From Chitinophagaceae bacterium (GTDB taxonomy: Bacteria; Bacteroidota; Bacteroidia; Chitinophagales; Chitinophagaceae): a DNA stretch of 64,000 nt. Numbering within the stretch: the first letter of the stretch is position 1; every line of letters begins with the position of its first letter. Where the stretch lies: positions 248,001-312,000 of the forward strand of contig CANLAE010000001.1 in the NCBI GenBank assembly GCA_947488765.1. The letters run 5' to 3'. Shown here piece after piece: positions 1 through 64,000 of this stretch. Below the pieces are notes generated by a model. It worked only from the letters and a program-made list of their open reading frames with translations, made no database searches and was not told the DNA's origin. Made by a program: the position numbers and the translations under genes.

Positions 1-248
1 CTCAAAGCCTTTGCAGATGCAGTATTACAAGCTAATATTACCAATGGGCAACCTTGTTGAAATAACCACCGAACACTTTGCAATGTGTATTGATAAACGG
101 ATTCAAAACTTCTTGTTCCGTAAGGTGCACGGGCATTGTCGCCCAAATACATGTAGTTATATTGTGGTAGTTGCTGTACAATTTCTTTCAAAACGGTTAA
201 GCCGCCATAGCCACTATCAAATACACCAATTGGTCCTTTTGTTTGCAT
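1..248 (-). CDS. murI: Glutamate racemase, N-terminal part (cut by left edge)
   Basis: The first 82 residues of glutamate racemase, the cytosolic enzyme that makes D-glutamate for peptidoglycan. The minus strand reads from an ATG at 246-248 and runs off the left edge. Visible motifs are IGVFDSGYGGLTVLKEI at the N-terminus, YLGDNARAPYG around residues 33-43, and ILACNTASAKAL at the edge, which carries the first catalytic cysteine. The second catalytic cysteine lies outside the window. The gene follows the ompH pair on the same strand, and a strong hairpin sits 13 bases before its start, so expression may depend on read-through or on a promoter inside or beside the hairpin. Identity is very likely from the motifs alone. 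Confidence 0.93.
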   Translation of the reverse strand, partial: MQTKGPIGVFDSGYGGLTVLKEIVQQLPQYNYMYLGDNARAPYGTRSFESVYQYTLQSVRWLFQQGCPLVILACNTASAKAL

Positions 249-250
249 TG

Positions 251-292
251 TATAAAAATAAGAAACCATCACACTAAATGGTGATGGTTTCT
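251..292 (-). terminator. Intrinsic terminator after the ompH genes
   Basis: A perfect 12-bp stem (261-272 pairing with 281-292) with an 8-base loop is followed on the minus strand by a T-rich tract (251-260). It lies between the last ompH gene and the murI start, and so probably ends the bamA-ompH transcript. Confidence 0.75.
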
Positions 293-319
293 AAAATATT
301 TAATTATTTTGAATAAAAA

Positions 320-919
320 TTATCCTTTTTTAGCTGGAGCTTTTGCAGGAGCCTGAGCACCTTGAGCTGCACCACCTAAAGCTTTTATTTGTTCTTCAAC
401 ATCTCTAGGTACAGGGATTTTTAATTTTTGAATAACTCTTAACATTAACTCATCTGATTTGTCGGCATAAATAAACACATCTTTCTTAAAAACGTGTGTA
501 TATTTTTGCTCTTGCAATACTACCTGTAAGGCAGCATAAATTTTTTCTAAGTATGGTCTTAAATACTCTTGTTGTTTCGCTTGCAACATTTGTTGTTGGT
601 ATTGTTGCCAATTTTGAATTTTTGCTAAATGCTGACCAATTTCTTTTTTTACAATTGCTTTTACAGAGCTATTCATATTAGCTGAATCTCTTTTAAAAGT
701 GCTGTCTTTTGTTTGAAACTGATAGATTTCATACTCATACTCCGGTTTTAAAGAATCGGCAACGTATTTCTGTAAAAGGGTATCTACTTTTTGAATACCG
801 GGCATTAAAGATAAAATGGCTTCTTCATCAAATGTTCCAATTTTTACCTGTGCGTTTGTTTGTGTTGTAGCAAAAAGGCTTAATGCAAAAGCCATGCTTA
901 CGAATAGGAGTTTTTTCAT
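320..919 (-). CDS. OmpH/Skp-family periplasmic chaperone (second copy)
   Basis: A 199-residue periplasmic protein of the OmpH/Skp family, whose members hold unfolded outer-membrane proteins for the BAM machine. It has a signal peptide (MKKLLFVSMAFALSLFATTQ, cleavage probably after TNA) and then the family's KIGTFDEEAILSLMPG opening strand. A long charged Gln/Lys-rich coiled-coil region follows at roughly residues 50-140. The C-terminus is low-complexity, Ala/Pro/Lys-rich (QAPAKAPAKKG), and is absent from the neighbouring paralogue. It is 29 bases downstream of the other ompH gene and in the same direction as bamA, so one operon is likely. The two ompH proteins are clearly diverged and may have different clients. 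Confidence 0.85.
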   Translation of the reverse strand: MKKLLFVSMAFALSLFATTQTNAQVKIGTFDEEAILSLMPGIQKVDTLLQKYVADSLKPEYEYEIYQFQTKDSTFKRDSANMNSSVKAIVKKEIGQHLAKIQNWQQYQQQMLQAKQQEYLRPYLEKIYAALQVVLQEQKYTHVFKKDVFIYADKSDELMLRVIQKLKIPVPRDVEEQIKALGGAAQGAQAPAKAPAKKG

Positions 920-948
920 TGTTTGGTTTATTTAAAAAATCTAATTAA

Positions 949-1464
949 CTAAATTTTTATTCCTAATTCCTTCAAGATATCGTCGCTCTTGTCAATTTTA
1001 GGGTCGGCAAATATAACGGTAATTCCTTCACTTTTATCCAATATGAAATCATATCCGCGGCTAGTTGCAATTTTTTGAATGGCTGTAAATATTTTGTCTT
1101 GTATTGGCTTTACTAATTTTTGTCTTTCTTTAAACAAATCACCCTCGTAACCAAAGCGCTTTTTTTGCAAATCCCTCAGCTCTTTTTCTTTGTTAAACAA
1201 TTCATCTTCTCGTTTCTTTTTTAGCTCATCGCTTAGCATAAATTGTTCTGCTTCGTAATTTTTATACATTTTATCCAACTGAATTTGCTGGTCGTCTATT
1301 TCTTTTTGCCATAATTCTGTAGTTGCCTGTAATTTTTTATCTGCCTCTTTGTATTCGGGCATTTTGTTCAAAATATATTTTGTATCTATTACCGCATATC
1401 GTTGGGCATTGGCTGAAACCATTATGAATAATAGGCTGCAGAAAAGCAAAGCAAATTTTTTCAT
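949..1464 (-). CDS. OmpH/Skp-family periplasmic chaperone (first copy)
   Basis: A 171-residue OmpH/Skp-type chaperone. The signal peptide MKKFALLFCSLLFIMVSANA is followed by QRYAVIDTKYILNKMPEYK, the usual start of the mature domain. A strongly charged coiled-coil arm fills about residues 45-125, and the C-terminus returns to a beta strand (YDFILDKSEGITVIFADP), as expected for the trimeric jellyfish fold. It lies 35 bases downstream of bamA on the same strand. This bamA-ompH-ompH order is common in Bacteroidota and supports a role in outer-membrane protein delivery. Confidence 0.9.
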   Translation of the reverse strand: MKKFALLFCSLLFIMVSANAQRYAVIDTKYILNKMPEYKEADKKLQATTELWQKEIDDQQIQLDKMYKNYEAEQFMLSDELKKKREDELFNKEKELRDLQKKRFGYEGDLFKERQKLVKPIQDKIFTAIQKIATSRGYDFILDKSEGITVIFADPKIDKSDDILKELGIKI

Positions 1465-1499
1465 GTTAAATATGTTTAGTAGTTTGTCTTGTTTAAATA

Positions 1500-4253
1500 C
1501 TATTCCGGTTCAAAACCTAACATAAAGGTAAACCTTGCAGCATCTTTAAATTTATTATTAGGTGTAAATCTATCCAATCCTACGCCATAATCAAAACCAA
1601 GTAATCCAAACATTGGCAAGAAGAAACGCATACCTACACCAACTGATCTGCGTAATTGAAATGGGTTGTATTCTTTAAAGTTGAACCAACCATTTGCTGC
1701 TTCAAAAAATGTTAAAGCATAAATAGTGCTGCTAGGATTTAAGCTTAAAGGATAACGCAACTCCAAAACATATTTATTAAACATGGTAAAATATTCTGAC
1801 GCACCTTGCTGATCTGGATTAATTTTTGGATTGGAATTTTGATAAACTGGATAACCACGTTGAGCAATGATATCATAACCCAATAAAGCAAACTGGTTAC
1901 TTAAACCTGCATCACCCACTTGAAAACGCTCAAACGGTGATATTTTCAAGTCGCTGTTGAATCTGCCTAAGAAGCCAAATTTTGCAGCAACTTTCAAAAC
2001 AAACTGTTTGTTTTTTTCAGGACCCGCAGGGCGACCTAATGGCACATACCATTCTGTATTGAAACGCCATTTATGGTATTCTATCCATTGATAAGGGTTA
2101 TCGGATGTCGCAATATTTTTATCAAATAAGGAATAGGGAGGCGTTACTTGTAAGCTTAACAAAAATGTTGATCCTGTTCTTGGAAACAATGGTTGGTCAA
2201 CAGATGAACGTTGCAATGCAACTTTTAGATTTAAATTATTGGAAAACCCATTATTAAAACCGGGCAAATTCACCTGATCTATATAATAATTTTTCAATTG
2301 ATATCTAGAATAACTCAAGCCCACACTCAAAGAAAAATAATCATCAGGCCATTTTAGTTGCTTGGCTATACTAACAGAAACCCCTGTTGTTTTGATATAA
2401 GAATTATTTGCAGCATCACTTGTATACGTTCCGGTGTAGGGGTCGTATGCATTGGCAAACTTGGTATCAAAAATAGAAAATGTAAATGCGTTCCTTTTTT
2501 TACCACCCAACCATGGTTCGGTAAATGAAAAATTATAACTACGGAAAGCACGTCCATTACTTTGAATACGCAAACTTAACTTTTGGCCATCTCCCATTGG
2601 CAATGGATCCCAAGCCGATTTCTTTAAAATATTTTTCAAAGAAAAGTTATTAAAGGTTACCCCAACAGTTCCTGTCAAACCAATACCGCCGCCCCAGCCC
2701 GCACTTAATTCTAATTGATCGCTACTTTTTTCTTCTATAGAGTAATCAATATCTACCGTTCCATCTTCCTGATTTGGACGGGGGTTGATACCAATTTTTT
2801 CCTGATTGAAATAGTTTAATTGAGCAATTTCACGTTGAGAACGAATTAAATCGCTACGTCTGAATTTTTCACCGGGAATTGTTCTGATTTCTCTTCTGAT
2901 AACATATTCTTTGGTTTTATCATTACCTGTAATGTGAATATGTTTGATCGTTGCTTGAGGCCCTTCAATTACACGAATTTCATAATCGATTGTATCATTG
3001 TAAACTGCAGTTTCAATTGGGTCTGTTCTAAAAAACAAATATCCGTCATCCATGTACAACCCGCTGATATCCCCACCTTCAGGAGAAAGTGTTTTCCCCA
3101 ATCCTTTGTTCAGTACATCTAAATTATAAATATCTCCTTTTTTAACGCCCAAAATTGCGGTAAGTATAGAATCAGAGTATTTAGTATTTCCTCTCCACTG
3201 AATATTTCCGAAATAATATTTATGACCCTCATTTACCTTAATACTAATATTCAAATTTCCTGCTGAGTTAGGTTTTATTTTTGAAGAATCTTTATTAATG
3301 GCGGCATCTCTAAATCCTTGGGCGTTGTAAAATTCTAATAATTTATCTAAATCTTCTTCATATTTTTTTTGATTGAATTTTGCAGAAGAAAATATTTTGA
3401 TTCGTAAATATGGATCTAATATTTTTTTTGTTTTGCTATAAGTTAGATAACCTGTTTCTGCAAGATATTCATTGAATGTGTATGTTTTTCCTGAGCCAAA
3501 AGCACTTATATCATCGGGTTTGTGAAGTGTTAATCTGCTCATTTCCTTAGTGTCCTTCATTTGTTTTTTCAACTTTAAAGGATCAAGGGTATTACCAGCA
3601 AAATCAATGTTGTTTACTTTAACTTTCTGCCCTCTGTTTACTTCAAAAATTAATACCACAGCATCACCAAAAGAAGTGTCTCTTTTTTCGTTGATATTGA
3701 CCTGTACATTTTTGTACGCTTTCTCCGCATAATATTTCTCAATCGCTTCTTTAGCGCTACGTTTCATGTTTTCTGTAACAATACGATTGGGTACCAAACC
3801 CGATTTGCCCATCAAGTCTTCCTTGTCGCTTTTGTTAATGCCCGTAAATTCATATTTAGACAATCTTGGTCTTTCGGTAACATTTATTTCTAGCCAAATA
3901 TTTTTACCTTCTAATTTGGTAACATAAATCTGTACATCACTGAAATAATTTTGACCCCAAAGCTTGTTAATTGCTTTTGCAAAGTTGTCGCCACCGGGAA
4001 TAATGATTTCATCGCCAATAGAAATATTTGCAATTGAAATCAATAATGTTTCATCAAAAAAACGGTTCCCTGTAACAGAAATTCCGGCAACCTTGTATTT
4101 TTTAGGCACTTTTTGGTTGAATAGATTTACCAAATCCACATCAACAGAAGTAATCGTGGTATCTGTATTTTTTTCCTGGGCATATGAAAACAATGACACA
4201 AAAGCCATTCCGATTGTAAGTACTAAAATTCTGTACATTTTAGGCATCCGCAT
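1500..4253 (-). CDS. bamA: Outer membrane protein assembly factor BamA
   Basis: A 917-residue BamA/Omp85 protein, the core of the machine that inserts beta-barrel proteins in the outer membrane. It has a signal peptide ending in FVSLFSYAQ. Repeated POTRA-type segments cover roughly residues 50-500 (KYKVAGISVTGNRFFDE, RLSKYEFTGINKSDKEDL, KVKVNNIDFAGNTLDPLKLK, ATIKHIHITGNDKTKEYVIR), and a C-terminal 16-strand barrel covers about 550-917. The C-terminus ends in aromatic strands (ARFTFMLGFEPE). Met6 is an alternative start giving a tidier signal peptide. It sits between uppS and the ompH chaperones on the same strand. It is longer than the Escherichia coli protein, as usual in Bacteroidota. Confidence 0.95.
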   Translation of the reverse strand: MRMPKMYRILVLTIGMAFVSLFSYAQEKNTDTTITSVDVDLVNLFNQKVPKKYKVAGISVTGNRFFDETLLISIANISIGDEIIIPGGDNFAKAINKLWGQNYFSDVQIYVTKLEGKNIWLEINVTERPRLSKYEFTGINKSDKEDLMGKSGLVPNRIVTENMKRSAKEAIEKYYAEKAYKNVQVNINEKRDTSFGDAVVLIFEVNRGQKVKVNNIDFAGNTLDPLKLKKQMKDTKEMSRLTLHKPDDISAFGSGKTYTFNEYLAETGYLTYSKTKKILDPYLRIKIFSSAKFNQKKYEEDLDKLLEFYNAQGFRDAAINKDSSKIKPNSAGNLNISIKVNEGHKYYFGNIQWRGNTKYSDSILTAILGVKKGDIYNLDVLNKGLGKTLSPEGGDISGLYMDDGYLFFRTDPIETAVYNDTIDYEIRVIEGPQATIKHIHITGNDKTKEYVIRREIRTIPGEKFRRSDLIRSQREIAQLNYFNQEKIGINPRPNQEDGTVDIDYSIEEKSSDQLELSAGWGGGIGLTGTVGVTFNNFSLKNILKKSAWDPLPMGDGQKLSLRIQSNGRAFRSYNFSFTEPWLGGKKRNAFTFSIFDTKFANAYDPYTGTYTSDAANNSYIKTTGVSVSIAKQLKWPDDYFSLSVGLSYSRYQLKNYYIDQVNLPGFNNGFSNNLNLKVALQRSSVDQPLFPRTGSTFLLSLQVTPPYSLFDKNIATSDNPYQWIEYHKWRFNTEWYVPLGRPAGPEKNKQFVLKVAAKFGFLGRFNSDLKISPFERFQVGDAGLSNQFALLGYDIIAQRGYPVYQNSNPKINPDQQGASEYFTMFNKYVLELRYPLSLNPSSTIYALTFFEAANGWFNFKEYNPFQLRRSVGVGMRFFLPMFGLLGFDYGVGLDRFTPNNKFKDAARFTFMLGFEPE

Positions 4254-4378
4254 AAGTTTTTATTTGGAACTGAATTTGCATTATAGCTTTTTCAGCAGTT
4301 TTATTTGGTTAAAGAAGGGCAAATTAAAGGCATTTATGAAAACTCTTTGTTAAATTAAATAATCAGTTTGTACTTTAA

Positions 4379-5143
4379 TTATGATGATGGCTCTTCTGTT
4401 GCTTGAATTTGTCTGCCAGTTTTACCAAATCTCCTTTCTCTTCCCTGAAAATCCAGAATTGCTTCATATAAGTTTTCTTTTCTAAAATCTGGCCATCTTG
4501 TATTGGTAAAATACAATTCGGCATAGGCCAGTTGATACAATAAAAAGTTACTAATTCTGTATTCTCCACTCGTTCTTATCATTAATTCGGGATCAGGGAA
4601 ATTACTGGTTGTTAAATATTGCGGCAATGTATTTTGATTAATATCCGAAGCCTTAATTTTTCCGGCTTCAATATCAAAAGCAATATTTTTTACTGCATTT
4701 TCCAATTCCCAACGACTACTGTAACTCAATGCCATAATTAAATTAAGCCCTGTATTTTGGCTCGTCATTTCCAATGCTTCTTGCAATGCTTCTTTTGCAA
4801 ATTCAGGTAACATTTGCATATCACCAATCACATGCAGCTTAATATTATTTTTATTCAACACAGAAATTTCCTTTCTGATTGTATCTACTAATAATGACAT
4901 CAACCCATCAACCTCTTGCTGAGGCCTATCCCAATTTTCGGTACTAAAAGCATATAGTGTAAGGTATTCTATGCCTAACTCTGCGCTTCCTTCAATGATA
5001 TTTCTTACACTCGCCACACCATGAAAATGCCCAAACAAGCGGTCTTCACCTTTCTCTTCCGCCCACCTTCCATTGCCATCCATTATTATGGCAATATGTC
5101 GTGGTAATTTTTGTTTGTCAATCTTATCTATCAAATCCTGCAT
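4379..5143 (-). CDS. uppS: Isoprenyl transferase (undecaprenyl diphosphate synthase)
   Basis: A cis-prenyltransferase of 254 residues from the chosen start. It extends farnesyl diphosphate with isopentenyl diphosphate to the C55 lipid carrier used for peptidoglycan and O-antigen. Key motifs are HIAIIMDGNGRWAEEKG (catalytic Asp and Arg), GVASVRNIIEGSAELGI, LTLYAFSTENWDRP and, near the C-terminus, PELMIRTSGEYRISNFLLYQ with AYAELYF. A second ATG nine bases upstream (5150-5152) is possible. The later one is preferred because a TACTTTTG promoter box at 5167-5174 would leave almost no leader for the first. It is the first gene of the minus-strand envelope block that continues into bamA. Confidence 0.95.
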   Translation of the reverse strand: MQDLIDKIDKQKLPRHIAIIMDGNGRWAEEKGEDRLFGHFHGVASVRNIIEGSAELGIEYLTLYAFSTENWDRPQQEVDGLMSLLVDTIRKEISVLNKNNIKLHVIGDMQMLPEFAKEALQEALEMTSQNTGLNLIMALSYSSRWELENAVKNIAFDIEAGKIKASDINQNTLPQYLTTSNFPDPELMIRTSGEYRISNFLLYQLAYAELYFTNTRWPDFRKENLYEAILDFQGRERRFGKTGRQIQATEEPSS

Positions 5144-5166
5144 GATGCACATTCTTTTGATGGCTG

Positions 5167-5174
5167 CAAAAGTA
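5167..5174 (-). promoter_or_regulatory. Promoter -7 box for uppS
   Basis: On the minus strand this reads TACTTTTG, an exact match to the Bacteroidota TAnnTTTG -7 box, about 24 bases before the preferred uppS start. No convincing -33 TTTG was seen. Confidence 0.5.
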
Positions 5175-5304
5175 ACAATTTGAGCGGGTTATTGGTATAA
5201 TAAATAGAATTAAGGAGTTTGTAAATTTTGGATATACCTTTTTCTAATCATAATAACATCTCGTTAAGCAAAGAAAAAATTGATTTTAACTACAAAAATT
5301 AACG

Positions 5305-6333
5305 TTACTTTTTGCCAACCAGAATCATAAATGGGCTCAGAATTTTTGCATGGTTACCAAATAAATATAGGAGCAGATTGAGTTGTTTGGCAACCCAAGA
5401 TTTGAATCCCGATTCAAACTCGTTGAAATAACCGTAAGAAATTTTGAGTTTGAAATCATATTTACGATACAATGTTTTGTATTCCTTTTGTGATAACAAT
5501 CGCTCTGTCCAGCTGCCAGTAATCGGATCACAAGTATTGGTTGGATGCTGAATAGGTATTGGTAATGTTTTATTCCGAATGAAATCATCTACAGTAATAT
5601 AAATATCATTTTCTTGCAAACCTCTTGTTGCGCTTGCAAGCCAATCAATAGTATCGTTATCTAATTGTTTGTATTTCTGTTGAATGAGTTTTTTTCTGAT
5701 ATTTAAAAAAGACAACCCTACAAATTCATTTTGATAATTGCTGTGCATCGCATTGCTTTGAGAAAGTTCATCTTTGCGTTGCAATGATTGTAACTGTTTT
5801 GATTTGATTGGATTTTCGGCAACCGATGCAGTTGTAAAAACTGTAACCATGTTGTTGTTTAATTGACTGATGATTGTAAAAAAATGATCGAGATTGTAAA
5901 TATGCTCAATAACATCGGTGCCTATTACAATGTCTAATTTATGGGATTGAAAAGCTTGTGGTAACGTATTTTCATTGCCAATAACCCATTGATCTAAGGG
6001 CAAATCAAATTCTTTGCTCAGTTGCTGTGCCGATAATAAAAAAGGCACATTCATATCGCTTGCAGCTACAAAACCAATTCCTGAAAATTTGGCAAATAAA
6101 GCAAGCAAGCCATTACCACAACCAAAATCTAACATTGAAACTTCGTCAATGGGTTTTTGAATATCGGCAAATGCAGCATCTAAAACAGTAGCATAAATAT
6201 TTAAATAATACGTTTTGTATTTCAGCAGAATATTCAAGTATTGCTGCGCATAAGCATCCGCTGTAATGCTTGCGGCATCTATATTTGACAATCGTTTACT
6301 GAATGCGGGAATATTGGCCTTAAATGATTGCAT
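5305..6333 (-). CDS. Class I SAM-dependent methyltransferase
   Basis: A 342-residue methyltransferase of unknown substrate. SAM-binding motif I is VSMLDFGCGNGLLALFAKF at about residues 63-81. An acidic strand end follows (FVAASDMNVPFL), and then a motif resembling post-II/III (LDIVIGTDVIEHIYNLDHFF) at about 133-152. The C-terminal third has no motif I recognise and includes a probable amphipathic or membrane-associated tail (LNLLLYLFGNHAKILSPFMI). The start codon overlaps the stop of the upstream LOG-family gene by one base (TAATG on the minus strand), so the two are translationally coupled. Methyltransferases of this shape can act on quinones, lipids or glycans. Nothing here decides between these. 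Confidence 0.8.
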   Translation of the reverse strand: MQSFKANIPAFSKRLSNIDAASITADAYAQQYLNILLKYKTYYLNIYATVLDAAFADIQKPIDEVSMLDFGCGNGLLALFAKFSGIGFVAASDMNVPFLLSAQQLSKEFDLPLDQWVIGNENTLPQAFQSHKLDIVIGTDVIEHIYNLDHFFTIISQLNNNMVTVFTTASVAENPIKSKQLQSLQRKDELSQSNAMHSNYQNEFVGLSFLNIRKKLIQQKYKQLDNDTIDWLASATRGLQENDIYITVDDFIRNKTLPIPIQHPTNTCDPITGSWTERLLSQKEYKTLYRKYDFKLKISYGYFNEFESGFKSWVAKQLNLLLYLFGNHAKILSPFMILVGKK

Positions 6334-7049
6334 TAAACTTTTTCAAAAAGCCACCATTTTTTTCTGGCAACTATGGTTTTATAATTTTTGTCTACATAAG
6401 TAGTGATATGTTGAATTGCTTCATCAATATCATCCGTTAATAACAACAGCTTCAAATCTTCGGGAGAAATCGTTTTTTCCCGCTCCATAATGTGAATATA
6501 ATCCATCAATGGCTGATAATATTTTTTACCATACAATACAACCGGGAAATCATGAATTGTTTTGGTTTGTATTAATGTCAAGGTTTCAAATAATTCATCC
6601 ATTGTACCAAAGCCTCCCGGCATAATGATAAATGCGTAGGAATATTTTACTAGCAATACTTTTCTAGTAAAAAAATAATTGAACGTAATTGTTTTTTGAA
6701 CATAAGGATTGGGTTTTTGTTCAAATGGTAATTTTATATTACACCCAATTGATTTGCCGCCTTGCTCAAATGCGCCTCTGTTTGCAGCTTCCATTGTTCC
6801 AGGACCGCCGCCGGTCATTGTTGTAAATCCTAATTTAGCAATTCGATTTCCAAATGCTCTTGCAGCAATATAATATTCATGTTCTTCTGTAAATCTTGCA
6901 CTCCCGAAAACAGTAATACAGGGCCCTACAAAATGAAGTTGTCTAAAGCCTTTGATGAATTGAAAAAAAACACTCCATGCAAATTTCAACTCATGAAATC
7001 TTGACTTTGGACCTTGTTCAAATGAAATTATTTTAGACTGTTTAGCCAT
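6333..7049 (-). CDS. LOG-family protein (TIGR00730; nucleotide 5'-monophosphate phosphoribohydrolase-like)
   Basis: A 238-residue Rossmann-fold protein of the LOG / YvdD family, whose members cleave the N-glycosidic bond of (cytokinin) nucleoside 5'-monophosphates. Both family signatures are present: GFTTMTGGGPGTMEAANRGAFEQGG (shown by GGGPGTM near residue 83) and IMPGGFGTMDELFETLTLIQ (PGGFGT, near residue 143). FGSARFTEEHEYY near the N-terminus matches the family's nucleotide-binding start. It is followed, with a one-base overlap, by the methyltransferase gene. The gene on the other side (exonuclease III) is divergent. Plant-hormone activity need not be its role in bacteria; nucleotide salvage or detoxification is as likely. 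Confidence 0.88.
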   Translation of the reverse strand: MAKQSKIISFEQGPKSRFHELKFAWSVFFQFIKGFRQLHFVGPCITVFGSARFTEEHEYYIAARAFGNRIAKLGFTTMTGGGPGTMEAANRGAFEQGGKSIGCNIKLPFEQKPNPYVQKTITFNYFFTRKVLLVKYSYAFIIMPGGFGTMDELFETLTLIQTKTIHDFPVVLYGKKYYQPLMDYIHIMEREKTISPEDLKLLLLTDDIDEAIQHITTYVDKNYKTIVARKKWWLFEKV

Positions 7050-7129
7050 AGATCTATTGTTACATCAAAACAAAAATGAAACCATTTTTATATTACAAAC
7101 CTAACTATATTGCAGATGAAAAAACACAC

Positions 7130-7900
7130 ATGAAAATTATTTCTTATAATACCAACGGCATCAGAGCGGCACTAAAAAAGGGGTTTTTAGAATGGATGAA
7201 AACAAGTGATGCAGATATTATTTGTTTACAGGAAACGAAGGCTAATAAAGAAGATGTTCCATATCAAGATATTGAAGCACTTGGCTTTGAAACATATTGG
7301 TTTTCTGCACAAAAAAAAGGATACAGTGGCGTTGCCATTTTTACAAAAATTAAACCGGATTTTGTAGAATACGGACACAAGGTAGATCAAAGTGACTTTG
7401 AAGGAAGGGCCATTCGTCTTGATTTTAAAGACATTACTTTAATCAATGCCTATTTTCCAAGTGGTACAAGTGGAGATGAGCGACAGGCTTATAAATACCA
7501 ATGGCTGGATGAAATGTTTGATTATTTAAAAGAGTTAAAAAAACAACGACCAAATATTATTTTACTTGGCGATTATAATATTGCGCATACCCCTATTGAT
7601 ATTCATGATCCTAAGGGAAATAAAAATTCTTCCGGCTTTTTGCCCGAAGAAAGAGCCTGGATGGATAAGTTTTTAAATAGTGGATGGATCGATACTTTTA
7701 GATACAAACATCCAACTGTTACTGGTGCGTATAGTTGGTGGAGTCAACGGTTTCCCACTGTGCGTTTACAAAACAAAGGCTGGCGTATAGATTATATCTG
7801 TGTTACAAGTACATTGGAAAATAAAATTGTAGATGCAGGAATTTTACCCGACGTAAAACACAGTGACCATTGCCCAGTTTTTTTAACGATTAAAAAATAA
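7130..7900 (+). CDS. xth: Exodeoxyribonuclease III
   Basis: A 256-residue AP endonuclease / 3'-5' exonuclease of the EEP superfamily, used in base-excision repair. Motifs in order are MKIISYNTNGIRAALKKG, IICLQETKANKEDVP (catalytic Glu), GYSGVAIFTK, INAYFPSGTSGDERQAYK, IILLGDYNIAHTPIDIHDP (catalytic Asp and Asn), DYICVTS and HSDHCPVFL (catalytic Asp-His). The open frame begins 54 bases earlier at 7076, but the family begins with MKI-YN-NGIR, so the internal ATG at 7130 is chosen. DUF4286 follows after six bases. Confidence is high for the class; the symbol could also be written exoA or xthA. Confidence 0.93.
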   Translation: MKIISYNTNGIRAALKKGFLEWMKTSDADIICLQETKANKEDVPYQDIEALGFETYWFSAQKKGYSGVAIFTKIKPDFVEYGHKVDQSDFEGRAIRLDFKDITLINAYFPSGTSGDERQAYKYQWLDEMFDYLKELKKQRPNIILLGDYNIAHTPIDIHDPKGNKNSSGFLPEERAWMDKFLNSGWIDTFRYKHPTVTGAYSWWSQRFPTVRLQNKGWRIDYICVTSTLENKIVDAGILPDVKHSDHCPVFLTIKK

Positions 7901-7906
7901 CCCTGT

Positions 7907-8212
7907 ATGTTAATTTATAACATTACCATTCAATTACAACATTCCATACATGAGGCATGGGTAAAATGGATGCAGGAAAAACACATGCCTGAAATTATGA
8001 ATACCCTTTGCTTTGAAAAATGTCAGTTGGTAAGATTATTGGAGGTTGATGAAACAGAAGGTGTTACCTATGCGGCTCAATATTATGCAGCAGATTATAA
8101 ACACTATAATAACTACATCCAAAATTTTGCAACAATATTCCGTAAGGATTCTTTTGAATTGTGGGGCAACCAATTCATAGCATTTCGCAGCTTAATGCAG
8201 GTTGTGAATTGA
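7907..8212 (+). CDS. DUF4286 family protein
   Basis: A 101-residue cytosolic protein of the DUF4286 family, widespread in Bacteroidota and without known function. The sequence has the family look: MLIYNITIQLQHSIHEAWVK, then WMQEKHMPEIMNT, then a tyrosine-rich middle (YAAQYYAADYKHYNNYI) and FRKDSFELWGNQFIAFRS near the end. The pattern suggests a small ferredoxin-like alpha/beta fold similar to antibiotic-biosynthesis monooxygenases, but no catalytic residue can be named. It starts six bases after exonuclease III and is probably cotranscribed with it. Confidence 0.82.
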   Translation: MLIYNITIQLQHSIHEAWVKWMQEKHMPEIMNTLCFEKCQLVRLLEVDETEGVTYAAQYYAADYKHYNNYIQNFATIFRKDSFELWGNQFIAFRSLMQVVN

Positions 8213-8445
8213 GTGTGGATAGATTTTTATTATTGTTTTTGCAAATGACGATAATCCCTATATTCATCTACAATGCACATCAGCATTGATTTTCAATACC
8301 AACAAACCTGAAAGCCAATGAAATAAAGTGTTTCAGCGAATTACAATAGTAATTTTTATTTTTTATTTGTAAAAAAAATTCAGCAAACCCTTTACCAATA
8401 AGAGTTTCGTTACTACTATACAAATTAAATATTGAATAAAATAAT

Positions 8446-8475
8446 TTTGATGATTGATAAAACCCGATAAATTTG
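8446..8475 (+). promoter_or_regulatory. Promoter of the HU gene
   Basis: TTTG at 8446-8449, an 18-base spacer, and TAAATTTG at 8468-8475 match both boxes of the Bacteroidota primary sigma factor. The HU start codon is 30 bases further on. The rest of the gap 8213-8445 shows nothing I can name. Confidence 0.7.
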
Positions 8476-8505
8476 TTTTGCATTTAAAAATTAAAAAATA
8501 AAACT

Positions 8506-8775
8506 ATGAACAAAGCTGAATTAATTGCACAATTAGCAGAAGACGCAGGACTTACAAAAACACAAGCGAATGCAACATTGGATTCGTTTATTGCTACAGT
8601 AACAAAAACTTTGAAAAAAGGTGATAAAGTTACTTTAGTAGGTTTTGGAACTTTCTCTGTTACTAAGCGTGCAGCTCGTATGGGTCGCAATCCTCAAACA
8701 GGGGCAGCTATTAAAATTAAAGCTAAAAAAGTAGCTCGTTTTAAAGCTGGGAAAGAATTAAGCGCTAAAATCTAA
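8506..8775 (+). CDS. HU family DNA-binding protein
   Basis: An 89-residue HU-type nucleoid protein that binds and bends DNA as a dimer. It begins MNKAELIAQLAEDAGLTKTQ (the N-terminal helix pair) and carries KKGDKVTLVGFGTFSVTKRAARMGRNPQTG, the beta arm whose tip (GRNPQTG) holds the intercalating Pro. The C-terminal KAKKVARFKAGKELSAKI is typical. The length equals the family norm of about 90. It has its own promoter and its own terminator, so it is monocistronic and probably highly expressed. Confidence 0.96.
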   Translation: MNKAELIAQLAEDAGLTKTQANATLDSFIATVTKTLKKGDKVTLVGFGTFSVTKRAARMGRNPQTGAAIKIKAKKVARFKAGKELSAKI

Positions 8776-8798
8776 GTATAAACTCAGATTTTATTAAA

Positions 8799-8827
8799 AA
8801 ATCCTGCCTTATTGGGTAGGATTTTTT
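8799..8827 (+). terminator. Intrinsic terminator of the HU gene
   Basis: AATCCTGCC pairs with GGGTAGGATT (one G-U pair) around a short loop and is followed by a run of T. It lies 24 bases after the HU stop codon. Confidence 0.75.
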
Positions 8828-8866
8828 ATTTTCGCAGTTCACATCATTTAAACAAAAAATATTATC

Positions 8867-8986
8867 ATGGGTAGAGGTGACAAGAAAACAGCAAAAGGCA
8901 AACGCTTTAAAGGTTCTTTTGGTAAAAGCAGACCACACAAAATTGCTATCGATAAAAAACCTGCAGCTGCTGTAAAAGCTTCTTAA
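8867..8986 (+). CDS. 30S ribosomal protein Thx
   Basis: A 39-residue basic protein that matches the small ribosomal protein Thx (bTHX), which fills a cavity at the top of the 30S head. The diagnostic start is MGRGDKKTAKGKRFKGSFGK followed by SRPHK. The tail IAIDKKPAAAVKAS is Ala/Lys-rich. The frame is easily missed because it is so short, but the motif match is nearly complete. It lies 91 bases after HU, with a TATTTTCG box (8827-8834) just before it that could be its promoter, and it is closed by its own terminator. Confidence 0.92.
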   Translation: MGRGDKKTAKGKRFKGSFGKSRPHKIAIDKKPAAAVKAS

Positions 8987-9015
8987 TAATTTAGAAGTAA
9001 TTATCAACTTTTTTA

Positions 9016-9046
9016 AATCCTGCTTTATAAAAAGCGGGATTTTTTA
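9016..9046 (+). terminator. Intrinsic terminator after Thx
   Basis: ATCCTGCTTT pairs with AAAGCGGGAT (one T-G pair) and is followed by six T on the plus strand. It lies 30 bases after the Thx stop codon and faces the convergent hydroxylase gene. Confidence 0.7.
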
Positions 9047-9071
9047 TGGGGTTTATATCTTGTAAAAAGCA

Positions 9072-9845
9072 CTATACTTTTTTTAAATTGTCTGTTCTGC
9101 TTTTTACTTCATCAAACTTAATATCATAGTCTTCCCGAATGGTTTTAAACCACCTGTCCCACCACAAAAAATATAACCCATAATTGCCCTTAAAGTATTG
9201 GTGGTGTTGATTATGATTTACACTTGTATTAATCCATTTACCAATTTTTGAAGTACTAAATCCCTTTGGATACAATTCCCAGCCCAAATGCCCGTATACA
9301 TTATACGCCATCATGATAAAGAAAAAGAAGAATAAATGCAAATTGCAAATTGGTATAATAAAAAGAAACAGAACAACTATACCAACTTCTATAACAGCTT
9401 CTAAAGGATGAAAAGCAAAAGCAGCCCACGGCGATGGATTGGTGCTTTTATGGTGTATCAAATGAAACCACTTAAACAATTTTGGGTGGTGCATTAAACG
9501 ATGGGTAAAATAGAAATAGGCATCATGTACAAGAAGCATTACGGGAAATGCAAACCAAAACCAAAGTATTCCATACTTGTCTATTTCATCATAAAACAAA
9601 GTATACTGTCGAACGGATGATTTCAATAAAAAATAAGGAACCGATGAAAAAATAAAAATGCTCAGTATGGAATAAAAAATTTCACGCTGATAATCTTTAT
9701 TTGCAGGCAATCGCAATTGAATTTTTTTAAAGGCAATTTTGCGTCTGCGAATGATGTACCAAATTAAGTATGCAATTCCTGCAATAATAAAATAACGCAG
9801 TCCTATCAACAACAATAGCTGATTCCATGTTTTAATCTGAGGCAT
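9072..9845 (-). CDS. Sterol desaturase / fatty acid hydroxylase family protein
   Basis: A 257-residue integral-membrane di-iron oxygenase of the fatty acid hydroxylase superfamily. It has hydrophobic segments near residues 10-30, 52-72, 92-112 and 150-185. The histidine clusters that bind iron are HDAYFYFTHRLMHH (about 105-118), FHLIHHKS (about 126-133) and NHNQHHQYF (about 212-220). The substrate cannot be read from sequence; lipid hydroxylation such as of sphingolipids, carotenoids or hopanoids is possible. It lies 13 bases downstream of the flavin reductase-like gene, so it is probably in an operon with it, and that neighbour might supply electrons. This last point is inference. Confidence 0.85.
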   Translation of the reverse strand: MPQIKTWNQLLLLIGLRYFIIAGIAYLIWYIIRRRKIAFKKIQLRLPANKDYQREIFYSILSIFIFSSVPYFLLKSSVRQYTLFYDEIDKYGILWFWFAFPVMLLVHDAYFYFTHRLMHHPKLFKWFHLIHHKSTNPSPWAAFAFHPLEAVIEVGIVVLFLFIIPICNLHLFFFFFIMMAYNVYGHLGWELYPKGFSTSKIGKWINTSVNHNQHHQYFKGNYGLYFLWWDRWFKTIREDYDIKFDEVKSRTDNLKKV

Positions 9846-9858
9846 ATCTAATCTTATT

Positions 9859-10749
9859 TTATAAAACTTCTCCTGCTAATAATACTTGCCAAGCGTCTTG
9901 CACTTTATGTTGCAACAACAACTCTTTGGCAAAAGTATGCAACTCCATTTCCATCTCAGTTGGATTAATTGAAAAATACTGCACAATATTTTTCAAACGT
10001 TGGTCTTCAAATGTATTGTCAACAATTGGTAAGGAATGCACGTTAGCCAATTGTGCCAAATTGTTACCCGTTAAAACTAAACTGTTTTTAATGCTTAATG
10101 GTAAAGCATCAATTCCAATACCAATTTTAGTATTCGGTTTTTCTACTTCAAACAAATTGGAAGCATCTACTTTGCAATACCAATCACCGCCTAATCTTGC
10201 GATTGTATTAAGTTTTGCTTGATCAATCATTGTCTGCGCTTCATTTAAAATACTTTCATCTACATGCATGCATAAAACTTCTGCAATCACCAATTGCCCT
10301 GCACCATTGCCTTCACCCAGGCTTTTTATTTCTATTACAGTGCATTCTAATTTTATTTTGGCTTCTTTTACCATTGGTGGCTTTATCATGTTCGCAGCTT
10401 CTTTTGTAAAGCCTGATTTGATAAACTCGTCAACCCCTTTTTCAAATTCACAACTGCTGAGGCTCATTTGTTGCACCATATCATAATCACAAATATTAAT
10501 TACCACTTCGGGTACTTCCATTACGTTTTGCAATGTATGTTTTGTGCTGCCGTCTCTTGCACGGCGTGAAGGTGAAAAAATAACAACAGGTGGATTGGTA
10601 GAAAACAAATTGAAGAATGAAAACGGGCTTAGGTTTACATTTCCATTACCGTCAATTGTTGATGCAAAGCAAATTGGTCTTGGCGCAATAGCATGTTGCA
10701 GCCAAACTTGCTTTTGTTGAATTGGAAGTTGATTTAGATGAATTAGCAT
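9859..10749 (-). CDS. Flavin reductase family protein (DIM6/NTAB-like)
   Basis: A 296-residue protein with an N-terminal FMN-binding split-barrel domain of the flavin reductase family (about residues 10-200). The segments PRPICFASTIDGNGNVNLSP, FSFFNLFSTNPPVVIFSP and KHTLQNVMEVPEVVINI are typical of this subgroup. The C-terminal third (from about residue 205) has no known domain I recognise. Members use NAD(P)H to reduce FMN or act as FMN-bound oxidoreductases of unknown substrate. It is followed closely by the di-iron hydroxylase gene. Its upstream side is occupied by repeat copies, so no promoter was identified. Confidence 0.85.
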   Translation of the reverse strand: MLIHLNQLPIQQKQVWLQHAIAPRPICFASTIDGNGNVNLSPFSFFNLFSTNPPVVIFSPSRRARDGSTKHTLQNVMEVPEVVINICDYDMVQQMSLSSCEFEKGVDEFIKSGFTKEAANMIKPPMVKEAKIKLECTVIEIKSLGEGNGAGQLVIAEVLCMHVDESILNEAQTMIDQAKLNTIARLGGDWYCKVDASNLFEVEKPNTKIGIGIDALPLSIKNSLVLTGNNLAQLANVHSLPIVDNTFEDQRLKNIVQYFSINPTEMEMELHTFAKELLLQHKVQDAWQVLLAGEVL

Positions 10750-10753
10750 AATT

Positions 10754-10815
10754 TTTTACCGCTGAGTCGCAGAGATCGGGGAGGTTTCGCAGAGTTTGAA
10801 ACATTTTACCTTTCT
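10754..10815 (+). repeat. Left repeat copy 1 of the GxxExxY bracket
   Basis: About 60 bases beginning TTTTACCGCTGAGTCGCAGA, with a core GATCGGGGAGGTTTCGCAGA and ending in ACCTTTCTC. It is nearly identical to the copy 118 bases to the right, and inversely related to the two copies on the other side of the GxxExxY gene. Confidence 0.85.
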
Positions 10816-10871
10816 CTGAAATTCATATTTTAAGCATTCTGTTTTTATAATTATTTTTTACGTTCTTTTGT

Positions 10872-10934
10872 TTTTACCGCTGAGTCGCAGAGATCGGGGA
10901 GGTTTCGCAGAGTTTGAAACCGTTTACCTTTCTC
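10872..10934 (+). repeat. Left repeat copy 2 of the GxxExxY bracket
   Basis: Second direct copy of the same ~60-base repeat, differing from the first by only a few bases. It overlaps the 3' end of the GxxExxY gene and supplies its last codons and stop. Confidence 0.85.
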
Positions 10935-11299
10935 CTAAAACCGTCTTTTAAAAGTGGTACATTAAAGTTGATTAAATACCCAAGTTTTTTATCAGCAATT
11001 TTTAAATAAGTAATTAATTGTGCTTCATGAATGGGATGCAATTCATCAACAGATTTTAATTCTAAAACAATTTCATTTTCAACCAAAATATCAATCACAT
11101 ACACCTTACCTAAATTTACGCCTTTGTAGTTCATTTCAATTGCACATTGCCCTAATGCAAAAATATTTCTCAACTCGAATTCCCTTAACAACGCTAACGA
11201 ATACGCCGACTCCAACAAACCAGGACCCAACTCCCGATGAACGGTAATACATGAGTCTAAAATAATTGCCCCGAGTTTATTTAAATTATCTCTATCCAT
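10874..11299 (-). CDS. GxxExxY protein (PD-(D/E)XK nuclease-like)
   Basis: A 141-residue protein of the GxxExxY family. The naming motif is GPGLLESAY near residue 26. A nuclease-like core follows with YVIDILVENEIVLELKS, matching the Asp...Glu-x-Lys active-site pattern of PD-(D/E)XK enzymes. The biochemical role of the family is not established to my knowledge. The usual end of the family is near RRKVNG; the last residues here (CETSPISATQR) are encoded by the adjoining repeat copy, so the native C-terminus may have been replaced. The gene is bracketed by two direct repeats on one side and two inverted copies on the other, and starts 16 bases before one of them. Confidence 0.85.
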   Translation of the reverse strand: MDRDNLNKLGAIILDSCITVHRELGPGLLESAYSLALLREFELRNIFALGQCAIEMNYKGVNLGKVYVIDILVENEIVLELKSVDELHPIHEAQLITYLKIADKKLGYLINFNVPLLKDGFRRKVNGFKLCETSPISATQR

Positions 11300-11314
11300 A
11301 TCTTTTTTAAATAA

Positions 11315-11357
11315 AAATTCTCTGCGTTAACTCCCCGTTCTCTCCGTCTCTTCGGCA
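11315..11357 (-). repeat. Right repeat copy 1 (inverted) of the GxxExxY bracket
   Basis: Contains CTCTGCGTTAACTCCCCGTT followed by CTCTCCGTCTCTTCGG. Read on the minus strand it resembles the left copies, with mismatches that are mostly A/T or G/C exchanges. Confidence 0.8.
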
Positions 11358-11407
11358 ACCCTCTTCTGTTAATTTCCTCACTATAACCAATCTTGAATAT
11401 AAATATT

Positions 11408-11453
11408 AAAATTCTCTGCGTTAACTCCCCGTTCTCTCCGTCTCTGCGGTGAA
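11408..11453 (-). repeat. Right repeat copy 2 (inverted) of the GxxExxY bracket
   Basis: Direct repeat of the previous copy about 94 bases further on, sharing the AAATTCTCTGCGTTAACTCC start and ending CTCTGCGGTGAAC. It lies just past the end of the FAH-family gene. Confidence 0.8.
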
Positions 11454-11479
11454 CAACTTTGCTCTCTGCAGCGAACTTC

Positions 11480-12484
11480 TTACTTCTTCCTCCCCAAAAT
11501 ACTAAACTCACTTTCTTCTTTTACAATGGTGTTTACCAATTTCCCCAAACAGGCAATTTCCATTTCTATTACATCACCTTCCTGTAACCATTGTTCCTGA
11601 TAATCCGGATTGTTCAATTTGCCTGTGCCATTCAGTTCTAAAAAACAACCCGTGCCTACAGTTCCACTGCCGATTACATCACCGGGATGTAAGTTTACGC
11701 CATAACTGGCACGTTCAATAATTTCAGCAAAAGTCCAATCCATGTCGCCCACATTTCCTTCGCTTACCTGAATACCATTTACCCAACATTTCATTGATAA
11801 ATTCCAAGCTTTCCCCTCATGATTTTCTTTGGGAGCAATTTCAAAATCAACAAGCTCATCCAATGTAACGAGGCAAGGACCAATTACTGTGCTGAAATCC
11901 TTTCCCTTAGCTGGTCCCAGGTTCAATAGCATTTCTTCCATTTGTAATTTTCGTGCACTCATATCGTTCATAATCATCAATCCGCCAATGTATGTATCGG
12001 CTTCAGAGGCAGGTATATTTCTGCCTTGTTTACAAATGACAATTGCTGCTTCCAATTCAAAATCTAATTTTTCAAAATGATCGGGCATACACAATATATC
12101 TCCTGGACCCTGAATACTATGATGGTTGGTAAAATAAAAAATCGGGTACTGGTCAAACTCCGGAATCATCTCTACTTTTCTGTTGCGCCTTGCTGCTGCA
12201 ACGTGTTGTCTGAATGCGTATCCGTCTCTGCAACTTGTAGGAAAAGGTATTGGAGCCAATAGTTGAATGATATTAATATCAATGCCTTTGTCTTTGGTAA
12301 TAATCCCTTTAATGATAGCATTGTTAACGCTTTTAGCGGTTTCAAACATATCATCCCAATAGTTCAAAAACATATTCATGTTTCCGGGTAAGTCAGGATG
12401 CAACGCATCGCAATCATATAAAAAATCATCTACTAAAAAGGCAAGTTGGTCGTGTCCATCACGTAAGTATGATACAAGCTTCAT
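11480..12484 (-). CDS. Fumarylacetoacetate hydrolase family protein
   Basis: A 334-residue member of the FAH fold, whose members hydrolyse C-C bonds or decarboxylate/isomerise keto acids during aromatic breakdown. Metal-binding and active-site segments visible are FYFTNHHSIQGPGD, HFEKLDFELEAAIVI (acidic metal ligands), GGLMIMNDMSARKLQ (Asp ligand), AKGKDFSTVIGPCLV and GDVIGSGTVGTGCFLEL. The length suits the mid-size FAH proteins of Bacteroidota, which often sit in tyrosine or homogentisate catabolism, but no pathway partner is present here, so the substrate is open. A TACTTTCG box 17 bases upstream is a plausible promoter. Confidence 0.87.
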   Translation of the reverse strand: MKLVSYLRDGHDQLAFLVDDFLYDCDALHPDLPGNMNMFLNYWDDMFETAKSVNNAIIKGIITKDKGIDINIIQLLAPIPFPTSCRDGYAFRQHVAAARRNRKVEMIPEFDQYPIFYFTNHHSIQGPGDILCMPDHFEKLDFELEAAIVICKQGRNIPASEADTYIGGLMIMNDMSARKLQMEEMLLNLGPAKGKDFSTVIGPCLVTLDELVDFEIAPKENHEGKAWNLSMKCWVNGIQVSEGNVGDMDWTFAEIIERASYGVNLHPGDVIGSGTVGTGCFLELNGTGKLNNPDYQEQWLQEGDVIEMEIACLGKLVNTIVKEESEFSILGRKK

Positions 12485-12500
12485 AATATTCTAATTTCAG

Positions 12501-12508
12501 CGAAAGTA
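12501..12508 (-). promoter_or_regulatory. Promoter -7 box (TAnnTTCG variant) for the FAH-family gene
   Basis: The minus strand reads TACTTTCG, one mismatch from TAnnTTTG, with about 16 bases between it and the start codon. The same variant is seen before 29520 and (as TATTTTCG) before Thx. Confidence 0.4.
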
Positions 12509-12597
12509 GAATATATAAGATTGAAAATAAAAGAAATGAAAACTATGTTTGGTTGTTACTTAATTAATTCCTCAACTATCGATAATCAGGAGTTATC

Positions 12598-13155
12598 CTA
12601 TTTTAAGTGCAACAATCCAAGCTCAGGATGCTTTCCCTGAATGGTTGAAAAAAAATGTATGATATGCTGAAGGTCTTTTTCTATATTTTCAGTTGTATAA
12701 AATGGCTCAGAGATAATGGTTGTCTTGCGTTTGTAATCTAAGCCCACCATTACGATTGGCACTTTTGCTTGCTTGGCTATATAATAAAATCCTGTTTTTA
12801 ATTTTTCTACTCTTTTTCTTGTTCCCTCGGGAGATAATGCTAAACGAAAGTTGGTATTGTTGTTAAAATAATTAACCACCTGATCTACTAAATTATGCTT
12901 GGAAGATCGTTCTACCGGAATACCGCCAAACCAACGGAAAAAGAAACCAAATGGTGGTTTAAATAATTCGGCTTTACCCAAAAATTTTGTTCTTTCAATT
13001 CTCATCACACTTCTGTAAGCCACACTAATTAAAAAATCAGAGCTACTGGTATGAGGTGCAACAACGATAATACATTTGGGTAAAGAAACAGGAAAAGTAA
13101 TCTTTGTATTCCACCCCCTTATTTTTAAAAACAATATCCAAAACCATCTAAACAT
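12598..13155 (-). CDS. 1-acyl-sn-glycerol-3-phosphate acyltransferase family protein
   Basis: A 185-residue PlsC-type acyltransferase for membrane phospholipid or related acylation. The HX4D catalytic motif is APHTSSSDFL at about residue 34. The substrate-binding blocks are FFRWFGGIPVERSS and LALSPEGTRKRVEKL (about 108-122). The N-terminus MFRWFWILFLKIRGW may act as a membrane anchor. It is shorter than the 240-residue E. coli PlsC, but this compact form is common in Bacteroidota. The neighbours give no clue to its acceptor. Confidence 0.87.
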   Translation of the reverse strand: MFRWFWILFLKIRGWNTKITFPVSLPKCIIVVAPHTSSSDFLISVAYRSVMRIERTKFLGKAELFKPPFGFFFRWFGGIPVERSSKHNLVDQVVNYFNNNTNFRLALSPEGTRKRVEKLKTGFYYIAKQAKVPIVMVGLDYKRKTTIISEPFYTTENIEKDLQHIIHFFSTIQGKHPELGLLHLK

Positions 13156-13215
13156 TTCAAATCTTTACATAAAGGTAATCTGAAAGAACTTGTTTCGATA
13201 CAAAGAAATTGAAAT

Positions 13216-14763
13216 TTATTTTCGCTTACTCTGTTGGTATTTGTTATAAATAATTGTACCCATTGGTTGTTGGTTTACTTTGCTTTCTACCCACGAAATG
13301 ATATCGAGATAAGCAAATGCCCTTGTTTCAAATCTGTTTTTTTCTAGGTGTTTGATATTGTACAACAACTGCTCAAATTCGGGTTTTAACTTTTTAGGAG
13401 AAACGTGAAACGAACGGCGTAAAAACTTAAACATTTCTTCCTCAACCACGGTTAAGTTTTTCATTTTTGCCATGAAACGATACACCGATTTAATTAAAGA
13501 TTCCATGATATCAAAATTGCCCAGTTCATAATGTGCCATCATATGAAGCAAGCGGGCATAGCATTGTAAGTCTATTCGTAAATCGAGCGGACCGTTGATG
13601 ATTTTTTGCAGATAATCGATAGAGGTTCCATAATTACCATTGCCAAAATGCAAGGTGGCAAATTTGTAGTTGAAAACCAATATCCGGTGTACATCTACAA
13701 ACAATTCATATTCCTTTAGCTTTTTTTCTATCACCGGAATCAGGGCAACGCCTTCTTTAAAAGTTCCCTGCATCAGATGTTGGTTAATTTTTGCGCTATT
13801 GATGTATATAGAAGTATGGGTTTTAAAATTATCGTATTGCTGAGATACGGGAGTTTTTTCAAAGAGTTCAAACTCCTTCAAAACTCCTTCAAACTGATGA
13901 AAATTGCGAAGGTCAAAATGTGCATTCAACAAAGCGTGAACGCCTTTAATATAATGCCCTGTTTCTACCGAAACCATATTGGGTTGATCTCGGAACAAAT
14001 CCACCCACTTTTTACTGTAACGATAATACATTAAAAAATCCTGACGGATAAATGCATACCAACAATAGCTTTGGTACAAATACAGTTTTTCATAAAAACC
14101 GCTGATTGCATTAACATCAACAGGAAGTTGGGTTTTAAAATAGGCTTTGATATCCGTTTCATCATGCTCATTTCTTGCATGCCCATTTATTAAATACCAT
14201 CTGTACAACAACAACGCAAGATTAGACAATTTTGTAACCCTGTATATATGATCGCTAACCACCATAGCCTCTTCTGCCAATAACTCTGTTTTATCTGTTG
14301 TCGTTCGGGTAATGTGCAGTGTTTCAATTTTTTTCTCCAGAGAAATTGCCTGTACCAAAAAATTAAATTTTTGATTGGCTCTTGCCAATTCTTTAGCTCG
14401 ATCTAATATTCTAAGGGCTTGAATTTTTAATCCTTTGTTGTACAAAAGCCTTGCATTATCTAGGTGTTCACTCAGTTGTAAGTCAATGTTTTCGGTAGTT
14501 TTCAGCAAACGCAAACTTGCAAGCAATTGTTTGTATAAATGAGATTTTAAATTGGCAAGCTGAGGCTTTGTAACAAAAGGAAGTTTTTTCATCAACAGCA
14601 CTTCATCATATTCGGGTAGTTTGTCCATTGCATCAAATAGCTGCACAATTTTCAAATCTTCTTTTGCAGAACTTCTGTTGATATAAAGCTTAAAATGTCG
14701 CTTTTCAGCCTTTTCTAAAGATTGAATTAGTTGAAATAATATGTCGGTAAACCGGTTGGACAT
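13216..14763 (-). CDS. Hypothetical helical-repeat (TPR-like) protein
   Basis: A 515-residue protein I cannot name. It has no signal peptide and no membrane segment. The sequence is almost wholly helical with regularly spaced pairs such as NARLLYNKGLKIQALRILDR, EHDETDIKAYFKTQL and CYARLLHMMAHYELGNFDIM, which suggests a tetratricopeptide-like alpha solenoid over most of its length. The opening MSNRFTDILFQLIQSLEKAE recurs, as I recall, in uncharacterised Chitinophagaceae proteins. It is a single gene; the duplicated element at 14825-15057 lies just upstream and could contain its promoter. A scaffolding role is a guess from fold type only. Confidence 0.7.
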   Translation of the reverse strand: MSNRFTDILFQLIQSLEKAEKRHFKLYINRSSAKEDLKIVQLFDAMDKLPEYDEVLLMKKLPFVTKPQLANLKSHLYKQLLASLRLLKTTENIDLQLSEHLDNARLLYNKGLKIQALRILDRAKELARANQKFNFLVQAISLEKKIETLHITRTTTDKTELLAEEAMVVSDHIYRVTKLSNLALLLYRWYLINGHARNEHDETDIKAYFKTQLPVDVNAISGFYEKLYLYQSYCWYAFIRQDFLMYYRYSKKWVDLFRDQPNMVSVETGHYIKGVHALLNAHFDLRNFHQFEGVLKEFELFEKTPVSQQYDNFKTHTSIYINSAKINQHLMQGTFKEGVALIPVIEKKLKEYELFVDVHRILVFNYKFATLHFGNGNYGTSIDYLQKIINGPLDLRIDLQCYARLLHMMAHYELGNFDIMESLIKSVYRFMAKMKNLTVVEEEMFKFLRRSFHVSPKKLKPEFEQLLYNIKHLEKNRFETRAFAYLDIISWVESKVNQQPMGTIIYNKYQQSKRK

Positions 14764-14824
14764 AATAACATTTTTTAGCTAAAAACCAATGGCAGTATGC
14801 CTTTCAGAAAAAACAATTCATTTT

Positions 14825-15057
14825 GGCATGATAAAAATAAGCATAACTTATTTTGTATACGGATAAACACAAATCTATTTTTACTCTGTAATTAAGCCGT
14901 TAGTAGGCAAGCAACCGTTAGAATTTTTGGCAGTTAGCAAAGGAAAGAGGCTAAATCGGAACGCTAAATTAATTGCAAATAACTCAGCGTTATATTTTTT
15001 TCATATGGCAAGCAATCGTTAGAGGCTGTTCCGTTTCCACGGAGGAGCCATTTTTTT
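14825..15057 (+). repeat. Duplicated element, copy 1
   Basis: A roughly 230-base unit whose two ends closely match copy 2 at 15251-15450, while the middle is diverged. It begins at a GATGATAAAAA-like sequence and contains TAATTAAGCCG. It ends in GGCAAGCAATCGTTAGAGGC, then an 11-bp GC-rich hairpin (15024-15049) and a run of seven T. The element might be a small RNA gene on the plus strand, or a promoter and leader on the minus strand. Confidence 0.75.
15024..15057 (+). terminator. Terminator-like hairpin in element copy 1
   Basis: GGCTGTTCCGT pairs with ACGGAGGAGCC around TTCC with two internal mismatches, and a T-run follows. The form is that of an intrinsic terminator, but no plus-strand gene was found upstream of it. 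Confidence 0.5.
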
Positions 15058-15135
15058 GGCGCTGCAATATAGGATGATTTGATTTTAAAAAAATAATTTT
15101 TTAGGGTTACATTTTTGAAAATGGTGTAAATATTA

Positions 15136-15255
15136 CTAGATACTACCATTATTTACACAATAATTACCCGCATTTTTAGCCTTGGAGATAATATCATTTA
15201 CAGAATAAACTCCAATAGCAGCAAGGGTTACAGCACCATAAATTTTTTTTGGGAT
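15136..15255 (-). pseudogene. Decayed small peptide gene (NVEALA- or bacteriocin-like look)
   Basis: The minus strand has an open frame reading PKKIYGAVTLAAIGVYSV, then NDIISKAKNAGNYCVNNGSI and a stop. A lysine-rich start, a hydrophobic stretch and a polar end with one Cys recall the small secreted or ribosomally made peptides of Bacteroidota. There is no start codon: the expected ATG is ATC here, while the duplicated copy at 14827-14829 has ATG at the same place but stops after three codons. The resemblance to a named family is weak and the call is tentative. Confidence 0.3.
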
Positions 15256-15450
15256 GATAAAAACAAGCAGAAGTTGTTTTGTACAAACACAAATCCAAAG
15301 CTATTTTTACTTTGTAATTAAGCCGATAGTAGTTAAGATTTGAGGAAAATAAAGAGCACAATTAATTACCAACAACACCGCATTATATTTTTTTCATATG
15401 GCAAGCAATCGTTAGAGGCTGCTCCGTTTCTACGGAGGAGCCCTTTTTTT
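15251..15450 (+). repeat. Duplicated element, copy 2
   Basis: Second copy of the 14825-15057 unit, 200 bases long, in the same orientation. The best-conserved parts are CTATTTTTACTTTGTAATTA near the middle and the 3' block from TTATATTTTTTTCATATGGC through the hairpin and T-run. Apart from these two elements and the decayed peptide, the 14764-15584 gap shows no gene. Confidence 0.75.
15417..15450 (+). terminator. Terminator-like hairpin in element copy 2
   Basis: GGCTGCTCCGT pairs with ACGGAGGAGCC around TTCT with one mismatch, followed by CTTTTTTT. It precedes the promoter of the acetyltransferase gene. Confidence 0.55.
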
Positions 15451-15584
15451 ATACAAAAGTTGCCGCTTCTGCAAGAATTTTTTTAGTTTATTTTTATTTT
15501 TTCTTCTCTTGCAACACACAAGTTGATTACAAAAGATTTTTATTCTTCGTTTGATGCTAGAGTTATTTTTATAACAAAACATCA

Positions 15585-15615
15585 TTTGTTGATTTATAAA
15601 AAATTGATACATTTG
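15585..15615 (+). promoter_or_regulatory. Promoter of the GNAT gene
   Basis: TTTG at 15585-15588, a 19-base spacer and an exact TACATTTG at 15608-15615. The surrounding 35 bases are repeated before the next gene at 16201. Confidence 0.65.
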
Positions 15616-15662
15616 AAAATACACCTCTAAAATCTGAACATACACAAAAAAGCAAATTGAAA

Positions 15663-16190
15663 ATGAACTTTCAAATACAAAACAGCAATATTGACGACAT
15701 AGACGAAATTTTCCGTTTATACAAAATCGCTACCGATTTTCAAAAGACAAGATTTACCAATCATTGGCCAGAGTTTGACAGAAAACTTATTGAAATGGAA
15801 ATTTCAGAAAATAGACAATGGAAAATAGTTGTTGATGGAAAAATTGCTTGTGTTTGGGCAACCACTTTTGATGACCCTCAAATTTGGGAAGAAAGAAACG
15901 AAGACCCATCTGTTTACATTCACCGAATTGCAACAAACCCTGATTTTCGCGGCCAAAACTTAGTTGTACAAATTGTAAAATGGGTGAAAATTTTTGCCAT
16001 AGAAAATCAAAAACAATTTGTTAGAATGGACACCGTTGGCGACAATCCCGGACTAATTAATCATTACACAAAATGTGGTTTTGACTTTTTGGGATTATTG
16101 AAACTTAAACATACAGAAGGATTACCTGCACATTATCACAATGCAACAGTAAGTTTATTCCAATTGGCAGTGATTAGCGGCACAATATAA
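15663..16190 (+). CDS. GNAT family N-acetyltransferase
   Basis: A 175-residue acetyl-CoA-dependent acyltransferase. Acetyl-CoA motif A is IHRIATNPDFRGQNLVVQIV (about residues 88-107), where RGQNLV replaces the usual R/QxxGxG/A loop. Motif B follows in VGDNPGLINHYTKCGFDFLG. The substrate is unknown. A TTG at 15657 could add two residues; the ATG is preferred. The gene carries its own promoter and has no close partner on the same transcript, and it sits in an accessory region rich in repeats, so recent acquisition is plausible. Confidence 0.85.
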   Translation: MNFQIQNSNIDDIDEIFRLYKIATDFQKTRFTNHWPEFDRKLIEMEISENRQWKIVVDGKIACVWATTFDDPQIWEERNEDPSVYIHRIATNPDFRGQNLVVQIVKWVKIFAIENQKQFVRMDTVGDNPGLINHYTKCGFDFLGLLKLKHTEGLPAHYHNATVSLFQLAVISGTI

Positions 16191-16200
16191 ATGTATATTT

Positions 16201-16229
16201 TTTGATTTATTATAAAGTTGATACATTTG
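16201..16229 (+). promoter_or_regulatory. Promoter of the 16296 gene, within a direct repeat
   Basis: TTTG at 16201-16204, 17 bases, then TACATTTG at 16222-16229. Its flanks repeat those of the GNAT promoter, sharing GTTGATACATTTGAAAATAC. A transcript from here would begin near 16236. Confidence 0.6.
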
Positions 16230-16235
16230 AAAATA

Positions 16236-16250
16236 CGCTACCGAGTAGCG
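16236..16250. repeat. CGCTAC hairpin (first module of the dispersed repeat)
   Basis: CGCTAC-CGA-GTAGCG, a six-base-pair stem with a three-base loop. The same module occurs at 38814-38828. Confidence 0.6.
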
Positions 16251-16295
16251 CATGTATACAAGTTAGCAGATATTTTCAAACCTCATAATAGACAA

Positions 16296-16784
16296 GTGAA
16301 CACAATAGATTGGAATAACCCCGACAACTGGTTTGCGGCATTACTTCTTCCAGACAATGACCAAGTGTATGGAAAAGTCAAAAGTGGGTTTGGGCTGTTA
16401 GAGGGTATTCCAATTCCAGAAACACGACTTTCCTTCAAGGATATCGTTAAGGTGACTGGACCTATAAGAACACAAAAATTTAGAGATGACGATATTAAAG
16501 AGTACAAAGTTGAGAAATTAGAGATCAGATCGTCGTACAAAACATTTGGTTTTAAAGCACAACTTCCAGACTATAGAACATTTTTTACTTTAGGGGACAT
16601 TTTTCAAGAAAATGGTTTAATGGTTCGAATTTCTTGGATCGACGATAAGACCCCGCTGGAATGGAAAGAATGCCTTTGTGCAGCGGAAACAAAAGAAAAA
16701 GCAGAAGAGTTACTGCAGAAATTTCTAAAGCGGAATAAAAAAGCTCGTATAAAAGACCTAATCGATTTTAATCAGGGGGACTAA
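16296..16784 (+). CDS. Hypothetical protein
   Basis: A 162-residue protein I do not recognise. It has no signal peptide or membrane segment. The N-terminal half contains TIDWNNPDNWFAALLLPDND and a Gly-rich YGKVKSGFGLLEGIPIPETR. The C-terminus is a charged helix (KECLCAAETKEKAEELLQKF) that may form a coiled coil. The frame is open from a TTG at 16218, but that lies upstream of the predicted transcription start, so the GTG at 16296 is chosen. The start is uncertain. It is one of three unrelated single genes in the accessory stretch. Confidence 0.55.
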   Translation: MNTIDWNNPDNWFAALLLPDNDQVYGKVKSGFGLLEGIPIPETRLSFKDIVKVTGPIRTQKFRDDDIKEYKVEKLEIRSSYKTFGFKAQLPDYRTFFTLGDIFQENGLMVRISWIDDKTPLEWKECLCAAETKEKAEELLQKFLKRNKKARIKDLIDFNQGD

Positions 16785-16787
16785 ACA

Positions 16788-16926
16788 TCTGCTAACATCG
16801 GTTTTGCAATATGGTGGCTTAAGAACATGTGCTGAACAATTGTTCTACTATTGAACTATATTGCTAAACTTAAACTGACGTAAAACAGAATGCCACCACT
16901 ACGCCAAGCCGCAAAACGTTAGCGGT
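16788..16926. repeat. attC-like imperfect inverted repeat
   Basis: The left arm holds GCTAAC (16791), GGTTTTGC (16800) and TGGTGGC (16812). The right arm holds the complements in reverse order: GCCACCA (16892), GCAAAAC (16911) and GTTAGC (16918). The outer arms resemble integron attC simple sites in layout but do not match the classical GTTRRRY core exactly. Confidence 0.5.
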
Positions 16927-16979
16927 CATTGTAGGACGATACTGAAATCTCAATACAGCTGACAAAAACGTGTGACAAA

Positions 16980-17438
16980 ATGAATAATTTAGATAAACTA
17001 TTAAATCAACTTGAAAGAAAAATTTCATTTTGCGAAACTTCAAATCAAGATATATCTCAAGCAAATGTGGCATGGCATATTGAACATTCATTGTTGACAC
17101 TAAATGGAATTACAGACTTCTTAATTAAATCTGATACTAAAGATTATAAATGGAAATTTAATTTTGTTAGAATTGTAGTTTTAACAATGAAAAAAATTCC
17201 CAGAGGAAGAGCAAAAGCACCAAAAGTTTTGCAACCACAAGGGAATATCAACAAAAATACTTTGGTGACACATTTATCAATGACACGAAATAAAATTAAA
17301 GAGTTAGAGTCTCTTTCAAAAGATAAATATTTCCAGCATCCATTTTTTGGAAAAATTAAATTAAAGCAGACTATTACCTTTCTTGAAATTCATACTAAAC
17401 ATCACATAGACATTATTGAAGACATAATAAAAAAATAG
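16980..17438 (+). CDS. DinB-like protein (DUF1569-type)
   Basis: A 152-residue cytosolic protein that appears to belong to the DinB-like four-helix superfamily, DUF1569 branch. The supporting segments are VAWHIEHSLLTLNGITDFLI (first metal-site His), then HPFFGKIKLKQTITFLEIHT followed by KHHIDIIEDI at the C-terminus (His-x3-His pair). Members may bind a metal and some are thiol-dependent transferases, but the function of this branch is not known. The attC-like repeat immediately precedes it and a hairpin repeat follows, so the gene looks like a movable single-gene unit. Confidence 0.65.
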   Translation: MNNLDKLLNQLERKISFCETSNQDISQANVAWHIEHSLLTLNGITDFLIKSDTKDYKWKFNFVRIVVLTMKKIPRGRAKAPKVLQPQGNINKNTLVTHLSMTRNKIKELESLSKDKYFQHPFFGKIKLKQTITFLEIHTKHHIDIIEDIIKK

Positions 17439-17463
17439 ACTAACAGAAAACAACGAACCGCCC

Positions 17464-17520
17464 TGCTTGGCGTAGTCTCCACGACTACGTCATAGCGTTA
17501 ACAAATCTCTGATTTGTAGT
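17464..17520. repeat. Dispersed hairpin repeat, copy B
   Basis: TTGGCGTAGTC-TCCAC-GACTACGTC forms one hairpin, and ACAAATC-TCT-GATTTGT a second. Related copies are at 30321 and 38837. Confidence 0.75.
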
Positions 17521-17570
17521 ACAACAATAGATTTAGCATTTATAAATTCTTTGCCAATTAGTATACGTTT

Positions 17571-17716
17571 GCGTTAGGGATTGCAATGGAAAGCCCGTAT
17601 GGCTTTAAAGCCAACGGACTTGTAATGCAAAGCCCGACCCCGCACCACGGTGTAACGCACAAGTTTTGAGGAGTTTACGTTAAAGGTGTCTGACGCCTTG
17701 TAAGCGTCTTGACACC
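17571..17716. repeat. Palindrome-rich non-coding stretch before the tolC gene end
   Basis: The gap 17439-17742 has no gene. After copy B it contains GCGTTAGGGATTGCAATGGA, the palindrome GGCTTTAAAGCC (17601-17612), two AAAGCCCG blocks, and a hairpin GGTGTC-GACGC / GCGTC-GACACC (17685-17716). The last could terminate the efflux operon on the minus strand. It resembles the conserved spacer debris seen between genes in many Bacteroidota. Confidence 0.45.
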
Positions 17717-17742
17717 AAGTTAAAACGGAGCGTTGCAATAGA

Positions 17743-19032
17743 TTAATTTGCTAAACCGTTGCTGATTCTTTTGAGTTCTATTTCCGCCAATTTTGCCAGA
17801 TAGCTTAAATTGATTAAGCGAAAACCAGCTTCTTCAAAACTTTTTTGTGCTTCTCTTACTTCAATAATAGTAGCGGCGGCTAATTGAAATCTTTGCAATG
17901 AAAGCTGCACCAATTGCTGTGCCAACTGATACGTGTTTTGCTGTGTTGTAATTTGTTGTAAACTGCTTGTATAAGCCTGATAGGTTTTTATGGCGCCTGA
18001 TTTAAAGTCGAGTTCGATGTTTTCTTTTTGAAGCTTTGCGTTGGTGGTGTTGATTTTTGCAATTTGTTGTTGGCGTTTTACAATGCCCGAATTGTACAAT
18101 GGAACAGAAAGTGTGAGCCCGAGAAACGGACCGTAAGATTGATTGAGCAACAACTGTCCGCCATTGCTTTGATTGCGGCCATAATTGATGCCGGTATTTG
18201 CTCTTAAAGAAGGATAGCGTTGTGCGAGTGTTTCTTTTTCTAAAAATTCATTTATTTTAATCTGGCTGCTTAGTGCACCAATTTGCGGATTGGCATTTAC
18301 TGCCTGTAACACATCGTTGATGCGTACATTTTTATCTACCACAATACTGTCTTTAATTCGGATGACAGAATCGGGTTTTACATTTAATACATTGAGCAAA
18401 TCGGTGGTTGCCTGTGCCAAAATTAATTGCTGGCTTTGCATTTCCTGAACCCTTGTATTTAAATCGATTTGTGATTGAAACAAATTGGCATTATTGGCAA
18501 GACCTAGTGCTTGCTTGTTTTGTATTAATTCTAATTGTTGTTTGCTTAAATCGATACTTTGTTGCAGCGTTTTGATGTATCCCTGTTGCCTTACCACGTT
18601 GTAATAATTGACCATTACATTGGCAATGGTATTTTGTATTTGGCTGTTTAAATTTTGTTCGCTTTGTTGTTGTAGTATTTCGAGTCTTTTTTTGGTTGCA
18701 ACAACCCTGTAACCGTTGTACAGCAACATGGTGCCCGAAACGTTTGCAGTGAGGTTGTTGCTTGTAGCACCATCACGTGTAATCTCTGTTCCGGTATTTA
18801 ATTTTTGATTGATGTTAACAACGCTTTCTTGATTAGAAGCAGTGGCAGCAATGCTTGGCAGGCCGCCGGCAACACCAATATTGTTGTTTATTTTATTGGC
18901 ATCTGCTACATTTTTTGTAATTTGTATGTCAAAACTATTTTTTAATGCGAGGTTGATTGCATCTTGTAAAGTAAGTTCCTGTGCATTTGTTTTAACAGCA
19001 ATTAATGCCAATAGAAAAAATAATTTCTTCAT
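17743..19032 (-). CDS. TolC family outer membrane efflux protein
   Basis: A 429-residue outer-membrane channel of the TolC/OEP family, last gene of a tripartite efflux operon. The signal peptide MKKLFFLLALIAVKTNA is followed by QELTLQDAINLALKNSFDIQ, the usual opening helix of the first repeat. Long Gln-rich coiled helices follow in two copies (about residues 130-210 and 320-400), with INYGRNQSNGGQLLLNQSYG from a barrel strand between them. The open frame extends 33 bases upstream, but the internal ATG at 19030-19032 gives the signal peptide. It lies 46 bases after the RND pump gene on the same strand. Confidence 0.9.
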   Translation of the reverse strand: MKKLFFLLALIAVKTNAQELTLQDAINLALKNSFDIQITKNVADANKINNNIGVAGGLPSIAATASNQESVVNINQKLNTGTEITRDGATSNNLTANVSGTMLLYNGYRVVATKKRLEILQQQSEQNLNSQIQNTIANVMVNYYNVVRQQGYIKTLQQSIDLSKQQLELIQNKQALGLANNANLFQSQIDLNTRVQEMQSQQLILAQATTDLLNVLNVKPDSVIRIKDSIVVDKNVRINDVLQAVNANPQIGALSSQIKINEFLEKETLAQRYPSLRANTGINYGRNQSNGGQLLLNQSYGPFLGLTLSVPLYNSGIVKRQQQIAKINTTNAKLQKENIELDFKSGAIKTYQAYTSSLQQITTQQNTYQLAQQLVQLSLQRFQLAAATIIEVREAQKSFEEAGFRLINLSYLAKLAEIELKRISNGLAN

Positions 19033-19078
19033 GTTTCTGTTCAATTTATTTCGACAAAAAACCAATGTTGTGCATTGA

Positions 19079-22000
19079 TTATTCTGTTATATTTGTTTTT
19101 TTCGGTTCGTGCTTTCCGCTCATGTATGTATACACAGCAGGTATTACAAGCAAGGTTAAGAACAAACTAAAAATAATTCCGCCTACAATTACAATACCCA
19201 GTGGAATGCGGCTTGTGCTTGCTGCTCCGAGGCTTAAAGCAATTGGTAATGCGCCAAATGCAGTAGCCAAACTTGTCATTAAAATTGGACGAAGCCTTTG
19301 CTGTGCTGCTTCTAATACTGCTTGTCTTTTGGATAAACCTAATTCTCTTTTTTGGTTGGCAAATTCTACAATTAAAATCCCGTTTTTGGTTACCAAACCA
19401 ATCAGCATAATCATTCCAATTTGAGAAAATATATTGATGGTTTGATTGAATAACCAAAGGCTGATTAATGCACCCGCCAAAGCCAATGGCACAGTAAGCA
19501 TAATGGTAAAAGGATCTTTGAAACTTTCAAACTGTGCAGCCAAAACGAGGTAGATTAAAATCAATGCCAAACCAAATGCAAAGCTTGTGTTGCTGCTGCT
19601 TTCGGCAAAATCTCTGCTTGGTCCGGACAATGCTGTTTGAAAACTTTCATCTAATAATTTAGCGCCAATATTTTGCATGGCTTTTACACCATCGCCAATT
19701 GTTTTTCCTTCGGCAAGTGAAGCGCTGATTGTTGCAGCCTTGAAACGATTGTAGTGATACAGTGTTGGTGGATTGGTGCTTTCTTCAAATTTTGTAACAG
19801 CCGCCAATGAAATATTTTCGCCACGACTGTTTCGTACATACAAACTTGAAATGTCTTTTGGCGCTTGTCTGTCTTTATATTCAACCTGACTGATTACCTG
19901 GTATTGTTTGCCATTCATGGTAAAATAAGCAAGCCTTCTTCCGCTGAAAGCACTTTGTATTACTTCGGCAACATCGCTGATGCTGAGTCCTAAATCTTTG
20001 GCTTTAATTCTGTCAACCGTTAATTGTAATTCGGGTTTGCTGAACTTTAAGTTTACATCTACGTTGCTGAAAGTTTTGTCTTTTCTTGCTTCTTCTAAAA
20101 ATTTGGGAATGGTTGCTTTTAGTTTTTCAAAATCTAAGTTTTGTAAAATGTATTGTACCGGTAAAGCCCCTCTGCTGCCCAATCCTACGCTGATTGTTTG
20201 TTCTTCTACCGGAAAAATTCTAACGTTATTTATTCTTGCTAATTTCTTTGAAATGTCTTTTGCCATTTCGCTTTGCGTTCGCTTTCGTTGATCAGGTTCT
20301 ACAAAACGAATCCTTGCTGTGCCCGAGTTTACACCGCCGCCGCCAAAGCCCGGAATTGCAGCGAAAACAAATTGTTTTTCCGGAATGCTGTCGCTTAAAA
20401 AATTGGTGAGTTTTGTTCCGGCTTCTACCATGTAATCATAGCTCGCACCTTCGGGTCCGGTCATTTGAAAACGTACGCTGCTTCTGTCTTCCAATGGCGC
20501 TAATTCGGTTTGTAAACTATTGTATAAAAAATAAATTAGCGTAGCACAAACCAAAATAATCACCCAAGCCATCCATCGTATTTTCAAAAACCCTTCTAAT
20601 AATTTTCTGTAGCCATTTTCCATGCCTTTGAAGAAAGGTTCTGTTTTGTCGTAAAACCAACCATGACCGGCTTTTTTTCTGTTCAAAACTACATTCAAAA
20701 CGGGCGTAATTGTTAATGATACAAATGCAGAAATAAGTACTGCTGCGGCAACAACAATTCCAAATTCTCTGAATAAACTTCCGATGAATCCTTGTAAAAA
20801 AATCACCGGCATAAATACAACCGCCAATGTTATAGATGTTGAAATAACAGCGAAGAAAATTTCTTTGCTGCCTTCTAATGCAGCCTTGTGAATTGGCAAT
20901 CCTTGTTCTAATTTTCTGAAAATATTTTCCGTGACAACAATGCCATCATCCACCACCAAACCCGTTGCGAGGACAATGCCCAAAAGCGTTAGTACATTAA
21001 CACTAAATCCGGCAATATACATAATGAAGAAAGTAGCAATCAATGAAATTGGAATATCAATTAACGGACGAATGGCAATTAAAATATTTCTGAAGAAAAA
21101 GAAAATTACCAGCACCACCAAGCCAAAAGAAATCAACAATGTTTCTCCAACTTCTGCAATACTTTTTCTTACGTTGCTTGTGCTATCGATTAATGTGGTT
21201 AAAATAAAATCTCCTTTCTGTGTTTTTTTGATATCCTCTAGTCGTTTATAAAACTCATTCGCAATGTTTATATAATTTGCACCGGGCTGTGGCGTAATTG
21301 CCAAACCCACAGCAGGCACACCATTCAAGCGCCAACTTTGCTCATCATTCTCCGGACCAATTTCTACTTTTGCCACATCTGCCAAACGAACAATTCCATT
21401 GGCATCTTCTCTGATGATTAAATCGCTGAATTCTTTTTCTGTAGTTAATCTGCCCAAAGCTCTGATGGTTAGTTCTGTTTTATCGCCATACAATTTTCCC
21501 GAAGGGATTTCGACATTTTCTTTGTTCAATGCATTGCGGATATCGGCAAATGAAATATTGTATGCATTCATTTTACTTGGATCGTTCCAAATGCGCATGC
21601 TTGCTCGCTTTTGGCCATAAATATTGATGCTGCTTACTTCCGGAATTGTTTGCAATCTGTCTTGCAAAATATTCTCGGCATAATCACTTAATTCCAATAA
21701 ACTTTTTGTAGGACTTTGAATGGCCATAAAAATGATGAAGTCACTATTGGCATCACTTTTAGCAACTACAGGAGGTGCATCAATATCCTGAGGTAAATTT
21801 TTTACTGCTTGTGCAACTTTATCACGAACATCATTGGCTGCGGCTTCTAATTTTTCGCCTACATTAAATTCAACTGTAATGTTGCTTCTACCAACTTGGC
21901 TTGATGAAATAATAGAACGAATTCCGGGAATTCCATTCACTGCTTTTTCAATCGGTTCGGTTACCTGACTCTCCACAATATCTGCATTTGCGCCAGCATA

Positions 22001-22150
22001 AGCAGTGCTGATATTAATCGTAGGCGGATCAATTGCAGGATACTCTCGTACTGCTAAAAAAGAATAGCCAACCGTGCCAAAGAGAACAATTAAAATGTTC
22101 ATGACTGTTGCTAATACGGGCCGCTTAAGTGATAGTTCTGATATATTCAT
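19079..22150 (-). CDS. Efflux RND transporter permease subunit (HAE1/AcrB type)
   Basis: A 1023-residue inner-membrane proton-driven pump. It begins MNISELSLKRPVLATVMNIL with TM1, has the porter-domain segments EYPAIDPPTINISTAYAGAN and ESQVTEPIEKAVNGIPGI, and the TM4 motif LGIVLATGLVVDDGIVVTEN containing the paired Asp residues of proton relay. A second TM bundle ends in IVVGGIIFSLFLTLLVIPAV. The length and twelve-TM layout fit the hydrophobic/amphiphilic efflux class. The substrate is unknown. It sits between the adaptor and TolC genes and is cotranscribed with them. Confidence 0.94.
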   Translation of the reverse strand: MNISELSLKRPVLATVMNILIVLFGTVGYSFLAVREYPAIDPPTINISTAYAGANADIVESQVTEPIEKAVNGIPGIRSIISSSQVGRSNITVEFNVGEKLEAAANDVRDKVAQAVKNLPQDIDAPPVVAKSDANSDFIIFMAIQSPTKSLLELSDYAENILQDRLQTIPEVSSINIYGQKRASMRIWNDPSKMNAYNISFADIRNALNKENVEIPSGKLYGDKTELTIRALGRLTTEKEFSDLIIREDANGIVRLADVAKVEIGPENDEQSWRLNGVPAVGLAITPQPGANYINIANEFYKRLEDIKKTQKGDFILTTLIDSTSNVRKSIAEVGETLLISFGLVVLVIFFFFRNILIAIRPLIDIPISLIATFFIMYIAGFSVNVLTLLGIVLATGLVVDDGIVVTENIFRKLEQGLPIHKAALEGSKEIFFAVISTSITLAVVFMPVIFLQGFIGSLFREFGIVVAAAVLISAFVSLTITPVLNVVLNRKKAGHGWFYDKTEPFFKGMENGYRKLLEGFLKIRWMAWVIILVCATLIYFLYNSLQTELAPLEDRSSVRFQMTGPEGASYDYMVEAGTKLTNFLSDSIPEKQFVFAAIPGFGGGGVNSGTARIRFVEPDQRKRTQSEMAKDISKKLARINNVRIFPVEEQTISVGLGSRGALPVQYILQNLDFEKLKATIPKFLEEARKDKTFSNVDVNLKFSKPELQLTVDRIKAKDLGLSISDVAEVIQSAFSGRRLAYFTMNGKQYQVISQVEYKDRQAPKDISSLYVRNSRGENISLAAVTKFEESTNPPTLYHYNRFKAATISASLAEGKTIGDGVKAMQNIGAKLLDESFQTALSGPSRDFAESSSNTSFAFGLALILIYLVLAAQFESFKDPFTIMLTVPLALAGALISLWLFNQTINIFSQIGMIMLIGLVTKNGILIVEFANQKRELGLSKRQAVLEAAQQRLRPILMTSLATAFGALPIALSLGAASTSRIPLGIVIVGGIIFSLFLTLLVIPAVYTYMSGKHEPKKTNITE

Positions 22151-22168
22151 ATATTCCTGTTCGGAAAA

Positions 22169-23218
22169 TTATTTGATGATTTCTTCTGCTTTTTTTACGC
22201 TTCTTATTTTAACTGCTGCGTTGGGGCGAACGAACAACAAACCCGTTACTACAACCGAATCGCCAACATTTACACCTTTCAAAATTTCTACGCCCGATGC
22301 AGTGCGCATGCCGGTTTCAATATTTACAAATTTTCCTTTTCCGTCTTTTACAATCACCACTTTTTTAGAACTTGCTTCCGGAATGATGGCATTGGTTGGT
22401 AAAATAATATTATTGCTGTTGCCAGATTCTATCATCACTTTTACAAAACTCCCCGGCTGTATTGGAGCACCATTTAATGTTGCTCTAACTTTTAAATTTC
22501 TGGTTGTTGTATTGATATCCGCTTGTGTTGCAACAATTGTTGCAGATTTTTTAGCAATACTTCCATTGGTTATCACGCTCACGTTTGCACCCATTTTTAT
22601 TTTATTGGCATACAATTCAGGAACTGAAAAATCAATTTTTACTTTATCTACTTGTTGTAAAGTTGCTAAGGTAGAAGCAGTGGTAACATAGCTTCCCGGA
22701 CTTGTTTGTCTTAACCCCAAAACACCGCTGAAAGGTGCTTTAACATTGGTTTTTTCAATTTGTGCTTGTAGTAATACAATGTCTGCTTTAATGTTGTTTA
22801 CATTGTTTAATGCAATATCATAATCGGCTTGGTTGATGCCGCTAATGTCTAATAATTTTTTAAGGCGTTGTTCTGTTTTTGTTGCCAATTCCAGTTGTAC
22901 TTTGCTTTTATTTAGTTGGGCAGTTAATTCGGCATCATTAATTTTAGCCAATAATGTTCCTGCTTTAACAGATGCTCCATCTGGAACATTTAAATAGGTT
23001 AATCTGCCATTTGTTTCAGGATGAATTTCTACAAATTCGTTGGGGATTACAGATCCATTTACTTCAACCGTATTCATGAAACTCGTCTTTTGTGCTATCA
23101 TTACATCTACAATCGTTGCTTGGTTTGGAGCTGCTTTTAATTTGGCATCTTTTTGTCTGGATTCTTTACAAGAAAAAACAACAAATGGAAGTACAAAAAG
23201 AATAATTTTTTTTCGCAT
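22169..23218 (-). CDS. Efflux RND transporter periplasmic adaptor subunit
   Basis: A 349-residue membrane-fusion protein linking the RND pump to TolC. The lipobox FVVFSC places a lipid-modified Cys at residue 17. The biotinyl-lipoyl-like part is split (VNGSVIPNEFVEIHPETNGR and VKAPFSGVLGLRQTSPGSYV) around a coiled-coil hairpin (about 90-140). Beta-barrel and membrane-proximal domains follow (VKIDFSVPELYANKIKMGAN). A start six codons upstream is possible; a promoter with its likely transcription start near 23243 favours the later ATG. It is the first gene of the operon. Confidence 0.92.
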   Translation of the reverse strand: MRKKIILFVLPFVVFSCKESRQKDAKLKAAPNQATIVDVMIAQKTSFMNTVEVNGSVIPNEFVEIHPETNGRLTYLNVPDGASVKAGTLLAKINDAELTAQLNKSKVQLELATKTEQRLKKLLDISGINQADYDIALNNVNNIKADIVLLQAQIEKTNVKAPFSGVLGLRQTSPGSYVTTASTLATLQQVDKVKIDFSVPELYANKIKMGANVSVITNGSIAKKSATIVATQADINTTTRNLKVRATLNGAPIQPGSFVKVMIESGNSNNIILPTNAIIPEASSKKVVIVKDGKGKFVNIETGMRTASGVEILKGVNVGDSVVVTGLLFVRPNAAVKIRSVKKAEEIIK

Positions 23219-23248
23219 TGATGAAGGAATTACCATGAATAATATTTG

Positions 23249-23277
23249 CTAAGATAAACTAAAAAGAGAAGTTCAAA
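23249..23277 (-). promoter_or_regulatory. Promoter of the efflux operon
   Basis: On the minus strand TTTG (23277-23274), a 17-base spacer and TATCTTAG (23256-23249), one mismatch from TAnnTTTG. The first start codon follows within 31 bases. Confidence 0.5.
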
Positions 23278-23319
23278 TGAAAGGAAAATATTGAAATTGT
23301 TTTTAGAATATAATTTGAG

Positions 23320-23820
23320 TTACAACAACTTCACCCAAACATAAACATCTAGTACTGCATTGTTTTTAATAGCTGCGTTTCTTTGAATGCCTTCTAAATA
23401 AAATCCGGCTTTTTGTAAGGCTTTCATGCTTGCTTTGTTGTGTTTGAAAACCCTTGCAAAAATCCTGTCAATTTTGTTGTTTTGTTTAATATGTGTTACC
23501 AAAACTTTGATTGCTTCTGTTGCAATTCCTTTGCCCCAATATGTTTCACCAATGAAATAGCCAAGTTCGACAGCATTTTTATAAACATCCTCCTGCATGT
23601 TCATTCCAATACTTCCTACAATTTTCCCATTGTAATGAATGGCGAATTTTGAAACGGGTGTTGTTGAACTTTCTTTTGCAATCCATTGCAGCGCATCCAT
23701 TACTGTATATGGACTTGGAAAACTATCTAATACATTATTCCAAATACTTTTATTATTTGCAATTGCAGCAAGTTGTTGTGCGTCTTCTTTTTGCCATGGG
23801 CGAAGTATAAGATTGCTCAT
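23320..23820 (-). CDS. GNAT family N-acetyltransferase (RimJ/RimL type)
   Basis: A 166-residue acetyltransferase resembling ribosomal-protein alanine acetyltransferases and related small-molecule enzymes. It begins MSNLILRPWQKEDAQQLAAI; the acetyl-CoA loop is LGYFIGETYWGKGIATEAIK (about residues 90-109), followed by RVFKHNKASMKALQKAGFYL, the signature motif-B region. The frame is open 69 bases further upstream, but that extension (rich in Phe/Cys) is not typical, so the internal ATG is chosen. It lies downstream of recA, past the recA terminator. The substrate cannot be assigned. Confidence 0.85.
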   Translation of the reverse strand: MSNLILRPWQKEDAQQLAAIANNKSIWNNVLDSFPSPYTVMDALQWIAKESSTTPVSKFAIHYNGKIVGSIGMNMQEDVYKNAVELGYFIGETYWGKGIATEAIKVLVTHIKQNNKIDRIFARVFKHNKASMKALQKAGFYLEGIQRNAAIKNNAVLDVYVWVKLL

Positions 23821-23873
23821 ATAAAAAAAATAGGAATGAAATAAATAGTTACACCTTTTGCAAATAAAGGCAA

Positions 23874-23903
23874 TAAAAAAAGGCTCCAACAGAAATGGAG
23901 CCT
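23874..23903 (-). terminator. Intrinsic terminator of recA
   Basis: An 8-bp stem (AGGCTCCA with TGGAGCCT) and a 7-base loop are followed on the minus strand by seven T. It lies 26 bases after the recA stop. Confidence 0.85.
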
Positions 23904-23928
23904 TGATTTCATAATTTATTATTGCAAT

Positions 23929-24966
23929 TTATTTTTCAGCTGCTTCAGCCGGCACTGTTGCGCCTGCGCCACCTTGAATCTCTGCCAACTTCGCTCTTAT
24001 TTTTGCTTCAATTTCATTGGCAAGTCCCGGATTATCTAATAACAATTGTTTTACACCTTCACGACCTTGACCCAATTTATTGGTATCATAGCTAAACCAA
24101 CTTCCGCTTTTATTTACAATTCCCAGTTCAACGCCCATATCAATGATTTCACCAACCTTGCTGATGCCTTCACCAAATATGATATCAAATTCTGCAGAAC
24201 GGAATGGAGGTGCAACTTTGTTTTTTACTACTTTCACTTTTACATGATTTCCTACAGCAGCGTCACCGTCTTTAATTTGTGCTTGTCTGCGAATATCTAA
24301 ACGAACAGAAGCATAAAACTTTAAAGCATTACCTCCAGTTGTAGTTTCGGGATTACCAAACATAACACCGATTTTTTCTCTCAATTGATTGATGAAAATA
24401 CAAACGGTATTTGTTTTATTGATTGTGGCAGTTAGTTTACGCAAAGCCTGACTCATCAATCTTGCATGTAAACCCATTTTGCTGTCGCCCATTTCTCCTT
24501 CTAACTCACTTTTAGGAACCAATGCTGCAACAGAATCTATCACAACAACATCCAATGCTCCGGATAAAATTAATCTGTCTGCAATTTCCAAAGCTTGTTC
24601 TCCGTAATCTGGTTGAGAGATTAAAAGATTATCTACATCAACACCTAATTTTTTAGCATAGCTATTATCAAAAGCATGTTCAGCATCTATAATAGCACAC
24701 ATGCCGCCTTTCTTTTGCGCTTCTGCAATAATATGAATGGCAATTGTTGTTTTACCACTACTTTCAGGACCATAGATTTCAATAATTCTACCTTTAGGAA
24801 CACCGCCAACACCTAATGCTGCGTCTAATCCAATTGAACCTGTGCTGATGACTTCCATTTCTTTATCCGCCTTATCACCCATCATCATTACACTTCCTTT
24901 GCCGTAATCTTTGTCTATTTTATCAATAGTAAGTTTAAGGGCTTTTAGTTTTTCTGCGTTACTCAT
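23929..24966 (-). CDS. recA: Recombinase RecA
   Basis: A 345-residue RecA, the strand-exchange and SOS-coprotease protein. Walker A is GPESSGKTT (residues 66-74), Walker B is [15 protein letters not shown], followed by [20 protein letters not shown] and the L2-loop region [20 protein letters not shown] with [17 protein letters not shown]. The C-terminal tail is acidic or Ala-rich ([14 protein letters not shown]) as usual. It is transcribed alone and has its own terminator. The length fits the family norm. Confidence 0.98.
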
Positions 24967-25103
24967 GTCTGATACTGTTTTAGTCTTATAAAATTAATTG
25001 AGGGTGTAAAAATAGGATGTTTTTATTATCAACACTAATTTTTTTAGTATTTTTTTGCTAAATTTTTTGTTGGACAGCTTTTTAGGCCGATTTTGCATAG
25101 AAA

Positions 25104-27380
25104 CTATAAACTCAATAACCCCACTTTGTTCAAAGTATTGACCGGTTTATTATCCCAAAACAATTCAAAATCTTCTAAACCTGCGGTTTCATAATTTGCT
25201 TTTACTTGTTGTAAAGTAATCATCGGTTCGTTTTGAATAGCCGCTTTTTCCAAAATTTGTAACAGCCATTCTCCCTGGGCTTTATCAACTTTTATATTGA
25301 CTGTTTCTTTTTTTGTTTGAAAAGTAACAGATGCCAACTCCCATTGATTTCCTTTTTTTGATTTGGTAATTATTTCCATTTCTGGTTTGTTCCCTAACCA
25401 AACAAGCTTGTTATTCGGCTGAAATGCTTGTGTTTCCTCATTTTGAAGGATGTTGATAATATAATCCGGTGCAATGGTAGTTTTGGGTGTTTTTACATCA
25501 AACCATTTGTGTAAAGGATCATCCAAACACAATCCGTGCATATAATTGAACAAAGATTTTTTTAAGCCGAAGCTAAATGTATCATGATCAGCCCCACTTG
25601 TATCTATATGATCTACATCATTATCGGCAAACGTAATTGCTACTTCTTTTGCTTTTGTAACGCCAAATTTTTCGGGGTTCAATCCAACCGGACTATGGGC
25701 TGTCATGGTAAACAAATGCCAAAATGCAGATTGTAATACGCCCGATTTAAATAACTGCCTTACCATTTCTAAACTATCAATAGTTTCCTGTGCAGTTTGT
25801 GTAGGAAATCCATACATCAAATATGCATGCACCATAATTCCGGCTTCTGTAAAATTTTTATTTACACGAGCTACTTGAGCTACGGTTATTCCTTTATTAA
25901 TCAACAACAAGAGTCTGTCACTTGCAACTTCCAATCCGCCTGAAACAGCAATACAACCACTTGCTTTTAACAGCAAACACAAATCTTTGGTAAAGCTTTT
26001 TTCAAAACGAACATTGGTCCACCAACTAACTACCAACTTGCGTTTAATAATTTCTATTGCGAGTGCACGCATTAATGCAGGAGGTGCAGCTTCATCAACA
26101 AAATGAAAACCCGATTCGCCGGTTTGCGCAATCATTTGCTCCATTCTATCGCATAAAAGGCTTGCTGCTACTGGTTCGTAGAGTTTGATATAATCTAGAC
26201 TGACGTCACAAAAAGTACATTTTCCCCAGTAACAACCATGTGCCATTGTTAATTTATTCCATCGCCCATTGCTCCATAAACTGTGCATGGGATTAATAAT
26301 TTCAATGGCTTGTATATATTTATGCAAGAAAAAATCACTGTAATCCGGCGTACCAACTTCCCCTTGTTTATAATCTTTACAAGAAGCGTTATTTTGGTAA
26401 TGCACTTTGCCGTTTACCAATAAATAGGTTCGTTTTAATTCCTCCTGTGTTTTGTTTCCTTCAATAAAACCAATCAAATTTTCTATTGGCGCCTCACCAT
26501 CATCCAAAGTAATAAAATCAAAAAAATCAAATACTCGCTCATCTTTTAATGAACGAAGCTCAGTATTCGGAAAGCCGCCACCCATAACGGTTTTAAACGT
26601 TGGATAATTTTTTTTTATGTATTGTGCACAACGAAAAGAAGTATATAAATTTCCGGGAAAAGGAACAGACAATGCCACGATTTTTGGCTGCACTTCTTGT
26701 ATTCTTTGTTCTAATATTTCAATCAACAAATCATCAATGTGGCTATAAGGCTGATGTAATGCTTCATATAATTCATCAAAGCTATTGGCACTTCTTCCAA
26801 GTCGTTCTGCATATCGGCTGAACCCGAATTTATCATCTACACATTCTTTAATTAAATCGCTGATGTCTTCTAAAAACATCGTTGCCAAATATTTTGCTTT
26901 ATCCTGAACGCCCATGTTTCCAAACGCCCATTGCAAATCATCAATCTGCGCAAACCTTGATGCTTCTGGTAAAAAATTTCTACTGCAAATTAAATGTGCC
27001 AGTGTAGGATTCTTGCCTTGCAAAAATTCAATCACCGCATCTATCTCATGGATATATGCATCTTTCAAAGCAATCATTCTTTTTGCATTGTCTGATAGCG
27101 AAATCGATTGTTTATCAAGAGATGCACATTGTTCAAAAATATTTTGCAAGCCTTCTTTACAAAATAATTTCAACATCACTTCAATTCCTAAATCACTTTG
27201 AAATGAAGAAATATTTTTTGTATTAAGAAATCCTTTTAAATAAGCCGTTCCGGGGTAGGGCGTATTCAATTGTGTAAAAGGTGGCGTTATTAAATAAACG
27301 GTTGCAGGCAAAAGAAAATATTTAGACTGCGAAAATATTGTATAATACGGTAAGCCCTCTATTTTTATGCAATCAATCAA
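25104..27380 (-). CDS. B12-binding domain-containing radical SAM protein
   Basis: A 758-residue radical SAM enzyme with an N-terminal cobalamin-binding-like Rossmann domain (about residues 200-310, including IVALSVPFPGNLYTSFRCAQ and VMGGGFPNTELRSL). The iron-sulfur motif is GCYWGKCTFCD, Cys383-x4-Cys388-x2-Cys391, the spacing common in this subfamily. SAM-barrel segments follow (ESGFHFVDEAAPPALMRALA, LLLLINKGITVAQVARVNKN). No ATG precedes residue 69, so translation starts at a TTG (27378-27380) or at a TTG 69 bases inside. It is divergent from the esterase gene with only four bases between starts. The substrate is unknown. Confidence 0.82.
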   Translation of the reverse strand: MIDCIKIEGLPYYTIFSQSKYFLLPATVYLITPPFTQLNTPYPGTAYLKGFLNTKNISSFQSDLGIEVMLKLFCKEGLQNIFEQCASLDKQSISLSDNAKRMIALKDAYIHEIDAVIEFLQGKNPTLAHLICSRNFLPEASRFAQIDDLQWAFGNMGVQDKAKYLATMFLEDISDLIKECVDDKFGFSRYAERLGRSANSFDELYEALHQPYSHIDDLLIEILEQRIQEVQPKIVALSVPFPGNLYTSFRCAQYIKKNYPTFKTVMGGGFPNTELRSLKDERVFDFFDFITLDDGEAPIENLIGFIEGNKTQEELKRTYLLVNGKVHYQNNASCKDYKQGEVGTPDYSDFFLHKYIQAIEIINPMHSLWSNGRWNKLTMAHGCYWGKCTFCDVSLDYIKLYEPVAASLLCDRMEQMIAQTGESGFHFVDEAAPPALMRALAIEIIKRKLVVSWWTNVRFEKSFTKDLCLLLKASGCIAVSGGLEVASDRLLLLINKGITVAQVARVNKNFTEAGIMVHAYLMYGFPTQTAQETIDSLEMVRQLFKSGVLQSAFWHLFTMTAHSPVGLNPEKFGVTKAKEVAITFADNDVDHIDTSGADHDTFSFGLKKSLFNYMHGLCLDDPLHKWFDVKTPKTTIAPDYIINILQNEETQAFQPNNKLVWLGNKPEMEIITKSKKGNQWELASVTFQTKKETVNIKVDKAQGEWLLQILEKAAIQNEPMITLQQVKANYETAGLEDFELFWDNKPVNTLNKVGLLSL

Positions 27381-27384
27381 TTTT

Positions 27385-28281
27385 ATGAAAAATTTTTTTT
27401 TGCTGATTGTTCTCTCATCGCTTATTCATTTTAGTTATGCACAAACAATGATTCCTTTGTATGCAGGCAATATTGCCAATAGCAAACCTTGTGCAGTGCA
27501 GGAAAAAATTCCGGCAGAAGGTCGTGTGGCCGGCATTACAAAACCGATGCTATTTGCTTATTTACCGTTGAAAAAAGATTCATTAAAAACAGCTGTAATA
27601 ATTTGTCCGGGTGGCGGTTACAGCCGATTGGCAATTGATCATGAAGGATTTAAAGTTGCAGAAGGTTTGAATAAAAAAGGCATTGCCGCATTTGTATTAA
27701 AATATAGAAATCCTATTGATTCGGCTTGCGTTGTAAACAAAGAGTTGGTGGCACTCGAAGATGCACAACAAGCTTTGATGCTTGTAAGATCAAAAGCGGC
27801 CGAGCTTGACATCAACTCACAAAATGTAGGCATGATGGGCTTTTCAGCGGGTGGACATTTAACATCTACCATTGCAACACACTTTGGAAACAATGCATTG
27901 CTCCGACCAGATTTTATTATTCTGGGTTATCCGGTAATTAGTTTTCAAGATAGTTTAATGCACAAAGGTTCTAGAGAAAACATGTTGGGCAAAAATGCCA
28001 TGAAAGAAAAAATTGATTTGTACAGCAACGAACTTCAGGTAACAGCCAATACGCCACCTGCATTTATCATGCATGCAGCAGATGATAAAACAGTGAAAGT
28101 GCAGAATAGCATTTTGTTTTACCTCGCTTTGCTTCAAAACAAAGTTCCAGCGGAATTACATCTTTTTCAAGCAGGCGGACATGGGTTTGGTTTGTTGAAC
28201 AAAGCCGAACCTTCGCCGTGGATGGAAAATGTATTTTTATGGATGAAAGCCAACCAATTTATGAAAGGCAATTTGTTGTAA
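27385..28281 (+). CDS. Secreted alpha/beta hydrolase (acetyl-xylan esterase-like)
   Basis: A 298-residue exported esterase resembling the BD-FAE / acetyl-xylan esterase group. A signal peptide (MKNFFLLIVLSSLIHFSYAQ) is followed by the oxyanion region VIICPGGGYSRLAIDHEGFK. The nucleophile elbow GMMGFSAGGHLTS holds the catalytic Ser, ADDKTVKVQNS the Asp and AGGHGFGLLNK the His. Family members remove acetyl or feruloyl groups from plant polysaccharides or act on other small esters. An earlier ATG at 27367 is possible. It lies head to head with the radical SAM gene; no shared role is evident. Confidence 0.87.
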   Translation: MKNFFLLIVLSSLIHFSYAQTMIPLYAGNIANSKPCAVQEKIPAEGRVAGITKPMLFAYLPLKKDSLKTAVIICPGGGYSRLAIDHEGFKVAEGLNKKGIAAFVLKYRNPIDSACVVNKELVALEDAQQALMLVRSKAAELDINSQNVGMMGFSAGGHLTSTIATHFGNNALLRPDFIILGYPVISFQDSLMHKGSRENMLGKNAMKEKIDLYSNELQVTANTPPAFIMHAADDKTVKVQNSILFYLALLQNKVPAELHLFQAGGHGFGLLNKAEPSPWMENVFLWMKANQFMKGNLL

Positions 28282-28287
28282 ACAATA

Positions 28288-28704
28288 TTATTTTTTTGCC
28301 TTTGGCGTTACTTTTTTTGCTGACTTACTCGTTGTTGCCTTAGTTGATTTTGTTGGTTTTGCTGCAGTTTCAACTTTGGGAGTTGTTACTTTTTTTGTTT
28401 TTGGCGCTGCTTTTTTTACTTCGTTTGGTACAGTAATCATGCAGTTTTCGATTTGAAACTCCGAAACAAAATGATATCCATCTGCCGAATCATCATTTAC
28501 CCATCTGCCATCATTTAACAAATAACGATAGCTATATGTTTTACCTTTTTCTAAAGGGACGATTGCTTTCAGGCTGCCATCTTTTTGCTTTTTTAATTTG
28601 ATGGCGTTATTGATATCCCAATTATTAAAATCTCCTACCAATATTCCTTCTGATGCCGATGATACAATATTTGGAGAAAGTTGAAAAGTTACTTTAGTTG
28701 TCAT
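28288..28704 (-). CDS. Isoamylase early-set (CBM48-like) domain protein with basic tail
   Basis: A 138-residue protein with an N-terminal early-set/glycogen-binding fold (about residues 1-90): LVGDFNNWDINNAIKLKKQK and TYSYRYLLNDGRWVNDDSAD are hallmark strands. The C-terminal third (about 95-138) is Lys/Ala/Pro/Thr-rich, like the basic tails of histone H1-type proteins (KPTKSTKATTSKSAKKVTPK). No catalytic domain or signal peptide is present. Starch or glycogen binding is known for CBM48 domains, but small standalone forms in Bacteroidota have no confirmed role. The basic tail suggests binding to nucleic acid or another polyanion, which is inference. Confidence 0.82.
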   Translation of the reverse strand: MTTKVTFQLSPNIVSSASEGILVGDFNNWDINNAIKLKKQKDGSLKAIVPLEKGKTYSYRYLLNDGRWVNDDSADGYHFVSEFQIENCMITVPNEVKKAAPKTKKVTTPKVETAAKPTKSTKATTSKSAKKVTPKAKK

Positions 28705-28800
28705 TGATTTGTTTTTTATATAGAAAATTTTGAGTAGTCGCCTCTATATACGCATTTCATAAAAAAGTAACCCGTTGAAAAGTGATTTTTTATCCGAAAT

Positions 28801-29421
28801 TTGTCTTCATTGAAAACAAATACACATCAATTTATTTTTGGCAATATCATTATTGAGTTGTGTATGCCCGATGCAAAAAGCATTCGGAATGATTACGAAA
28901 CAACAAATAATAATAATACTCCATTTCCATTTTGGGCAAAAGTTTGGCCCGCATCTATAGGGCTATGTAATTTTTTGTCAGAAAATATTGAATACATTGC
29001 CGATAAAAAAGTGGTAGAAGTTGCAGCCGGATTGGGTTTGCCATCTTTGTATGCGGCACATGTTGCTTCTCAAGTTATTTGTAGTGATTATTTGCAACAG
29101 CCGTTGGATTTTGTAAACACATCCATTAAACTAAATCCATTAAAAAATATTTCAACAACGATTATCGATTGGAATTTTTTGCCCGATGATTTTAATGCCG
29201 ATGTGTTGTTGTTAAGTGATATCAATTATGACCCTATTGTATTTGATGCACTTTATTTGATGTTGGATAAATTAATTCAAAACAATACGACCATTATTTT
29301 GGCAACCCCTCAACGACTGATAGCAAAATCTTTTATTGAAAAACTTGAACATTGGTGTATTGTAAAAACAACACAACTAGTGAATGATAGCTGGATAAGT
29401 GTTTTTGTTTTGGAGGGGTAA
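28801..29421 (+). CDS. Class I SAM-dependent methyltransferase (METTL21/23-like)
   Basis: A 206-residue methyltransferase similar to nicotinamide/lysine methyltransferase-like proteins. The pre-motif FPFWAKVWPASIGLCNFLSE is typical of that branch. Motif I is VVEVAAGLGLPSLYAAHVAS, then ICSDYLQQPLDFV, IIDWNFLPDDFNADVLLLSD and INYDPIVFDALY. The start is a TTG (28801), with a second TTG three codons on; no ATG precedes residue 22. The likely substrates of the family are proteins or small metabolites, and this gene's is unknown. It sits alone between the basic CBM48-like gene and an unknown secreted protein. Confidence 0.78.
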   Translation: MSSLKTNTHQFIFGNIIIELCMPDAKSIRNDYETTNNNNTPFPFWAKVWPASIGLCNFLSENIEYIADKKVVEVAAGLGLPSLYAAHVASQVICSDYLQQPLDFVNTSIKLNPLKNISTTIIDWNFLPDDFNADVLLLSDINYDPIVFDALYLMLDKLIQNNTTIILATPQRLIAKSFIEKLEHWCIVKTTQLVNDSWISVFVLEG

Positions 29422-29492
29422 TTGAATAAAAACATTCCAATTAATCAGTACAATCTTATAACAAATTTAGAGTTTATTAAATATATCATTAG

Positions 29493-29500
29493 TACTTTCG
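29493..29500 (+). promoter_or_regulatory. Promoter -7 box (TACTTTCG) for the 29520 gene
   Basis: One mismatch from TAnnTTTG, about 19 bases before the start codon. No clear -33 partner. Confidence 0.35.
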
Positions 29501-29519
29501 TATTTATTAAAACTATCTC

Positions 29520-30239
29520 ATGAAAATAGCTTTGTCAATAATTTTAATTTTTTTAAGTACCTCTTCTTTATTTTCTCAAAAGAATAAAATAGTAAAAATA
29601 AATTCATTTGATATTGCTGAAGGATTTTTCAAAATAGAGTTTATGTATCCCGGTTATCTTGATGGTACGGTCCGTTTTAAAGACAACTCAAGCGGAGAAG
29701 CCAAAATGAATTACAACCTTATAACCAATCAAATTTATTTTCTTAATCCAAAGGGAGACACTTTAATTATTGCACATCCGGAAACCACATTGGATATAAC
29801 CATAAACTCAGATACATTTTACTTTTACCAAAAAGGCTTTATTAAAAAGTTTACACATGATGTGAGTGGTCCTAACTTGTATGTTAAACCAAACATGAAA
29901 TATATTGGGAAAGAAAAAAGAGGAGCATACGGAACCTATTCAGGAGCTACAGCAGCAAACTCACTTTCTACTTTTTCTACTGATAACCAAGTAACAACTT
30001 ATTTAGCTTTAGATGAAAACTTGCTTTATGAAAAAGGGGAAGAGTTTTATTTATGCGATACTTTAAATAATTTATTTCCTGCAAAAAAATCAAGTTTATA
30101 TGCTGCATTTCCTAGGTATGTAAGTTTAATCAAAGCGTTTATTAAGAAGACTAAAATTGATTTTTATAAAAAGGATAATCTGCTTGATCTGCTTGATTAT
30201 ATTCAAACATTAAGGAAAAGTTCCGTGCACCTTAAATAA
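29520..30239 (+). CDS. Hypothetical secreted protein
   Basis: A 239-residue protein I do not recognise. It has a signal peptide (MKIALSIILIFLSTSSLFSQ) and no further membrane segment, so it is probably periplasmic or surface exposed. Lysine and aromatic residues alternate through the middle (FYFYQKGFIKKFTHDVSGPN), and a Gly/Ala-rich piece (GAYGTYSGATAANSLSTF) may be a loop. The pattern YDLITN..IYFLNPKGDTLII suggests beta strands. It has its own possible promoter and no partner gene. Confidence 0.65.
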   Translation: MKIALSIILIFLSTSSLFSQKNKIVKINSFDIAEGFFKIEFMYPGYLDGTVRFKDNSSGEAKMNYNLITNQIYFLNPKGDTLIIAHPETTLDITINSDTFYFYQKGFIKKFTHDVSGPNLYVKPNMKYIGKEKRGAYGTYSGATAANSLSTFSTDNQVTTYLALDENLLYEKGEEFYLCDTLNNLFPAKKSSLYAAFPRYVSLIKAFIKKTKIDFYKKDNLLDLLDYIQTLRKSSVHLK

Positions 30240-30320
30240 ATAGTTTTGACATATTGGGGCTTGAATAAAAAGGATCTCAGTTTTGTATATAAGTTAACTT
30301 TTATTTCTAATAACACTGAC

Positions 30321-30373
30321 GCTTGGCGTAGTCTCTGACTTCGTCACCGTGTAAACAAATCTCAGATTTGTAT
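30321..30373. repeat. Dispersed hairpin repeat, copy C
   Basis: GCTTGGCGTAGTCTCTGACT followed by ACAAATCTCAGATTTGT, the second hairpin perfect. It shares order and spacing with copies B (17464) and D (38814). Confidence 0.75.
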
Positions 30374-30417
30374 CTTCAATTATTTTAATAGCAACGGAAG
30401 TTTTTGTTCAATCTTAT

Positions 30418-30531
30418 TGCCCCGCTCAATGGCTGCGTGATGGAAGTGGTTAGCGACCGATGCAATCGGGACTAATAACGTACAGCACGAAATACAGACG
30501 GGATAAGCGTTACAGCCCATAGCCCCAAAAT
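30418..30531. repeat. Spacer repeat candidate
   Basis: Contains GGTTAGCGACCGATGCAATC (with a CCGAT-GCA-ATCGG hairpin) and GACGGGATAAGCGTTACAGC. It reminds me of spacers recurrent in Chitinophagaceae genomes, but no second copy lies in this window. The 30240-30571 gap holds no gene. Confidence 0.35.
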
Positions 30532-30571
30532 GTTTTTACTTTAAGTTGGTTGGTTTTATCTTCACCGCAAT

Positions 30572-31618
30572 ATGACGGGAATAAAAAATGTAGAAATTGT
30601 ACAGGCAATTGTACACAAAGTTGGTAACCCAACAAGGGCGGAGGATTTGAAATTATCTTCGAATAGTTTGTTGTTGAATGATACAGATGTTCGTGATGTG
30701 TTGGCGCATTATTTTTTGCATCCTTTTAATGAGCACGAACAATACCATTTTACACACATCAGCAATGTGGCGATGAATGAGGTATATACTTATGTGCAGG
30801 AAATATTTGCCAACCCAAAAAGTTTTGTATCGCAAAGTGCATTGCTTGCGCATATTTTATACAGCAAAAGTAATCATGTAAAAATAAAAGAAGGCGAATT
30901 GTATGTGGTACAATTTAATGATGTGCTGTTTAACAACGAAAGTGTTGAAGCAATTGGATTATTTAAAAGTGAAAGCAAAGAAACTTTTTTGAAAGTGTTT
31001 CCGCATGGGCAAGGCTGGGAGGTGGCGGTTGAAGAAGGGATTGATATTCACAAACTGGATAAGGGTTGTCTGATTCTGAAACTCAACGCTAGTAAGGGTT
31101 ACATCGTTTTGGCAATAGATAATACCAATAAAAACAATGATGCGCAATATTGGATGAAAGACTTTTTGCAAATAGAAAGGCTTGCCAATAATTACCATCA
31201 TACAAACGATATGCTTAGCATGTGCAAACTTTTTATTCATAATGAAATGAATGAAAAATTTGAAGTAAATAAAAGTGAGCAGATTGATATGCTGAACAGA
31301 AGCATGGAATATTTTAAAACAAGGGAACAGTTTGATTTTGATGATTTTGCAAAAGAGGTTATTCACCATGAAGATGTGATTGATGCTTTTACACAATACA
31401 AACAAACTTATGAAAGCGCTAAGCAAGTTCAATTGGATGCTGCATTTGACATACATTTAAGTGCGGTGAAAAAGCAAGTAAAAAGTTTTAAAAGTGTATT
31501 GAAGCTTGATAAAAATTTTCACGTGTATATACATGGCAGAAGAGATTTGATAGAACGTGGGGTAGATGAAACAAGTGGCAAGAGATTTTATAAATTATAT
31601 TTTGATGAAGAATCTTAA
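30572..31618 (+). CDS. Nucleoid-associated protein (NdpA/YejK-like)
   Basis: A 348-residue protein of the 37-kDa nucleoid-associated family (PF04245). The N-terminus IKNVEIVQAIVHKVGNPTRA, the central RNA/DNA-binding-like region and the C-terminal FKSVLKLDKNFHVYIHGRRD match the family pattern. A stretch near residues 150-210 (KGCLILKLNASKGYIVLAID, YWMKDFLQIERLANNYHHTN) is typical. Such proteins associate with the bacterial chromosome, with an unclear function. DUF3820 follows after nine bases, so the pair may be cotranscribed. Confidence 0.85.
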   Translation: MTGIKNVEIVQAIVHKVGNPTRAEDLKLSSNSLLLNDTDVRDVLAHYFLHPFNEHEQYHFTHISNVAMNEVYTYVQEIFANPKSFVSQSALLAHILYSKSNHVKIKEGELYVVQFNDVLFNNESVEAIGLFKSESKETFLKVFPHGQGWEVAVEEGIDIHKLDKGCLILKLNASKGYIVLAIDNTNKNNDAQYWMKDFLQIERLANNYHHTNDMLSMCKLFIHNEMNEKFEVNKSEQIDMLNRSMEYFKTREQFDFDDFAKEVIHHEDVIDAFTQYKQTYESAKQVQLDAAFDIHLSAVKKQVKSFKSVLKLDKNFHVYIHGRRDLIERGVDETSGKRFYKLYFDEES

Positions 31619-31627
31619 TAGACCCTA

Positions 31628-31867
31628 ATGGATAAAGGATTACAAGGCAAACCCGAGTTGTTGTTGGATTTGGTAAAAACAAAAATGCCTTTTGGTAAAT
31701 ACAAGGATCGATTGATCTGCGACCTTCCGGATGCTTATCTCGAGTGGTTTTCACGCAAAGGCTTTCCGAAAGGGAAGATGGGTGTGTTGTTGCAAACAAT
31801 GCACGAAATACAACTAAATGGCTTGCAGGATTTATTAATTCCGTTGAAGAAAAAAACTATGCGGTAA
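31628..31867 (+). CDS. DUF3820 family protein
   Basis: A 79-residue protein of the DUF3820 family. The diagnostic core is KMPFGKYKDRLICDLPDAYL followed by EWFSRKGFPKGKMG, and a short C-terminal helix follows. Family members have been linked to regulators in gammaproteobacteria, but the function is unsettled. It lies immediately downstream of the nucleoid-associated protein gene. Confidence 0.85.
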   Translation: MDKGLQGKPELLLDLVKTKMPFGKYKDRLICDLPDAYLEWFSRKGFPKGKMGVLLQTMHEIQLNGLQDLLIPLKKKTMR

Positions 31868-31900
31868 ACCATTAATATGAAATTTTTTATTCTTTTTTAT

Positions 31901-31914
31901 ATGATTTAAATCAT
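31901..31914. promoter_or_regulatory. FNR-like palindrome
   Basis: ATGATTTAAATCAT is a perfect 14-base palindrome and contains TGAT-N4-ATCA, the inner half-sites of Crp/Fnr-family boxes. It is 109 bases before the next start codon, in the gap 31868-32022. Confidence 0.5.
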
Positions 31915-32022
31915 GTACAAAATTGATTGGCGTAAGCATTCAAATTTTTAATTTTTAGCACTTTTATCCTCACAAAATAAATATTAAAAATTGGCTGTTT
32001 TACTTTTTTAAAAATTGATTTT

Positions 32023-32277
32023 ATGTACATCCAAAATTTACAATCATCTTCTGCCGACGAAAAAAGTTATCTCAACATTATTGCAGATCAAATGGCCAAA
32101 CTTACTTTTAAAGTAGTAGATGTACGTGGCATGATTGCTAAAAAACTGACAACAGAAGTTCCAGAAGGAAATCATCAACTAGATTTACAACTAGGCGAAC
32201 TAGCAACAGGTAATTATATTATCAACGCATTTATGGGCGATACTTTTATTAAATCAATTCGTTTTCAGAAGCAATGA
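32023..32277 (+). CDS. Standalone sorting-domain-like protein (T9SS type A C-terminal-like)
   Basis: An 84-residue protein whose residues 25-84 resemble the type IX secretion C-terminal sorting domain: LTFKVVDVRGMIAKKLTTEV, then GNHQLDLQLGELATGNYIIN and TFIKSIRFQKQ. Usually such a domain follows a large secreted protein, but here no passenger and no signal peptide precede it, and the start at 32023 is well separated from the upstream gene. It could be a decayed remnant, or a free cytosolic protein regulated by oxygen through the FNR-like palindrome upstream. The latter is inference. Confidence 0.6.
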   Translation: MYIQNLQSSSADEKSYLNIIADQMAKLTFKVVDVRGMIAKKLTTEVPEGNHQLDLQLGELATGNYIINAFMGDTFIKSIRFQKQ

Positions 32278-32284
32278 AAAACTA

Positions 32285-33319
32285 CTATTTCCCCAAAAAC
32301 ATTTTAACCCTGTTCATTGCATTTTCACGGATATTCAAATAGTAAAAATTATAATCAGCAATGTGGTAATTTTTTGTTCTTAGTAAAAAGCTACCAAAAA
32401 AATGTGGCTTTTCTGCCCATAACACACCGCCATCAATGCTTGCACTTGTAACACCGGGAATCAGTTTATTAAAGTCCCTTAGAATGGCACCCGTATTTTT
32501 TTCTTTTGGTGCACCGGGTTGTGTAATATCCCAGGTTAATGGGTTAGTAACAACGGAAACAAAATTTTCTTTCAATACAAATGGTGGTTTATAATCTTCT
32601 TTGTATGTTCTCCAGGAACAAATGCATCCCGTTTGATTTGGATTGGCACATGGTTTTATTGCCTTTAAATAATCGGGTTCTACAGCCATTCCAATAACAT
32701 AAGCTACTACTAGTTTGTTTTGTAAAGGTTTACCATCAAAAAATTCTTTTAGCAATCTTTTTGCGTGTGTACTTCCCTGGCTGTGCGAAGCAATGATAAT
32801 AGGCTTTCCGTTATTGTAATGTTCTAAGTAATATTCAAAAGCGAGTTTAATATCTTCATAAGCAATATCAAAAGCTTTTACAGCGGCTGTATATTCCTCT
32901 GTTGATGTTGGATAATAAGCGTCAATATTTGCTTGTCTGTAACGAGGTGCAAAAATTCTTCCCGCTTGGTTGAAAACGCTTGCCTGGTATAGAATGCTGC
33001 TGTAATCGGTTTTTGCATTCAGGGTGCTGTCGTCTACGGAAGCATTCCAGCCGAATGGTTTTGCTTTATCCAGATAAGAAGTTGGATGGAGAAAAAAAAT
33101 ATCAACAGTAGAATCTTGAAACGTATTTTTTTGAAGCGGTTTGGGAATACTGTCGCTTGTATCATGCTTATAAGGATGGGCTGCCCAGTAATCTAAATTT
33201 TCATAATGTGGCTTTCCATCAGATGACTTGAATGTGTATTGACTTGCAAATTTGATATATCCTTTGGAACAACTTGTTGCTACAATAATGATAATCAAGA
33301 GGGAAAATATTTTTTTCAT
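32285..33319 (-). CDS. DUF3089 domain-containing lipoprotein (alpha/beta hydrolase-like)
   Basis: A 344-residue lipoprotein. The lipobox IIIIVATSC puts the lipid Cys at residue 17. The DUF3089 core includes VDIFFLHPTSYLDKAKPFGW and PIIIASHSQGSTHAKRLLKE, whose SHSQG is a nucleophile elbow of the alpha/beta hydrolase type. Several cysteines (CANPNQTGCICSW) may form disulfides or bind metal. The enzymatic activity is unknown. It converges on the sorting-domain gene with only seven bases between. Confidence 0.87.
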   Translation of the reverse strand: MKKIFSLLIIIIVATSCSKGYIKFASQYTFKSSDGKPHYENLDYWAAHPYKHDTSDSIPKPLQKNTFQDSTVDIFFLHPTSYLDKAKPFGWNASVDDSTLNAKTDYSSILYQASVFNQAGRIFAPRYRQANIDAYYPTSTEEYTAAVKAFDIAYEDIKLAFEYYLEHYNNGKPIIIASHSQGSTHAKRLLKEFFDGKPLQNKLVVAYVIGMAVEPDYLKAIKPCANPNQTGCICSWRTYKEDYKPPFVLKENFVSVVTNPLTWDITQPGAPKEKNTGAILRDFNKLIPGVTSASIDGGVLWAEKPHFFGSFLLRTKNYHIADYNFYYLNIRENAMNRVKMFLGK

Positions 33320-33490
33320 AAAATAAAGATGCGGAATATTTTTTATTTACTAAATGTGTTTGTACAACGGATGAAATATTTGTCTAAATATAGGTGATGT
33401 TGTAAAATAATTTTTCGATATTGCTTTTAATTAACACCTCATTTTATTTTGTTTTATCTTGTAGCCGCATAAAAAAATAATTGTCTCACA

Positions 33491-34759
33491 TTGATTTTAA
33501 AACGACATATCCATTTTTTACAAGCTGTTTTTCTACACAGCCTTACTGCGTTTGGTGGTCCACAGGGTCATTATGGTATGATGTTGAAAACATTTGTAAA
33601 TAATCGTAAAGACATTACAGAGGCAGAGTTATTAGAACTTGTTAGTTTTTGCAACATGCTTCCAGGAGCAAGCAGCACACAAACACTTGCGCTGATTGGT
33701 TACAAGCGTGGTGGATTTATTTTAGCCTTGCTCACTTTAATTGTTTGGGTTACTCCAGCTTGCTTGTTAATGGGCAGCCTTTCTTTTTTACTGGATTATT
33801 TTGCAGATAATTCTATCAGCACAAAAGGGTTAAGATTTATTCAGCCAATGGCAATCGGATTTCTTGCTTTTTCAGCTTATCGGTTGTTTAAAATTTCTAT
33901 AACCAACACCATTACAACGGTTGTGCTGATTATAGCAACAGTATTTACTTTTTTATATTTTAAAACCCCTTGGGTTTTTCCTGCATTAATGGTTGCAGCA
34001 GGGATAGCAACCAACTTCAGCCATAAACGAATTCCGCAAAAAGAAGTGTTACCAAAAAAAATAAACTGGGGAAACTTAATTTTGTTTTTACTGCTTTTTG
34101 CAACTGCCGGTTATTTATCTGAAACAGCAACGAAACAAAACTGGAAGAATAGAAAATATATTAACTTATTTGAACATAGTTATCGTTTTGGAAGTTTGGT
34201 TTTTGGTGGGGGTGATGTGTTAATGCCAGTAATGTATGAGCAATTTGTAGTACGTCCGAAAAGCGTTGTCGTACTAAAAAACAAAAGAGATGTTTTGAAA
34301 ATGAGCAGCGAAGACTTTCTAACCGGTTCTGGAATTGTACGCGCTATTCCGGGACCTGTATTTAGTATTGGGGCTTTTACAGGCGGTATGGTGATGCAAT
34401 CAGAAAATAATACAATGTCTCAAATTACCGGGTGCTTTTTAGGTGCAGTTGCAATCTTTTTACCAAGTGCATTATTGGTACTTTTCTTTTTTCCGGTTTG
34501 GAATAATATTAAAAGATATGCGGTAATGTATCGGTCATTAGAAGGCATTAACGCAGCTTCTGTGGGTATTATGTTGGGCGCAATTTTGTTTTTATCTACC
34601 GCAAATTATTACCATACTTTTCCTGTCTCACATTTTGAATTTTTAGTGGATGTATTTGTAATGATTGGGGTATTTGTTGTATTGGCTTTTACCAAATTAA
34701 GAGCTCCATTGGTGGTTTTGGGTTGTCTTTTGTTGGGATTAATTTTTAATTTTTATTAA
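33491..34759 (+). CDS. Chromate efflux transporter (ChrA)
   Basis: A 422-residue inner-membrane protein of the CHR family, long-chain type with two CHR modules. The family motif [13 protein letters not shown] is near residue 23, and [20 protein letters not shown] near 55 belongs to the first module. The second begins about residue 235 with [16 protein letters not shown]. About ten hydrophobic segments are visible. It starts at TTG (33491), since no ATG precedes the conserved N-terminus. The family exports chromate in proteobacteria, but the function in Bacteroidota is assumed rather than shown. Confidence 0.85.
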
Positions 34760-34867
34760 ATACGTCCGGCCATATTACCAATATTTCTGTAAAAACAGAT
34801 TGCTTCGTGCCTTGCAATGACTTTTTTTCAATTTGTGGAGCTACTGAATCATCTTCAATTCTGAAAT

Positions 34868-37357
34868 CTATCCTTCTCTTTTGATTGAAGCTTGCACCAT
34901 TTTTATTTCACCATAGCTTACGGCTTCACCAAGTTTTTCTTTAATCAGTGTCAAGCCAAGTGTTGTGTCATGGGTTTTTAATAACGGTTGTATCAAAGCT
35001 ATTTTATCAGCGCTTACCAACGCCTCAATATCTAAAAATCCTTCTTCAATATAATGAGCCAAATGAGCTTCAATTGTTGCTGCAGCAAATCCTCTGATTG
35101 TGGCAATTTCTATTATTGTTTTTCCTTCTTTAAACAATGTATAACTTGCTTCTTTGGTGTTTGGTTTTGCAGTTGTTGATTTTTCTTTCTTTACCTCTTT
35201 CATGGGTTTCTCATGAATTAATGAAGTTAAATTTCGCTCATTAGAATATCGCTGAATAATGTCAATAAACAGCAGTCCGAATTTTTTAATTTTCGCTTCG
35301 CCAAAGCCGGTAATCTTTTTTAATTCCTGTAAATTTTGCGGCAAATAAGTTGCCAATTCATTTAGTGTTGCAGCATTTGCAACCATATAAATAGCAAGAT
35401 TATGTTTATCACAAAGCGTATCTCTCATTTCTTTCAATTGCATATACAGCAAAGGATTTGGGCCATCTGTTTTTTTATAGTTCGTTGTGCTTGCATAAGC
35501 ATTCACAGAAAATTTTGCTAAAATATATTTGTTCTTTTGTTGGTGAAAAGTTTCCACATTAAATCCATTGATACAAGAGGCAATTCCATTTTGTTTTGCA
35601 GACAATGCAACAAATATTTCTTCTAATAATTCATTGAATGTAGTGGCGTGTTGTTTGCTGTCTGTAGTTGCCGGAGAAGATAAAATAAATTGAGTAATCT
35701 CTTGTAACTGTTGTTCAAAATATATCGCTGCTTTTTTCAATCTTTCTTGAAGAGCTGTGTTGTTTTCCGGTAGGGTTTGTTGCGCTGATAATTGTTGTAA
35801 TTGAAAATTAAATTTTATCGCCACTTCATTTAGCTGTTCCATTTTTTCATGAAGGGTATCTGCAAATGAAATGGCTTCGGCATTAAAATATGGCGCAATT
35901 TCTTGCAGCATTTGCTGAAAGGATGCTGTTTGTTTTTTAATTGGAGTAAAATCAAATAATCGAGATACAATCGTTGATTGATAATCGTGTTTTTCTCTTT
36001 GTAATGTTTCGGGTAATGGTGTGTTTTGTTGTTGTGCAGAATAATCAATAATGCGCTGATCTACAGAAAGACTATTTGTTGTTATTTTGCTTAGCAAAAC
36101 CATTCCCGTCAAGGATGTGCATCTGCTCAATGCCACATATACTTGTCCCGGTGCAAATGCTTGTCCTGCATCAATGATGGCTTTTTCAAAAGTCAATCCC
36201 TGGCTTTTATGAATGGTGATTGCCCATGCAAGTCGTAATGGATATTGTGTAAATGACCCCACCACATCTTCTTCCAGTTTTTGAGATTGTTTGTTAAGCG
36301 AATAACGAATATTTTCCCAGCGATGTTTCTTTACTTCAATCGCTTCGGTTTCACCTTTGCATAACACCATTATTTTTTCATCTTCAATACTTTCAATGAT
36401 TCCAATTTTGCCATTGTAATAACGCTTTGCTTTATCGGCATCATTTTTTATAAACATTACCTGACTTCCTAATTTCAATTGTAATGTTTCATCTGCCGGA
36501 AACATTTTTTCACTAAAATCCTGTTCTATGGCTGCTTTGTAAGTAAAGATTGGCGCTTTCAATTTTACCAATTCTTCAACGTTAATTGTATCGGCCTTGT
36601 GGTTGTGTGTGGTGAGTGTTATATAGCTATCTTCTTTCGGATTTTGGAAATTCGGATTGTATTGTTGGTGCAAAATGTCATAACCGGATTGGTTTAGTTC
36701 GTTATTGCGAACCTGATTGAGTACATTGATAAATCGTTCGTCTTTTTGGCGATAGATTTTTTCTAGTTGCACAAAAGCCGGCGTTTTTTGTTGGATTACT
36801 TTGCTGCTAAAAAAATAGGGCGTCTCATAATAAGGCGACAACAAGCTCCATTCTTCTTCTTTTACAACGGGCGGTAATTGCAATAAATCGCCAATGAACA
36901 AAACCTGCACGCCACCAAACGGTTCTACAAAATTATTTCTAAAATGCTGCAACACCGCATCTATCGCATCAAGCACATCGGCACGAACCATACTGATTTC
37001 ATCGATTACCAAAAGTTCTAATTGTTGAAAAATTTTTCTTCTCTCGGATGAAATTTTTAGTCTGCCAATCAGTTGATGTTTATCCAAAGAATCATCTTTT
37101 TTAAAACCCCTTGTTTGTGGTATAAATGGACTGAAGGGTAATTGAAAAAAAGAATGAATGGTAACACCACCTGCATTAATAGCCGCAACTCCTGTGGGAG
37201 CAACAACAGCCATTTGTTTGATGCTGTGTTGCTTGATGTGTTTTAAAAAAGTTGTTTTTCCGGTACCTGCTTTTCCGGTTAAAAAAACAGAACGGTTGGT
37301 ATAATTTATAAAATCGGCAGCGAGTTGAAAGTTAATATTCGATGGGTCGGTTGTCAT
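34868..37357 (-). CDS. Pif1-like helicase with HRDC and RQC-type HTH domains
   Basis: An 829-residue helicase of unusual build. The N-terminal half (about 1-450) is a superfamily 1B Pif1/RecD-like ATPase: Walker A FLTGKAGTGKTTFLKHI (residues 25-41), VVAPTGVAAINAGGVTIHSF, Walker B LLVIDEISMVRADV, and the C-terminal motif AWAITIHKSQGLTFEKAI with YVALSRCTSL. A linker follows. The C-terminus has an HRDC domain (LLYMQLKEMRDTLCDKHN... with LKKITGFGEAKIKKFG) and an HTH_40-type domain (SYTLFKEGKTIIEIATIRGF), as found in RecQ helicases. It is minus-strand and single, with tandem repeats upstream. Confidence 0.88.
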   Translation of the reverse strand: MTTDPSNINFQLAADFINYTNRSVFLTGKAGTGKTTFLKHIKQHSIKQMAVVAPTGVAAINAGGVTIHSFFQLPFSPFIPQTRGFKKDDSLDKHQLIGRLKISSERRKIFQQLELLVIDEISMVRADVLDAIDAVLQHFRNNFVEPFGGVQVLFIGDLLQLPPVVKEEEWSLLSPYYETPYFFSSKVIQQKTPAFVQLEKIYRQKDERFINVLNQVRNNELNQSGYDILHQQYNPNFQNPKEDSYITLTTHNHKADTINVEELVKLKAPIFTYKAAIEQDFSEKMFPADETLQLKLGSQVMFIKNDADKAKRYYNGKIGIIESIEDEKIMVLCKGETEAIEVKKHRWENIRYSLNKQSQKLEEDVVGSFTQYPLRLAWAITIHKSQGLTFEKAIIDAGQAFAPGQVYVALSRCTSLTGMVLLSKITTNSLSVDQRIIDYSAQQQNTPLPETLQREKHDYQSTIVSRLFDFTPIKKQTASFQQMLQEIAPYFNAEAISFADTLHEKMEQLNEVAIKFNFQLQQLSAQQTLPENNTALQERLKKAAIYFEQQLQEITQFILSSPATTDSKQHATTFNELLEEIFVALSAKQNGIASCINGFNVETFHQQKNKYILAKFSVNAYASTTNYKKTDGPNPLLYMQLKEMRDTLCDKHNLAIYMVANAATLNELATYLPQNLQELKKITGFGEAKIKKFGLLFIDIIQRYSNERNLTSLIHEKPMKEVKKEKSTTAKPNTKEASYTLFKEGKTIIEIATIRGFAAATIEAHLAHYIEEGFLDIEALVSADKIALIQPLLKTHDTTLGLTLIKEKLGEAVSYGEIKMVQASIKREG

Positions 37358-37404
37358 ATAAAATTAAAAATAGTGTATTAAATGTAAACGGATTTTTGAA
37401 TAGA

Positions 37405-37700
37405 AAATATCTGTTGAATCTGGTTTTATTGGTGAACATTTTTTTTCTCACGGATAGCACGGATAGCACGGATCGAAATTGATTTTTATAAATTGCTTAC
37501 AATCAAAAAAAATATCTGTGAGATCTGTTTTATCTGTGAGCAACGTTTTTTTTCTCACGGATAGCACGGATAACATGTATCGAATTTGATTTTTACAAAT
37601 TGCTTACAATAAAAAAATATCTGTGAGATCTTTTTTATTTGTGAGCAACGTTTTTTTCTCACGGATAGCACGGATAACATGGATTGAATTTGATTTAGAA
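37405..37700. repeat. Tandem ~105-bp repeats (three units)
   Basis: CTCACGGATAGCACGGATA starts at 37447, 37554 and 37658, giving periods of 107 and 104 bases. Each unit also has an inverted piece, ATCTGTGAGATCTGTTTTAT followed by CTGTGAG, and the spacer AAATTGCTTACAAT. The first inverted piece (37405) is more degenerate. The gap between the helicase gene and ssb (37358-37769) otherwise holds only the ssb terminator. Confidence 0.88.
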
Positions 37701-37711
37701 TTAAATAGAAA

Positions 37712-37743
37712 AAGACACATAGCATACAAGCGCTATGTGTCTT
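37712..37743 (-). terminator. Intrinsic terminator of ssb
   Basis: A perfect 12-bp stem (AAGACACATAGC with GCTATGTGTCTT) with an 8-base loop. On the minus strand it runs into a T-rich tail. Confidence 0.75.
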
Positions 37744-37769
37744 AAGGGCAAATATGTTATTGAATTGGT

Positions 37770-38114
37770 TTAGGCTTTGTTTTCTTTACCAAACATCAAT
37801 ATTTCATTTACCTGAACTTCGGTAATATATTTTTTATTACCCTCTTTGTCGTTGTAGCTGCGATTGATGAGTTTTCCCTCAATAGCTACTTCGCTTCCTT
37901 TTTGCAAAAACTTTTCAGCAATTTCGGCAACCTTGCCCCATGCTACCAATGTGTGCCATTGTGTTTCTGTAATTTTTTCGCCCTTGGTGTTGCGATAACT
38001 TTCACTTGTAGCTACATTAAAGCGTGCTACTTTTTTACCTCCGTCTAAGGATTTTACTTCTGGGTTGTTACCTAAGTTACCAATCAATTGAACTTTGTTT
38101 TTTAATGCGTACAT
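37770..38114 (-). CDS. ssb: Single-stranded DNA-binding protein
   Basis: A 114-residue OB-fold SSB. It begins MYALKNKVQLIGNLGNNPEV and has GGKKVARFNVATSESYRNTK, TQWHTLVAWGKVAEIAEKFL and KGSEVAIEGKLINRSYNDKE, the classical strands. It ends at FGKENKA and lacks the long Gly-rich linker and acidic DDDIPF-type tip that recruit repair partners, so it is a short form, probably a secondary SSB. It is monocistronic with a strong terminator. Confidence 0.93.
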   Translation of the reverse strand: MYALKNKVQLIGNLGNNPEVKSLDGGKKVARFNVATSESYRNTKGEKITETQWHTLVAWGKVAEIAEKFLQKGSEVAIEGKLINRSYNDKEGNKKYITEVQVNEILMFGKENKA

Positions 38115-38376
38115 GGTTTTAAAATTTGTGCAGTGTTTGTTTTTTTAACTGCGGTGATTAATTTATTTCAATCAAATATTTCGGCGACGTCTTACCGATT
38201 GTTTGACAGGGCAAAGATGATATCACCAAAAAGGGAGAGTCGGTTTTTACCCGTTTACTTGTGATGTTAAGCGATTGTAAGCGTTTAAAAACGGGTAATT
38301 TTGTTGTTTTAACTGCCTGAAAGGCTTTGCTGTCAATAAATAGAATAAAAATTATTAATTTTAAATAAAATTTTAC

Positions 38377-38748
38377 ATGGAAAATAAAAACTGCCTTGCT
38401 TGTAATAAAATATTGAAAGGAAGAGTTGATAAAAAGTTTTGCGATGATTATTGTCGCAACAATTACAACAATTTACAAAAGAGCAAAAATCAAAATAGTG
38501 TGTATGTAAAAAATATCAACAACACATTATTGAAGAATCGTAAAATTTTGGAAAATATTTTACCCGAAACCGAGGAACTGATAAAAATACCCCAACAAAA
38601 ATTACTGGATAAAGGCTTTGTGTTTAAATACCATACCCACACTTATAAAAACAAAAAAGAACAAGTTTATTTTTTTTGTTACGACTACGGTTATTTGCCT
38701 TTGGAAAACAATTGGCTGTTGGTGGTAAAAAGAAAAGAGGAGAAGTAA
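38377..38748 (+). CDS. Hypothetical protein with N-terminal zinc-ribbon-like motif
   Basis: A 123-residue basic protein. The N-terminus has NCLACNKILKGRVDKKFCDD followed by YCRNNYN, a CX2C-X13-CX3C pattern that could hold one zinc ion. The C-terminal part is aromatic-rich (HTHTYKNKKEQVYFFCYDYG) with no recognised fold. Small Zn-ribbon proteins of this sort occur in many Bacteroidota without assigned function. It is single, between ssb (divergent) and purN (convergent). Confidence 0.7.
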   Translation: MENKNCLACNKILKGRVDKKFCDDYCRNNYNNLQKSKNQNSVYVKNINNTLLKNRKILENILPETEELIKIPQQKLLDKGFVFKYHTHTYKNKKEQVYFFCYDYGYLPLENNWLLVVKRKEEK

Positions 38749-38813
38749 AAATTGATGTAACCAATTAAAAATACATTTGATAAATAATATTAAATATAAC
38801 TATATAAAAAATA

Positions 38814-38885
38814 CGCTACAGAGTAGCGGCCTAGATTGGCGTAGTCTTCCCAACTGCGTCAATTCGTCAACAAATCTCTAATTTT
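38814..38885. repeat. Dispersed hairpin repeat, copy D
   Basis: CGCTAC-AGA-GTAGCG (38814-38828), then TTGGCGTAGTC, CTGCGTCA and ACAAATCTCTAATTT. It overlaps the 3' end of purN and supplies its stop codon. The last hairpin is truncated. Confidence 0.75.
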
Positions 38886-39450
38886 TTTCATCAACAACAC
38901 TTTCTATCACTTTTGGAAAATGTTCATGTTCCAGCAAATGTATTTTAGCAGCTAATGTTGCTGCATCGTCTGTTTCATCAATGCTACAAGTTGCTTGAAA
39001 AATGTGTTCACCTTCATCAAAATGTTCATTTACAAAATGAATGGTAATGCCACTTTCTTTTTCTTTATTGGCAATTACGGTTTCATGTACTTTATTGCCA
39101 TACATGCCCTTGCCTCCGTATTTGGGTAATAATGCAGGATGAATATTGATCATTTTATTAGGATATGCAGCAATCAGTTGTTGTGGAATCTTCCATAAAA
39201 AACCGGCAAGAACAATGAAATCGATATTCAAAGATTTTAATTCAGCAACATAAGCATCACCTCTAAAAAACGTTTCTTTTCCTATTAAAATGGTGGGAAT
39301 ATCATGATCGGCTGCTATTTTTAAAACGCCTGCATCGGGTTTGTTGCAAACAATAACGGCTACTTCAATCGTATTTCGGGTAGAAAAATATTCAATAATC
39401 TTGGCAGCATTGCTACCTGCACCCGAAGCAAAAATGGCAATGCGTTTCAT
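38878..39450 (-). CDS. purN: Phosphoribosylglycinamide formyltransferase
   Basis: A 190-residue GAR transformylase, third step of purine synthesis, using 10-formyl-tetrahydrofolate. It begins MKRIAIFASGAGSNAAKIIE (phosphate loop), contains IDFIVLAGFLWKIPQQLIAA and the active-site run KMINIHPALLPKYGGKGMYG (Asn-x-His), then HETVIANKEKESGITIHFVN and HIFQATCSIDETDDAATLAA with the catalytic Asp region. Its start overlaps the upstream DUF6787 stop by one base (TAATG). The C-terminus ends inside a dispersed repeat copy, which may have replaced a few native codons. Confidence 0.93.
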   Translation of the reverse strand: MKRIAIFASGAGSNAAKIIEYFSTRNTIEVAVIVCNKPDAGVLKIAADHDIPTILIGKETFFRGDAYVAELKSLNIDFIVLAGFLWKIPQQLIAAYPNKMINIHPALLPKYGGKGMYGNKVHETVIANKEKESGITIHFVNEHFDEGEHIFQATCSIDETDDAATLAAKIHLLEHEHFPKVIESVVDEKN

Positions 39451-39734
39451 TATTGAACTCCCCCTTTTATTTTATTCCAAATTCTGATTAAATAATTTTT
39501 GAAAAACCCAAATTGCCCCAACGGAATACTCATAATTAAAACACAAACAGGCCATAGTAAAGTAATTAATGGCACATATATAAGCCAATATGCTACACTT
39601 TTTTCGGTAAGTAAAAATCCAAGTAAATAGTTACCCAATCTTGCGCAAGAGCTACCTCCTAGGGCAAATGTGCAGAAGATAAGTGTGAATTGCAACCATC
39701 CTACTTTCCACTTTTGTTTTAGTTTATTGAACAT
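39450..39734 (-). CDS. DUF6787 family membrane protein
   Basis: A 94-residue protein resembling the DUF6787 family of Bacteroidota, often next to purN. It begins MFNKLKQKWKVGWLQFTLIF and has two or three hydrophobic segments (FTLIFCTFALGGSSCARLGN; LIYVPLITLLWPVCVLIMSI), ending in a basic PLGQFGFFKNYLIR tail. The frame is open 72 bases upstream of the chosen ATG, but the family starts at the MxxKLKxKW motif. Translation is coupled to purN by a one-base overlap. Function unknown. Confidence 0.8.
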   Translation of the reverse strand: MFNKLKQKWKVGWLQFTLIFCTFALGGSSCARLGNYLLGFLLTEKSVAYWLIYVPLITLLWPVCVLIMSIPLGQFGFFKNYLIRIWNKIKGGVQ

Positions 39735-39890
39735 GCATCGAAGGTGGAACAAAATTTTCAATTGAAAAATTTTAAAATCTTTTTCATTACAAATTGATGA
39801 TTTCATAAAAATTACAGGGCAATTATTTTTACAAAAACAATCGATTCGCTGAAACCCAATACCAGTAAGGCTAAAAATTTTTTTTTAACA

Positions 39891-39923
39891 TTGTGTTTTT
39901 GTCATCGTACTGCCATATTTTTG
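39891..39923 (+). promoter_or_regulatory. Promoter of the alternative complex III operon
   Basis: An exact TATTTTTG at 39916-39923 with TTG at 39891-39893 (22-base spacer). It is about 49 bases before the chosen actA start and rules out the earlier in-frame ATG at 39891. Confidence 0.6.
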
Positions 39924-39971
39924 CACCCGTTCAAGGATATTTTTCCACACTTAGAACCACAGAATGTGAAT

Positions 39972-41246
39972 ATGATGAGTCACAGAAGTATAGCCAAAAC
40001 AATTCTCTTAAGTACACTCATATTTTTGGGTGTGAGTTACAGTAATCAAAGTGCAGCCCAAGATGGGAAGGCTTTGTATACTGCCAATTGTGCCAGTTGC
40101 CACAAAATAGACCAGAAACTAACAGGCCCTGCTTTGATGGGCGTGGAGGAACGCTGGGGTGGGGATAGAAAAAAGTTACGAGCCTGGATTAAAAATACAC
40201 AGGCTTACATGAAAGCCACCAATGATCCTTATGCAATTGCATTGTACAACGAATATGGCAAATCTGCCATGAACGTATTTGAAGGTGTAATTGATGACAA
40301 GCAAATTGACTTGGTATTAGATTATATCAAAAACTGGAAACCAACAGCTGCGCCAGCTGCAGGCGGCGGAGCAGCTGGAGAAGCTTCTAAAGCAGGTGAC
40401 AGCGATAGTACCTTATTGTATGGTGTGCTTACATTAGTATTGGCAATAGTTGCTTTGGCATTATTGCAAATCAACAGTAATCTTAAAAAATTATCTGATG
40501 AAAAATCTGGAATTGATTCTCCAGAGCCGGTAGCTTTCTGGAAAAACAAAACCTATATCGCAATTGTAATCATTATTTTATTTGTAACAGGTGGTTATCT
40601 TACTACCAAAGGTGCTATTGATTTGGGTAGAAATAAGGATTATCAACCAATTCAACCTATCTATTATTCCCATAAAGTTCATGCCGGCATCAATCAAATC
40701 AATTGTTTGTATTGTCATGGTGGTGCAGAGCAAGGCAAACATGCCAACATTCCTTCAGTAAACGTTTGTATGAACTGTCATAAAGCTATTCAGGAATACA
40801 AGGGGGAAAAAATTGTTGATGAAGAAGGCAATGAAATCAACGGAACCGGAGAAATTAAAAAACTATACGAATACGCCGGATTCAATCCTGATAAAGCGAA
40901 CGAGTGGGATGCTTCTAAAGCAAAACCAATTGAGTGGGTGAAAATTCACAACTTACCTGATCATGTTTATTTCAACCATAGCCAACACGTAAAAGCGGGT
41001 AAAGTACAATGCCAAACTTGTCATGGTGAAATAACTAAAATGGGTGAAGTAAAACAATTCACTGATTTAAGTATGGGTTGGTGTGTGAATTGCCATAGAG
41101 AAACCAAAGTGCAGTTTAAAGAGAATGGTTTCTACAGTATTTATGAAAAATTCCACAACGAATTAAAGAATGGAAAATTAGATAGTACGAAAGGAATAAC
41201 TGTAGAAAAGATTGGTGGTACAGAGTGTCAAAAATGTCATTATTAA
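39972..41246 (+). CDS. actA: Alternative complex III subunit A (multiheme cytochrome c)
   Basis: A 424-residue periplasmic multiheme cytochrome, subunit A of ACIII, which takes electrons from the iron-sulfur subunit. A signal peptide ends near QSAAQ. Six CXXCH sites are visible: CASCH in an N-terminal class I cytochrome c domain (about residues 29-125), then CLYCH, CMNCH, CQTCH, CVNCH and CQKCH in the C-terminal c3-like part. Between them lie a membrane segment (TLLYGVLTLVLAIVALALLQ) and another at about 190-210. ATGs at 39972 and 39975 are both possible. First gene of the act-cox cluster. Confidence 0.9.
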   Translation: MMSHRSIAKTILLSTLIFLGVSYSNQSAAQDGKALYTANCASCHKIDQKLTGPALMGVEERWGGDRKKLRAWIKNTQAYMKATNDPYAIALYNEYGKSAMNVFEGVIDDKQIDLVLDYIKNWKPTAAPAAGGGAAGEASKAGDSDSTLLYGVLTLVLAIVALALLQINSNLKKLSDEKSGIDSPEPVAFWKNKTYIAIVIIILFVTGGYLTTKGAIDLGRNKDYQPIQPIYYSHKVHAGINQINCLYCHGGAEQGKHANIPSVNVCMNCHKAIQEYKGEKIVDEEGNEINGTGEIKKLYEYAGFNPDKANEWDASKAKPIEWVKIHNLPDHVYFNHSQHVKAGKVQCQTCHGEITKMGEVKQFTDLSMGWCVNCHRETKVQFKENGFYSIYEKFHNELKNGKLDSTKGITVEKIGGTECQKCHY

Positions 41247-41333
41247 AGTTGGATTGTTGAATAGCTGTAGATTCTGAAAAATTTTACAGTAATATTTAAT
41301 CATTCATTTATCGAATTATCACATTGAATAATT

Positions 41334-44300
41334 ATGGAGAAAAAGCATTGGCAAAGTTTCGGTGAGCTGAATAACTCTGAAGCGTTTCAGCAATCTGCAA
41401 AAGATGAGTTTCGTGAAGAACTGCCTTTTGAAGCAGCGGATAATGGCTTCTTAGAAACCAAAGCACCACGCCGTGATTTCTTAAAATATTTGGGCTTTAG
41501 TACAGCTGCTGCAGCTGTTGCAGCAAGTTGTGAAGTGCCAGTAAAAAAGGCAATCCCTTTCGCCAACAGACCAGAAGATATCGTTCCTGGCGTTAGTAAT
41601 TATTATGCAACTACTTATGTACAAGATGGTGATGCAGTAAGCATTGTAGCCAAAGTACGCGATGGTCGTCCAATTAAAATTGAAGGAAATGAAATGTCTT
41701 CAATTACCAAAGGTGGTACATCTGCAAGAGTTCAGGCTTCTGTTTTAGATTTATATGATGGAGCAAGATTACGTTTTCCTGCAATTGATGGAAAGGAAGT
41801 AACTTTTGAAGCAATGGATCAGGCAATTGCTACTGTAATGAGTGGTGTTTCAAATCCTGTGTTATTAACAAGCACTGTAAATTCTCCTTCATCATTAGCA
41901 GTAATACAACAATTTTTAGCAAAATATCCAACCGGTAAACACGTTACTTATGATGCTGTTTCATACAGTGGCATCTTGTTGGCAAATGAAGCCAATTACG
42001 GTAAAAAAGCAATACCTAATTATAAGTTTGATAACGCCAAAGTAATTGTAAGTTTAGGTGCTGATTTCTTAGGTACCTGGATTAGTCCTGTTGAATTTGC
42101 AAAACAATATTCAAAAGGTAAAAAATTATCTGATACCAATTTAGAAATGAGCAAGCACTATCATTTTGAAAGTGTAGCAAGTTTAACCGGTAGTAATGCC
42201 GATGAAAGATTTTTACACCGTCCAAGTGAAATAGGAGCTGTAGCAAATGCTTTATTGGCTGCTGTAAATGGGGGGTCTATCAATATTTCTGATAGTAAAT
42301 TAAAAGCAGGAATAGAAAAAGCAGCAAAAGCGTTACTTGCGAATAAAGGCCAATCACTAGTGGTTGCTGGCAGCAATGATGTGAATGTACAAATTGTTGT
42401 AAATGCTATTAATGAAGCTGTTCAATCAAATGGTAAAACAATTGACTGGAGCGTTTCAAATACAGTTCGTGCGGGTATTGATGCAGAATTTGCAGCTTTA
42501 GTAGATGCGATGAATGCAGGTACTGTAGGCGCTTTAATGATCTATGGCGCAAACCCTGTTTATTCATGGGTTGATGCTTCGAAAGTAAAATCAGGTTTAG
42601 ATAAAGTAAAAGTGAAAATTTCATTCAGCGAAAAAGCAGATGAAACAACACAATTGTGTAAATATGTAATTCCATCTCATCATTATTTAGAATCTTGGGG
42701 AGATGCTGAAATAAAAACAGGTCATTATTCATTTATTCAACCTACTATCAATCCATTATTCAAAACTCGCCAATGGCAGGACAATTTGTTGAAATGGAGT
42801 GGTGCATCGGTTGATTATGCTGTTTTTGTAAAACAATTCTGGATTGCAAAAGTAGGTAGTGAAAATGCCTGGGATAAATTATTACAAGATGGTGTAAATG
42901 TTGTTGCCGAAGCTAACGCAGGTGCTGCATTTAACAGTTCTTCTGTTGCTGGTGCAGTTGCAAAAATTACTGCATATAAAGTTAGCACTGGTACAGAATT
43001 ACAATTGTATCAAAAGGTTGCAATTGGTGCGGGACAAGGTGCTTCAAATCCTTGGTTACAAGAAATGCCAGATCCAATAACAAGAGCAACATGGGATAAC
43101 TACCTGATTGTTTCTCCTGCAATGGCTAAAACTTTATTGGGAATAGATTTAAGCAATAATGGTCAAGCAGATAGTTACGAAGTAAATCCTCCTAAAAAGG
43201 TTGTTTCAATTAAAGCAAATGGTAAAACAATACAATTACCTGCATTAATTATTCCGGGTACACATCCTTCAACAGTTGGTATTGCAGTTGGTTATGGTAG
43301 AGATGCGAAAGTTGGACGTGCTGCAATGGAAGATGAAACCAAATCAGTAGGTGTTAATGTATTTCCTTTAGCCGGAATCGTTGATGGAACTGTGAGTTAT
43401 AATGTTAGTGATATTACTTTAACCGCTACTACAGAAAAACATCCTGTTGCTTTAACGCAAACACATAATATTTATGATACACCTCAAGGTAATCGTACTG
43501 AGGTGATGAAAGAATTGACACTTGCCGAACTAAAGCACAATCCTAAAGAAGTATTAGAAGAGAGAGAAAAGGAATTGGCACCTTATGGAGGTTTGGCAAA
43601 CTTTAAAGAAGACGGAAGTATTTACAAACCAATTGACAAGCCTGGAATTAAATGGGGAATGAGCATTGATTTAAATGCTTGTAATGGTTGTGGTGCTTGC
43701 GTTGTAGCTTGTAGTGCCGAAAACAACGTATCGGTTGTGGGCAAGAGTGAAGTATTGCGTTTTCATGATATGGCTTGGTTAAGGATTGACAGATATTACA
43801 GCGGAGATGTTGAAAATCCAAAAGTAGTATTCCAACCATTGATGTGCCAACATTGTGACAATGCACCTTGCGAAAACGTTTGTCCGGTTGCAGCAACCAA
43901 TCATAGCAGTGAAGGGTTGAATCAAATGACTTACAACCGTTGTATTGGTACAAGATATTGCGCTAACAACTGTCCGTATAAAGTACGTCGTTTTAACTGG
44001 GCTGATTATACAGGGGCTGATAGCTTCGCAAATAATCAAGGCGAGTTGAATGATACAATTCATTACATGAATGAAGATTTAACAAGAATGGTGTTGAACC
44101 CTGATGTTACTGTTCGTTCTCGTGGTGTAATTGAAAAATGTTCTTTCTGTGTTCAACGTTTACAAGAAGGTAAATTGAAAGCGAAGAAAGAAAGTCGTCC
44201 ATTGAAAACCGGTGAAAATAATGAGTGGGATTTGAAAGTTGCTTGTCAACAATCTTGCCCTGCAGAAGCGATTGTATTTGGTAATGTGAATGATAAGAAT

Positions 44301-44432
44301 AGTGCGGTTTCTATGCATAGAGGAACAAACAACAATCGTTTATTCTATTCATTAGAACAATTGCATGTATTGCCTAATGTTAGCTATATGGCTAAAGTTA
44401 GAAATATTGAAAGCGAAGTACACGAAGGTTAA
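41334..44432 (+). CDS. actB: Alternative complex III subunit B (iron-sulfur, TAT-exported)
   Basis: A 1032-residue subunit combining a molybdopterin-oxidoreductase-like domain that lacks a cofactor in known ACIII structures (about residues 70-750) with a C-terminal ferredoxin-like domain carrying four clusters. The signal is RRDFLKYLGFSTAAAAVAAS, a TAT-type motif near residue 45. Cluster motifs are CNGCGACVVACSAENN, CQHCDNAPCENVCPVA, CIGTRYCANNCPYK and CSFC...CQQSCPAEA. It hands electrons from the quinol site towards the heme subunits. It is followed after 163 bases by actC. Confidence 0.93.
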   Translation: MEKKHWQSFGELNNSEAFQQSAKDEFREELPFEAADNGFLETKAPRRDFLKYLGFSTAAAAVAASCEVPVKKAIPFANRPEDIVPGVSNYYATTYVQDGDAVSIVAKVRDGRPIKIEGNEMSSITKGGTSARVQASVLDLYDGARLRFPAIDGKEVTFEAMDQAIATVMSGVSNPVLLTSTVNSPSSLAVIQQFLAKYPTGKHVTYDAVSYSGILLANEANYGKKAIPNYKFDNAKVIVSLGADFLGTWISPVEFAKQYSKGKKLSDTNLEMSKHYHFESVASLTGSNADERFLHRPSEIGAVANALLAAVNGGSINISDSKLKAGIEKAAKALLANKGQSLVVAGSNDVNVQIVVNAINEAVQSNGKTIDWSVSNTVRAGIDAEFAALVDAMNAGTVGALMIYGANPVYSWVDASKVKSGLDKVKVKISFSEKADETTQLCKYVIPSHHYLESWGDAEIKTGHYSFIQPTINPLFKTRQWQDNLLKWSGASVDYAVFVKQFWIAKVGSENAWDKLLQDGVNVVAEANAGAAFNSSSVAGAVAKITAYKVSTGTELQLYQKVAIGAGQGASNPWLQEMPDPITRATWDNYLIVSPAMAKTLLGIDLSNNGQADSYEVNPPKKVVSIKANGKTIQLPALIIPGTHPSTVGIAVGYGRDAKVGRAAMEDETKSVGVNVFPLAGIVDGTVSYNVSDITLTATTEKHPVALTQTHNIYDTPQGNRTEVMKELTLAELKHNPKEVLEEREKELAPYGGLANFKEDGSIYKPIDKPGIKWGMSIDLNACNGCGACVVACSAENNVSVVGKSEVLRFHDMAWLRIDRYYSGDVENPKVVFQPLMCQHCDNAPCENVCPVAATNHSSEGLNQMTYNRCIGTRYCANNCPYKVRRFNWADYTGADSFANNQGELNDTIHYMNEDLTRMVLNPDVTVRSRGVIEKCSFCVQRLQEGKLKAKKESRPLKTGENNEWDLKVACQQSCPAEAIVFGNVNDKNSAVSMHRGTNNNRLFYSLEQLHVLPNVSYMAKVRNIESEVHEG

Positions 44433-44595
44433 AATTTTGTATTCAATGTAAAAGTTGAATGAAGAATAAAGTGTTGAAGTGTGCGACGCAACAAAAGGAA
44501 CATAGTAGTTCACGAGCTCGGTTCATAAACATAAAAAATTCAGAATCTCCAACTAGAAAAATTGGGTTGGTGATGAGAAAAAAAGTTGATTTAAT

Positions 44596-46035
44596 ATGAG
44601 TGTAAAGTACGAATCACAATTAAGGGAACCATTGGTTTATGGTAATAAAACTTACCATGATGTTACAGAAGACATTGTACGCCCTATTGAAGCAAAACCC
44701 AGTAAACTTTGGTATATTGGTTTTTATATCTCTGTATGTTTATTGATGTTTGGTGTTTACAGCGTTTACCGTGAGGTGACTTATGGTATTGGGCAGTGGA
44801 ACCTGAACAAAACAATTGGTTGGGGTTGGGATATTACCAACTTCGTATGGTGGGTAGGGATTGGTCATGCGGGAACATTGATTTCTGCGATTTTATTGTT
44901 GTTTAGACAAGGTTGGAGAACAGGAGTAAACCGTGCTGCTGAGGCGATGACCATTTTTGCGGTAATGTGTGCGGGTCAGTTCCCGATATTTCACATGGGT
45001 CGTGTTTGGATGGCATTCTTTGTATTACCTTATCCTAATAGTCGTGGTCCATTATGGGTAAACTTTAATAGTCCATTGTTGTGGGACGTGTTTGCGATTT
45101 CAACTTATTTTACAGTATCACTTTTATTCTGGTATTCGGGATTAATTCCGGATTTTGCAACTGTTCGTGATAGAGCAAAAACCAAATTACGCAAACATTT
45201 ATATGGTGTTGCAGCATTTGGCTGGACTGGTAGTACTAAGCATTGGCAACGTCATGAGAGTTTATCATTGGTGTTGGCTGGTTTAAGTACTCCGTTGGTA
45301 TTATCGGTACATACAATCGTATCTTTTGACTTTGCAACCTCAGTAATTCCGGGTTGGCATACAACTATCTTTCCTCCTTATTTCGTAGCGGGTGCGATAT
45401 TCTCGGGCTTTGCAATGGTACAATCTTTAATGGTTGTGGTAAGAAAAGTATTTGGATTGACAGATTATATCACAATGGGTCATATTGAGGCAATGAATAA
45501 AGTAATTGTATTAACAGGATCAATTGTAGGTATTGCCTATTTAACTGAATTATTCATGGGTTGGTATTCTCAAAATAAATATGAGGGATACACCTTCTGG
45601 TATAGCCGTGCAAACTTATTCAGTCCTTATGGCTGGAGCTATTGGGGAATGATGGCTTGTAACGTATTGAGCCCACAAATTTTCTGGTTCAGAAAAATGA
45701 GAAGAAATTTATTCGTAACATTCTTCATGAGTGTGTTGGTAAATATTGGTATGTGGTTTGAGCGTTTTGTAATCATTGTAACTTCAATTTATCGTGATTA
45801 TTTACCAAGTAGCTGGTCTGTGTATTATAGTCCTTCTATCTGGGAGATAGGTTTTTACTTAGGTACATTCGGATTGTTCTTTACTTGCTTCTTCTTGTTT
45901 GCAAAATATTTCCCAACTATTGCAATTGCAGAGATTAAGTATGTATTGAAAACAACTGGAGAAAGCTATAAGGATAACATGGCGACTATTGAGCAAAAAC
46001 AAGCAGATGAATTTGCACATGAGTACGCACATTAA
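44596..46035 (+). CDS. actC: Alternative complex III subunit C (NrfD-like)
   Basis: A 479-residue polytopic membrane protein of the NrfD/PsrC family with about ten hydrophobic helices. Recognisable parts are WWVGIGHAGTLISAILLLFR, HMGRVWMAFFVLPYPNSRGP and VLAGLSTPLVLSVHTIVSFD, which form the quinol-binding half of ACIII. The N-terminus EPLVYGNKTYHDVTEDI is cytoplasmic. A 163-base gap after actB contains no gene. It pairs with ActF, a second NrfD-like subunit encoded downstream. Confidence 0.93.
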   Translation: MSVKYESQLREPLVYGNKTYHDVTEDIVRPIEAKPSKLWYIGFYISVCLLMFGVYSVYREVTYGIGQWNLNKTIGWGWDITNFVWWVGIGHAGTLISAILLLFRQGWRTGVNRAAEAMTIFAVMCAGQFPIFHMGRVWMAFFVLPYPNSRGPLWVNFNSPLLWDVFAISTYFTVSLLFWYSGLIPDFATVRDRAKTKLRKHLYGVAAFGWTGSTKHWQRHESLSLVLAGLSTPLVLSVHTIVSFDFATSVIPGWHTTIFPPYFVAGAIFSGFAMVQSLMVVVRKVFGLTDYITMGHIEAMNKVIVLTGSIVGIAYLTELFMGWYSQNKYEGYTFWYSRANLFSPYGWSYWGMMACNVLSPQIFWFRKMRRNLFVTFFMSVLVNIGMWFERFVIIVTSIYRDYLPSSWSVYYSPSIWEIGFYLGTFGLFFTCFFLFAKYFPTIAIAEIKYVLKTTGESYKDNMATIEQKQADEFAHEYAH

Positions 46036-46106
46036 ACCGTGAGAACTTATGTCGTTGAACATATGAATTTGAACTGATAACATTTGACTTTTGAATAATA
46101 AACAAT

Positions 46107-46688
46107 ATGGCAAAAAAGAAATTTGTAGTTGGCTGTTTCGATAACGAGGATGTATTATTTCCTGCAGTTAAAAAAGTACGAACTACCGGATATAAAATTA
46201 AAGATGTGTTCACACCATTTGCAGTACATGGTTTGGACCATGCATTGGGAATGAGAGAAACAAGTTTACACACAGCCGGTTTTATTTATGGTATTACCGG
46301 AACGACAACAGCATTGAGTTGTATCAGTTGGATTTTTACAAAAGACTGGCCTTTGGATATTGGTGGTAAACCACATTTCGCTTTACCAGCTTGGATACCA
46401 ATTATGTTTGAGTTGACTGTATTATTTGCAGCAGTTGGAATGGTTCTTACATTTTGTTACTTATGTCAATTAGCTCCTTTTGTAAAAAAGCATCATTTTC
46501 ATTTAAGAGCTACTGATGATTTGTTTGTAATGGTAATAGAATGTACAGAGAATACGAATACCGAAGATTTAAAAGCATTCCTTACCAATAATGGCGCAAT
46601 TGAAACTGATGTACAAATGGCAGAAGAAGGTTGGTGGATAGGAAGATACGATAAGGATGAAGTATTATTTGAAGGAGCAACAGCATAA
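46107..46688 (+). CDS. actD: Alternative complex III subunit D (DUF3341)
   Basis: A 193-residue DUF3341 protein. It starts MAKKKFVVGCFDNEDVLFPA, continues with KDVFTPFAVHGLDHALGMRE (the family signature) and has two membrane segments around residues 60-80 and 100-125. The C-terminal domain returns to the membrane face (DLFVMVIECTENTNTEDLKA). It supports the complex structurally. 71 bases separate it from actC and 23 from actE. Confidence 0.92.
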   Translation: MAKKKFVVGCFDNEDVLFPAVKKVRTTGYKIKDVFTPFAVHGLDHALGMRETSLHTAGFIYGITGTTTALSCISWIFTKDWPLDIGGKPHFALPAWIPIMFELTVLFAAVGMVLTFCYLCQLAPFVKKHHFHLRATDDLFVMVIECTENTNTEDLKAFLTNNGAIETDVQMAEEGWWIGRYDKDEVLFEGATA

Positions 46689-46711
46689 ACAGTATATTTT
46701 TTATAACTAAT

Positions 46712-47347
46712 TTGAAGATGAAAAAAATATCTATCATAGCATTTTTAATTACAGTAATTGCAATAGTTAGTTGCAGCGACATTAAGCGTAAACCGAATAG
46801 TATTTATATGCCCGATATGGCATATAGCAGAGCTTATGAAACGTATGCAGATCACAGCAATCTTGCAGATAAAGGAATTTTTTACAACAACCGACCTGTA
46901 AAAGGAACAATTGCACGTGGGGAAGAAATGCCTTTCCCGTTAGAAATGGATGCAAGTGGTGATACTGCAAATTACGTAGCATCAAAGTCAATTGTAAATC
47001 CAATTGATTCATTAACTAAAGCTGAAACAACTGAAGCAGAAAGAATATACTTAATCAATTGTGGTATTTGTCATGGAAAAGCATTGGATGGAAATGGTCC
47101 TTTGTATAAAGGTGGTGAAGGTCCTTATCCTGCAAAACCTGCTACATTAGTAGGTGATGCAAAATACGAGGCAATGCCTGCCGGTCAAATGTTTTATTCA
47201 TTAACCTATGGTAAAAACACAATGGGTAGTTATGCTTCTCAATTGAGTAAAAAGCAACGCTGGCAAGTGATTGCTTATATCAAAGCAAAACAAAAAGCTG
47301 CTAAAGCAACTGCTGCACCCGCTACAGATGCAATGGCAACAAAATAA
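46712..47347 (+). CDS. actE: Alternative complex III subunit E (monoheme cytochrome c lipoprotein)
   Basis: A 211-residue cytochrome c lipoprotein. The lipobox AIVSCSD anchors it to the membrane, and a single CGICH heme motif occurs at about residue 118, with a likely axial Met in MGSYASQLSKKQRW. The start includes DMAYSRAYETYADHSNLADK and the promiscuous linker with KGTIARGEEMPFPLEMDASG. It probably carries electrons out of ACIII towards the oxidase next door. The C-terminus is Ala/Lys-rich. Confidence 0.92.
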   Translation: MKMKKISIIAFLITVIAIVSCSDIKRKPNSIYMPDMAYSRAYETYADHSNLADKGIFYNNRPVKGTIARGEEMPFPLEMDASGDTANYVASKSIVNPIDSLTKAETTEAERIYLINCGICHGKALDGNGPLYKGGEGPYPAKPATLVGDAKYEAMPAGQMFYSLTYGKNTMGSYASQLSKKQRWQVIAYIKAKQKAAKATAAPATDAMATK

Positions 47348-47420
47348 AAAGGGTACACATTAATTAGAAATAGATTTAATGAGTGTTACAACTCAGGCTG
47401 ACAAGAAAAAATAATTTACA

Positions 47421-48647
47421 ATGGCATCTATTAGACAAAGTTTTGAGATTCCCGGTAAAATGAAAACATGGTCATTTGCTTTAATGGGCATTGGCATCGT
47501 TGCATTAATTGCAGGGTTTGTTACTAAAGGAATGAGTAAGGATCACCATGAACAAGACATTTTTTTAGGAACATTAATGTATAATACGATATTCTGGACA
47601 TTAGTTTGTAATGCCAGTATGTTCTTTTTATGTGTTACTACTATGGCTTGGGGTGGTTGGCAACAATCATTCAGAAGAATTCCTGAAGCAATCTCTACTA
47701 TGGTGCCAATTTTTGGTGCTATTACTTTAGTAGTGCTTTTGTATGTAGCATTTTCTGGAAGTCATATTTATCATTGGACAGATACTGTTGCTGTAGCAAA
47801 TGATCCGATTCTGAAAGGGAAATCCGGGTTTCTAAATATTAAATTCTTTACTATTTGGACAGTCCTAGCAATTGTGCTTTGGAGTTTCTTAGGTTGGAGA
47901 ATGAGAAAATTAAGTGCGCAAGCAGATGAAGCAGCAATGGATGGTGAAACCGGAGCAAAATTTATTTTAAGCAATACTGTTCGTGCTGCAACTTTTTTAG
48001 TTTGGTTTGGATTAACAGTTGGTAGCACAGTACCTTGGTTGTGGATGATGAGTATCGATGCACATTGGTATAGCACCATGTACAGCTGGTACAACTTTGC
48101 AAGCACATTCGTTGCAGGAATGAGCCTTGTTGCATTATGGGTAATTTACCTAAAAAATAAAGGGTATTTAGAATATACTAACCAAGAACATCTGCATGAT
48201 GTAGGTAAATTCATGTTTGCATTTTCTGTATTCTGGACTTACTTATGGTTTTCACAATACATGCTTATTTGGTATAGCAACCAACCCGAAGAAACAATTT
48301 ATTTCAAACACAGAGTTCAAGGACCATACAAAGGAATATTCTTCCTAAACCTAATAATCAACTTTATTTGTCCTTTGTTGATATTAATGAAGCGTTCTGC
48401 GAAGAGAAATTACACACTTGTTACATTCATGGCAGTATTGATTATTTTTGGTCATTGGATTGATTATTACCAACAAATAATGGGAAGCATCAGCAAAGAA
48501 CATGTAACAATGGGTTGGTTAGATTTTGGAATTCTAAGCTTATTTGTAGGTATGATGATTTTTGGAGTAAGCAAAGCATTGGCAAGTAAACCTTTGATAC
48601 CTAAATATCATCCGTTCTTAAAAGAAAGTATTGTTCATCATACTTAA
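47421..48647 (+). CDS. actF: Alternative complex III subunit F (quinol:cytochrome c oxidoreductase)
   Basis: A 408-residue polytopic membrane protein with about ten helices, related to ActC but smaller and more diverged. Markers are FLGTLMYNTIFWTLVCNASM, TTMAWGGWQQSFRRIPEAIS, VPWLWMMSIDAHWYSTMYSW and WFSQYMLIWYSNQPEETIYF. It is the last act gene, 94 bases before coxB, so the act and cox genes form one respiratory cluster. Confidence 0.92.
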   Translation: MASIRQSFEIPGKMKTWSFALMGIGIVALIAGFVTKGMSKDHHEQDIFLGTLMYNTIFWTLVCNASMFFLCVTTMAWGGWQQSFRRIPEAISTMVPIFGAITLVVLLYVAFSGSHIYHWTDTVAVANDPILKGKSGFLNIKFFTIWTVLAIVLWSFLGWRMRKLSAQADEAAMDGETGAKFILSNTVRAATFLVWFGLTVGSTVPWLWMMSIDAHWYSTMYSWYNFASTFVAGMSLVALWVIYLKNKGYLEYTNQEHLHDVGKFMFAFSVFWTYLWFSQYMLIWYSNQPEETIYFKHRVQGPYKGIFFLNLIINFICPLLILMKRSAKRNYTLVTFMAVLIIFGHWIDYYQQIMGSISKEHVTMGWLDFGILSLFVGMMIFGVSKALASKPLIPKYHPFLKESIVHHT

Positions 48648-48741
48648 TAAATTTTAAAATTAAATTCTGAAAATCAGAGATAGTTTTAAATACAAAATCG
48701 AAAGGATTTTTAATTGAAGAAAAGAAAATAGTTTATAGACC

Positions 48742-49827
48742 ATGACAACTTTTTTAATCATAGCAGTAATCGTTTTATTTTTTGTAGTCGTTTTTCAGAT
48801 TGCAAAAGTGAGTGAGTATGTATCTGTAATTAAAGGCGAAGAAAATGCCAGAAAACAAAACAATAAAATCAATGGATTTTTAATGCTTGCTTTTATGATA
48901 CTTGGTTTGATTGGTGTTTGGTATTGCAACGAATTGTTGTTCAAAAAAACATTGTTGGCTTACCCTGCAGCTAGTAATCATGGTGAAAAAGTAGATGAGA
49001 TGCTTTGGCTGACAATTTGGGTTACTGGTAGTGTTTTTGTTGCTACTCAAATTCTATTATTTTGGTTTGCATTCAAATATCAAGAGAGTGATAAACGCAA
49101 AGTTTTCTTTTTTCCGCATAGCAATAAATTAGAAGCTTTATGGACTGTAGTTCCGGCAATTGTTTTAGCTGTATTGGTAATTATTGGTCTTAAAAATTGG
49201 TTTTCATTTACCGGTGAAGCTCCAGATAATGCTTTGCAAGTTGAAGTGGTAGGAAAACAATTTGGATGGGTTTTCAGATATGAAGGAGCTGATAAAAAGT
49301 TTGGAAAAAAGTATTACAAATTAATTAATGATGTAGATAATCCATTAGGTTTAATATGGAATGATAATGCTGAATTAAATTTGAAGGATGATGAAAAATC
49401 TCATGATGATATTGTTTTAACCCAAACAATGTACATCGTAAAAGACCGTCCTGTAAAATTAATTATTGGTAGTCGTGATGTAATACATGATGTTGGGTTA
49501 TCACATTTTCGCATGAAAATGGATGCTGTACCAGGAATACCAACTACTATGTGGTTTACTCCAAAATATACAACAACAGAAATGAAGAAAATTACCAACA
49601 ATCCAAACTTCGCATATGAAATTAGTTGCGATCAGATGTGTGGTAATGGACATTATTCTATGAAAGGAAACATTGAAGTTGTAACACAAGCAGAATTTGA
49701 TAAATGGATGGCTTCAAAACCAGCGGCATATGTATCAGCCCATCCTGAAAAAAATCCGAAAGCAGATTCAACAAAACCTGCCAGCGCTGCAATAGCAACC
49801 GCAGTAAAATCTGTAGTAAAAAATTAA
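48742..49827 (+). CDS. coxB: Cytochrome c oxidase subunit II
   Basis: A 361-residue oxidase subunit with the CuA electron-entry site. There is one extra N-terminal membrane segment (FLIIAVIVLFFVVVFQIAK) before the usual two. CuA ligands are in DVIHDVGLSHFRMKMDAVPG and SCDQMCGNGHYSMKG (Cys-x3-Cys-x3-His...Met). The C-terminus is an Ala/Lys-rich tail and no fused cytochrome c domain is present, unlike classical caa3 oxidases. Electrons probably arrive from ActE or ActA. Confidence 0.95.
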   Translation: MTTFLIIAVIVLFFVVVFQIAKVSEYVSVIKGEENARKQNNKINGFLMLAFMILGLIGVWYCNELLFKKTLLAYPAASNHGEKVDEMLWLTIWVTGSVFVATQILLFWFAFKYQESDKRKVFFFPHSNKLEALWTVVPAIVLAVLVIIGLKNWFSFTGEAPDNALQVEVVGKQFGWVFRYEGADKKFGKKYYKLINDVDNPLGLIWNDNAELNLKDDEKSHDDIVLTQTMYIVKDRPVKLIIGSRDVIHDVGLSHFRMKMDAVPGIPTTMWFTPKYTTTEMKKITNNPNFAYEISCDQMCGNGHYSMKGNIEVVTQAEFDKWMASKPAAYVSAHPEKNPKADSTKPASAAIATAVKSVVKN

Positions 49828-49899
49828 GAAAAACGCAACTGTTTTACCAAATAGTTGTTATAAAAAAATAGAAGAAAATAATATTAATACAATATTGAT

Positions 49900-51723
49900 A
49901 TGAGTAACGAAGCAGTACTTCAGGCAGAGTCAGCGATAGCTACACACCACGAAGCTCATGGTGAACATCATGACCATCACCATCAAGAAACTTTCATAAG
50001 TAAATATGTGTTTAGCATGGATCATAAAATGATTGCTAAACAATTTTTAATTACCGGAATGGTTTGGGCGGTAATTGGTGGGTTAATGAGTGTACTTTTC
50101 CGCTTGCAATTGGGTTATCCCGATACTTCATTTCCTTGGTTGGAGGATTTGTTGGGTAAGTTTTGGGCTGAAAAAGGACATATCACAGCACAGGGTTATT
50201 ATGCATTGGTAACAACGCACGGAACTGTGTTGGTATTTTTTGTATTAACTGCCGGTTTGAGCGGAACTTTCGCAAATTTCTTAATTCCATTACAAGTTGG
50301 TGCAAGAGATATGGCATCACCTTTTATGAATATGTTGAGCTATTGGTTTTTCTTTGCTGCAAGCATAGTAATGGTTTCATCCATTTTTGTAGAAACAGGA
50401 CCATTCAGTGGTGGCTGGACAGCTTATCCTCCTTTATCTGCATTAGGAGACGCTTCTCCTGGTAGTAAAACTGGTATGGATTTGTGGTTAGTTGCTATGG
50501 CATTGTTTGTTGTATCATCTTTATTGGGTGGTTTAAATTATATCGCTACAGTATTAAATATGCGTACCAAAGGAATGAGCATGACTAGATTGCCATTAAC
50601 TATTTGGGCATTATTTTTCACTGCAGTATTAGGGGTACTTTCTTTCCCTGTATTGCTTTCAGGTTTTATCCTTTTAATTTTCGATAGAAATTTTGGAACA
50701 AGTTTTTACTTGTCTGATATTTTCTTAACTACAACAAATACAGCTTTACCTAATGAAGGTGGAAGTGCAATTTTATTCCAACATTTATTTTGGTTCTTAG
50801 GTCATCCCGAAGTATATATTATCTTATTACCTGCAATGGGTATGGTAAGTGAAATATTATCTGTCAATTCCCGTAAGCCAATCTTTGGTTATATGGCAAT
50901 GATTGGTAGCTTGTTTGCAATTGCAATTCTTGCATTCTTAGTATGGGCGCATCATATGTTTGTAACGGGATTAAATCCTTTCTTAGGAAGCATTTTCGTA
51001 TTACTTACATTGTTAATTGCAGTACCAAGTGCTATTAAAGTATTTAACTGGCTTACAACTTTGTGGAGAGGTAATATTCGTTTTACACCTGCAATGATGT
51101 TTGCAATTGGGTTTGTAAGTTTATTTATTTCTGGTGGTTTAACAGGTATTTGGTTGGGTAACTCAGCATTAGATATTCACTTACACGATACTTATTTTGT
51201 AATTGCACACTTCCATATTGTAATGGGTGTTGCAAGTATGTTTGGAATGTTTGCCGGCGTTTACCACTGGTATCCTAAAATGTATGGCAGATACTTGAAT
51301 ACTTCGTTGGGTTATATTCACTTTTGGATTACAATGATTGGTGCATATTTAATTTTCTGGCCTATGCATTACGAAGGTTTAGCAGGTATGCCTCGTAGAT
51401 ATTATGATTACAGTATCTGGGAAAGTTTCAAAAACTTCGGTGAATTAAACAGATTCATCAGTACCGTTGCTATGATTGTATTTGCTGCACAGATATTATT
51501 TATCGCAAACTTCTTCTATAGCATTTGGAAAGGAAGAAAAGTAACTACTTTAAATCCATATGGATCAAATACATTAGAGTGGACTACACCAATCAATCCT
51601 GGTCATGGTAACTGGGTAGGAGAAATCCCTGAAGTTCATCGCTGGCCTTACGATTATGGTAAAGACGGGAAAGAATATACTTCTCAAACTACACCGGTAG
51701 GAGCAGATGAAAGTCATCATTAA
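49900..51723 (+). CDS. coxA: Cytochrome c oxidase subunit I
   Basis: A 607-residue heme-copper oxidase catalytic subunit with twelve or more helices. Heme a ligand THGTVLVFFVLTAG, CuB/crosslink FLGHPEVYIILLPAMG (His-Pro-Glu-Val-Tyr), WAHHMFVTG and HDTYFVIAHFHIVMG are all present, so the enzyme should be active. The N-terminus has an unusual His cluster (ATHHEAHGEHHDHHHQETF). The short C-terminus holds NPYGSNTLEWTTPINPGHGN. An intercistronic hairpin follows 50 bases after the stop. Confidence 0.96.
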   Translation: MSNEAVLQAESAIATHHEAHGEHHDHHHQETFISKYVFSMDHKMIAKQFLITGMVWAVIGGLMSVLFRLQLGYPDTSFPWLEDLLGKFWAEKGHITAQGYYALVTTHGTVLVFFVLTAGLSGTFANFLIPLQVGARDMASPFMNMLSYWFFFAASIVMVSSIFVETGPFSGGWTAYPPLSALGDASPGSKTGMDLWLVAMALFVVSSLLGGLNYIATVLNMRTKGMSMTRLPLTIWALFFTAVLGVLSFPVLLSGFILLIFDRNFGTSFYLSDIFLTTTNTALPNEGGSAILFQHLFWFLGHPEVYIILLPAMGMVSEILSVNSRKPIFGYMAMIGSLFAIAILAFLVWAHHMFVTGLNPFLGSIFVLLTLLIAVPSAIKVFNWLTTLWRGNIRFTPAMMFAIGFVSLFISGGLTGIWLGNSALDIHLHDTYFVIAHFHIVMGVASMFGMFAGVYHWYPKMYGRYLNTSLGYIHFWITMIGAYLIFWPMHYEGLAGMPRRYYDYSIWESFKNFGELNRFISTVAMIVFAAQILFIANFFYSIWKGRKVTTLNPYGSNTLEWTTPINPGHGNWVGEIPEVHRWPYDYGKDGKEYTSQTTPVGADESHH

Positions 51724-51773
51724 TCATCATTAATGTACTGTGTAAATCCTTATGCAGTTGAACAATACTTTGC

Positions 51774-51807
51774 AATGCTCCCGAATATTCGGGAGCATTA
51801 TTTTTCT
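51774..51807 (+). terminator. Hairpin between coxA and ctaB
   Basis: A 26-base perfect palindrome, AATGCTCCCGAATATTCGGG followed by AGCATT, runs into ATTTTTC. It may attenuate transcription into ctaB or mark RNA processing. Confidence 0.6.
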
Positions 51808-51816
51808 AAATATATA

Positions 51817-52701
51817 ATGAATAAAAACAACGCATCAATCGCATCCAAGCTCAAAGATTATAAAGAGCTCACCAAGTTTACACTAAGTTTTACGGTGGTA
51901 TTTACTTGTGTTATTTGTTATTTATTAGCGCCCAATGTTATCAGTTATAATTGGAAGATGATTGGATTGTTATTTTTAGCAGGCATGTTAATTACCGGAA
52001 GTGCAAATGCTATCAATCAATCTGTAGAAAAAAATTCAGATGCACTGATGAAACGTACCGCCAACCGACCAGTTGCAAGTGGAAGAATGAGTCAAAAAGA
52101 AGCCTTCACTTTTGCGGCTATTGCTGGTATCATTGGTGTATTGATGATGTGGTATTTTTTTAATTTATCCTCAGCGTTAGTAAGTGCATTCAGTTTGTTT
52201 CTGTATTCTTTTATTTACACACCATTAAAAAAAATAAATTCAATTGCCGTTTTAGTTGGTGGAATTCCTGGTGCATTGCCTTGCTTAATTGGCTGGGTGG
52301 CTGGTCAGGATGACTTTAGTGCAGGCGGATGGATATTATTTGGCATTCAATTCATTTGGCAATTTCCACATTTTTGGGCAATTGCCTGGGTTTCTCACAA
52401 AGATTATACAACAGCCGGTTTTAAATTATTGCCAAGTAATGAAGGACCCACAAAGTTTACTGCTGTTCAAGCGATTATGTATAGCGTATTGATGTTGCCA
52501 ATTGGTATTTTACCACATTTTATTGGATTAACCGGTACAATTAGTATGTGGGTTTTGATAGCTTGTAATCTTTTTATGGTTATTCAATGTGTTCGATTAT
52601 ATTTTGAAATGGATGTTAAGGCAGCAAGAAGAGTGATGTTTAGCAGTTATATTTATTTACCAATTGTTTTTTTGGCTTTGTTAGCAGATAAACTTAATTA
52701 A
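51817..52701 (+). CDS. ctaB: Protoheme IX farnesyltransferase (heme O synthase)
   Basis: A 294-residue polytopic membrane enzyme that makes heme O for the oxidase from heme B and farnesyl diphosphate. It begins MNKNNASIASKLKDYKELTK, with the substrate motifs SANAINQSVEKNSDALMKRT followed by ANRPVASGRMSQKEAFTFA, and GWVAGQDDFSAGGWILFGIQ with the second aspartate region. The frame is open from 51733, but that overlaps the hairpin, so the ATG after the hairpin is taken. The order coxB-coxA-ctaB is normal. Confidence 0.93.
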   Translation: MNKNNASIASKLKDYKELTKFTLSFTVVFTCVICYLLAPNVISYNWKMIGLLFLAGMLITGSANAINQSVEKNSDALMKRTANRPVASGRMSQKEAFTFAAIAGIIGVLMMWYFFNLSSALVSAFSLFLYSFIYTPLKKINSIAVLVGGIPGALPCLIGWVAGQDDFSAGGWILFGIQFIWQFPHFWAIAWVSHKDYTTAGFKLLPSNEGPTKFTAVQAIMYSVLMLPIGILPHFIGLTGTISMWVLIACNLFMVIQCVRLYFEMDVKAARRVMFSSYIYLPIVFLALLADKLN

Positions 52702-52756
52702 GCCATTAGTATTTAGTTATTTAACAGTAAAAATTTATTTTTCAAATACAAAATAT

Positions 52757-53335
52757 ATGAGCACTTCAACATTGAATGAAAAAGGAAAAAGAATTCACCC
52801 CCATAAATTTTTATTATGGGTAGCTATGGGAAGTATTTGTATGATGTTTGCGGGATTGACTAGTGCATACATTGTAAAAAGAAATCAAAGCAATTTTCTG
52901 GAATTCAGTTTGCCATTGGTTTTTTGGTACAGCACATTAGTCATATTGGCTAGCAGCCTTTCTATACAATTGGCAGTGAAGAGTTTTAAGGCTCGGGAAA
53001 TGAGTCGGTATCGTATTTTAATTACAATAACCGCAATCCTTGGTGTTGGCTTTGCAGCTCTACAAACAATGGGTTTCATGAATTTAGAAAGTCATGGAAT
53101 TCATTTAACCGGGCCAAAAAGCAATGCATCGGCATCTTTCATATTAATTATTGTAGGGTTACATGCACTACATGTACTTGGTGGCGTAGTGTCATTATTG
53201 GTGATGTTTTTGAAAGCCTATTTTAGCACTACAAAAAACTATAGCAGTATTCCTATTGAAGTAGTGAGTATTTATTGGCATTTTGTAGATGTTTTATGGT
53301 TGTACTTACTTGTTTTTTTTATATGGATTCGCTAA
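52757..53335 (+). CDS. Cytochrome c oxidase subunit III family protein (short)
   Basis: A 192-residue COX3-type membrane protein with five helices (KFLLWVAMGSICMMFAGLTS; FWYSTLVILASSLSIQLAVK; ILVGVFA-like next; SFILIIVGLHALHVLGGVVS; YWHFVDVLWLYLLVFFIWIR). The last holds the family's YWHFVDxxW signature. A second COX3 gene follows. Two tandem COX3 copies are usual in Bacteroidota. Which is structural for the main oxidase is unknown. Confidence 0.9.
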   Translation: MSTSTLNEKGKRIHPHKFLLWVAMGSICMMFAGLTSAYIVKRNQSNFLEFSLPLVFWYSTLVILASSLSIQLAVKSFKAREMSRYRILITITAILGVGFAALQTMGFMNLESHGIHLTGPKSNASASFILIIVGLHALHVLGGVVSLLVMFLKAYFSTTKNYSSIPIEVVSIYWHFVDVLWLYLLVFFIWIR

Positions 53336-53403
53336 AAAAATAATTATTATCTAATCATCTAAAAAAAGTTGAAGTTTATTCACCTTTTTTACCCATTACA
53401 CAA

Positions 53404-53411
53404 TACTTTTG
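53404..53411 (+). promoter_or_regulatory. Possible internal promoter -7 box for the second coxIII gene
   Basis: TACTTTTG, an exact -7 match, 24 bases before the chosen start of the second COX3 gene. No good -33 box. Confidence 0.4.
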
Positions 53412-53434
53412 TAAACGAAATTTCATTAGTCAAT

Positions 53435-54106
53435 ATGCAAACTGCAACAACAGCAAATCCCAAATGGTGGAATGGTGGCAAAAGCCCCTTTAATGTAGAA
53501 TACGGAAAATTAATGATGTGGTATTTTTTAATGAGCGATGCATTTACATTTGGTGCATTCCTTATTTCTTATGGCACAATTCGTTTTAGTACAAATGGGT
53601 GGCCCGACCCCAACGTAGTATTTCAATCATTCCCATTTTTAGGAAGCGGATTGCCTTTGATGTTTGTAAGTTTAATGACTTTCATCCTAATCATCAGTTC
53701 AGTAACAATGGTATTGGCTGTAAAAGCAGGTCATGAAAATAACAAGCAAAAAGTTGTTACTAATTTAGTATGGACAATAATTGGGGGTATTGCGTTTTTA
53801 AGCTGTCAGGCTTGGGAGTGGACACACTTACACCATGAAGGTGCTTGGTGGGGTGCTAATCCTTTCTTAAATGCAGATGGTTCTCAGTCGTCTACTAATT
53901 TTACCAATTACTTTTTTACCATAACAGGCTTTCACGGTTTTCACGTATTTAGTGGTGTAATTATCAATATCATCATGTTGATTATGACATTGAATGATAC
54001 ATTCGAAAAAAGAGGCCATTATTTAATGATTGAAAAAGCAGGATTGTACTGGCACTTTGTAGATTTGGTTTGGGTATTTGTATTCACCTGTTTTTATCTT
54101 ATTTAA
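53435..54106 (+). CDS. Cytochrome c oxidase subunit III
   Basis: A 223-residue oxidase subunit III. It begins MQTATTANPKWWNGGKSPFN and carries YGKLMMWYFLMSDAFTFGAF, ISSVTMVLAVKAGHENNKQK, TGFHGFHVFSGVIINIIMLI and YWHFVDLVWVFVFTCFYLI, matching all the seven-helix family landmarks from helix III on. The open frame begins 66 bases earlier; the later ATG fits the family start and the promoter box before it. It is followed 27 bases later by subunit IV. Confidence 0.93.
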   Translation: MQTATTANPKWWNGGKSPFNVEYGKLMMWYFLMSDAFTFGAFLISYGTIRFSTNGWPDPNVVFQSFPFLGSGLPLMFVSLMTFILIISSVTMVLAVKAGHENNKQKVVTNLVWTIIGGIAFLSCQAWEWTHLHHEGAWWGANPFLNADGSQSSTNFTNYFFTITGFHGFHVFSGVIINIIMLIMTLNDTFEKRGHYLMIEKAGLYWHFVDLVWVFVFTCFYLI

Positions 54107-54132
54107 TTTAAAAATTTCTTCAAAATAATTAT

Positions 54133-54576
54133 ATGGAACAATCAGAAGTAGTACAGTTAGAACATCACGAAAATAAAAATGAAGTAAGAAATGTAACCAT
54201 TATTCTTACCATCTTAACAATAGTTGAATTAGTACTTGGATTTTGGATGATGAAAATAGATCAACCTAATTTAAGACTTGCTATTAAAGGATCAATTGTG
54301 ATTTTAATGCTTGTTAAGGCATTTTATATTGTTGGTTATTTCATGCACTTGAAACATGAGATTAAGAATTTAATAATGACCATTATTGTTCCTTTAATGT
54401 TGTTCGTTTGGTTTATTGCTGCCTTTTTATACGATGGAAATTCATTTAAAAATCTTCGAAATAATTATGATCCTCATTTTAAAGAGAAAAGCACTCAAAA
54501 AGTTGAAGCGAAAGAGCATAATGCAGAACACGGCGCAACTACACATGATGCAACTGAGGAGCATAAAGAGCACTAA
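54133..54576 (+). CDS. Cytochrome c oxidase subunit IV family protein
   Basis: A 147-residue protein with three helices (NVTIILTILTIVELVLGFWM; LAIKGSIVILMLVKAFYIVG; LIMTIIVPLMLFVWFIAAFL), resembling the prokaryotic subunit IV family (Cyo D-like / COX4_pro). The GYFMHLKHEIKNL segment after helix II is typical. The C-terminus is His/Glu-rich (EHNAEHGATTHDATEEHKEH). It ends the cox transcript, since a strong terminator follows. Confidence 0.88.
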   Translation: MEQSEVVQLEHHENKNEVRNVTIILTILTIVELVLGFWMMKIDQPNLRLAIKGSIVILMLVKAFYIVGYFMHLKHEIKNLIMTIIVPLMLFVWFIAAFLYDGNSFKNLRNNYDPHFKEKSTQKVEAKEHNAEHGATTHDATEEHKEH

Positions 54577-54617
54577 TTTGTTTTTCTAAAACATAAAATT
54601 AGAATATCAACTTTTCT

Positions 54618-54645
54618 AACCATTGCATGCAGCAATGGTTTTTTT
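54618..54645 (+). terminator. Intrinsic terminator of the cox genes
   Basis: AACCATTGC pairs with GCAATGGTT around ATGCA and is followed by five T. It separates the oxidase genes from the SCO gene. Confidence 0.8.
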
Positions 54646-54664
54646 GAACTACACTGATTATATC

Positions 54665-55489
54665 ATGACTAAAAAAGCAGTATTAGCCTTATTAATTGCA
54701 GTAATTATTCCTGTAATCTGTTATTTATGGCTAAAATCAGCTAGTGATAGTGCTGTTACGGTTCCTAAAAAATATTTTTTTGATTCGGTTATTACAAAAG
54801 AGGTAAATGGAAAAATAAAGTCTGATACGATCTGGCATAAAAGTGCAAACTTTTCATTAATCAATCAGCTAGGAGATACAGTACAATTGTATAGTATTAA
54901 AGGCAAAGCAATTGTAATAGATTTATTCTTTACAAAGTGTGGCAGTATTTGTCCTAGACTTACCAATAGTATGTCCAAACTACAACAGAGTTTTATAACC
55001 GGAGGAAATGTGCGTCAAAAAATTGATACCTCTGTTGTTCAGTTTATTTCATTATCAATTGATCCGGAAAGAGATTCTGTTTCAGTGTTAAAAGAATATG
55101 CAGACAGGAATGGTGTAAACCCTGATAATTGGTGGTTACTTACCGGAAACAGAGATACTATTTATGATTATATTTTCAATGAACTTAAAATTGATAAGCT
55201 TGTTAAAGAACCAGTGAGTCCTGATTTTCCGCATACTGCAAGGTTTGTTTTGTTGGATAAAGATTATGTGGTAAGAGGCAGATTGGAACAGCCATACAGC
55301 GGATTAGATTCTGCATCACTTGGGGCATTATCAAGAGATATTGGCTTGTTAATGTTAGAAAAAGACAGATCAAAACGAAGTACAATATTCACTCAAATTA
55401 TTGATCTGAGTTGGTTATGGCTTTTGATTGTGGTATTAGTAACAGGCTTTGTTTGGTATATGAGCAATAGAAGAAAAATTAATGGTTAG
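54665..55489 (+). CDS. SCO family copper chaperone
   Basis: A 274-residue SCO1/SenC-type protein that helps load CuA. An N-terminal helix anchors it (KKAVLALLIAVIIPVICYLW), the thioredoxin fold follows, and the copper-binding CX3C is in DLFFTKCGSICPRLTNSMSK with the distal His in PDFPHTARFVLLDKD. A second helix near the C-terminus (LIDLSWLWLLIVVLVTGFVW) is unusual for the family. The frame starts at 54623 inside the terminator, so the ATG at 54665 is used. Confidence 0.91.
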   Translation: MTKKAVLALLIAVIIPVICYLWLKSASDSAVTVPKKYFFDSVITKEVNGKIKSDTIWHKSANFSLINQLGDTVQLYSIKGKAIVIDLFFTKCGSICPRLTNSMSKLQQSFITGGNVRQKIDTSVVQFISLSIDPERDSVSVLKEYADRNGVNPDNWWLLTGNRDTIYDYIFNELKIDKLVKEPVSPDFPHTARFVLLDKDYVVRGRLEQPYSGLDSASLGALSRDIGLLMLEKDRSKRSTIFTQIIDLSWLWLLIVVLVTGFVWYMSNRRKING

Positions 55490-55542
55490 ATAATTCAGTT
55501 CATTTGAATGATATTTTAAAAATGCGTTTTAATTAAATATTT

Positions 55543-56085
55543 ATGTTACAACCGTCTCTTAAAAAAAATGATAGCCGAGCAAAGTTGCTGATTGGCATAT
55601 TTTCATTCGTCGTTTTTGCAGTTGTGGTAAGTTTAGGCAAAATACAACTCAAGGTAGATTTAGGATTTAATGTACACGTATTTGCCACCATAAATGCATT
55701 CATCAATTCTGTAATTGCAGTATTATTAGTATTGGCATTAATAGCGGTTAAAAACAAAAACTTTTTATTGCATAAAAGAATGATGATGTCTGCATTGTTG
55801 CTATCAATTTTGTTTTTGGTAAGTTATATAGCACATCACTTATTTGCTGGTGAAACTAAATTTGGAGGAGAAGGGGTTTTAAAAACAATCTATTACATTA
55901 TACTGATAACCCATATTTTTTTGGCGGCAATTATTTTGCCTTTTATTTTATTTACAGCTTATCGGGCATTAATTGGGGAGTATGAAACGCATAAAAAATT
56001 AGCGAAAATCACCTGGCCATTATGGTTTTATGTAGCAGTTACCGGTCCTATAGTTTATTTAATGATCAGCCCTTATTATGGGTAA
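55543..56085 (+). CDS. DUF420 domain-containing protein
   Basis: A 180-residue membrane protein of the DUF420 family with about five helices (AKLLIGIFSFVVFAVVVSLG; VFATINAFINSVIAVLLVLA; RMMMSALLLSILFLVSYIAH; KTIYYIILITHIFLAAIILP; AKITWPLWFYVAVTGPIVYL). The His pairs in LLHKRMMM, HHLF and THIF are conserved in the family. Homologues such as CtaM act in cytochrome oxidase assembly, and the location after SCO fits that. Function here is inferred from context. Confidence 0.85.
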   Translation: MLQPSLKKNDSRAKLLIGIFSFVVFAVVVSLGKIQLKVDLGFNVHVFATINAFINSVIAVLLVLALIAVKNKNFLLHKRMMMSALLLSILFLVSYIAHHLFAGETKFGGEGVLKTIYYIILITHIFLAAIILPFILFTAYRALIGEYETHKKLAKITWPLWFYVAVTGPIVYLMISPYYG

Positions 56086-56110
56086 TTATTATTTTGGTCC
56101 GAAATAATAA
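56086..56110. terminator. Weak AT-rich hairpin between convergent genes
   Basis: TTATTATTT pairs with AAATAATAA around a 7-base loop. It could serve both converging transcripts, but its low GC makes this uncertain. Confidence 0.3.
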
Positions 56111-56116
56111 AAAGAC

Positions 56117-56497
56117 TTAGAAAGATAATTCTTTACTGGGATCCCAAAATAGTTTTTCAAAATCAGCTATTGTTTCTTTTACAATTTTGATTTCTTCTTT
56201 TTCTAATAATTCTTGCATTTGGGTTGGTGTGATGAAATGTGCTTTACCGCTAAGCATTCCGTTTCTGTTTACTACTCTGTGCGCCGGTACATAAGGCAAA
56301 ACAGAATGCGATCCATTCATTGCCCAACCCACCATTCTTGCACTGAGTTTTGTGCCTAAATAATTGGCAATAGCACCATAACTTGTAACCCTTCCTTTGG
56401 GTATTTGTCTTACAACATCATACACATCTTCAAAAAAGGAATATTCTTTTTTGAATCTTGGAAGTGACAGATTATTGGTAGCATTTTTCTTTGCCAA
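56117..56497 (-). CDS. Alkyltransferase-like protein (MGMT family, no catalytic Cys)
   Basis: A 126-residue ATL protein. The MGMT-type fold shows in FFEDVYDVVRQIPKGRVTSY and GAIANYLGTKLSARMVGWAM. The active-site motif, normally PCHR, reads PAHR (71-74), so the alkyl-accepting Cys is replaced by Ala and the protein cannot perform suicide transfer. ATL proteins bind O6-alkylguanine and pass it to nucleotide-excision repair. It is a single gene converging on DUF420. Confidence 0.88.
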   Translation of the reverse strand: MAKKNATNNLSLPRFKKEYSFFEDVYDVVRQIPKGRVTSYGAIANYLGTKLSARMVGWAMNGSHSVLPYVPAHRVVNRNGMLSGKAHFITPTQMQELLEKEEIKIVKETIADFEKLFWDPSKELSF

Positions 56498-56602
56498 AAT
56501 GAAAATAATTTGACTTAAAAGTAAAAGAAAGAAGCGTATAGCTAGTTAGAAAGGAGACAGAATTTTTTTTAAAACAATGTATTGAATTTTTTCAAAATAA
56601 TA

Positions 56603-56806
56603 TTAAGCAGAAAGTTTCACTGCATCCGCATTGCGTATTTCTAAAGCAATACTTTTTTTAGGTTCGGGTACCGATTCAAAATCAAAAGGGCAATGTTTGC
56701 AAGCATGACCACAGCAATAGCCCTTTTCCAGGTGATACTTTTCAGTAAGTACCATAAATCCATCTTCATAATAAAAATCAACCCCTTCCACTATCTGATT
56801 GTTCAT
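56603..56806 (-). CDS. DUF5522 domain-containing protein
   Basis: A 67-residue cysteine-rich protein. The family core is VDFYYEDGFMVLTEKYHLEK and GYCCGHACKHCPFDFE, with four Cys residues and a His that could bind a metal or cluster. It overlaps the upstream trmB gene by 29 bases, so the two are translationally linked and the pair probably is cotranscribed with yjjG. The function is unknown. Confidence 0.87.
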   Translation of the reverse strand: MNNQIVEGVDFYYEDGFMVLTEKYHLEKGYCCGHACKHCPFDFESVPEPKKSIALEIRNADAVKLSA

Positions 56807-57491
56807 GAATTCGCTCGTTTAATGTAACATCTAACAATGTGGGCAGCACTTTGTTTACTTTAAACTGTAAATAGTGTATTTTGTTGCTATTGGCAATATC
56901 CAATTTTTCATAATGTGTTTGTATGGCAAGTTCTTTTGAAATTGTCGTTTGGCGATATGCATCATCAAAATCTACTTCACATTCCAATGTATATAAATCA
57001 ATTATTGTTTTGGTAAATTGATATAAAACTGGGCTGTCTGTTTTTAAATGAACTATTCCATTCGCTTGCAAAAATTGTTGATACAATCGTAAAAACTTAG
57101 GATGCGTTAATCGCTTTTTTGCTTTTGACATTCTCAATTGCGGATCAGGAAACGTGATCCATATTTCAGCTATTTCATCTGCCGCAAAGTAATCTGTAAT
57201 TTTATCTATTTCAGTTCTTAAAAAAGCAACATTATGTAGCCCTTCATCAATTGCAGTTTTTGCTCCTCGCCAAATCCTATTGCCTTTAATATCAATACCA
57301 ATAAAGTTTCTGTCGCTGTACATACTTGCTAATCCTGTAGTGTATTCTCCTTTACCACAAGCCAATTCTAAAGTAATTGGATTGTTATTTTTAAAATAAA
57401 TATGCCAGTTGCCTTTCATGTTTTCCGGATATTCCATCACATTCGGAAATGCTTTGATTGCTTCAAAACGAATTAATTTTTTTTGCCCCAT
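56778..57491 (-). CDS. trmB: tRNA (guanine(46)-N(7))-methyltransferase
   Basis: A 237-residue SAM enzyme that makes m7G46 in the tRNA variable loop. It begins MGQKKLIRFEAIKAFPNVME, then has the SAM site ITLELACGKGEYTTGLASMY, NFIGIDIKGNRIWRGAKTAI, and the TrmB signature AEIWITFPDPQLRMSKAKKR. An upstream TTG is possible, but the ATG at 57491 is the family start. It lies 25 bases past the yjjG gene and overlaps DUF5522 at its 3' end. Confidence 0.93.
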   Translation of the reverse strand: MGQKKLIRFEAIKAFPNVMEYPENMKGNWHIYFKNNNPITLELACGKGEYTTGLASMYSDRNFIGIDIKGNRIWRGAKTAIDEGLHNVAFLRTEIDKITDYFAADEIAEIWITFPDPQLRMSKAKKRLTHPKFLRLYQQFLQANGIVHLKTDSPVLYQFTKTIIDLYTLECEVDFDDAYRQTTISKELAIQTHYEKLDIANSNKIHYLQFKVNKVLPTLLDVTLNERIHEQSDSGRG

Positions 57492-57516
57492 ATATATCAA
57501 AGATAATTGCAGAATT

Positions 57517-58212
57517 TTATAAAATATTTTCCAGCTCTTTTAAATGAAAAACTTCATGCGTGGATTTAATATGTGGTTGTGCATTGATATGGTTGACAAA
57601 AATAGTATCCATTCCAGCATTTATTCCGCCTTGTATATCAGCATCCAAATTATCGCCAATCATAATACTTTTATCTAATGATGCTCCTGCTTTCTGCAAA
57701 GCAAAATCAAAAATTTCTTTATTGGGTTTTAAGCTATTGCTCGCCTCAGATGTAATAACGTGTTTAAAAAACTGTGTGAGATTACTATTCCGAAGTTTAT
57801 TGTGCTGCACATTTTCAAAGCCATTGGTAATAAGATGTAAGTTGTAATTTTTATTAGTCAAATAAGTCAAAATTTCTATAGTGTGTGGAAACAAGTTTTT
57901 CTTTGTTGGTAATATTTCTAAAAACCTTACCGACATTGTTTTGCTCAATACTTCATCGGCAATTTTATAATCCAATAAAGTTAGCCACATTCGCTTCCAG
58001 CGTAATTCATCTTGTTTGATAAAACCCTTAGTATATCTATCCCACAAGCGATGGTTGTGGTGACTATATTGGTTAAAAAAAGCATCAAAATCATCAACCC
58101 CTTTTGCAAGCAAGTTTTGCTCTTCATACAAATTATGTAAAGTTTCTTTTGAGTTTACTTCAAAATCCCAGAGGGTGTGGTCTAAATCGAAAAAAAGATG
58201 TTCGTAAGGCAT
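57517..58212 (-). CDS. YjjG family noncanonical pyrimidine nucleotidase
   Basis: A 231-residue HAD phosphatase. Motif I is LFFDLDHTLWDFEVNSKETL (nucleophile Asp and the +2 Asp), motif II is LHLITNGFENVQHNKLRNSN, and motifs III-IV are SLKPNKEIFDFALQKAGASL and SIMIGDNLDADIQGGINAGM. YjjG-type enzymes dephosphorylate damaged pyrimidine nucleotides such as 5-halo-dUMP. The frame starts seven codons earlier, but MPYEHLFFDLDHT is the usual start. It leads the yjjG-trmB-DUF5522 group. Confidence 0.87.
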   Translation of the reverse strand: MPYEHLFFDLDHTLWDFEVNSKETLHNLYEEQNLLAKGVDDFDAFFNQYSHHNHRLWDRYTKGFIKQDELRWKRMWLTLLDYKIADEVLSKTMSVRFLEILPTKKNLFPHTIEILTYLTNKNYNLHLITNGFENVQHNKLRNSNLTQFFKHVITSEASNSLKPNKEIFDFALQKAGASLDKSIMIGDNLDADIQGGINAGMDTIFVNHINAQPHIKSTHEVFHLKELENIL

Positions 58213-58277
58213 GAGCGAATGTATGAATAACAAAAAAATAAAAAAGGTATAAATTGAGAGGCTATAATAAATCTATA

Positions 58278-59072
58278 TTACATCAGTTTAGCCAAAGGCA
58301 TATAATGAATTTCTAAATTATTGTGATTCTTATGATGGATAAGATAAGTGTATAACAAACGTTCAGATAAGTTACCAAAAATGCGTATCTGACCAGCATC
58401 TTTTGATGGAATTAAATCTTTTTTTACTTCCAGTAAAATGTTGAATAAGAAATGCAGGTATCCATCCCAAAAACCCCAACTTGCAATTAACATATTGTAC
58501 CACGAGCAAGTAATGCCGGAAGATAATTGATTGAAGGCATCCTTGTAATCGGGATATAATTTTAATAATGCTTGTTCCATTAAATTCCAAGATTCAGCAT
58601 CATGATCTTTAATGTATTGTATTTTGATGCTGCATTTTTTTAGCTTTATGTACTTGTAAGGAACAGGACTAATTACTTTACCGGCTAACAAATTTGTTTC
58701 AATTTCCTTTTGCGGTTTATCAGTAAATACTTTTTTAAATGCTTTTGAATGGTCCTTGAAAATATATTCTCTTTTGAATGGAATTGAATAGGCTGGCGAA
58801 TAAAAATATCTTCTGTAATGACATAGACCCCAAAATGGTAATTGTTGAGCCGTATGATTTTTCCAAATATAATATGCGACTGTAAGTTCAGAAAAATTTG
58901 GGTTCCATTCTGAAATATTGATACCCGTATTATCTCCTTCAATTCCTAAATCAAAATTTGCCAAAGCTTTACCTGCTTGAATCGGATGTATGTAAGGAAT
59001 TGCAGGAATAGTAAATCCCTGTTGAAAAAAAGCTGAAAATATGGTAAAGGAATTATTTGAAGAAGCGGTCAT
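58278..59072 (-). CDS. DUF4422 domain-containing protein (glycosyltransferase-like)
   Basis: A 264-residue protein of the DUF4422 family, typically found in capsule or O-antigen loci and thought to be glycosyltransferases. Family marks are GIEGDNTGINISEWNPNFSE, AYYIWKNHTAQQLPFWGLCH and YRRYF, and later MLIASWGFWDGYLHFLFNIL. The frame is open 51 bases further upstream, but the promoter at 59092-59123 makes the ATG at 59072 the better start. Acceptor and donor sugars are unknown. Confidence 0.83.
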   Translation of the reverse strand: MTASSNNSFTIFSAFFQQGFTIPAIPYIHPIQAGKALANFDLGIEGDNTGINISEWNPNFSELTVAYYIWKNHTAQQLPFWGLCHYRRYFYSPAYSIPFKREYIFKDHSKAFKKVFTDKPQKEIETNLLAGKVISPVPYKYIKLKKCSIKIQYIKDHDAESWNLMEQALLKLYPDYKDAFNQLSSGITCSWYNMLIASWGFWDGYLHFLFNILLEVKKDLIPSKDAGQIRIFGNLSERLLYTYLIHHKNHNNLEIHYMPLAKLM

Positions 59073-59091
59073 GATTAACTTTTGCTGATAA

Positions 59092-59123
59092 CAAATGTAT
59101 AAAATCAATTTTAAAAAATTCAA
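59092..59123 (-). promoter_or_regulatory. Promoter of the DUF4422 gene
   Basis: The minus strand has TTG (59123-59121), a 21-base spacer and an exact TACATTTG (59099-59092), 20 bases before the chosen start. Confidence 0.6.
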
Positions 59124-59284
59124 TCCGCTATTGTTATTTACTATTACCTTTTCAAAGAAACGGTTGTAACAGCAGATTGCTAATAAAATTATTAGTTAAT
59201 TTACCGTTCATTTGAGTTTATTTTTTTAAAAACAATTCATGTAAAAGAAATCAAATACAACCACCGAATTAACTTCTATACCTG

Positions 59285-60463
59285 ATGAGCAAATTTTTCA
59301 AGCATATTAATTTACCATTATTTGCAATCATTACTTTGATTGTAATGCTTGTTGGTTTGTTGTTTAGCAGAGCAGTCTTGTCTATTACACATATTATTTG
59401 GTTATTTTTTGCTTTGGCTTTTTTGAAAAAAAATCAAATACAATTTGAAAAAGAATTGTTTATCTGGAGCATAGCGCCATTGTTTTTATTTTGGCTGGGA
59501 GCCTTGCAATCATTGAATGATTTAAAATCATACGATTACTTATTAAGCCTGTCTACTTATTCAGTTGCTGCAATTACAATTATTGCTGATAAATCGGTTT
59601 GTATTAAATTAATGATTGCATGGTTGGTTATTTGTTTGGCTAGTGTTTGTTACCCACTCTTCCATTTTTTAATGCATATTCAAGAAACGATAGATGCATT
59701 TGGGAGGGGGCAAAGTATGGTAACTCCAATGGATACAGACCATGTAAGATATAGTTTGTTTATTTGTTCGGCTTTGCCAATTATCTGGAAAATGAGTCAG
59801 TGGAGTAAGCTTCGAAAAATTATGCTCAGCTGTTTGGTGGGTGTGATTGTATTGTTTTTATCTGTAAGAACCGGTTGGGTTGCTTTACTGATTCTAACAA
59901 CTATAATTGTATTTACACAAACTTATAAAAATGTACAATCATTTTTAATTCAAGTTGCTGTAATCTTTGCTATACTTGGCTCAGCTTATTTTATTTTCCC
60001 AACTATTCAACGCAAAATTGATTATAGTATTTATGATTGGAAAAATTCAAAAAGTACTACTTATCAATCAAATTACTCCGATGCAACGAGGTTTGCAATC
60101 AATAAAGTTTCGTATAATATTATTGATAAAAATCCAAACGTACATGTTGGATGGGTTAATATTCCTAAAGCAATTGAAGCTGAATTTTCAATCCAATATT
60201 CTAATGTAAAACCCACTTACAGTTGGCCCTTTAATCAATTTCTGTTTTGGTATATTGGCGCAGGTTGGTGGGGTTGTATGGCATTTGTTGTATGGCTGTT
60301 ATTTCCAGTTGCTATTGGTATAAAGCAAAGAAATACGATGTTAGTAGCTTGGCAATTGGTTGTGATTGCGTCTTGCTTTGTAGAAAGTACCCTAAACTTT
60401 CAATATGGTATTTTTTTGCATGCCTGGGTAACTGCATTTTTATGGAAGAAAGATGCAGCATAG
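59285..60463 (+). CDS. O-antigen ligase-like polytopic membrane protein
   Basis: A 392-residue membrane protein with about eleven helices and one larger extracytoplasmic loop (about residues 235-320, including YSIYDWKNSKSTTYQSNYSD). The layout fits the O-antigen ligase / polymerase (Wzy_C) family, whose members join polysaccharide to lipid carriers. DTDHVRYSLFICSALPIIWK is similar to the family's conserved core. Neighbouring DUF4422 and MsbA-like genes support a surface-glycan role. Confidence 0.7.
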   Translation: MSKFFKHINLPLFAIITLIVMLVGLLFSRAVLSITHIIWLFFALAFLKKNQIQFEKELFIWSIAPLFLFWLGALQSLNDLKSYDYLLSLSTYSVAAITIIADKSVCIKLMIAWLVICLASVCYPLFHFLMHIQETIDAFGRGQSMVTPMDTDHVRYSLFICSALPIIWKMSQWSKLRKIMLSCLVGVIVLFLSVRTGWVALLILTTIIVFTQTYKNVQSFLIQVAVIFAILGSAYFIFPTIQRKIDYSIYDWKNSKSTTYQSNYSDATRFAINKVSYNIIDKNPNVHVGWVNIPKAIEAEFSIQYSNVKPTYSWPFNQFLFWYIGAGWWGCMAFVVWLLFPVAIGIKQRNTMLVAWQLVVIASCFVESTLNFQYGIFLHAWVTAFLWKKDAA

Positions 60464-60529
60464 TTTTGAGTCAAATCTATCAAGTTGCGTAAATAAATAA
60501 TTATAAATAGTTCAACTCATAGTTTTAGT

Positions 60530-60537
60530 TACTTTTG
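60530..60537 (+). promoter_or_regulatory. Promoter -7 box for the ABC exporter gene
   Basis: TACTTTTG, an exact -7 match, 32 bases before the start codon. The -33 box was not found. Confidence 0.45.
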
Positions 60538-60569
60538 AATTTTTATATTGACAATATATTATTACATAC

Positions 60570-62393
60570 ATGAAAAAATATTTAGGGCTTTTAAAGTATA
60601 GCAAACCATACAGGACAAATATTTTTTTATATTTTCTTTTCACATTGCTTTCAATAGTTTTCAGTGTTGTTTCTATTGGGATGCTTTTTCCTTTTATGGA
60701 TATTATTTTTACAGGTGGGGCATTGGTTACACAAAAACCGGAAGCCGCCTTAAATGCTGCTTCTATGCTGAAATCACTACAATATTATTTATCACAAATC
60801 ATTATCGCCCACGATAAATTATATGCACTTGGTGCTGTTTGTATTTTTATTATTGTTTCAGTTTTTTTAAAAAACTTGTTTGTTTATCTCACTTATTATG
60901 CTATGAGCCCCATACGTAATGGCGTGATGGTACAATTGAGAAATGATATTTATAACAAAATTCTCAACTTACCAATTGGCTATTTTACAGAACAACGTAA
61001 AGGAGATTTGATGAGCAGAATGACAGAAGATACAGGTGAGCTGGAAGGGGCTGTTGCCAACACTTTGATAGGATTAATAAAAGACCCGATTACAATTATT
61101 TTCTATCTGTTTGTGCTGTTATTTTTGAGTCCTAAACTTTCTTTGATTTTGTTGATATTACTGCCAGTAGCAGGTTTTATTATTGGCAAATTAAGTAAGA
61201 GTTTGAAAAGAAACAGCAACCTTGCTGCCGAAAAATCGGCGGAAGGTTTTGGCATTTTAGAGGAAACACTTTCCAGTATGCGAATCATCAAAGCCTTTAC
61301 CGCAGAGGATTTGATACAAAAGAAATTTGTTACTGTTAATCAGGAATTATTTAACATCAAAAATAAATTGAATTACAGAAGAGATTTGGCAAGTCCGGTA
61401 AGTGAATTGCTTGGTATTGTTGTATTGTGTGTAATACTTTGGTTTGGCGGAAGTATTATTTTACAAAATAAAGATCTGGGACTTAGCGGTCCTTCATTTA
61501 TTGTTTATATCGCATTGTTTAGTCAAATTATTAGTCCTGCAAAAAGTTTGACTACCGCATTTTATAGCATGCAGCGAGGTACTACCGCACTTAACAGAAT
61601 AGATCAAATAATGCAAGCACCCAATACAATTATAGATAAACCGGATGCAATAGAATTGAACAGTTTTAAAAATTCTATTGAATTTAGAAATGTAAATTTT
61701 TATTACAACGATACGCCCATTTTAAAGAATATTAATTTAGTAATAGAAAAAGGAAAAACCATTGCATTCGTTGGAAGCAGCGGTGCAGGTAAAAGTACTT
61801 TAGCTGATTTGGTGCCTAGATTTCATGATATTTCAGGCGGTGAATTATTGATTGATGGCGTAAGTATAAAAAACTATACGCTTAAAAGTTTACGACAACA
61901 AATCAGCATTGTTACACAAGAGCCTTTGTTGTTTAATGATACCATTTATAACAACATCACTTTAGGCAAACGAAATGCTTCTAATGAAGAAGTTGAAGAT
62001 GCAGCTAAGGTTGCCAATGCGTATAATTTTATTGTTCAAAAAGAAAATGGATTCCAATCAAACATCGGTGATCGTGGCGGCAAATTAAGTGGCGGAGAAA
62101 GACAACGATTAACTATTGCAAGAGCAATCCTAAAAAACCCACCGATTTTAATTTTAGATGAAGCAACATCAGCATTAGATACCGAAAGTGAAAAGTTAGT
62201 ACAAGATGCTATTAATAATATGATGCAAAACAGAACAAGTATTGTAATTGCACATCGCCTTAGTACTATACGACATGCAGATGAAATTATTGTTTTGAAA
62301 AAAGGTGAAATTGCTGAAAGAGGCACGCACGAAGGCTTGTTGGCACAAAATGGTATTTATAAAAATCTTGTAGAAATGCAAGAGGTGAAGTAA
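60570..62393 (+). CDS. ABC transporter ATP-binding protein/permease (MsbA-like)
   Basis: A 607-residue half-transporter with an N-terminal six-helix membrane domain (about residues 15-345) and a C-terminal ATPase. Walker A is AFVGSSGAGKSTLADLVPRF, the Q-loop VTQEPLLFNDTIYNNITLGK, the signature KLSGGERQRLTIARAIL, and Walker B ILILDEATSALDTES with the switch His in VIAHRLSTIRHADEI. Lipid export of the MsbA type is the likely role, given its glycan-related neighbours, but drug export is possible. Confidence 0.9.
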   Translation: MKKYLGLLKYSKPYRTNIFLYFLFTLLSIVFSVVSIGMLFPFMDIIFTGGALVTQKPEAALNAASMLKSLQYYLSQIIIAHDKLYALGAVCIFIIVSVFLKNLFVYLTYYAMSPIRNGVMVQLRNDIYNKILNLPIGYFTEQRKGDLMSRMTEDTGELEGAVANTLIGLIKDPITIIFYLFVLLFLSPKLSLILLILLPVAGFIIGKLSKSLKRNSNLAAEKSAEGFGILEETLSSMRIIKAFTAEDLIQKKFVTVNQELFNIKNKLNYRRDLASPVSELLGIVVLCVILWFGGSIILQNKDLGLSGPSFIVYIALFSQIISPAKSLTTAFYSMQRGTTALNRIDQIMQAPNTIIDKPDAIELNSFKNSIEFRNVNFYYNDTPILKNINLVIEKGKTIAFVGSSGAGKSTLADLVPRFHDISGGELLIDGVSIKNYTLKSLRQQISIVTQEPLLFNDTIYNNITLGKRNASNEEVEDAAKVANAYNFIVQKENGFQSNIGDRGGKLSGGERQRLTIARAILKNPPILILDEATSALDTESEKLVQDAINNMMQNRTSIVIAHRLSTIRHADEIIVLKKGEIAERGTHEGLLAQNGIYKNLVEMQEVK

Positions 62394-62465
62394 TATTGGT
62401 TGAGTTATAAACATTAAAACACATTACTGAAAACAATTCAGTTAATTTAGCAGCATCAAATAACT

Positions 62466-63191
62466 ATGGCTACAACCCTTTGTTTTGACTTTGGTAATAC
62501 CCGATTAAAAGTGGCAGTATTTCATGATGCTGAACTGCAAACTGTTGTGGTATTGGACAACGGAAGCATTGATGCTATTCAGAATTTGATCAATCAATAC
62601 CAGCCACAACAATCTATTTTATCTTCGGTCATAAATCATGACACCCAAATTGAAACAATCTTAGCGCAACAAACTAAATTTCATAAACTCAATCATACCA
62701 GCAAATTACCTATTACCACTCCTGTTGGAAAACCTGAAACTATTGGTGCAGATCGATTGGCATTGTGTGCAGCTGCTGTTCATTTATATCCCAATCAACA
62801 CAATCTTGTAATAGGTTTGGGAACATGTATTACTTATAATTTTACCAATAAATTTCATGAATTTTTAGGAGGCAGCATTTCTCCCGGAATGCAAATGCGT
62901 TTCAGGGCAATGCACGAACAAACTGCTTTATTGCCTATTATTGAGCCTGCTTACGATTTTCCATTGATTGGCTATGATACCAAAACCAATTTGTTAAGTG
63001 GTGTATTATTGGGCATGGCAAAGGAAATTGATGGAATTATTGACGCTTATTCGAAAAAGTACAACAATTTTAACGTGCTAATAACAGGGGGAGATATTCC
63101 TTTTTTTGTGACTCACCTTAAAAACAAGATATTTGCCGACCCTTATTTAATTTTTAAAGGACTTTATGCAATCAACGAGTACAATTTATAG
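62466..63191 (+). CDS. coaX: Type III pantothenate kinase
   Basis: A 241-residue CoaX enzyme, first step of coenzyme A synthesis. Motifs are CFDFGNTRLKVAVFHDAELQ (phosphate loop), VGKPETIGADRLALCAAAVH, LVIGLGTCITYNFTN and LGGSISPGMQMRFRAMHEQT, then NVLITGGDIPFFVTHLKNK. It overlaps the next gene by 26 bases in a different frame, so coupled translation is likely. Confidence 0.94.
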   Translation: MATTLCFDFGNTRLKVAVFHDAELQTVVVLDNGSIDAIQNLINQYQPQQSILSSVINHDTQIETILAQQTKFHKLNHTSKLPITTPVGKPETIGADRLALCAAAVHLYPNQHNLVIGLGTCITYNFTNKFHEFLGGSISPGMQMRFRAMHEQTALLPIIEPAYDFPLIGYDTKTNLLSGVLLGMAKEIDGIIDAYSKKYNNFNVLITGGDIPFFVTHLKNKIFADPYLIFKGLYAINEYNL

Positions 63192-64000
63192 AGCAAGTTT
63201 TTTTTTAATTTGCATTATATTCATTACATCTGTTTCCGCACAGGAAAATTCTCCCTATTCACGTTTTGGATTAGGAGATTTCACTTATAGCCAACATGTA
63301 GTTACAAAAGCAATGGGTGGTGTAGCAGTAGCTTATGCAGATGGTCAGATTGTGAATTTTTCAAATCCGGCTTCTTATGCTAATTTAAAAATTGTTACCT
63401 ACGATTTAGGGATAACAATTGACAGCAGAACATTAAGAAGCAATACGCCTCTTTCTAAATACAATTCTACCAATTTTTCTCCAACTTATTTGAGTGTTGG
63501 GTTTCCTATTGATAAAATGAAAAATATTGGTGCTTCATTTGGATTTAGACCAATTACCAGAATCAATTATTCTGTTGTAAAATCTGAAAGACTAAGTAGC
63601 GTAAGTTCAAATGACAGCATACAAACCGGTTTTGAGGGAAGTGGAGGGATGAATCAGTTTTATTTTGGATTAGGCAAAAAATGGAAAAATGGATTAAGTA
63701 TTGGGTTTAATTCGGGTTATAATTTTGGTAAAAGAGAAAGCAACACTAAGCGTGCATTTATTAATGATACCGTTGCTTTTTACAAATCAAATTACAGCAC
63801 AACAACATCTTTCGGTGGCATGTTTGTTTCGGGAGGTTTTCAGTTTGAAACATTGTTAGATAGTTCCAAGGGATATCGTAAGGGGATGAAAGATAAATAT
63901 TATCTAAGATTGGGTGCAAATGCTTCTTTAGGTCAAAAATTAAATGCTTCCCAAAATATATCTAAAGAAACCTATGAATATGATAACTCAGGAGGCATAT
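63166..64000 (+). CDS. Outer membrane protein (OmpP1/FadL-like), N-terminal part (cut by right edge)
   Basis: An open frame from ATG 63166 to the window end, 278 residues so far. A signal peptide (about residues 1-26, LICIIFITSVSAQ) is followed by ENSPYSRFGLGDFTYSQHVV, KAMGGVAVAYADGQIVNFSN and PASYANL, typical of Bacteroidota outer-membrane transport-type barrels. Later Gly/aromatic strands (FGLGKKWKNGLSIGFNSGYN) look like barrel. It overlaps coaX by 26 bases. It is incomplete, so the family call is moderate. Confidence 0.75.
   Translation, partial: MQSTSTIYRASFFLICIIFITSVSAQENSPYSRFGLGDFTYSQHVVTKAMGGVAVAYADGQIVNFSNPASYANLKIVTYDLGITIDSRTLRSNTPLSKYNSTNFSPTYLSVGFPIDKMKNIGASFGFRPITRINYSVVKSERLSSVSSNDSIQTGFEGSGGMNQFYFGLGKKWKNGLSIGFNSGYNFGKRESNTKRAFINDTVAFYKSNYSTTTSFGGMFVSGGFQFETLLDSSKGYRKGMKDKYYLRLGANASLGQKLNASQNISKETYEYDNSGGI

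Follow-up and report, generated by a model that had tools for sequence, protein, structure and literature searches.

Insertion sequences with their MITEs comprise an autonomous unit, in which a gene lies between inverted ends, together with gene-free relatives. A comparable arrangement is found in the REP/REPIN systems, where, as far as the accessible text of the published accounts goes, the gene of the RAYT protein (TnpA-REP) stands between inverted copies of a repeat that also occurs dispersed, REPINs are gene-free inverted pairs able to form hairpins, and the repeat co-varies with the protein (PMC3116915, PMC8266576). Inverted repeats also accompany the S23 gene in the intervening sequences (IVS) of 23S rRNA, for example in Coxiella, where, according to the available part of the source, tandem GACAGAT heptamers precede the ORF (PMC4990558). 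Tandem heptamers of a further kind, TAACTGA, are described in the consulted portion of another study as intergenic repeats shared by distant lineages, namely Beggiatoaceae, cyanobacteria and Bacteroidetes (PMC4679880).

The DNA analysed here is a stretch of 64,000 nucleotides from a Chitinophagaceae bacterium (the window), in which a small gene of the GxxExxY family stands between inverted repeat arrays. This repeat–gene–repeat stretch probably represents one copy of a miniature mobile element that resembles REPIN/RAYT systems and has a PD-(D/E)XK nuclease at its core. A search of the open literature, a scope outside which most subscription papers and preprints fall, yielded no account of GxxExxY genes with repeats, and the papers containing the word GxxExxY concern, in their accessible text, other matters; the gene and its repeats are provisionally regarded as a kind of miniature mobile element not described before.

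The window locus and its protein

The features of the locus are as follows.

9859..10749, minus strand: flavin reductase-like gene, bordering the seam on the right (PF01613, E 3.8e-14)
10758..10794, plus strand: outer downstream repeat array, also ACCGCTGAGTCGCAGAGATCGGGGAGGTTTCGCAGAG (from repeat comparison)
10795..10833, minus strand: partial duplicate of the 3′ end of the GxxExxY gene, joined to the outer downstream array (part of the 81-nt direct repeat)
10874..11299, minus strand: GxxExxY protein gene, 141 amino acids, PD-(D/E)XK nuclease family (TIGR04256 and PF13366 profile matches)
10876..10912, plus strand: inner downstream repeat array, ACCGCTGAGTCGCAGAGATCGGGGAGGTTTCGCAGAG, covering the last codons of the GxxExxY gene
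11320..11355, minus strand: inner upstream repeat array, gene-strand CCGAAGAGACGGAGAGAACGGGGAGTTAACGCAGAG (from repeat comparison)
11414..11450, minus strand: outer upstream repeat array, gene-strand ACCGCAGAGACGGAGAGAACGGGGAGTTAACGCAGAG (arm of the top-scoring inverted pair)
11480..12484, minus strand: FAA-hydrolase family gene, bordering the seam on the left (PF01557, E 6.5e-53)

Downstream of the minus-strand gene lie two direct copies of a repeat (10753–10833 and 10871–10951; 81 nt, 90% identical) and upstream of it two further direct copies (11311–11355 and 11405–11449; 45 nt, 96% identical), the upstream pair being inverted relative to the downstream pair. The resulting bracket has an inverted-repeat score of 26.0, whereas the highest score among 30 shuffles was 16.4, which confirms the first-pass annotation in its description of two copies on each side in inverted orientation. 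The same annotation had characterized the differences between the arms as A/T or G/C exchanges, and this holds for six of the seven differences in the 37-nt cores of the window arms (five A/T, one G/C and one T/G) but not as a general rule: over 120 brackets, such exchanges account for 242 of 777 arm mismatches (31%), compared with 33% expected from composition.

Two features are absent from the first-pass annotation: the inner repeat on the downstream side includes the last codons of the gene, and the outer copy on that side also duplicates the final ~30 nt of the gene that precede the repeat. The local match between this 3′-end duplicate and the gene extends over 29 nt and was equalled in none of 500 shuffles; the duplicate (10795..10833) is probably what remains of a gene copy that was older or arose by duplication. 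The upstream interval of the locus gave no significant match to the 5′ end of the gene (eight of 500 shuffles were equal). In G004, the outer repeats adjoin partial 5′ and partial 3′ gene copies (each equalled in 0 of 500 shuffles), and the remnants of both loci suggest that an older element had another nested within it or duplicated over it.

Searches of the window gene against Pfam and NCBIfam returned PF13366 (E 4.2e-37, 127.5 bits, cut-off 22) and TIGR04256 (E 1.4e-37, 128.6 bits, cut-off 35) as sole matches. The GxxExxY motif reads GLLESAY (residues 27–33), and E30, D70, E80, K82 and Q94 are invariant in an alignment of 26 relatives; D70, E80 and K82 are, following the PD-(D/E)XK motif, presumably the catalytic residues. 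An AlphaFold2 model (pLDDT 90.4) was compared with solved structures using VIA-align, and its best neighbours are nucleases of the PD-(D/E)XK fold, such as SSO0001 (4ic1; Z 9.3, 3.4 Å over 99 residues), with the archaeal Hjc resolvase further down the ranking (Z 6.8). Foldseek returned nothing for the model at E ≤ 0.001, and a sequence search for a solved relative gave none at a usable E-value. As modelled, the window protein is of the PD-(D/E)XK fold with the D..ExK residues present, and is predicted to have nuclease activity.

Inverted arrays around GxxExxY genes

The genome from which the window derives contains four PF13366 genes, every one within inverted arrays, the sequences of which are all different. 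With the bracket score defined as the best inverted repeat between 300-nt flanks, and with controls of the same geometry shifted along the loci, these genes score 21.0, 18.2, 26.0 and a weaker 14.4; the last value, that of L004, exceeds the 95% control level but not the 99% level, and in one scoring run the best inverted pair of this locus was an unrelated A+T-rich match. A GxxExxY gene is present in 41 of 59 genomes (own and relatives), in up to 12 copies per genome. Of the 92 gene copies from relatives, among which one gene is counted twice (L028, L155), 63 have a bracket above the 99% control level and 29 do not; one of the 640 shifted control windows scored 178.6, corresponding to another long inverted repeat. 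The level is likewise exceeded by 56 of 80 copies from many phyla of bacteria and archaea and not by the other 24, in a set that is not a random sample, being limited to the best 80 among 575 places confirmed after a search with one peptide pattern; when this wider set was scored in a separate earlier run, 57 of 77 copies were bracketed (1252 controls). Six of 179 gene copies were dropped from the count for their short flanks, and L119 belongs to neither group. The expectation that other GxxExxY genes would carry the same bracket is thus borne out in that most carry one, but its sequence is usually different. Viral carriage of the family was considered and set aside: among the viral contigs that two peptide patterns matched, a scan returned a single GxxExxY relative (L119), which is likewise bracketed (score 26.0).

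Each arm is an array of about three to four units of ~7 nt with a spacing of 8–11 nt, and the left and right arms of a bracket match each other. The unit types are CRCNRAG (CACAGAG, CGCAAAG, CACGAAG), CACAGAT, CACATAG and TCTGAATTAGGATT. Across 201 pairs of CRCNRAG units compared between the arms, the fourth base differs in 37% and the fifth in 9%, a comparison that is free at these two positions only, positions 1, 2, 3, 6 and 7 being constrained by the search pattern; the fourth base is, in general, free in CRCNRAG units. The array motif is far denser within 400 nt of a gene (4.98 per kb) than beyond 1 kb (0.24 per kb; 121 matches), and its units point at the gene from either side (109 to 40 upstream, 124 to 33 downstream). 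The reversed-pattern control is also raised near genes (34 matches within 400 nt or in the gene versus 13 beyond 1 kb) because tandem arrays are partly read as the reversed motif, and the density claim is therefore carried by the comparison of near with far.

The sequence of the repeats follows that of the protein. Over 118 bracketed genes, protein identity correlates with repeat similarity (Mantel r 0.50, 0 of 2000 permutations), a correlation that extends to pairs below 50% identity (r 0.41), and repeats of different genes that share a genome resemble each other no more closely (0.237, 64 pairs) than do repeats from different genomes (0.272). Repeat type therefore tracks the nuclease and not the host. 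Shared inheritance of gene and flank could alone explain part of this co-variation, but unconstrained flanks should presumably be saturated when the proteins are this far apart. We infer that the protein acts on the repeats, a possibility already raised in the first-pass annotation.

Co-variation of repeat and protein would also be expected if the arrays were binding sites with a non-mobile role, such as autoregulation, the ending or processing of transcripts, or the upkeep of the genome; the nuclease would then serve as a binding or housekeeping partner, and the two arms would be alike since a single protein must bind both. A free central base, reminiscent of a binding motif, and the position of the elements just past stop codons at gene borders are in keeping with this explanation, which is nevertheless improbable in view of the invariant PD-(D/E)XK residues, of the exchange and reversal of elements at one seam and of the homology running from repeat to repeat, both described below; moreover, pseudogenes, remnants and dispersed gene-free families suggest a mobile unit.

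Occupied seams, empty seams and dispersed arrays

The FAA-hydrolase orthologue that borders the window seam is present in all ten genomes of the genus. A GxxExxY element fills the seam in G000 and G004, and in two congeners, G002 and G009, the seam is empty, with nothing but 3 nt, such that the start codon of the flavin reductase-like gene lies 3 nt beyond the stop codon of the FAA hydrolase (L183 and L184). Another gene follows the FAA gene in G001, G003, G006, G007 and G008, which were counted as neither filled nor empty. In the nearest congener, G005 (96% FAA identity), the seam is occupied by a gene of another family.

G005:C1:153830-154138: four-helix-bundle gene (L181), PF05635

A clean empty site was also sought in G005 for L004, the gene of which is missing there; an unrelated stretch of 95–110 nt stands in its place, and there is therefore no clean scar.

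A second seam, next to a gene of the cyanobacterium Dolichospermum circinale (L092), was followed through 30 loci of relatives. Elements of three types occur at it, A in five loci, B in six and C, in reverse orientation, in three, with flanks that are 95–97% identical and proteins that are just 69–76% identical. Five loci hold 1, 6, 12, 19 or 48 nt only, and these empty loci are more distant, with a flank identity of about 74–87%; in ten the downstream gene is not adjacent, and L265 and L266 keep gene remnants. One relative has at this seam a 49-nt hairpin without a gene (L264, one of the 30 loci) and another a 19-nt stretch resembling the fused outer ends of a reversed element (L268), both of which are possible scars of loss. 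Empty loci lacking gene and repeats alike, named in the first-pass annotation as support for mobility, thus exist at the window and D. circinale seams. No target-site duplication was noticed by eye at either.

Three close non-syntenic pairs of loci (L134/L142, L028/L128 and L020/L135) delimit the homologous unit, which runs from repeat to repeat: in L134/L142, two sites of G004, and likewise in L028/L128, homology stops at most 3 nt from either repeat edge, and it ends at the repeat edges in L020/L135. The edge test draws on these few close pairs, since in most of the 214 pairs the alignment ends within the gene. Together with the empty seams and the tracking of the protein by the repeat type, repeat-to-repeat homology in the three pairs supports the earlier suggestion of a mobile unit. 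Near-identical gene copies within a genome were not found, the distinct GxxExxY genes compared sharing at most 85% protein identity; there is therefore no sign of recent gene bursts, and a classical insertion sequence with copy bursts is unsupported.

The same seams bear on homing or drive at fixed sites, whereby the nuclease would cut an allele lacking its element or holding another, the element would be copied in via homologous recombination through the flanking genes, and the arrays would protect or mark the resident site. Different elements do reuse one seam in close relatives with the flanks intact, the window seam included, recent duplicate genes are lacking in each genome and no target duplication was noticed by eye, all of which such a process would accommodate; it is nonetheless unlikely, as it leaves unexplained both the near-identical gene-free arrays at unrelated sites and the repeat-to-repeat homology of L134 and L142, two sites in one genome.

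In its own genome, the window repeat type is detected by a strict pattern at the window locus only (five overlapping matches, control 0). In many relatives, matches to a two-unit pattern greatly outnumber those to its reversed control (95 versus 1 in G009, 112 versus 1 in G046), and a three-unit pattern gives 26–30 or 16–20 matches per genome, with a control of 0, in four genomes. Matches amount to 1157 (control 113) in the 41 genomes with both GxxExxY and four-helix-bundle genes, to 115 (control 20) in the eight with four-helix-bundle genes only and to 25 (control 22) in the ten with neither. Repeats found everywhere and unlinked to GxxExxY genes had been proposed as evidence against a mobile unit; the dispersal is real in many genomes, but the lack of a link is not. 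The same figures weigh on the notion that common short purine-rich repeats give rise to the bracket as a low-complexity intergenic artefact. The units are indeed simple (CRCRRAG) and arrays also occur away from genes, as in the matches beyond 1 kb, yet the brackets beat shifted windows of the same loci, the reversed pattern has no match where the three-unit pattern has 16–30, and genomes without GxxExxY and four-helix-bundle genes remain at the control level. These controls refute chance or composition as the origin of the bracket, and an explanation along such lines has a very slight probability.

Among 229 Gammaproteobacteria sampled, 35 have a TIGR04256 gene, and at least three three-unit arrays are found in 25 of these 35 versus 19 of the 194 without the gene (Fisher p 6e-14, kinship ignored); exceptions are the nine of 194 that have at least ten arrays and no gene and the seven of 35 that have the gene and no arrays. 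G024 contains 66 unit-pair matches and no PF13366 gene. Other genomes rich in arrays and without a GxxExxY match include G199, G207, G242, G244 and G249; array-rich genomes of this kind may have lost the gene, rely on another enzyme or possess a divergent relative that was missed.

Many dispersed arrays are paired. In G055, an inverted partner adjoins seven of eight sampled arrays, forming hairpin elements of ~95 nt with unrelated flanks; in G009, G053 and G024, an adjacent inverted partner is clear in only five of 19. A 24-nt array from both sides of L323, a gene of the gammaproteobacterium G201, recurs exactly in seven of 12 sampled dispersed loci of that genome, and a second array, of CGCAGAT type, in seven of 12, mostly inside the first. 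When compared with 121 arm sets, the first family ranks its own gene L323 top (31.0, next 22.0) and the second its own gene L327 (19.5, next 13.0); a third gene examined, L326, matches neither dispersed family. The candidate cognate gene in G055, L019, ranks just sixth and fourth of 121. In the two genomes examined, the cognate link between family and gene is therefore clear in G201 and weak in G055.

Some dispersed elements are nested, with a CGCAGAT-type pair within the loop of a CACGAAG-type pair (L313–L325 in G201; L329, L331 and L332 in G325). The dispersed CACAAAG arrays of G009 (L285, L289, L297, L301, L305, L309) have an extra conserved stretch outside the arrays, around TTTGTAAACAAATG, and this family is therefore longer than the array pair.

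Proposed mechanism and comparison with known systems

For the GxxExxY elements we infer binding, cutting, movement, the choice of target and the form of DNA recognised as follows. The sole gene of the element would encode a small PD-(D/E)XK nuclease of the GxxExxY family, and at each end of the element would stand an array, inverted relative to the other, of a heptamer-like unit that in the commonest types reads CRC-N-RAG. The nuclease would recognise the arrays of its own element, probably as an oligomer and perhaps in the form of a hairpin or cruciform made by both arrays, and would nick or cut at them, with the whole unit being copied or moved as a result. Gene-free array pairs of the same repeats may be mobilised likewise, the targets being, presumably, gene borders and the loops of other such elements.

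If this is correct, a role could be assigned to the GxxExxY family, which has had none so far, and the origin of a class of dispersed repeats found in many genomes would be explained. To our knowledge, the PD-(D/E)XK nuclease fold is not known for a REPIN-like role, and the elements would represent a REPIN-like system driven by a nuclease fold, with a built-in protein–repeat code, and might yield compact proteins that bind or cut DNA at specific sequences.

Four-helix-bundle genes (PF05635, S23/IVP-like), present in 49 of the 59 genomes in up to 19 copies, are also bracketed: 21 of 30 loci (L202–L231) score above 15.6, the level applied to the GxxExxY genes, and the 120 controls at most 14.6, and their arrays have a 7-nt period and a sequence private to each gene. 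The published IVS heptamers upstream of the S23 ORF, as given in the available part of the source, fit the bracketed PF05635 genes. A broader proposal can be advanced only tentatively, with less than even confidence: GxxExxY would be the mobilising nuclease of undescribed, phylum-spanning miniature elements with private heptamer-array ends, the gene-free progeny of which would constitute much of the CRCRRAG-type repeats dispersed in these genomes, and the S23/IVP genes, with 7-nt arrays of their own, would form a parallel branch, with the 23S rRNA IVS as special cases.

Of the systems described to date, the TAACTGA heptamers resemble the GxxExxY arrays, on the accessible text of their description, in being intergenic tandem heptamers common to distant lineages; they differ in being mostly direct repeats of a single fixed heptamer with a proposed regulatory role, and neither a nuclease gene nor an inverted bracket is described in that text (PMC4679880). 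As in insertion sequences with MITEs, the GxxExxY element consists of a gene between inverted ends together with gene-free relatives, but it has no known transposase and no near-identical copies within a genome.

The 23S rRNA IVS shares with it, as far as the source consulted describes, a small gene inside an imperfect inverted repeat, termed selfish, and a four-helix-bundle gene indeed fills the window seam in G005. The proteins are, however, unrelated, and the IVS lies in rRNA and is excised from RNA by RNase III, whereas the GxxExxY elements studied here are intergenic; the window gene is a PF13366 gene between two metabolic genes.

The REPIN/RAYT system depends on an HUH (Y1) enzyme, which the window gene does not encode, GxxExxY being a PD-(D/E)XK nuclease, and its REP is one short palindrome, in contrast to the arms of the GxxExxY elements, which are tandem arrays of ~7-nt units. 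Enzyme and repeat both differ, and the GxxExxY element is therefore not classed as a member of the REPIN/RAYT system, with which it has in common, on the published text available, inverted flanking repeats, gene-free pairs, found dispersed and of the flanking type in G201, and the co-variation of repeat and protein.
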